This document shows, one piece after another, positions 1 through 24,185 of a stretch of 24,185 nucleotides of DNA. Made by a program: the position numbers and the translations under genes. Where the stretch lies: the NCBI GenBank assembly GCA_903921605.1, contig CAIXQV010001044.1, positions 1 through 24,185 of the forward strand, written 5' to 3'. The DNA is from an uncultured Planctomycetaceae bacterium. GTDB taxonomy: Bacteria > Planctomycetota > Planctomycetia > Planctomycetales > Planctomycetaceae. The first letter of the stretch is position 1. Each line of letters starts with the position of its first letter. The notes beneath the pieces are model-generated. The model was not told the DNA's origin. It ran no database searches and saw only the letters and a program-made list of their open reading frames with translations.

Positions 1-996
1 ATGCACTGCGAGAGTGATGGTCATGACAAAGCGACCCTGGCGGCTCACACGGGTTCAGCACAGTTTGCGCGACCGAGCGCAGGGTCGTGGGTGAGCTACG
101 GACTTGGAACCGTCAATCAGAATCTGCCATCGTTCGTGGTTCTGGCTCCCGCCGCGCCCTACGCAGGCGCACAGACCTGGAGCAGCGACTTCCTTCCTGC
201 CTGCCATCAGGGCACGCATGTCATGCCGGGGACCGAACCACTGCCGAATATCCGACCACGAAATGCAAACACCGAGCTTCAGAAGATGGAGCTCACTCTG
301 CAGAGACGATTGAATCAATCTCATCTCGCGCAGCGGGCCGCCGATCAATCGCTCGATGCACGCATTCGATCCTTTGAGACAGCGTTCGGCATGCAGCGTG
401 AAGCTCCGGAGGCGTTCGATCTATCGCAGGAAACGGAAGACACACTCCGCCTGTATGGACTGGAGCGCGGCGCGACGAGCGGCTTTGGCTGGCAATGCCT
501 GGTCGCTCGCAGACTTGCAGAACGTGGCGTGCGATTCCAGGAGTTAATCGACGTGGGTTCGAGTGGAAATTGGGACTCGCACGGGAATATGGGCGATCAT
601 GAGCGGCTTGCAAAAGCGATCGACAAGCCGATCGCTGGCCTGCTCACCGATCTCAAACAGAGAGGCATGCTGGACCGGACTCTCGTTGTCTGGACCACCG
701 AATTCGGTCGCACTCCATTCCATCAGCAGGCGGACCACGCCGGCCGCGAGCACCACAACCTGTGCTTCTCTTCATGGATGGCCGGAGGTGGCGTGAAAGG
801 CGGCATCGTCCACGGCCAGTCGGATGAATACGGCATTCTGACCTCCGAGGACGCGGTTCACACTCACGATCTGCACGCGACGATGCTGCACCTTCTCGGC
901 ATCGATCACGAACGTTTAACCTTCCGCCACGCAGGCCGCGACTTCCGCCTCACCGACGTCCACGGCCGTGTAGTACGCGAGATTATTTCAACCTGA
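1..996 (+). CDS. DUF1501 domain-containing protein, 3' part (5' end cut by window edge)
   Basis: This is the C-terminal part of a DUF1501 protein, a planctomycete-rich secreted family with an alkaline phosphatase/sulfatase-like fold, usually made with a Tat signal. Visible family landmarks are an HTGSAQFARPSAGSW stretch near residues 16-30, NWDSHGNMGDH near 192-202, EFGRTPFHQQADHAGREHH near 234-252, and a closing LHATMLHLLGIDHERLTF block. Histidines and acidic residues in these motifs are the likely metal ligands. Full-length members are about 450-480 residues and start with a twin-arginine signal and a GGPSQ-DTFDPKP block. Both are missing here, so the ATG at base 1 is almost certainly internal. 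The gene converges on the NtrC-type regulator with only 7 bp between stops. Substrate is unknown; the family is often encoded beside DUF1549/DUF1553 genes. Confidence 0.9.
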   Translation: MHCESDGHDKATLAAHTGSAQFARPSAGSWVSYGLGTVNQNLPSFVVLAPAAPYAGAQTWSSDFLPACHQGTHVMPGTEPLPNIRPRNANTELQKMELTLQRRLNQSHLAQRAADQSLDARIRSFETAFGMQREAPEAFDLSQETEDTLRLYGLERGATSGFGWQCLVARRLAERGVRFQELIDVGSSGNWDSHGNMGDHERLAKAIDKPIAGLLTDLKQRGMLDRTLVVWTTEFGRTPFHQQADHAGREHHNLCFSSWMAGGGVKGGIVHGQSDEYGILTSEDAVHTHDLHATMLHLLGIDHERLTFRHAGRDFRLTDVHGRVVREIIST

Positions 997-1003
997 AATC
1001 CAG

Positions 1004-2374
1004 TTACTCATCGCCCAATTTGGTTGTCATCCCCAACTGGCGAAGTTTCTGTTGAAGGCTCTGACGATGGATTCCGAGACGACGGGCAGCGGCGCTGATG
1101 TTGCCGGATTCCTGTTCGAGCGCGTGGCCAATCGAGGCTCGTTCAAAGTCTTGCGTCACTCGATCACGCGCTTCGGATAGCGGCAGATCGAGGTACTGTT
1201 CCCAACTAAAGGATGTCGACGAAGGCGAAGCGGCGGCGAGCCCCAGATCGCGAGCGGTAATCTTTTCGCTGTCACCAAGCGCCGCTGCGGAGGCAATCAT
1301 CTGCTGCAACTCACGAACATTGCCCGGCCAGCGATGAGCCATTAAAGCAGCCACTGCACAATGACTTAGCGCTCTATCTGAAGGCAGGAAGGAATTCGCA
1401 AGCGGCAGGATATCTTCCTGACGCTCTCGCAATGCCGGGACTGTCAGCTCGATTCCTTTGAGTCGAAAATAAAGATCATGACGAAACGCTTTGTCCGTGA
1501 TCGCCTGTTCAAGATCCTGATGCGTCGCACTGATGATACGAACGTTGACGCGAATGCCGTCTTCACTGCCAACGGGCTGAACGATGCCTTCCTGTAGAAC
1601 TCGCAGCAGTCGGGTTTGGACGGAGGAGGGCATGTCACCGATCTCATCGAGAAACAAGGTGCCGCCATCCGCGCGGCGAAAAACACCTTCGCGGGCTCGA
1701 TCGGCGCCAGTGAAAGCGCCTTTGACGTGACCGAAGAGTTCACTCTCGACGAGGTTCTCTGAAACCGCGGCTGTGTTCACAGCAACAAATGGCTTTGAGG
1801 CACGAAGACTTCGTTGATGAAGTTCGCGAGCAATCAGTTCCTTACCTGTCCCGCTTTCGCCACGGATCAAAACTGGCAGGTCCGTTATGGCCGAACGTTC
1901 GATCTGAGTAAACAAACGCTGCATCGGTCGACTGGAACCACGAATCGATCCGAACGTCCCACCACTCACTGAAAGTTGCTGACGAAGCGCATCCACCTGA
2001 TGCTGAAGACGTAATCGATCCTCCGAGCGTTTGACGATGGCTCGCAAGTGGTCGACATCAAACGGCTTTGTTAAGAAATCGGTAGCACCTCGGCGAATAC
2101 AATCAACAGCAAGACTGATCGAGTCGTTCGCGGTCACGACGATGATCTCCGGCATTGGAGCGTCTGACTTTTCTCGCAGATTTGCGAGCACCGTCAAGCC
2201 GTCACATTTCGGCATATTAAGATCCAGAAAGACCAGATCCGGAGCCTTCTCGCGGATGACTGCCAGAGCCTCGTTGCCGTCGGAGGCTTCCAGAATTTCT
2301 CGGCCAGCACCCTGCAGCGCGCGAGACATCCCGTAACGGGCAGCAGCTTCATCATCGGCCAGCAGAATCTTCAT
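1004..2374 (-). CDS. Sigma-54-dependent response regulator, NtrC family
   Basis: This is a phosphorylation-controlled activator of sigma-54 promoters, about 456 residues from the preferred start. Numbering from the longer GTG start at 2389, the receiver has acid-pocket D12/D13, phosphoacceptor D56, T86 and K108. The AAA+ domain has Walker A GESGTGKE (177-184), the sigma-54-contacting GAFTGA loop (224-229) and Walker B GGTLFLDE (242-249). The C-terminus carries a Fis-type helix-turn-helix ([20 protein letters not shown]). All three modules are complete. I prefer the ATG at 2374, which gives the standard MKILLADDE receiver start; an AGGTGA lies about 12 nt upstream. No histidine kinase gene is adjacent, so the partner and the target promoters cannot be read from the window. 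Confidence 0.95.
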
Positions 2375-2444
2375 GAAACGGGATTTCACCTGGCAGCCGG
2401 ATTTTCCTGTTCGACACCAATCCCTGCGGGGAAGAGGCCGCCGC

Positions 2445-2472
2445 TTGAATCACTATTGAGCAGGTCTATACT
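2445..2472 (+). promoter_or_regulatory. Candidate sigma70-type promoter for the peroxiredoxin gene
   Basis: TTGAAT (2445-2450) and TATACT (2467-2472) are separated by 16 bp and resemble -35 and -10 boxes. They lie about 85 bp upstream of the peroxiredoxin start, leaving a 5' leader of roughly 80 nt. This is sequence resemblance only. I see no clear OxyR- or PerR-type operator. Confidence 0.4.
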
Positions 2473-2558
2473 CTGCCGCTGTCAAAGGACAAAGTTTCTG
2501 TCTGAACTGTGATCAGCTCAGATTTGTTCGCACTATACGAAATAACAGAGGAATTACG

Positions 2559-3107
2559 ATGGGTATTCGAATTGGTCAGACAGCTCCCGGGCTGGACCTT
2601 GCTCTCCAGGCCTACGATCGCACCAAAGACAACACTGACAAGCAGTTTCAGGACATGAAGCTGGCAGATCTGAAGGGCAAGTGGGTTTGCCTGTACTTCT
2701 ATCCGCTCGACTTCACATTCGTTTGCCCGACGGAAATCATCGCCTTCGACAAAGCTCTGGGTGAATTCGGCGATCGCAACACAGTTGTTCTGACCGCCAG
2801 CACCGACAGCGTGTTTTCTCACAAGGGCTGGTGCGACTCTCACAAGGAACTGGGCCAGTTGAAGCATCTGATGATCGGCGACACCAATCATCAGCTTTCT
2901 TCTGCCTATGAAGTTCTGGACTGCGGCAAGGGCATCGCTTACCGCGGTGTTTACCTCATCGACCCGACTGGCGTACTGCGTTGGCTGGCCGTTCATGATC
3001 TGGGCGTCGGCCGAAACGTGGACGAAGTTCTGCGAGTTCTGGACGCGTTGCAGACTGACAAGCTGTGCCCATGCAACTGGAAGCCAGGCCAGTCGACTCT
3101 GAACTAG
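2559..3107 (+). CDS. Peroxiredoxin, AhpC/TSA family (typical 2-Cys)
   Basis: This thiol peroxidase reduces hydrogen peroxide and organic hydroperoxides in the cytoplasm. The peroxidatic cysteine is C56 in DFTFVCPTE, with the supporting P49 and T53 of the PxxxTxxC signature. The resolving cysteine is C170 in the C-terminal LCPCNWKPG block, where most relatives have VCPA or similar. Here a second cysteine (C172) gives a CPC motif. Length (182 aa) is normal for the typical 2-Cys AhpC/Prx1 group. The start is well set by an AGAGGA ribosome binding site at 2547-2552. The gene appears to be its own transcription unit, with a candidate promoter upstream and a strong terminator just after the stop. 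No AhpF, AhpD or thioredoxin gene is next to it, so its reductant is unknown. Confidence 0.96.
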   Translation: MGIRIGQTAPGLDLALQAYDRTKDNTDKQFQDMKLADLKGKWVCLYFYPLDFTFVCPTEIIAFDKALGEFGDRNTVVLTASTDSVFSHKGWCDSHKELGQLKHLMIGDTNHQLSSAYEVLDCGKGIAYRGVYLIDPTGVLRWLAVHDLGVGRNVDEVLRVLDALQTDKLCPCNWKPGQSTLN

Positions 3108-3134
3108 TTGTGCTGATTTTGGCAGAATGGATTT

Positions 3135-3173
3135 AAAAGGGCTTCGAAGAGAGATCTTCGAAGCCCTTTTTTT
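3135..3173 (+). terminator. Rho-independent terminator after the peroxiredoxin gene
   Basis: A perfect 16-bp stem pairs 3135-3150 (AAAAGGGCTTCGAAGA) with 3155-3170, closed by a GAGA tetraloop of the GNRA type. The run of seven T at 3167-3173 completes a canonical intrinsic terminator 28 nt after the peroxiredoxin stop. The A-run on the left arm means it could also stop transcription on the minus strand. Confidence 0.95.
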
Positions 3174-3193
3174 AGATGGCAATCAGTGGTTTT

Positions 3194-3329
3194 CTCCGTT
3201 TGGACTGCAGCAGTCTGCTCCACAGCCCGCTGTGGACAAACGTTCTAAGCCCGGGCCAATGCAAGCCCAAGATTTGTCAGCAGGCTGCCTGAAACAAAGC
3301 TGTAACGGGCTGCAGCAGTCCAAAGGGAG
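3194..3329. repeat. 136-bp inverted-repeat-bounded intergenic element
   Basis: CTCCGTTTGGACTGC (3194-3208) and its near-exact reverse complement (3315-3329; 14 of 15 match) bound this segment. Inside are a perfect CCACAGC/GCTGTGG hairpin (3220-3226 with 3229-3235, 2-nt spacer) and further GC-rich dyads. It contains no convincing gene. It sits between the peroxiredoxin terminator and the 3' end of a minus-strand gene, a typical site for REP/MITE-like elements. That it is multi-copy is inference. Confidence 0.65.
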
Positions 3330-3338
3330 TCTGACTTT

Positions 3339-3752
3339 CTAATACAGCAAATCAAACTGCGGATTTCCCGTGATAATCCAGAGCACGACAAAGTGGTGGA
3401 TCATGTCGCTGATGAACAGTCCGATTCCGATCGCAAGCAAGCGAAATGACGATTTCGGGAATCGCTGTTCCAGCCAGAACGCCAGGCCCACACAGGCAAT
3501 ACCGATATAGCTGTGATGAATACGCAGACCCATCGTCAATCGGCCAATAGAAGAGGCCGTGTCACGAGTTGACTCCAGCGCAAAACCAAATCGAAACACA
3601 CACGTCACAACTTCAAAGACAACCGCCCAGATTAGTCCCTGGAAGTTAACTTCTCGCAGCGAAAAGGTCTTTTCAGATCTTAACTCGCGTATGACGAACG
3701 TCTCGATTGCCGGAAGAGAAGTTGATGTTTTCAAGAATAGTTTCACAGGCAA
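3339..3752 (-). CDS. Small membrane protein, unknown function
   Basis: I do not recognise a named family. The predicted product has about three hydrophobic segments: GLIWAVVFEVVTCVFRFGFAL near residues 39-59, SYIGIACVGLAFWL near 81-94, and LLAIGIGLFISDMIHHFVVLW near 104-124. Two histidine-containing stretches, LRIHHSYIG and SDMIHHFVVLW, followed by ITGNPQFDLLY at the C-terminus, look like conserved family signatures and could bind a metal, but this is inference. The start is uncertain: 3752 is TTG, GTG is available at 3746, and no ribosome binding site is clear. It lies 14 bp downstream of the receiver-like gene on the same strand, so the two are probably cotranscribed. Confidence 0.6.
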   Translation of the reverse strand: MPVKLFLKTSTSLPAIETFVIRELRSEKTFSLREVNFQGLIWAVVFEVVTCVFRFGFALESTRDTASSIGRLTMGLRIHHSYIGIACVGLAFWLEQRFPKSSFRLLAIGIGLFISDMIHHFVVLWIITGNPQFDLLY

Positions 3753-3766
3753 AAGGTACGCAAGTT

Positions 3767-4141
3767 TCAGGCTTCCAGAATTGCAGCAAGACGAGTCCTG
3801 GTTTCGGGGCGATTCAATTCTGCTTTTCCGAATCCGTAAACAGCTCCCATCTCCACGGCCTTCTGTTGCCAGTCCGCATAGTTGGACACCAGCATCACAG
3901 GAACAACAGACTTTGAGCCACCACGGATGCGAGTGAGGATCTCAAGTCCGTCGCTACCGTCAGCATCCAGTTTGCGATTAATCAGTACAAGATCCACGGG
4001 ATTCGCTTCCAGCAACGCAATCGCCTGATCGGGTAAGTCGGCCGTCAAAACACTCACATCAAACTGCGACTTCAAATAATACCCAATCGCAGCCGTGTCC
4101 GGACGACATTGACCAATACTTAACACAGTCTTCTGACTCAT
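3767..4141 (-). CDS. Receiver-like (pseudo-receiver) protein lacking the phosphoacceptor Asp
   Basis: The 124-residue product has the length and alternating beta/alpha pattern of a stand-alone CheY-type receiver. Where receivers have the acid pair it reads VLSIGQCRPD. Where the phosphoacceptor Asp should follow the third strand it reads DLVLINRKLDADGSDG, with Asn in place of Asp. The T/S position (MLVSNY) and a lysine in GFGK are kept. It therefore probably cannot be phosphorylated in the usual way and may act by protein contacts. From memory, similar planctomycete receivers carry a LVNRKLD-type motif, so this may be a conserved subfamily rather than decay. It is upstream of, and probably cotranscribed with, the small membrane protein gene. 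Confidence 0.75.
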   Translation of the reverse strand: MSQKTVLSIGQCRPDTAAIGYYLKSQFDVSVLTADLPDQAIALLEANPVDLVLINRKLDADGSDGLEILTRIRGGSKSVVPVMLVSNYADWQQKAVEMGAVYGFGKAELNRPETRTRLAAILEA

Positions 4142-4217
4142 CGACGTTTCTTCCTCTTCGCTTATGATACTTTGAATTCAGCAGCGATCACCATCTGATA
4201 TTTCCTTGATATTGTAG

Positions 4218-4389
4218 TCATAAGATTTCCTCGACGACAGTGAGCCAATCGCTCGAGCGAGCCCAGTCCAGAGCATTGACTACACAATGTCCCTGCGGCA
4301 AAAGCTGCCGATTGCCGTTGAATAATGTCTCTCTTCTCAACCGATTCGGAAATCACCATCACAGTCAACTGTGGTGCAATCGATTCCAT
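4218..4389 (-). pseudogene. Probable frameshifted, truncated receiver-domain remnant
   Basis: From the ATG at 4389 the minus strand reads MESIAPQLTVMVISESVEKR, which looks like the first strand and helix of a receiver domain. This frame then turns into unlikely sequence. One frame over (+1), from about 4305, it reads LLPQGHCVVNALDWARSS followed by DWLTVVEEIL and a TGA at 4220-4218, which fits the second strand and helix of the same fold. Joining the two frames with a single-base skip near 4312-4304 gives a plausible half receiver of about 55 residues. It lies 76 bp upstream of the intact pseudo-receiver. No stronger evidence than protein-like character supports it. Confidence 0.33.
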
Positions 4390-4612
4390 CGACACATTCG
4401 GCGGTCGTTGTCATCACACTCGGAAAGGCTCCCCAGAAAACCGGTTTCAGGTCTTGAATGCCTTCCGATGAAGTGATGCGGGGATTTGTCGCTGGGCTCC
4501 TGGGTCATTGGATTCAGACCAAGCGAAAATGATGCGGTGACTGGAGTCTGTCGCACGTCCTCACAACATGGATGGAAACCTTGTCGTCGGCCACTTTGCG
4601 ACAGGGCATCAC

Positions 4613-4618
4613 GGAGGA
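4613..4618 (+). promoter_or_regulatory. Ribosome binding site that sets the export-lipoprotein start
   Basis: GGAGGA ends 4 nt before the ATG at 4623. The longer in-frame ATG at 4572 has no such site, and it would put 17 extra residues in front of a normal lipoprotein signal peptide. Confidence 0.8.
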
Positions 4619-4622
4619 ATCT

Positions 4623-5756
4623 ATGGTACCGGCACATCTTGTCTGGACTCTGCGGCTACGGCCGTGTACGGCAGCCGCGTTCGTTCTGTTCCTCTGCGCC
4701 GGACTCAGTGGATGTGCCTCCTGGACTTCCGGAAAGTCGAAAGACAACTGTCAGCCTGAAAACTGTGCCTCAAGCACTGCGGGGTATGGAATGGCGTGCG
4801 AAGCTCCAAGAGAGCTCCGCAAAGTCTCACTGCCGGAATATATGATCGAGCCGCCAGACGTGCTCCTGATTGAATCCGTCAACAATATTCGTCCTTCGTT
4901 TGCACCCGTGCGAGCTGGCGAAACACTGATTGTTCAGGTCAACCGGACAATTCCTATTGGGCAAATCGAGGATCCTGTTTCTGCTCAGTTCAAGCAGATC
5001 AACGGACTCTATGTCATTGGAACCGACGGGTATCTTAACCTTGGGCCAGAATACGGGAAGGTGCTGGTCGCCGATCAGCCGCTTGATGAAATTCAGCGAC
5101 GAGTTGATGAACATCTGCGACAGATTCTGACTGATCCGCAGGTGCTCGTTACTTTGCCAATGCCTCAGAATAAACAATTCATCGCCGGACCTCACCTTGT
5201 GCGTCCGGATGGCACAGTTGGACTCGGTGTTTACGGTAGCGTCTACATAACCGGGATGACATTGCAGCAGGCGAAGTACACTCTGGAACAACACCTGAGC
5301 CAGCATATTCATCGCCCGGAAATCTCCATTGATATTCTGGCTTACAACAGCAAGGTCTACTACGTCATCACGGACGGTGGTGGAGCTGGGGAGCAGGTCT
5401 ATCGAATTCCGGCTACTGGTAACGAAACGGTTCTGGACGCAATCGCCGGAGTCAATGGACTCCCCGCTGTTGCGTCGAAAGCGTCGATCTGGATTGCACG
5501 ACCGGCACCAGATCCCTGCGGACCGGATCAGATTCTGAAAGTTGACTGGAATGCGATTGCTCAGGGCGCTCAGACAACAACAAACTATCAGATGCTGCCG
5601 GGTGACCGGCTGTACGTGAAAGCCTCACCACTGATCATCATGAGCACAAAAGTGGCGAAACTCACAGCTCCGTTTGAACGGATGCTGGGCTTCACGATCC
5701 TGGGTAACGGTGCGGTTCAAAACCTGTCCGGCAAAAACACTAACGGTGGATTCTGA
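4623..5756 (+). CDS. Wza-like polysaccharide biosynthesis/export lipoprotein
   Basis: The product (377 aa) resembles outer-membrane polysaccharide export proteins. The N-terminus is a lipoprotein signal ending in the lipobox LSGC, with lipidated C31. A Poly_export-type segment starts at YMIEPPDVLLIE (73-84) and continues through GLYVIGTDGYLNLG (about 128-141). A second, similar unit follows at LVRPDGTVGLGVYG (about 182-195), so the domain seems duplicated. An SLBB-like stretch follows, starting at SKVYYVITDGG (about 233). The start is fixed by the strong ribosome binding site. The stop overlaps the ATG of the Gly-rich gene by one base (TGATG), suggesting translational coupling. No polymerase, flippase or glycosyltransferase genes are nearby, so the exported polymer is unknown; a structural envelope role is also possible. 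Confidence 0.88.
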   Translation: MVPAHLVWTLRLRPCTAAAFVLFLCAGLSGCASWTSGKSKDNCQPENCASSTAGYGMACEAPRELRKVSLPEYMIEPPDVLLIESVNNIRPSFAPVRAGETLIVQVNRTIPIGQIEDPVSAQFKQINGLYVIGTDGYLNLGPEYGKVLVADQPLDEIQRRVDEHLRQILTDPQVLVTLPMPQNKQFIAGPHLVRPDGTVGLGVYGSVYITGMTLQQAKYTLEQHLSQHIHRPEISIDILAYNSKVYYVITDGGGAGEQVYRIPATGNETVLDAIAGVNGLPAVASKASIWIARPAPDPCGPDQILKVDWNAIAQGAQTTTNYQMLPGDRLYVKASPLIIMSTKVAKLTAPFERMLGFTILGNGAVQNLSGKNTNGGF

Positions 5757-6418
5757 TGATCAACCTAAGACTCTCATTTCAGACGTTTTGTCTTCTGGTT
5801 TCATTCTGCCTTGCCGTTCCGGCTTCAGCACAGGTGGGAGGCATGAACGGACCGGGGAACACGCCGACGTTTAGCCCCTACATCAATCTGCTGCGTGAGG
5901 GCGGCAGTGTTGGGCAGAATTATTTTGGATTGGTAAGACCGCAGGTCGAATTTGCTCAGCAGAACCAAATGCTTGGGCAGAACATTAATGCCCTACAGGC
6001 CAATCAGATGCAGCCGGGGCGCATGGCGGGGGGGTATGGCTATACGCAACTCGGTGCGACTGGTCATCCGGTAATGTTTGGCTCCATTAACGGCGGCCGA
6101 TTTCAGGGCGGCTACAACGGCATGGCCGGTGGTGGTGGAATGGGCGGCGGGATGCAGGGCGGATTTGGTGGCGGAGCCGTGGGCGGCGCTGCAATGGGTG
6201 GATTCGGCGGAGCAGGCGGCGGCGGTGCAATGGGTGGGGGATTTGGTGGTGGCGGCACGGCTCAGGGCGGCGGTATGAATGGTGCGTTCAATCCGATGGG
6301 CGCTATGCAACTCAATGGCCCCGGAGGTGCGGGCAATGGATTTAGCGGCGTCTCCGGCCACATGGCTCAGTTTGGTGGAATCGGCAATCAGTATCGTGGC
6401 GCGGGACAAGGGCAGTAG
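5756..6418 (+). CDS. Glycine-rich secreted protein
   Basis: A signal peptide is clear (hydrophobic FCLLVSFCLAVP, likely cleaved after ASA near residue 25). The mature N-terminus has SPYINLLREGG and NYFGLVRPQVEF, which match my recollection of planctomycete exported proteins, followed by GATGHPVMFGSINGGRF. Residues from about 120 to 190 are almost entirely Gly with Met, Ala and Phe, arranged as GGGMGGG and GGFGG repeats, and the protein ends without a membrane anchor. This suggests a flexible structural or surface-associated protein. The start codon overlaps the stop of the export lipoprotein gene, so the two are very likely made together and may act together in the envelope. Function is unknown. 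Confidence 0.82.
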   Translation: MINLRLSFQTFCLLVSFCLAVPASAQVGGMNGPGNTPTFSPYINLLREGGSVGQNYFGLVRPQVEFAQQNQMLGQNINALQANQMQPGRMAGGYGYTQLGATGHPVMFGSINGGRFQGGYNGMAGGGGMGGGMQGGFGGGAVGGAAMGGFGGAGGGGAMGGGFGGGGTAQGGGMNGAFNPMGAMQLNGPGGAGNGFSGVSGHMAQFGGIGNQYRGAGQGQ

Positions 6419-6484
6419 TCCACATCAGTCTACGAGCGTGGACAAGTCAGTCTCCGCTCCTCAAATGTTCAAGGATCGAACAAC

Positions 6485-7525
6485 ATGCTTTCTCGGATGA
6501 TCAAGCAACTCTTTGCCGCCGCTTCAGTCGGATCCATAATTCTGGTGTCGGCAATGCCGGTGAATGCGGGCAGGATGTTCAAGGATGAACCATCACGTCC
6601 CCATACTTTTGCGGGATGTCAACCTGCGTGGGGCTATAATCAAACATGCTGGCAGCGATTTCCTGCACTGCCTCCCTGTGATTCCAATGGCAACTGCTAC
6701 GGGCAGCCGTCCGACGGTGCGACGAGCGATGAGCACTCAGGCAGTGTTTATGCTCCGCAACACCACGAGACAGTCGTCGATCCAAGTTTTTCAGGAGTGC
6801 CACAATCTCTGTCGCCAAGCCCGAATTCGCCTCAGATGTTCGTGCCGAATCACGGAGCTGCGAACTCTTCGTCCGAGCTGCATTATGGAGCGCCCATGGG
6901 CAATCCAACAATTCAGGCTCCGCTCCATCAGTACAGTGCGTCTCCGCAAACTCAGTCATTGGAATCACTAGCTCCCTCTTCGGCACAGCCATCCCAACAA
7001 GTGCCTCCAGTGCCGTCAGGGTCGTTGGCTCTGCCTCCGCTGCCTGCTCCGCCGGACGCTGTACCCGCAACGCCCGGACAGACTCGTTTTCAGCCCCAGT
7101 ATGAGCAGTTGATGATAGGAGCCGATGGTCGTTTGACCACAGCCACGGCGATGAATCGCAATCAGGGATACAGTTCCGGGGCCAGCCGTTACGGCCAAAT
7201 CAATCGACCTGTCTCATCACAGCAGATTCCAACGCCATCTGTGCCGAGAAGAACCGGTCCACCAGTTCAATTTGCTGACGCCGTGACAAGCCCCGGAACT
7301 CAACAGAATCGACGCTATACGCAGCCCGTTGGAACCGCCAGCCGGCCAGCCAGCCCCACAAATAACAATCCGTCTGGCACGCTGGCACGACCCGTCTCAA
7401 AAAGTCACAACTCACTTCCCGCGAACTCCTCACGGTATGGAGCGACCCGTCCTGCGGCCAACGTCTCGACGACTCCGGCAACCGTTGTCGAACCGTTGCG
7501 AAAAACTCCAGGAAGTTATCGATAG
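6485..7525 (+). CDS. Proline/serine-rich secreted protein, unknown function
   Basis: A 346-residue product has an N-terminal signal peptide (hydrophobic FAAASVGSIILVSAMPVNA, cleavage near residue 28). A Cys/Trp-rich patch follows (FAGCQPAWGYNQTCWQRF, then ALPPCDSNGNC), with four cysteines that could pair in the envelope. The rest is low-complexity Pro, Ser, Gln and Asn sequence with no recognisable fold. The GY-TCW-RFP type patch recurs in planctomycete exported proteins as far as I recall. AAGGA about 10 nt upstream of the ATG is a usable ribosome binding site. It lies 66 bp after the Gly-rich gene and probably belongs to the same transcription unit as the export lipoprotein. It may be a cell-surface or matrix component; this is inference. 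Confidence 0.75.
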   Translation: MLSRMIKQLFAAASVGSIILVSAMPVNAGRMFKDEPSRPHTFAGCQPAWGYNQTCWQRFPALPPCDSNGNCYGQPSDGATSDEHSGSVYAPQHHETVVDPSFSGVPQSLSPSPNSPQMFVPNHGAANSSSELHYGAPMGNPTIQAPLHQYSASPQTQSLESLAPSSAQPSQQVPPVPSGSLALPPLPAPPDAVPATPGQTRFQPQYEQLMIGADGRLTTATAMNRNQGYSSGASRYGQINRPVSSQQIPTPSVPRRTGPPVQFADAVTSPGTQQNRRYTQPVGTASRPASPTNNNPSGTLARPVSKSHNSLPANSSRYGATRPAANVSTTPATVVEPLRKTPGSYR

Positions 7526-7540
7526 CTGTCATTGGTCCTG

Positions 7541-8500
7541 ATGTCTGAATTTCCCCTGACCGTTGAGTGCATCGTCGAAGCCTATCTGTCAGGGGTTCGG
7601 ATCGACTCGTTCCTTTCGAAACATCTGCGCAACTATACGTCGTGGCGTATTAATCGAATGGTGACGGCCGGTCTGGCGAAGATCGATGATCAACCTGCGG
7701 CCCCTGAAGATCGCGTCTTTCGAGGCCAGCGTGTTTCGCTTCGTCTGGTTGAGCCTCCCGACAAGTTGCTGGATCCAGAACCAATCCTTGTCCCGGTTGT
7801 CTACGAAGATCCATGGCTGATCGTTGTCGATAAACCCGCCGGCCTTGTTGCACATCCGGTGGGAGATTTTCAGGATGGAACTCTGTCCAATGTCCTCCAG
7901 AGTCATCTGGATCGGCAGACTGCCATCAGAGGACTTCTTCGCCCCGGTGTGGTCCATCGATTAGATCGTATGACCAGTGGCCTGATTGTTACTGCCAAGG
8001 AGCATCTGGCTCATCGACTCCTTTCGATCGACTTCCAACATGGGAAGCTATCCAAGTCGTATGTGGCCCTGATTGAAGGTTGTCCGGATTTCGAAACCCG
8101 TACACTGGAGCTTTCGATAGGACAACGTCCCGGAGGCAACAGCGTTCTGATGTCGGCGCGGGCGGACGCCAAGAACCCGAGGCCCGCGAAGACGCGAGTC
8201 ACCGTCGTCGAAAGATTCGCACGTTACTCAATGGTTGAGTGCGTTCTGTTTACCGGACGCAATCATCAGATTCGAGTCCACCTGTCTCACATCGGTCATC
8301 CGATTTTGGGCGACGAGTATTACGGTCCGCATGGCACAATCAAACAGGCTCCGAGATTTGACGGCGATGACCCTACCGAAGAGCGACATGCTTTGCACGC
8401 CGCGTCTCTTGGGTTCTTTCACCCGATTCTTCGGGAATGGATGCAGTTTCGAACTTCGCCACCAGCCGATTTCTGGGCGCTGGCCGATTCGCTGTCCTGA
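7541..8500 (+). CDS. RluA/RluD-family rRNA pseudouridine synthase
   Basis: This enzyme converts specific uridines of ribosomal RNA to pseudouridine. An S4-like RNA-binding domain covers residues 19-70 (VRIDSFLSKHL, then NRMVTAGLAKID). The catalytic domain begins with LIVVDKPAGLVAHP (93-106) and contains the signature HRLDRMTSG with catalytic D142. Later motifs are KSYVALIEG, RNHQIRVHLSHIGHPILGDEYYG and HALHAASLGFFHP. Length (320 aa) is typical for RluD. I chose the ATG at 7541 over the TTG at 7532 because it gives a compact MSEFPLTV start; no strong ribosome binding site is present. It begins 15 bp after the preceding gene, so it may be read from the same transcript. RluD is the best guess, but RluC or RluA specificity cannot be excluded. 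Confidence 0.93.
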   Translation: MSEFPLTVECIVEAYLSGVRIDSFLSKHLRNYTSWRINRMVTAGLAKIDDQPAAPEDRVFRGQRVSLRLVEPPDKLLDPEPILVPVVYEDPWLIVVDKPAGLVAHPVGDFQDGTLSNVLQSHLDRQTAIRGLLRPGVVHRLDRMTSGLIVTAKEHLAHRLLSIDFQHGKLSKSYVALIEGCPDFETRTLELSIGQRPGGNSVLMSARADAKNPRPAKTRVTVVERFARYSMVECVLFTGRNHQIRVHLSHIGHPILGDEYYGPHGTIKQAPRFDGDDPTEERHALHAASLGFFHPILREWMQFRTSPPADFWALADSLS

Positions 8501-8528
8501 AATAGCCCGAGACCCGTTGATTTAGTGC

Positions 8529-8596
8529 GTAGTGCCGACTCCAATCGGCAATGTTGCCCAAATCCCCATTGGAATGCTGGCTGGAGTCAGCACTAC
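8529..8596. repeat. 68-bp intergenic inverted repeat
   Basis: GTAGTGCCGACTCCA (8529-8543) pairs with TGGAGTCAGCACTAC (8582-8596), 14 of 15 positions. Each arm also holds a smaller dyad: TGCCGA with TCGGCA at 8533-8550, and TGCTG with CAGCA on the right. It can therefore form one long stem or two small hairpins. It lies between the 3' end of the pseudouridine synthase gene and the possible minus-strand gene at 8611, a site suited to a bidirectional terminator or a REP-like element. I recall closely similar TAGTGC-type repeats in other planctomycete genomes. Confidence 0.65.
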
Positions 8597-8610
8597 AAGC
8601 AGCACAGTGA

Positions 8611-8877
8611 CTAATTCAACGCCCCGCTCGAGGCTGACGGCGAAGAACGCTCGACGACCAGAGCGGCGATGTCATCGATTACGCTTTTTTCCGCTTCAGT
8701 GAATTCCTCCGACGTCGCCGCCCAAGTCTCACTGTTATTTTTTTCCGAATTTCGGCAAGCTACGGTCATGAGAAAGACCGTGCCACTCATCTTTTCCCGG
8801 ATAACCCGAGCCACATCAACGACTGATGACTGCAGTCGCAAGTACCGATGGCTGTCCAGGATGTGGGTTGCCGTCAC
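8611..8877 (-). CDS. Possible small hypothetical protein overlapping the next gene's 5' end
   Basis: From a GTG at 8877 this reading frame encodes 88 residues with protein-like character: HILDSHRYLRLQSSVVDVAR, then VIREKMSGTVFLMTVACR and an acidic helix-like stretch EFTEAEKSVIDDIAALVVE. Codon use looks like the neighbouring genes. No domain is recognised, and no signal peptide or membrane segment is present. It overlaps in antisense the 5' end assigned to the PQQ gene (110 bp if that starts at 8768, 17 bp if at 8861). The plus-strand sequence before 8861 looks less protein-like, which favours this gene being real and the PQQ gene starting late. It would be convergent with the pseudouridine synthase gene across the inverted repeat. 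Confidence 0.42.
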   Translation of the reverse strand: MTATHILDSHRYLRLQSSVVDVARVIREKMSGTVFLMTVACRNSEKNNSETWAATSEEFTEAEKSVIDDIAALVVERSSPSASSGALN

Positions 8878-11800
8878 AGTGCCGTTCGCATTCGTGTTCT
8901 GCGCGGCGGCGTTTATCGCGTCAATAGTGGGCTCATTTGCTGCCGACGAAACGGGTGATGAAAGCCATCAGAGCACACTGAGTGAAAAGCACGGCTCTGG
9001 GCAGATCCTGGCTGAGAACCTCATTCGAGTTCGTGAGCAGGAACTCCTGCTGCAATCTATTCGCACTGGTGCAGATGGTCGCTTCACGAGTGAATCTCTC
9101 GAAGCGTTGCAGCAGATCTTTGTCTATCCGACCGATGTCTTTCGCATTGATCCAAAGACTTCCAAACCATCCGGCGTGCGGCAGCAGGCACTTCGTCGTT
9201 TAGTGACAGCCAATCACTCCGCGCAGAAGCAGTGGATGCAGTCCATGACTGTCCTCGCAGATTCAAGCTTTCGTCAGGCAATAGAGTCAGGGAACAGGTC
9301 TGCTCTGTCGGAAGTCGCCCGAAATTTTCCGCTCACAGAGTCCGGAACTCGAGCCGCGATTCTGAGTCTGACAGCGGACTACCTGAGTGGACGCCGGCGG
9401 GATGTTGAACAGCGGCTGCGGCAAATGGTGGCCGATTATACAGGCACGATCCACGAAGAGTCCGTCCGCAAGAGGTCGAAGTCATTGTTGGAAACATCGG
9501 GTATCGAACTCACAAGTAGTGCTGACATTATTCCGAATCAGCACGATGTCGCGACTGTCTCTGCAACCAGGCTATCCTTATCAACCGCCGAAGACGCTGG
9601 AACCATTTCGCCTCCGTGGCCCAAAGCCGCGTGGACATGGGCCGAAGACATCTGGAGTTTTCCGGGCCTCCCGCAACCTCAGGCAGGCAACGCGCTGGAG
9701 TCGATGATTCCGGGTTCTGCGCAGTCCTTAAGTGATTTCAGAAACTGGCGTCCCGTACTGTGGGACGACAGCCTGATTATCCGGACTCCTTTTCGCATTG
9801 TTGCTCTCGAAAAATCCACAGGTCGACAGAAGTGGACAATGCCCACACAGACGTTTAATCGTGAGGAGAACATCAACAACTCTCACGAGGGCGATGCTGA
9901 CAACCTGCGATTCAGCGGCGGCACTGGTGATGAACCGGGAATTTTCAATGGACTCGCGGCATTTGGCCTGATGTCCAGCGACGATGAGTTTCTGTATCTG
10001 ATCGATCGCTTCAACTTCTTTTCACCTGCACCCGAGTTGGCAGAGAACGGCCTGCGCCCTCGCGGACGTTTGCGACTTGGGGGACCTCAAACTGATCCAA
10101 CGTCACTAACGGAGGCTCCTCAGGCAACTCGGATTGTCGCGCTTCGCAAAGCCAAGCCGGAGGGTGTGCCAAGCGTGGCGTGGATCGCTGGTGATCAGTC
10201 GAAATTCGGTTACCAGCCAATGCAAGCCGAGCCCTCAATTGAAAGAAGCCTGTTTGGAAGTCCTTCAAACTCAGCAACACCGTCTTTATCGAGTACTGCT
10301 ACGAACAAGGCGAGTCAAACTCAGGCTTCGCAATCGCAGCCATCGGTGACACTGCCAGTGGAGCACGCAGGAGCGAGCTCCGGTAGTAGTCAGGCGGCTC
10401 TGACGTTGAATGGTCATCGCTTTCAGGCTCCTCCCGTGGGCCTCGGTGAACTGCTTTTCGTGCCGTCAATGTTTAGAGACCTGCAATGGCTGAACTGCCT
10501 GCGGCGAGGAACAGGCGACATTATCTGGCAGCAGCCGCTGACGTTTTCTGATGATCTGATGAGCCGCTACCAGGATGGCGCGAATCCTGTTCGCACCACC
10601 TCAGTCTGCATGGTGGTCGGTGACTCAGTCATCTGTTCGCTTCCTTCCGGGATCATGATTGCAGCACGAGCCTTCGACGGTCAACTGCTGTGGGCCACTG
10701 CCATTCGCGACGACGAGTCGCCTCAACAGAATCGAGGCTTTCGCTGGCAGTCAGACGCAGACGAGGATTCGCAGATCGAATCTCCATGCGTCCTGCTGCC
10801 GATGATCGGCGATGGCGTCATCGTCTGCACAGACACTCGATCTCGAAGACTTCATGGGATCAATGCAGAGACTGGCGAGATTATCTGGAGTAGTTCTCGA
10901 AGAGCATTCGGGCCGGGTGATACCGGTGGCAGCCCGGACTATTACGTCGCTGGAATTGCCAATGGTCAGGCGATTCTGGTTGGTGAACGTCACTGCCGAA
11001 GCGTCAGCCTGAAAACAGGAGATCAGAACTGGGTCGTGGCAATCATGCGAACATCCGGCCGCGCGGAATGTCGCGGTCGTCGCTGTCTGATTCCGCAGGC
11101 TGATGGTCATGTGCTTTCCGTTAACACGGACGACGGCACGATCGTTCGGCAGCGACCGTCTTTCCTGCCATCCGATGCGTCACTGCAATTCGGGGCGATT
11201 ACAAGTGATGATGAGTATGTTTACGCATCAACTCCCGTTTCGCTGGCTGTGTTCCCTCGATCGGACTCGCTGCCAAAAACAATCCCGTTGCAGGACCCTA
11301 TAACCCGTGAAACATCTGCTAAGGTATTGACCAGGATCCAGTCGCTGCTGATCAACGGTGACGATCAACTTGCTATCGAAACGCTGAAGTCAGCCGCCAA
11401 CATTGCGACCAGCGAAACAGGCAATACAACAGACGCAGACGACGAAGAACTCAGAGAACCATTTGAGAGATATCTGGGAGAACTCATTCTTCAGGATTGG
11501 GCCGCCAGAATCGTTCAGTCGATGGCGTCGGCAGATGACTCAACCCTTCAATCACTGATCAGTCAGGAACAAGCCGAACTGCTTCCTCGATTGAACCTGA
11601 CTTCAGAACAGCAGGTTCGTGCCGCAGTTCTGGCAGTTCTTGATCACCCTGAGACTTCACTGACTGCGAATGACCTTCAGGAGCTTGCAGAATTTCCCGA
11701 ATGGCGGAAAGTCATCACGATTACTGATGGCTGGAGTGTCAGACCGGACCTGTTGCTTGAGAAATCCGGAACTCCGCCTGTCGTCGAAATCGGCGACACG

Positions 11801-13477
11801 GCATCACTCTCAATTCCAAAGCGTCGGCAACTGGCGGCAAACTTAACATTGTTTCCAAATCAGATCAGCTCGGATCAGCGACGCGGTGAACTCATCGAAC
11901 AATTGATCAGGACCGGAGATTTTTCTTCAGCCGAGACTGTGGCCATCAGCTGGCAAAGCATCTCCAGTTCCCCGCTGCCCAAAAAGATACTGACCGAACT
12001 ACGGCAGCGTGACGTGATCGCAGGACTAGTAGACGATCCGGCAAACGCTTTATCAATACCAGCAGAGCCAGTCGTAAAGTTGACAACTCTACCGGGCCTG
12101 ACTGCAGAGAATGCACGTAATGTCGCCTTTGAGTCGACGCAGAACCTGTGTGTCACCGACTGGGATATGCAGCGTGTCGAGAGAGGACTGTGGATCAGCA
12201 ATTTACCGACCTGGATTCGGCCGAAGTTCTTTCTTGTTGACGGCCCGGGAAATATGCCTGAACTGGTCTCTGTTGACATGAATGATGGCAGTTTGCGTGA
12301 CCGAGTTCCGCTGCCATTTGCTTTCCACCGCAACACCATTGGATATCGCGCCTTGTCGAATGGCGTCACAACTCCGGGTCTCGTTCCATTCGCCGGTGCC
12401 GAACAAATTACGATGGTCTCCTGCATCGTGCCGGACAAAGCGACCGTTCTGTGGAACCGACGGCTGGCAAAGTCCGAAGCTGATAACTCCATGATTGAAT
12501 TCGGGCCACTCGGGGCCGACCATTTTGTCTGGCACTATCAGGACGAACTGCACTGTTCTCATCCTCTGACCGGACAGGATCTTTGGGTCAGACGGCTTCG
12601 ACTATCTCCTGCCACTCGCCCAATCCCTGGTGTCCAAAGAATCTTCGGCGACCATAACACGACGATTGTGATGGGTACTGATCTCTCCAGCTATGAACGA
12701 TTCAGTACGCGGGATGGCAAATCACTCGGCACTGGACGACTCTCAATCGGACGAATCAGCGACGCCGTAACCGTGGGGCGTTGCCTGCTGTTTCCTGATA
12801 GTAATTCGCAACTGCACTTGTTTGATGGCGGCACAGGTCTTGATGCATTGCAGAACAGCGACCCTATCATTCTTGGACGTCACAATCCCGACAGTATGTT
12901 TCAAGTCTTGAGCGACGGACGTGTTGTCACCGTCACTTCAGATTTTGAAATTGTCCTGTTAGATACGATTGCCGGCAAAGTCGTGTTTCGCACACCAGCC
13001 GCGTCTCACATCAAGACTGGAATCGTATTTGGACTGACCGCCTTCGAACGTCACGGGCAGCTTTTTGTGGGGCTTGAAGAGCAAAGAGAATTCGTCATCC
13101 GCTCTCTTGAAGGCAGCTTTCGCCTGCGAGATCCCCGAATGCACGGTGGACCGCTGCTGTGCCTCGATCCGAGCACTGGTGCAGTCAAATGGACGATGCC
13201 GCTTCAGGAAACTTCTATCCCCGAAATCCATGGTGCGCCAACCGATGTCATGTTGATGTGGAGTCAGCCACCCGTTGATGAACTGCAGCCTAACGAGAAA
13301 CGCAATCTCACCCTGAAGCTGCAACTTGTGGATATTGCCACGGGTAATATCCTTGCCGCTGAGCCATCGATTTCTTCTTCACGACCACTTCGATGTGTAC
13401 ACCGTGCAGATCGAAAACAGATCGATGTAATCGCGCGTGATACCATCATTACGATCAAGGCGGAGCCTCGAGATTAA
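8768..13477 (+). CDS. Very large secreted or anchored PQQ-like beta-propeller protein
   Basis: The product is about 1,569 residues. A hydrophobic segment (WVAVTVPFAFVFCAAAFIA) preceded by RKYRWLSR is a signal peptide or anchor. An alpha-rich region of about 200 residues follows. The first propeller region contains PQQ/PQQ-like blades such as IVALEKSTGRQKWTMP, RRGTGDIIWQQP, ARAFDGQLLWATA, GINAETGEIIWSS and SVSLKTGDQNWV. A helical middle region comes around 11300-12060, then a second propeller region with HPLTGQDLWVRRL, LLDTIAGKVVFRT and CLDPSTGAVKWTMP. This is a known planctomycete architecture; function is unknown, and PQQ need not be bound. Starts are ambiguous: ATG at 8768 keeps a basic N-region, ATG at 8861 avoids most of the overlap with the minus-strand gene. 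Neither has a good ribosome binding site. Confidence 0.88.
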   Translation: MRKTVPLIFSRITRATSTTDDCSRKYRWLSRMWVAVTVPFAFVFCAAAFIASIVGSFAADETGDESHQSTLSEKHGSGQILAENLIRVREQELLLQSIRTGADGRFTSESLEALQQIFVYPTDVFRIDPKTSKPSGVRQQALRRLVTANHSAQKQWMQSMTVLADSSFRQAIESGNRSALSEVARNFPLTESGTRAAILSLTADYLSGRRRDVEQRLRQMVADYTGTIHEESVRKRSKSLLETSGIELTSSADIIPNQHDVATVSATRLSLSTAEDAGTISPPWPKAAWTWAEDIWSFPGLPQPQAGNALESMIPGSAQSLSDFRNWRPVLWDDSLIIRTPFRIVALEKSTGRQKWTMPTQTFNREENINNSHEGDADNLRFSGGTGDEPGIFNGLAAFGLMSSDDEFLYLIDRFNFFSPAPELAENGLRPRGRLRLGGPQTDPTSLTEAPQATRIVALRKAKPEGVPSVAWIAGDQSKFGYQPMQAEPSIERSLFGSPSNSATPSLSSTATNKASQTQASQSQPSVTLPVEHAGASSGSSQAALTLNGHRFQAPPVGLGELLFVPSMFRDLQWLNCLRRGTGDIIWQQPLTFSDDLMSRYQDGANPVRTTSVCMVVGDSVICSLPSGIMIAARAFDGQLLWATAIRDDESPQQNRGFRWQSDADEDSQIESPCVLLPMIGDGVIVCTDTRSRRLHGINAETGEIIWSSSRRAFGPGDTGGSPDYYVAGIANGQAILVGERHCRSVSLKTGDQNWVVAIMRTSGRAECRGRRCLIPQADGHVLSVNTDDGTIVRQRPSFLPSDASLQFGAITSDDEYVYASTPVSLAVFPRSDSLPKTIPLQDPITRETSAKVLTRIQSLLINGDDQLAIETLKSAANIATSETGNTTDADDEELREPFERYLGELILQDWAARIVQSMASADDSTLQSLISQEQAELLPRLNLTSEQQVRAAVLAVLDHPETSLTANDLQELAEFPEWRKVITITDGWSVRPDLLLEKSGTPPVVEIGDTASLSIPKRRQLAANLTLFPNQISSDQRRGELIEQLIRTGDFSSAETVAISWQSISSSPLPKKILTELRQRDVIAGLVDDPANALSIPAEPVVKLTTLPGLTAENARNVAFESTQNLCVTDWDMQRVERGLWISNLPTWIRPKFFLVDGPGNMPELVSVDMNDGSLRDRVPLPFAFHRNTIGYRALSNGVTTPGLVPFAGAEQITMVSCIVPDKATVLWNRRLAKSEADNSMIEFGPLGADHFVWHYQDELHCSHPLTGQDLWVRRLRLSPATRPIPGVQRIFGDHNTTIVMGTDLSSYERFSTRDGKSLGTGRLSIGRISDAVTVGRCLLFPDSNSQLHLFDGGTGLDALQNSDPIILGRHNPDSMFQVLSDGRVVTVTSDFEIVLLDTIAGKVVFRTPAASHIKTGIVFGLTAFERHGQLFVGLEEQREFVIRSLEGSFRLRDPRMHGGPLLCLDPSTGAVKWTMPLQETSIPEIHGAPTDVMLMWSQPPVDELQPNEKRNLTLKLQLVDIATGNILAAEPSISSSRPLRCVHRADRKQIDVIARDTIITIKAEPRD

Positions 13478-13493
13478 CTCTGGAACGCTCAGA

Positions 13494-13569
13494 AAAACCG
13501 AGACCGGCTCCCGCAGAGATCCCGGAATCACAGGGAAAAGCGACCGTGATGAGTGCGTGTCTCGGTTTT
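13494..13569 (+). terminator. Terminator-like inverted repeat between the PQQ gene and mraY
   Basis: AAAACCGAGAC (13494-13504) and GTCTCGGTTTT (13559-13569) are perfect 11-bp inverted arms with a 54-nt spacer that holds a further ATCAC/GTGAT pair (13527-13531 with 13546-13550). The right arm ends in TTTT followed by GTTGG, so as a terminator it is only moderate. It begins 16 bp after the PQQ gene stop. Because the right arm covers the GTG start at 13553 and following codons, it either terminates the upstream gene, with mraY starting later, or folds over the mraY start. Confidence 0.4.
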
Positions 13570-14608
13570 GTTGGGACACCCTATTGTGACTCAGGCGCTT
13601 ATCAATTTTGGATTACTGCAACAACCATCGTTCGCCGCGGCCATAGCGATCGTAGTCTCTGTAGTCGCCGGACCATTCGTCATTCGTCTGCTGAGATTGC
13701 GATTGCGCGAACGAATCGCCAGTGATTCAGTCACGCTTAATGCTCTGCACGCATCAAAGCGGCAGACGCCCACAATGGGCGGTGTACTGATCTTACTGGC
13801 TTTCGTGACAGGCCTGCTCGCGACAACGACAGCGTCCGCAGAGTCGACAGTCATTATAGGCCTCACAGCTTTGACACTGTGTCTGGTCGGAGCGATCGAC
13901 GATTGGATCAAAGCCACGACAACAAGAAAAGGATTGACGGTTCGACAAAAGCTATCTGCACAGACATTGATTGCTCTCATGGCTGCTGTTTTTCTTTTCT
14001 TCTTGCGAATCGGTCCCTCCAACTCACGGCTGTCCTTATCCGGATGGCTGCCCGAATCGATCGATTGGCTGTATATCCCGTGGGCCGCCTTCGTCATCAT
14101 TTCAGTTTCGAATGCCGTGAATCTCACGGACGGACTGGATGGACTTGCAGCCGGGTGTACCACCATAACCGCATTGGCAACAACCGTGATTCTCCTTGCA
14201 CAAATTTCTTCTGGAGGCGATTCCGAAAGCTTGATGATTGCAGCAATCAGCTCGGCCGCGTTGGCAGGTTCGACGGCCGGATTTCTCTGGTTCAATCGCT
14301 TTCCGGCGCAGGTCTTTATGGGAGATGCGGGCTCACTGCCGATTGGGGGAATACTCGCACTCACTGCGTTGATCAGTGGTACGGAACTTCTGCTGTTGCT
14401 GACAGGGGCCGTGTTTGTTGCGGAGACCGTTAGCGTCATGCTGCAGGTATTTTGGTTTCGTCGAACAGGTCGCAGAATTCTGCTCTGTAGTCCTCTTCAC
14501 AATCACTTCGTGTTTAAGAAAGTGCCCGAAACGAAGATTGTAAAATGGTTCTGGTTGACGGCCGCTATGAGTGCGATCCTTGCCGCAGGGATCGCTATGC
14601 AGGTTTGA
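13553..14608 (+). CDS. mraY: MraY, phospho-N-acetylmuramoyl-pentapeptide transferase
   Basis: This membrane enzyme transfers phospho-MurNAc-pentapeptide from UDP to undecaprenyl phosphate, forming lipid I for peptidoglycan. Family motifs are in order: KRQTPTMGG (69-77), DDWIK with D116/D117, KGLTVRQK (126-133), NAVNLTDGLDG (187-197) and NRFPAQVFMGDAGSLP with D258 (248-263). About ten hydrophobic helices and 351 residues fit MraY (360 in E. coli). The usual P-x-H-H-H-F-E motif near the C-terminus reads PLHNHFV (314-320), so the middle His and the Glu are replaced. The start is uncertain: GTG at 13553 lies within the inverted repeat, while GTG at 13586 gives 340 residues starting VTQALINF. It stands alone, away from any dcw (mur/fts) cluster. 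MraY is favoured over WecA-type enzymes by the TPTMGG and KGLTVRQK blocks. Confidence 0.93.
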   Translation: MRVSVLLGHPIVTQALINFGLLQQPSFAAAIAIVVSVVAGPFVIRLLRLRLRERIASDSVTLNALHASKRQTPTMGGVLILLAFVTGLLATTTASAESTVIIGLTALTLCLVGAIDDWIKATTTRKGLTVRQKLSAQTLIALMAAVFLFFLRIGPSNSRLSLSGWLPESIDWLYIPWAAFVIISVSNAVNLTDGLDGLAAGCTTITALATTVILLAQISSGGDSESLMIAAISSAALAGSTAGFLWFNRFPAQVFMGDAGSLPIGGILALTALISGTELLLLLTGAVFVAETVSVMLQVFWFRRTGRRILLCSPLHNHFVFKKVPETKIVKWFWLTAAMSAILAAGIAMQV

Positions 14609-14713
14609 TTGCGAAACACTCTCGCCCGGCAGTTCAAGCCACTTCGGTCCCTGGCTGACGAATCCGATTAACGAGTGCGATGATGCCCCAACAAGCCGTT
14701 AGCGTCCTGAATT

Positions 14714-15658
14714 TCAGCCACCGGCGGCGGCGATGAAAACCGTTCGAGGCTGAAGCTGAAAATCCTCCGTCATAACAGCCAACGCCAACAAGTCGGAAAA
14801 ACCTGCTCTGGTCAAAGCAACAATATCACCAGGGATGACATCTTTTGTATCCGTTGCAACTTTCGTGGTTCGCATTCGGCTGCGATCGAGTCGGACCATG
14901 CGTCCACAAATTAAGTGTCCGACATCGTCAGCAGAGCAATCAAAAGCTGGCAGCCCGGCAACAATCTCCACGGCCGGTCGAATTCTCTCCTGAATTGTAG
15001 CCACAGTGATCTGATCGTCCGGCAAACTTTCGGTGACCGAAAAATTACCTACACGAGTTCTTTCGAGTCGGCTCATCAACGCTCCGCATCCCAACTGCAA
15101 ACCCAGATCGCGAGCGATCGAACGAATGTAGGTACCGGAGCCGCAGGTAATCTCAAGCTCAAGCCTGGGCCAGGAGTAGTCAAGAACTTTGATCTCGTCA
15201 ATTCGGACCGCTTTCGCGTTCAACTCGACAGACTCGCCTCGCCGAGCCAAAGCATAGGCACGCTGGCCGTTGACATGAACGGCGGAAAAATCCGGTGGCA
15301 CCTGAAGTATATTTCCGGTCATCGCTTCCAGATGCTGCACGATCTCAGCAAGTTGACACGGCTCTATCGGCGTCTCGGGCAAGCTGATCTTGCCTGTCGC
15401 ATCATCAGTATCGCTGCTCACGCCCAAGGTGAACTCGGTTCGGTACGTTTTTGAGCCTTCCTGCAATAACGAAATCAGCTTCGTGGCAGGACCAACACAC
15501 ACCAGAAGAACCCCCGTCGCCATTGGGTCAAGCGTTCCTGCATGACCAACTTTTGCCGGCTTCACAAGTCGCTGAACTCGATTCACCAGATCACGCGAAG
15601 TAATTCCCTCCGGCTTCAGCAGGTTCAGGACACCAAAGAGCTTTGCAGATGCAGTCAT
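14714..15658 (-). CDS. truB: TruB, tRNA pseudouridine-55 synthase
   Basis: The enzyme makes pseudouridine at position 55 of the T-loop in nearly all elongator tRNAs. The N-terminal signature LNLLKPEGITSRDLVNRV is followed by the catalytic block VGHAGTLDPMATGVL with D44. Further conserved motifs are KTYRTEFTLGVSSDTDDATG, VPPDFSAVHVNGQRAYALAR and CGSGTYIRSIARDLG. Length (314 aa) matches bacterial TruB, including a C-terminal PUA-like part. I chose the ATG at 15658 because the TTG at 15685 adds nine residues not expected in the family; no clear ribosome binding site is seen. It is on the same strand as csrA, but a hairpin terminator separates them. The usual rbfA, infB or rpsO neighbours are absent. 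Confidence 0.95.
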   Translation of the reverse strand: MTASAKLFGVLNLLKPEGITSRDLVNRVQRLVKPAKVGHAGTLDPMATGVLLVCVGPATKLISLLQEGSKTYRTEFTLGVSSDTDDATGKISLPETPIEPCQLAEIVQHLEAMTGNILQVPPDFSAVHVNGQRAYALARRGESVELNAKAVRIDEIKVLDYSWPRLELEITCGSGTYIRSIARDLGLQLGCGALMSRLERTRVGNFSVTESLPDDQITVATIQERIRPAVEIVAGLPAFDCSADDVGHLICGRMVRLDRSRMRTTKVATDTKDVIPGDIVALTRAGFSDLLALAVMTEDFQLQPRTVFIAAAGG

Positions 15659-15685
15659 ACCCGTCGACACTTCAGCAACGATCAA

Positions 15686-15734
15686 CGCAAAAACGCAGGC
15701 AGCCTTCGGAAATCAATTCCCAAAGGCTGCCTGC
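15686..15734 (-). terminator. Rho-independent terminator after csrA
   Basis: GCAGGCAGCCTT (15695-15706) and AAGGCTGCCTGC (15723-15734) form a perfect 12-bp stem, extended inward by two G-C pairs after one mismatch. Read on the minus strand, the stem is followed by GTTTTTG. It lies about 50 bp past the csrA stop and just before truB, so it should separate the two transcripts. Confidence 0.85.
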
Positions 15735-15785
15735 TCTATAGATTCCGCATCTGAATGATACGGTGAAAGTCTGCGATGAACAGTC

Positions 15786-15974
15786 TTAAACCGTTTTCGC
15801 GCCGGGTTCTGCCTCACGGCGAATGGCGTCATAGATCTCCTGGCGATGTACTGTCACATCGCGAGGGGCATCAATTCCGATGCGTACCTTGTCGCCTCGG
15901 ACTTCAACGATGGTGACACGGATGTTGTCACCGATGATTATGGTTTCGTCGCTCTGACGTGAAAGCACCAGCAT
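15786..15974 (-). CDS. csrA: CsrA, global post-transcriptional regulator
   Basis: This is a small homodimeric RNA-binding protein that binds GGA motifs in mRNA leaders and changes translation or stability. The 62-residue product begins MLVLSRQSDETIIIGDNIRV and carries the RNA-contacting block IDAPRDVTVHRQEIYDAI; the VHR arginine is the key binding residue in the family. Length is normal (61 aa in E. coli). The start at 15974 is fixed by a strong AAGGAGGA site; the longer frame starting at 15992 would place that site inside the gene. In many bacteria csrA sits beside fliW or flagellar genes; here it is alone between truB and the long leader of the ExbB-like operon. No FliW or CsrB-like RNA is evident. 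Confidence 0.96.
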   Translation of the reverse strand: MLVLSRQSDETIIIGDNIRVTIVEVRGDKVRIGIDAPRDVTVHRQEIYDAIRREAEPGAKTV

Positions 15975-15978
15975 AAGA

Positions 15979-15986
15979 TCCTCCTT
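15979..15986 (-). promoter_or_regulatory. Strong Shine-Dalgarno site of csrA
   Basis: On the minus strand AAGGAGGA is followed by TCTT and the ATG at 15974. It contains GGA and overlaps the kind of site CsrA itself binds, so autoregulation is conceivable, though only one good GGA hairpin candidate is visible. Confidence 0.8.
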
Positions 15987-16553
15987 CAGCAACAGAATCG
16001 ACGCGGCCTCTGCAGAAATTCATCTGTTTTGTGAGTGGTGTCACAGGTCGGGGCATCGTCGCACTGCGCAGTTCTGGCTCATCAGTTGCATCCCGTACAG
16101 TCGGACTTCAGCACGGGGGATAATCCGTAGTTTGGCAGACACACGACCAAAGAGCGAGAATTCCCGGACCACGAGCGAACACGTTGCCCACTCCCATGCA
16201 GTCTCAAACCTTCGGCAACAAACGAGGGACGATAACCTCGGCAATCCGTCAATCGCCGGAATTTCGACGCCCTACTGATCACCTCGAAACTTGGCCAAAT
16301 AATCGCTGCCAGTGGCTTCGAAGCATCATCTCCGGAACGTCGTTACGACCGAATCAACCTCGACAAGCTTTTGAAATCTCCCTCAGGCACCCAAAATTGA
16401 CTCAATCCAACCAATCACATCCGCGAACTCCGTCGTTGGATCTGGACGTGGGAGGCGGATTCAACGTAACCTCCCAAGAGTCCTCAGTCTCAAAGCCCGA
16501 GCCCTGAAAAGGAGTCGGCAAGATTACTTTCACTGCTTTTGGGTTCGGTCTCC
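15987..16553. other. Long divergent intergenic region
   Basis: About 565 bp separate csrA (minus) from the ExbB-like gene (plus). The open frames inside have no protein-like character. The one structured element I see is a 7-bp hairpin, TGGGAGG (16449-16455) with CCTCCCA (16470-16476). An AAAAGGAG sequence at 16507-16514 is too far from either possible start of the next gene to serve as its ribosome binding site. The promoters for both directions should be here, but I cannot place them. The length leaves room for a regulated leader or a small RNA. Confidence 0.5.
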
Positions 16554-17255
16554 ATGCCATTTAAGATTCCTCAGACCAATGATGTGGGCGAATGGCTGCA
16601 ATTTCTGTCCAGTCTTTCCACACCAGTCATCGCTGGCTGTGCGGTGTTGCATCTTCTGTACTTTGCGATACTGCGACAGTGGTATCAGCGAGACTTGCGG
16701 ATAATTGCCGGAACCCTCGACGACTACACTCGAGGACTAAAGTATCGCAGCATTCTTGGTCGTTCTGCTCCGCTGACGACGCAAATTGACGCCTTCGTGC
16801 AGGATGTCAATGACGTCATCACCGATACCAGTCGACATGACGACAGAGCGGAATGTCTGCGACGCATACACATTCTTGATGAGAAACGCCGCTATCTGGA
16901 ATCCGTGTCGTTCGAAACATCTACCAACATGGCCAAGACCATGATTGAGGCTTATCCGCTTGGTGGAGTGTTGGGCACTGTCCTCGCCATCGGATCAGCA
17001 CTTCAGGCCGATTCTGCCGCTCAAACGGCGGCCGCCGCGTCATCAACCGTCAACGTGGTAATGGAACGGTTCGGTGATTCGATCTGGTCGACATTCACCG
17101 GACTCTTTGCCGCAATCCTCCTGATGTTCATCAACAGCTTTCTGGAGGTTCGATTCAATCGACTGGCTGAAAGTCGTACTCATGTTCGCGACATGGTTGG
17201 TCGCGCGAAGCGTGAACTGGGGCTTGCTGCAGTTATGGCGAGGGAGACGGCCTGA
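16554..17255 (+). CDS. ExbB/TolQ/MotA-like proton-channel protein
   Basis: The 233-residue product has three hydrophobic segments: about 23-40 (TPVIAGCAVLHLLYFAIL), 131-150 and 177-197. The second has YPLGGVLGTVLAIGSAL, matching the P-x-L-G-x-L-G-T signature of MotA/TolQ/ExbB proteins. The third has SIWSTFTGLFAAILLMF, matching the Thr-bearing pore helix. Between helices 1 and 2 lies a charged cytoplasmic region of about 90 residues, as in TolQ and ExbB. Such proteins form pentameric proton channels around a dimer of a TolR/ExbD-type partner in the inner membrane. The next gene overlaps it by one base (TGATG) and encodes that kind of partner. The ATG at 16554 is chosen over the TTG at 16539; neither has a ribosome binding site. 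Confidence 0.85.
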   Translation: MPFKIPQTNDVGEWLQFLSSLSTPVIAGCAVLHLLYFAILRQWYQRDLRIIAGTLDDYTRGLKYRSILGRSAPLTTQIDAFVQDVNDVITDTSRHDDRAECLRRIHILDEKRRYLESVSFETSTNMAKTMIEAYPLGGVLGTVLAIGSALQADSAAQTAAAASSTVNVVMERFGDSIWSTFTGLFAAILLMFINSFLEVRFNRLAESRTHVRDMVGRAKRELGLAAVMARETA

Positions 17256-18043
17256 TGCTGAGTCCTCGACGACTTACGCTGCAGCTCACTCCCCTCCTGG
17301 ACCTGCTGCTGATCGTGATGTTTTCGCAATATATTGAGAACCGCGATCGCAGTCTTCAGGCTCAGAAAGAGATCGCTGAGCAAAGATCGAAAGCAGATGC
17401 GGAACTCGCCGAGAGACGTGAGACTCTGGAGAAAGAATTCGCCCGTCAGCAGAAATCGATCGAAGATCTTCGATCGGTTTACGATGAGCGCTTCCGCAGC
17501 ATTCTGGAGCAACATCATCAGGCAGGTACTCTGCTGGCAGAATCCCTCAATCTGCCCGGTGCGGCCATAACGGAGATTCTTAAACTCCGCACGGCAAATT
17601 CTCCTGAAGATGCAGAACGACTTTCCGCCGCGACGGAGCGTGTCAAAGAACTAATGCAGGCTCGGGGCGAGGATGTATTTCGGTTTCTGATTAAAGTCGA
17701 TCAGATGCAAAAGCATGTCAGCGTCTGGGAAGTGCATGTTCTGGAAAATGGCAAGGCTCGAATTTCAGACGGCGAGCAGTCATTCACAGCAGATTACGAA
17801 TCTGAGGCGGACTTTGCGGCTCGGTTATTTGAACACAGCAAGTCATTCGCGGATCCGCGAACACTGGTCATCATGCTTCTGTCCTGGGGAGATGCCCAGG
17901 GTGGAGCACGACAACGAGCGACCAATGGAATGCCCATCCTTGCTGAACAACTTCGCAAAGACGCAGCGGGAATTCGGTGGTATGATTTCTCGATCGTCGG
18001 TTTTCGTGCGGATGGTCCGATTTTTAACGGCAGATCAGAATAG
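17255..18043 (+). CDS. TolR/ExbD/MotB-like inner-membrane partner with long coiled coil
   Basis: The protein (262 aa) starts with a short cytoplasmic tail and one membrane helix, LTLQLTPLLDLLLIVMFSQY. D16 sits in the LTPLLD motif, where ExbD/TolR/MotB proteins keep the proton-carrying Asp. Residues about 28-80 are rich in Glu, Arg, Gln and Lys and look like a coiled coil. The C-terminal 150 residues form an unrecognised periplasmic domain with WEVHVLENGKARI and RTLVIMLLSWGDAQGGARQR. No OmpA-type peptidoglycan-binding motif is visible, so this is not a standard MotB or ZorB. It is translationally coupled to the ExbB-like gene through a one-base overlap. The two very probably form a proton-driven unit in the inner membrane; the work it performs is unknown. 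Confidence 0.75.
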   Translation: MLSPRRLTLQLTPLLDLLLIVMFSQYIENRDRSLQAQKEIAEQRSKADAELAERRETLEKEFARQQKSIEDLRSVYDERFRSILEQHHQAGTLLAESLNLPGAAITEILKLRTANSPEDAERLSAATERVKELMQARGEDVFRFLIKVDQMQKHVSVWEVHVLENGKARISDGEQSFTADYESEADFAARLFEHSKSFADPRTLVIMLLSWGDAQGGARQRATNGMPILAEQLRKDAAGIRWYDFSIVGFRADGPIFNGRSE

Positions 18044-18154
18044 CTGTCGTTCTCGGCATCGCATCCGTACGTCATCACATTCTGATCAACACGTCGGACA
18101 ATCCTGCCCGACAGAAAATTGAAGGGCAGGAATGCCACTCTCTGGAGAACTGAG

Positions 18155-18700
18155 ATGTCTCGCAACGAACACCCCCAGAACCTGCCCGGTCGAGTTGTTC
18201 GCTCATCTTCACGAGCAGGTATTGGTGGCGGCGCGATTCTGATTGGCCTGGCCTTGTTTCTGCTATTCAAGGGAATGGGCCCCGGAGGAACTGGTTCATC
18301 CGGGTCAGGAATCGGACCTGAATCAGAAAAGTCGCTGATCACGGCAAAAGGAACCGAGACTCCTTCTGAGAAAGCCGTCGCGGCGCCTGATGAAGTCCAG
18401 GGAGGACTGACTGACGACGAGAAGAAGTCTCTCTCTGGTGACGTGTTTACCGTGTTGATCGACGAGAAGAACTTTCTGATGGAACTCCCGGGAGATCTCG
18501 ATCCCGTTTACCGTGAAACTCCGTTACAACGTCTCATCGAACTGGCCAAACTGGCGAAAGGTGACTCCAATGGAATTCGAGTGCGAATCCTCCGCCGAGA
18601 AAGCGCGCGTGCATCGGCGGAGTTTGATTTAATCGACGGACTCCACAAAGCAGGCGTCTCGAAAGATTCAACGATCATGCCGGCGGATTTCGTTCCGTAG
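18155..18700 (+). CDS. Small single-helix protein with ExbD-like periplasmic domain
   Basis: The 181-residue product has a basic N-terminus, one hydrophobic helix (GGGAILIGLALFLLFKGM, about 25-42), a flexible Gly/Ser/Glu-rich linker, and a folded C-terminal part from about residue 95. In that part, VFTVLIDEKNFLMELP and IRVRILRRESARASAEFDLI followed by DGLHKAGV resemble the periplasmic domain of ExbD, where a basic residue and a small helix precede an HKAG/RKAG turn. The similarity is suggestive, not certain. GGAGA at 18144-18148 fixes the ATG at 18155 over a TTG at 18119. It lies 111 bp after the TolR-like gene, with an 8-bp hairpin (18102-18109 with 18124-18131) in the gap, and is probably the third component of the same system. 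Confidence 0.65.
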   Translation: MSRNEHPQNLPGRVVRSSSRAGIGGGAILIGLALFLLFKGMGPGGTGSSGSGIGPESEKSLITAKGTETPSEKAVAAPDEVQGGLTDDEKKSLSGDVFTVLIDEKNFLMELPGDLDPVYRETPLQRLIELAKLAKGDSNGIRVRILRRESARASAEFDLIDGLHKAGVSKDSTIMPADFVP

Positions 18701-18716
18701 GATCTTTACGTCGATC

Positions 18717-18747
18717 ACAGCAACAATTCGACACACCGAACTGCTGT
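18717..18747 (+). terminator. Weak hairpin after the ExbB/TolR-like operon
   Basis: ACAGCA (18717-18722) pairs with TGCTGT (18742-18747), and inner TTCG (18727-18730) pairs with CGAA (18737-18740). No T-run follows, so it is at best a weak or Rho-assisted end of the three-gene unit. Confidence 0.25.
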
Positions 18748-18828
18748 CATAAGGCTCTGCCTATTGATCTATCACTTGCTTTCAGGTCGTTTCACGCACA
18801 TCATTTGGCGACGAACTGGAGAAACTTG

Positions 18829-20226
18829 ATGAAGTCGCAGCAAGTGAATTTCGGACGTCGGAAATGTATCCGCGTGGGAACATCCGCATGGTTTGCTACC
18901 AGTCTTGGGCAAATCCTGCAGAGCAGGGCGGCTAACGCGCAGGCGGCTGGATCTGTGGTCTCAAAGTCATCGGACTCCAACGCTTCCTTTGGCCGCGCTA
19001 AGAGGATCATCTATCTATATTTAAGCGGTGGACCTTCGCAGTACGAAACATTTGATCCGAAGCCTGATGCGCCCGCGGAGATCCGAGGAAGCTTCAAACC
19101 GATCTCATCAAATGTGCCCGGTATCAACTTATGTGAACTGTTGCCTCGAACGTCCACCATCGCCGATCGACTGGCTATCGTTCGATCTTTTGCCACCGAT
19201 GACCCAAATCACGAATCAGGCGGATACTGGGTAAACACCGGGCATAAGTATGTCGGCCCCGACATGCGAGCACTCGCGCCAAGCGACTGGCCGACGCTGG
19301 CTTCAATCGTGAAAATGCTCCGCCCGACCGACGGCGGACCATTTAGTTCAGTGATGTTGCCAGAACCAATCGTCGCTAATCCCAACGTTTTTCTTCCAGG
19401 ACAGAATGCCGGATTCCTTGGCCGCCGCTGGGATCCGGAGATTCTTCGCTGCGATCCGTCTGCGGTTGATTTCAACATCGACAGTCTCTCACTGCCGGAA
19501 CAAATAACAGAGAGCCGACTGGGATCTCGCAAAGCACTGCTCAGTGAATTCGCAGCACTACAACCTGTTCGCGCACGGGCCATCGACGAATATGAACAAG
19601 TGCGGCAGGAGGCCATGGGACTGCTGATCTCGGGAACTGCCAAAGGAGCGTTTGCGATTGATCAGGAATCCGCGACTGTGCGCGACCGATATGGTCGCGG
19701 CAAGTGGGGCCAGTCTGTCCTGTTGGCTCGTCGTTTGATCGAAGCCGACGTCCGCATGGTGTTTGTCAACTGGCCGCGAGAACCCGGTGATCTGAGCGCT
19801 CCGAATCCTCTGTGGGACACGCATGCTCACAATGATGTCCGCATGAAGTCTGTGCTATGTCCTCAGTTCGACCAGGGTTTCACCGCGTTGATTGAAGACC
19901 TGGAAGCTCGCGGGCTGCTGGAGGAAACTCTAATCGTCGCTGTTGGTGAGATGGGGCGAACACCAAAGTTCAACGCCAGCGGAGGCCGCGATCACTGGGG
20001 CAACGTCTTTAGCTTCGTCCTTGCCGGTGCCGGAATCCGCGCAGGACAGGTCTACGGAGCCAGTGACCGAGACGGTGCTTATCCGGCTCACGATCGAGTC
20101 ACCCCGCCCGAACTGACCGCCACAATTCTGCACCTGCTGGGAATCAGCCATGAGGCGACTTTCCCTGATCGCACCGGTCGCCCTCTGCGAGTCGTTGAGG
20201 GAGCACCGATCACGGCGTTGATCTGA
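18829..20226 (+). CDS. DUF1501 domain-containing protein with Tat-like signal
   Basis: This is a complete member (465 aa) of the DUF1501 family, with alkaline phosphatase/sulfatase-like fold. The N-terminus holds a twin-arginine type signal (GRRKCIRVG at 9-17, then WFATSLGQIL), although the usual S/T-RR-x-F-L-K is altered. The family block LSGGPSQYETFDPKP follows at about 65-79. Later landmarks are DPNHESGGYWVNTGHKY, WDTHAHNDVRMK, and EMGRTPKFNASGGRDHWG, whose His and Asp residues are probable metal ligands, then TATILHLLGI near the end. GGAGA about 7 nt upstream supports the ATG at 18829 over the TTG at 18805. It is a distant relative of the partial gene at the start of the window. No DUF1549/DUF1553 partner is adjacent. 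The substrate is unknown. Confidence 0.93.
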   Translation: MKSQQVNFGRRKCIRVGTSAWFATSLGQILQSRAANAQAAGSVVSKSSDSNASFGRAKRIIYLYLSGGPSQYETFDPKPDAPAEIRGSFKPISSNVPGINLCELLPRTSTIADRLAIVRSFATDDPNHESGGYWVNTGHKYVGPDMRALAPSDWPTLASIVKMLRPTDGGPFSSVMLPEPIVANPNVFLPGQNAGFLGRRWDPEILRCDPSAVDFNIDSLSLPEQITESRLGSRKALLSEFAALQPVRARAIDEYEQVRQEAMGLLISGTAKGAFAIDQESATVRDRYGRGKWGQSVLLARRLIEADVRMVFVNWPREPGDLSAPNPLWDTHAHNDVRMKSVLCPQFDQGFTALIEDLEARGLLEETLIVAVGEMGRTPKFNASGGRDHWGNVFSFVLAGAGIRAGQVYGASDRDGAYPAHDRVTPPELTATILHLLGISHEATFPDRTGRPLRVVEGAPITALI

Positions 20227-20299
20227 TTGCCTCACGAGTACACACTAAAGTCGTCTGCCTAAACTCATTCCTGAAAAAAGCACAGGACCATACCATCGC

Positions 20300-20310
20300 A
20301 TATCGACGAT
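20300..20310 (+). promoter_or_regulatory. Candidate ArsR operator upstream of arsR
   Basis: ATATCGACGAT contains the small dyad ATCG-A-CGAT and lies 24 bp before the arsR start. It shares ATATCG and the 8-mer TCGACGAT with the larger palindrome in front of the arsM-arsD gene, which suggests the same repressor binds both. Confidence 0.45.
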
Positions 20311-20334
20311 CAATAGTTTAATGGAGTTGACTCG

Positions 20335-20670
20335 GTGCCAAAACAGGCTGTCAAAAAGAAACCATGCTGTGACGATACCAGTCCCTGCAGTTTGCCGGCT
20401 GATCAGTCCGCCGAACAGATAGCAGCACTGGCGTGGGCAATTGCGCATCCAGCACGGGTGCGGATTGTGCGATTGCTGATCAGCCGCAATACGTGCGTCT
20501 GCGGTGAGATTGTCGACGAAATGCCGCTGGCTCAATCGACGGTGTCCCAGCATCTGAAAATCCTGAAGGAATCAGGACTTGTACAGGGCGAAGTGGATGG
20601 CCCCAAGGTGTGTTACTGCATCAATCCGGAAACGCTCGCGGCGTTAAAGTCACTGGTGGCGTCTCTGTAG
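20335..20670 (+). CDS. arsR: ArsR/SmtB-family arsenite-responsive repressor
   Basis: The 111-residue product is a winged-helix repressor that leaves DNA when As(III) binds. The core has [15 protein letters not shown], then [12 protein letters not shown], then the recognition helix region [17 protein letters not shown]54 and C56 form the CVC motif of classical ArsR sensors (ELCVCDL in E. coli), placed at the start of the helix-turn-helix. A further C11/C12/C18 cluster lies in the N-terminal tail and could provide extra ligands. The start is GTG, supported by GGAG at 20323-20326. It leads the arsenic locus, 71 bp before the arsM-arsD fusion, and probably controls itself and that gene. Confidence 0.94.
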
Positions 20671-20688
20671 ACTTTTTTTGCCCCTCAA

Positions 20689-20713
20689 TATCGTCGTTCG
20701 ACGATTTACGATA
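20689..20713 (+). promoter_or_regulatory. Palindromic candidate ArsR operator before arsM-arsD
   Basis: ATCGTCG-TT-CGACGAT (20690-20705) is a perfect 16-bp interrupted palindrome. It is nested in an outer pair, TATCGT (20689-20694) and ACGATA (20708-20713). A TATAAG sequence just downstream (20715-20720) could be the -10 box, so a bound repressor would block it. It lies between the arsR stop and the GTG start at 20742. Confidence 0.6.
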
Positions 20714-20741
20714 GTATAAGTCAATTGGACGGGAGATCGGT

Positions 20742-22103
20742 GTGTCATCAATCACAGAAACAGTTCGAGACAAATACGCGGCTGTGGCACTTAGCGGACT
20801 GTCCAATAACGACACCGCAGTAAAATCCATTGCGGCGGCTTTTGGATACTCTATCGAAGAACTGGTTTCGTTGCCGTCTGAAGCCAACATGGGATTGTCG
20901 TGCGGCAACCCGGTTGCGATGGCCGCATTAAAGCTGGGCGAAGTTGTTGTCGATCTAGGTTGCGGTGGCGGCCTGGATGTCCTGCTGGCATCCCGGCTTG
21001 TGGGGCCAACCGGAAAGGCGATTGGCATCGATATGACCGCCGAGATGCTGGAGCGGTCTCGAGCGGGTGCTGCAAAAGTCAGCGCGACGAATGTCGAGTT
21101 TTATCAGGCTCAGATCGATCAGCTTCCTCTTCCTGATGCCTCCGTCGACTGCATTCTGAGCAATTGCGTGATCAACCTCGCGGCGGATAAGCCAGCCGTG
21201 TTTCGCGAGATGCTGCGAGTCCTCAGGCCGGGTGGTCGAATTTCGATCAGCGACATCGCGTTGAAGCAACCGCTGCCGCAGGATGTGGCCAGCAGTCTCC
21301 AGGCCTATGTTGGCTGCATCGCCGGAGCTATGATGATCTCTGAATATGATCGACTGCTCAATGAAGCGGGGTTCGAAGCGGTCGTCGTGGCCGATACCGG
21401 AGCCGATTTGAACGTGTATGCTCAAGCCAGTTCTTCCGGATGCTGCTCGCCGGAATCCGCTGCATCCTGCTGTGCTCCAGCATCGGGGACATCAGGTGCA
21501 TCATCGGCAACGGCCGAAACAGGCGGCTCCGGAAGCACGGTCCATGACGGCCTGGAACAGATAATGCGGCAGTTTGATGTGAACGCGTATGCCGCCAGCG
21601 TTCGAGTCTTCGCAACCCGTGGTGCACAGAGTGTGACGCCACCGCACTCTGTAACGCCCGTTTCGGACGTCCCATATTCTTCTTCCATGATTTCTCCACG
21701 GAAAGTGACTGCGATGAAAACAATTCAGATCTATGACCGCCCGATGTGTTGTTCAACCGGAATTTGTGGACCGAGCGTCGATCCCGTGTTGCCTCGCTTT
21801 GCTGCCGATCTGGACACGATGAAGAACGCTGGTCACACCGTACAGCGATACAACCTGTCACAGCAGCCTCAGGCGTTTATCGACAACAAAGAGATCCACG
21901 CGCTGATCTCCACGAAAGGCACCGATGTGCTGCCGGTCGTTGTTGTCGATGGCCACGTTGTCAGCAAGGGCCTGTATCCATCGATGGAAATGCTTCAGAT
22001 GTGGACTGCGGGCCGCGTGACTGCTGCAGCCGCGTCTGTAGCGACGTTGTCACTGCCAATCGCCGATCAGGGCTGCTGTAGCGGTTCGACGGGATGTTGC
22101 TGA
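20742..22103 (+). CDS. arsM-arsD: ArsM-ArsD fusion: As(III) S-adenosylmethionine methyltransferase joined to arsenite metallochaperone
   Basis: One uninterrupted 453-codon frame encodes two arsenic proteins. Residues 1 to about 297 are ArsM: the SAM site [11 protein letters not shown] (69-79) and the three As(III)-binding cysteines C54 (LSCGNP), C142 (LSNCVINL) and C192 (YVGCIAGA), then CC pairs and the family's closing [13 protein letters not shown] block. Residues 325-453 are ArsD, starting at an internal ATG (21714), with C336/C337/C342 matching C12/C13/C18 of E. coli ArsD and tail pairs C445/C446 and C452/C453. The joining 27 residues look like translated intergenic DNA, and GGAAAG lies about 9 nt before the internal ATG, so ArsD may also be made alone. 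GTG start with GGGAGA upstream. ArsM methylates arsenite; ArsD hands it to ArsA, encoded next. Confidence 0.94.
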
Positions 22104-22113
22104 AGCAACAGGC

Positions 22114-22258
22114 GAGCGGCAGGGCGTCAGCCCTCCGTGGATGCTCTGCCTGTCTGCAGCTTCACCCGTGAAGCAATGCAAGCAGTTTGGCTGATGGCAG
22201 GGACGCGGAACTGATTCACTTAAAACAATCGACACGGAGGGCTGCCGCCCAGCCGCTC
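22114..22258. repeat. 145-bp inverted-repeat element between arsM-arsD and arsA
   Basis: The ends 22114-22139 (beginning GAGCGGCAGGGCG) and 22233-22258 (ending CCCAGCCGCTC) are inverted copies, 24 of 26 positions matching. Each end also holds smaller dyads around AGGGC and GCCCT. The 93-bp interior has no gene. The element fills almost the whole 174-bp gap inside the ars operon and resembles a MITE-like or REP-like insertion; multi-copy status is inferred. No clear target-site duplication flanks it. Confidence 0.7.
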
Positions 22259-22277
22259 TACTTCAAGGAACCAGGCC

Positions 22278-24068
22278 ATGGAATTTCTAAAACACACCAC
22301 TCGCAACCTGTTCTTCACGGGAAAGGGTGGCGTGGGCAAGACCTCGGTGGCTTGTGCGGCCGCGGTGAAATTGGCGGACGCCGGCAAACGAGTCCTGCTG
22401 GTCTCAACAGACCCCGCGTCGAATCTGGATGAAGTGCTGGGAACGCCGCTGCAGCATCATCCGACGCCGATTCCATCCATCGCCAATCTGTTCGCCATGA
22501 ATCTGGATCCGGAAAAGTCCGCCGCCGATTATCGCGAACGCATGGTTGGCCCCTATCGAACGTTGCTGCCTGCTGCAGCGATCGCCAGCATGGAGGAACA
22601 GTTTTCCGGTTCATGCACTCTGGAAATCGCCGCGTTTGATGAATTCTCCAGGCTGCTCGGCGATGCGGCCGCCACCGCGGACTTCGATCATGTGATCTTC
22701 GACACCGCACCGACCGGGCATACGCTCAGGTTGCTAACATTGCCCTCGGCCTGGTCCGGCTTTATGGAGAGCAACACCACAGGAACATCGTGTCTCGGTC
22801 CGCTGGCGGGTTTGCAGGCTCAGCAGGTTCTGTATCAGGACACGGTAAAAGCATTGAGCGATCCGGCTGTCACAACACTGGTCATGGTCACTCGAGCAGA
22901 AGCTACGGCGTTTCGCGAAGCGGCTCGCACAAGCGGCGAACTACAGGCATTGGGCGTCGCTAACCAGCATCTGGTCATCAATGCTCTTTTTCAGGCTTCG
23001 ACCACCAGCGATCCTTATGCGATGGCAATGCAGCATCGCGGCGATAAAGCAATCGCCGAAATGCCGGATGTGCTCAAGTCACTGCCTCGAACTTCAATTC
23101 CGCTGACGGCAGGCGGAGTACTGGGCGTTGCGGCTTTGCGAAGTCTCGGGCAGCCTGCATCGACCGCGCCCGTCGTTCGATCGGGCAAAGCCAGTGATGA
23201 ATCCGCAGTCGATCGCGCGAGTCTTCCGAAGTCACTGTCAGCGATGATCGACGAACTTGCCGCACCGGGGCACGGCGTAATCCTCGCGATGGGCAAGGGT
23301 GGCGTCGGAAAAACCACGGTCGCGGCTGCGGTGGCCGTCGCGCTTGCCGAACGAGGACTCGAAGTGCATCTGTCGACCACCGATCCGGCCGCGCATATTT
23401 CCGCCGCAGTTGCCGGGGAAACGTATCCTAATCTTACGGTCAGCCGCATCGACCCAATCGCCGAGACCGCAAAGTACTCGCAGGAAGTCATGGCCAACGC
23501 CGGCGCCGGGCTGGACGCATCGGGCAAAGCGCTGCTGGAAGAAGATCTGCGTTCGCCATGCACGGAAGAGATCGCCGTCTTCCGTGCGTTCGCTGATGCC
23601 GTTGCGGAAGGAGCCAACCGCTTCGTGGTGCTCGATACGGCTCCGACCGGTCATACTGTTTTGCTGCTGGACTCGGCACTCGCGTATCATCGCGAGGTCA
23701 CTCGCCAGACCAGCGGGATGCCGGAGGCTGTGAAAAATCTGCTTTCGCGATTGCGAGACAAACAGTTTACGCGAGTACTGCTAGTGACCCTTCCGGAGGC
23801 AACTCCCGTGCATGAGGCAGCTCAGTTGCAGCGCGATCTGCGTCGAGCGGAAATCGAACCGTACGCATGGATCATCAACAACAGTCTGTGTCCGCTAAAC
23901 GTCACGGACCCGCTACTGGTGGAACGCCAAAAACAAGAAGCTCGCTACATCCACGAAGTCGTCAACGGTCAGGCCAGCCGTACGGCTCTGATCGCCTGGC
24001 AACTCGAACCACCCGTCGGTCCCGAGGCATTGAAACGCGCAATACAGGCAGACGCCGTGATGCATTAA
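22278..24068 (+). CDS. arsA: ArsA, arsenite-stimulated ATPase (two-domain)
   Basis: This cytosolic ATPase drives an arsenite export permease. At 596 residues it holds both halves of the classical enzyme: Walker A GKGGVGKT at 15-22 and again at 339-346, and the DTAPTGH signal-transduction motifs at 142-148 and 453-459. The As(III)-site cysteines C113 (SGSCTLEI) and C172 (GTSCLGPL) fall at exactly the E. coli ArsA positions, with C428 (RSPCTEEI) equivalent to E. coli C422. The start is fixed by MEFLKH at 22278 with AAGGA about 8 nt upstream. It follows the ArsM-ArsD gene, so ArsD can deliver arsenite directly. No ArsB or Acr3 permease is found before the window ends, so the partner must be outside it or elsewhere on the genome. 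Confidence 0.97.
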   Translation: MEFLKHTTRNLFFTGKGGVGKTSVACAAAVKLADAGKRVLLVSTDPASNLDEVLGTPLQHHPTPIPSIANLFAMNLDPEKSAADYRERMVGPYRTLLPAAAIASMEEQFSGSCTLEIAAFDEFSRLLGDAAATADFDHVIFDTAPTGHTLRLLTLPSAWSGFMESNTTGTSCLGPLAGLQAQQVLYQDTVKALSDPAVTTLVMVTRAEATAFREAARTSGELQALGVANQHLVINALFQASTTSDPYAMAMQHRGDKAIAEMPDVLKSLPRTSIPLTAGGVLGVAALRSLGQPASTAPVVRSGKASDESAVDRASLPKSLSAMIDELAAPGHGVILAMGKGGVGKTTVAAAVAVALAERGLEVHLSTTDPAAHISAAVAGETYPNLTVSRIDPIAETAKYSQEVMANAGAGLDASGKALLEEDLRSPCTEEIAVFRAFADAVAEGANRFVVLDTAPTGHTVLLLDSALAYHREVTRQTSGMPEAVKNLLSRLRDKQFTRVLLVTLPEATPVHEAAQLQRDLRRAEIEPYAWIINNSLCPLNVTDPLLVERQKQEARYIHEVVNGQASRTALIAWQLEPPVGPEALKRAIQADAVMH

Positions 24069-24128
24069 GAGGTGGAGCAATACGAAGCGTCGCCTTTCGC
24101 TCCGCGAAATTTGAGGTGCTGTAATTGT

Positions 24129-24185
24129 TTAACGGCGAGCCGCAGGCGGAGGCGAATTTCGGCAACGCCTGTGGCTTGCCGTTAA
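24129..24185. repeat. Inverted repeat at the window's right end
   Basis: TTAACGGCGAGCCGCAGGCG (24129-24148) and its inverted partner (24166-24185) match at 18 of 20 positions with a 17-nt loop, 60 bp after the arsA stop. It could act as a terminator hairpin or be a dispersed REP-like repeat; I recall similar GTTAACGGC-type repeats in planctomycete genomes. It may extend past the window. Confidence 0.65.

Follow-up and report, generated by a model that had tools for sequence, protein, structure and literature searches.

The window, the whole stretch of 24,185 nucleotides analysed here, carries a reading frame in which an arsM gene for an arsenite methyltransferase runs into an arsD gene without a stop. 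ArsM methylates As(III) with SAM, and ArsD is a chaperone that passes As(III) to ArsA. Methylation of arsenic and its chaperoned efflux are usually viewed as competing; here a single gene of a widespread phylum ties them together. The locus raises the question of whether such a gene makes one protein or two, and how, when and how often the two halves were joined.

Table 1. Positions in the window of the fused gene, its parts and its neighbours
Feature	Coordinates	Strand	Evidence
arsR, ArsR/SmtB metalloregulator, 111 aa	20335..20670	+	HTH_5; HTH_metalloreg 73.5 bits (cut-off 55)
Shine-Dalgarno-like GGGAG preceding the GTG start	20731..20735	+	sequence
Fused arsM-arsD frame, 453 aa	20742..22103	+	open reading frame, GTG start
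ArsM half, residues 1-293, with low-confidence CC tail (~228-272) and family C-terminus	20742..21620	+	profiles, alignment, model
Hypervariable linker (residues 294-324), putatively the old leader of arsD	21621..21713	+	alignment, locus comparison
GGAAAG, weak Shine-Dalgarno-like site, -5.4 kcal/mol against an assumed anti-SD	21700..21705	+	pairing energy
Internal ATG (M325), ArsD start	21714..21716	+	ATG in 27/31 fused genes
ArsD half (residues 325-453) with C336/C337/C342 and, in the tail, two CC pairs	21714..22103	+	profiles, structure alignment
arsA, arsenite-pump ATPase, 596 aa	22278..24068	+	TIGR04291 785.3 bits (cut-off 650)

The frame is open for 453 codons and stands between arsR and arsA, with arsA adjoining the ArsD half. 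The window stops shortly 3′ of arsA, and a DUF1501 protein (301 bits) is encoded 5′ of arsR at 18805-20226. Residues 2-219 match the NCBIfam arsenite methyltransferase PRK11873 at 274.2 bits, above the curated cut-off of 263. In an alignment to solved structures C54, C142 and C192 fall on the ArsM arsenite cysteines C72, C174 and C224 of the algal enzyme, and the column of its fourth cysteine, C44, holds no cysteine in our protein (algal numbering from passages of PMC5552862, where ArsM sequences having at least three of the four cysteines were admitted). Residues 325-453 match the whole Pfam PF06953 profile (positions 1-123 of 123; 150.6 bits, cut-off 27), and residues 326-422 match NCBIfam chaperon_ArsD NF033727 (123.5 bits, cut-off 90). 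C336, C337 and C342, which we take to be the ArsD cysteine triad C12/C13/C18, align with the cysteines of the MCCSTGVC motif in the ArsD structure 3mwh. The open frame, the family-profile matches and the cysteine alignment bear out an earlier, sequence-only reading of the locus as a single frame joining a complete ArsM to a complete ArsD.

The structure model of the joint protein is weak: its mean pLDDT is 64.5, its pTM 0.49, and confidence is low at residues 1-20, 29-36, 44-54, 228-272, 297-322 (pLDDT below 50), 336-344 and 425-453, and we therefore make no claim about how the ArsM and ArsD domains face each other. A Foldseek search with this model returned ArsM and other methyltransferases among its best 50 matches, and nothing on domain arrangement. 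The full-length product would unite ArsM-type and ArsD-type As(III) sites, and might channel As(III) between them.

Open frames of at least 400 aa occur in 9 of the 53 ArsD-bearing genomes in the order of the L001 genome (170 genomes searched) and in 16 of the 73 genomes with ArsD over cut-off in the order of the L005 genome (396 searched); all 25 are ArsM-ArsD. Every place found in the first search entered our classification of planctomycete arsD loci, as did 64 of the 75 places over cut-off in the second; those of G911, G677, G583, G787, G737, G654, G634, G765 and G828 and the second places of G574 and G754 were left out. In another search G167 and G206, both over cut-off, were read outside the classification and places under cut-off were omitted. 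Removing ten recurring genome-contig loci and the fragments L206 and L207 from the 139 loci classified leaves 127, which make up an ArsD+ArsA tree. Thirty-one of these are fused, 6 have arsM pieces, 89 have arsD with no arsM found upstream and one has adjacent separate genes, 'unfused' meaning that no arsM lies in the available upstream DNA, up to about 2.6 kb (less than 900 bases for L195). None of 2106 matching plasmid records had one place covering 80% of the query. The single other phylum searched for ArsD, that of G922 (the L055 genome, titled Pseudomonas), likewise yielded no fusion: its 398 genomes hold nine ArsD matches over cut-off with a longest frame of 268 aa, and one place under cut-off with a frame of 306 aa.

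The linker is hypervariable across 22 aligned relatives, and its origin can be read from unfused loci. The leader of an unfused arsD carries AAAGGAGAAAACG ahead of the ATG (L090), and in fused genes such as L018 sequence of this type is translated as Lys-Glu-Lys-Thr ahead of the internal Met. The presence of the same type of sequence in both positions indicates that the linker includes the old arsD leader. A source in former intergenic DNA, as first proposed from the window, is thereby upheld, with arsD start signals persisting in the linker of most fused genes.

We assessed these signals by the pairing energy of the 15 bases upstream of each ATG with an assumed anti-Shine-Dalgarno sequence, which may differ in these genomes. 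The 27 internal ATGs of fused genes average -6.3, with 22 of 27 at or below -4, compared with a mean of -2.2 and 17.8% for 264 other in-frame ATGs of the same genes (Mann-Whitney p = 2e-10, kinship ignored). The starts of 92 unfused arsD genes also average -6.3, with 84% at or below -4 (p = 0.49 against the fused internal ATGs). An AGGA, GGAG or GAGG motif lies 5-16 bases 5′ of 19 of the 27 internal ATGs and of 12 of 230 control ATGs. The pooled sum for the 27 genes was reached by 0 of 400 synonymous recodings and by 0 of 400 shuffles of linker codon order, and the outcome was the same (0 of 400) for 16 representatives hand-chosen once the energies were known; the signal is strong only when pooled, a per-gene synonymous test of the first 19 sequences falling below 0.05 in just one. 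Most fused copies examined thus seem, from their start signals, able to make ArsD alone, with ribosomes presumably starting at the internal ATG.

Site strength differs greatly among lineages that retain the ATG, from about -0.4 to -9.5 kcal/mol, and is low in the clade of the window: -5.4 in the window itself, which has no AGGA or other canonical motif, -2.3 in L001 and L186, -3.8 in L175 and -0.4 in L003. The weakness of the site in this clade makes free ArsD less certain for the window than for the family. The original suggestion of an internal ArsD start behind a ribosome site, with free ArsD as a plausible product, therefore holds at the level of the family and only weakly for the gene on which it was made. 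The internal ATG is missing from 4 of the 31 fused genes (L232, L249, L252 and L272). In L272 and L249 (the same genes as L012 and L016) a GTG or TTG stands two codons past the absent ATG.

The four genes without the ATG, the weak site in the window's clade and purifying selection on the ArsM half (dN/dS 0.05-0.24 in 6 of 6 pairs) would all suit an obligate fusion, in which the 453-aa protein alone is made, the tethered ArsD feeds arsenite to ArsM and the internal start signals are leftovers. Leftovers should decay with the linker, yet the internal sites equal those of unfused arsD genes in strength and exceed the pooled synonymous null, and ArsD outlives the wreckage of ArsM, as described below. 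We consider an obligate fusion unlikely. The Lys-Glu ahead of the internal ATG could nevertheless serve the protein itself.

Many planctomycete operons have the order arsR-arsD-arsA without arsM, and in genome G378 one such operon (L100) coexists with a fused copy (L089). The ArsD+ArsA tree was built quickly and has several weak nodes; a 57-row clade in it (support 85) mixes 28 fused with 29 unfused loci, and the fused loci outside this clade are L193 (represented by 18% of the columns only), L232 and L252. Remnants of arsM lie directly 5′ of an intact arsD in six loci: L162 has about 38 N-terminal ArsM residues and then the tail, L165, L171 and L180 retain the tail alone, and L169 and L230 retain two arsM pieces each. 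At L223 arsR is followed by a linker resembling that of its fused kin, and arsM is gone. We searched for scars by requiring a score 8 points above the highest among 12 shuffles, a margin set for loci outside the clade. The same six loci, and no others among the 29 unfused loci inside the clade, pass this margin, leaving 23 in which no clear arsM scar was found; outside the clade 2 of 66 pass (L204 and L265), which we take to be chance. L158 (score 51 against 45) resembles a decayed ArsM tail immediately before arsD, and is not counted because it scores below L204 and L265. The remnants indicate that some lineages lost the ArsM half after fusion. Were the fused state ancestral to the 57-row clade, about 14 separate losses of ArsM would be implied, a number that depends on weak nodes. 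At L269 the genes are separate: arsR and arsM, the latter closed by a stop, are followed after a short gap by arsD and arsA, with AGGAG before arsD; this locus is possibly an unfused intermediate or an independent arrangement.

The ArsD cysteine motif is undamaged in all 127 classified loci. ArsD dN/dS is 0.02-0.24 in 13 of 15 pairs that include at least one unfused locus (5 of the 13 are rough, with dS above 1, and the other two give no value because dS is saturated). Fused-unfused pairs also span time preceding the loss; values for the five pairs of two unfused loci are 0.03-0.24. These ratios indicate that ArsD stays under purifying selection in unfused loci. Among 19 genomes searched for ArsM, covering 19 of the 29 unfused loci, a further ArsM was found in G456, G531 and G534 (59-61% identity) and a match of 38% in G494; the remaining 15 gave weak partial methyltransferase matches only, so that methylation seems to have been lost from them if the genomes are complete.

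Whether the halves were joined once or many times can be judged from the two trees. The ArsM tree gathers all of its 40 fused rows into a single 44-row clade (support 100/98), whose titles are from Planctomycetaceae and Pirellulaceae. The four unfused rows inside it (L019, L020, L030 and L043), which raise the changes needed by the fused label to five, end 2 to about 32 residues past the ArsM C-terminus, and no arsD or arsA was found in their flanking DNA examined. One of them, L019 (5638-6930), ends in GGCCGGQACC, which resembles an ArsD tail; this may suggest loss of an ArsD half, but 2 of 61 other ArsM-only loci (L031 and L068) also end in two CC pairs. The same label needs 14 changes on the ArsD+ArsA tree. 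Both counts, the 23 unfused loci with no clear scar and the mixed ancestry of L232 and L252, which have a common-type ArsM, an ArsD+ArsA from a clade in which 37 of 39 rows are unfused and no internal Met, would fit many independent fusions, with most unfused arsD genes inside the 57-row clade never having had arsM. We consider this improbable. ArsM distances agree with ArsD+ArsA distances across 29 fused loci (Spearman 0.62, with 0 of 200 permutations as high; L193 and L010, which have few columns, were omitted), and the agreement rises to 0.74 without L232 and L252, indicating that, for the most part, the two halves have long moved as a unit. Loss is also demonstrated by the six unfused loci of the 57-row clade with clear scars, and is suggested by the fused-type linker of L223. 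L232 and L252 may themselves stem from second fusions, or their downstream half may have been replaced.

The resemblance of the linker to non-coding DNA had been taken as a sign of a young fusion, formed by recent loss of a stop in this lineage. The breadth of the fusion leaves this idea with almost no credence. In a protein search the best 120 of 7999 scored proteins, down to 56% identity, all contain both the methyltransferase domain and PF06953, so that the joined architecture recurs among planctomycete proteins; matches at 57-62% identity within this set are entered under the names Planctellipticum, Novipirellula, Bremerella, Gimesia, Aureliella and Aporhodopirellula. A scan of genome contigs gave 80 retained loci, 18 of which match over both halves. 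All 18 have arsM and then arsD on the same strand, 17 with arsR before and 17 with arsA after. Together with the single ArsM clade that holds every fused row, these matches led us to reject a young fusion. Nor do all close relatives have separate arsM and arsD genes, the arrangement that would have spoken against the joined gene: L001 and L002 share the arrangement found in the window and L175 is also fused, whereas one close relative, L184, is not.

Much of the data is metagenomic and the database lists ArsD alone (P0123) where the DNA of L175 has an open fused frame, but the same frame recurs in many contigs from several sources, some of them named strains, and an assembly or annotation artefact is exceedingly improbable. 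Protein clusters P0002-P0004 (453-456 aa, 97-99% identity) have 11, 2 and 46 members from several sources. P0123, a 129-aa ArsD, is letter for letter the ArsD half of the frame in L175 (G403); some separate ArsD database entries are start-site choices.

Several loci show features of their own. Against L001 and L002, the window alone differs at 12.9% of linker sites and 9.5% of arsD sites (21621-22103) and at just 1-2% of sites in arsR, arsM and N-terminal arsA, a concentration that makes the linker and arsD block look recombined inside the fused gene. The record of L002 is titled Candidatus Kuenenia, and a contig of equal length (49243 bp) with the same fused gene also occurs in G503, from the order of the L001 genome; the title possibly reflects misbinning or misnaming. 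The arsD half of L017 is split over two frames at 7070-7074, by a frameshift or an assembly error. L005 encodes an ACR3 arsenite pump (9288-10355, minus strand; 370 bits) facing arsA, and a search with this protein of L001-L018 and the window found a second copy in L009 only (91% identical).

Taken together, the sequence data lead us to favour, as the likely explanation, an old fusion with two products, ArsM-ArsD and free ArsD, whose ArsM half has been lost in several lineages. In an arsR-arsD-arsA operon, an arsM gene would have come to sit behind arsR, in frame with the arsD that follows, and lost its stop, so that translation ran on across the leader and into arsD. This leader would in most lineages have retained its Shine-Dalgarno site and the arsD ATG, giving one gene with two products. 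The full-length protein could bind and methylate As(III), and free ArsD could pass As(III) to ArsA, the product of the next gene, for efflux; both would then be active and would share As(III) between them. With a start of its own, ArsD is unharmed when the ArsM half is destroyed, and two products make the fusion reversible; the ArsM half would accordingly have been wrecked in several lineages with ArsD kept. More tentatively, the gene might act as a translational splitter, in which read-through ArsM-ArsD serves methylation, free ArsD serves ArsA-driven efflux, the strength of the internal site sets the ratio and the kept start lets lineages drop methylation and keep efflux.

The fusion seems to have preserved the start of its second gene for long and to have come apart later on more than one occasion; the remains of intermediate stages can still be seen in sequenced genomes. 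We found no description of an ArsM-ArsD fusion in the titles and abstract openings of the literature searched, mostly without subscription papers. The sequence-only reading, which knew of no description of the fusion, is matched in this respect by the literature searched; the proteins themselves are already in public databases, named arsenite methyltransferase or ArsD. This is a warning for annotation, as each name conceals half of the protein.

Fusions of other ars genes provide the nearest comparisons. ArsR-M of Brevundimonas sp. M20, bifunctional by assay, likewise joins an arsenite methyltransferase to another ars protein (passages of PMC10190100), but its partner is the regulator ArsR, and 'arsD' is absent from the main text of that paper. 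ArsD is joined to another ars protein in the ArsN-ArsD fusion (Chauhan 2009, as cited in PMC6205960, which also gives ArsN fused to ArsC), where the partner, ArsN, is no methyltransferase and the passages concerned mention no internal start. The ArsR-ArsC, Acr3-ArsC and AqpS-ArsC fusions reported in passages of the same source also place ars genes in one frame, with other partners and other chemistry. Within the planctomycetes, the arsR-arsD-arsA operons L086, L088 and L100 have the order of the fused loci minus arsM and the same type of arsD start signal, and we propose that they represent the pre-fusion state. The closest parallel for two products is the endolysin CTP1L, in which an internal in-frame start has been shown experimentally to give a free C-terminal domain beside the full-length protein (PMC4777826), a pair of products that the fused arsM-arsD gene is predicted from sequence to make. 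The CTP1L products form a complex, whereas the internal start of arsM-arsD is that of a once separate gene.
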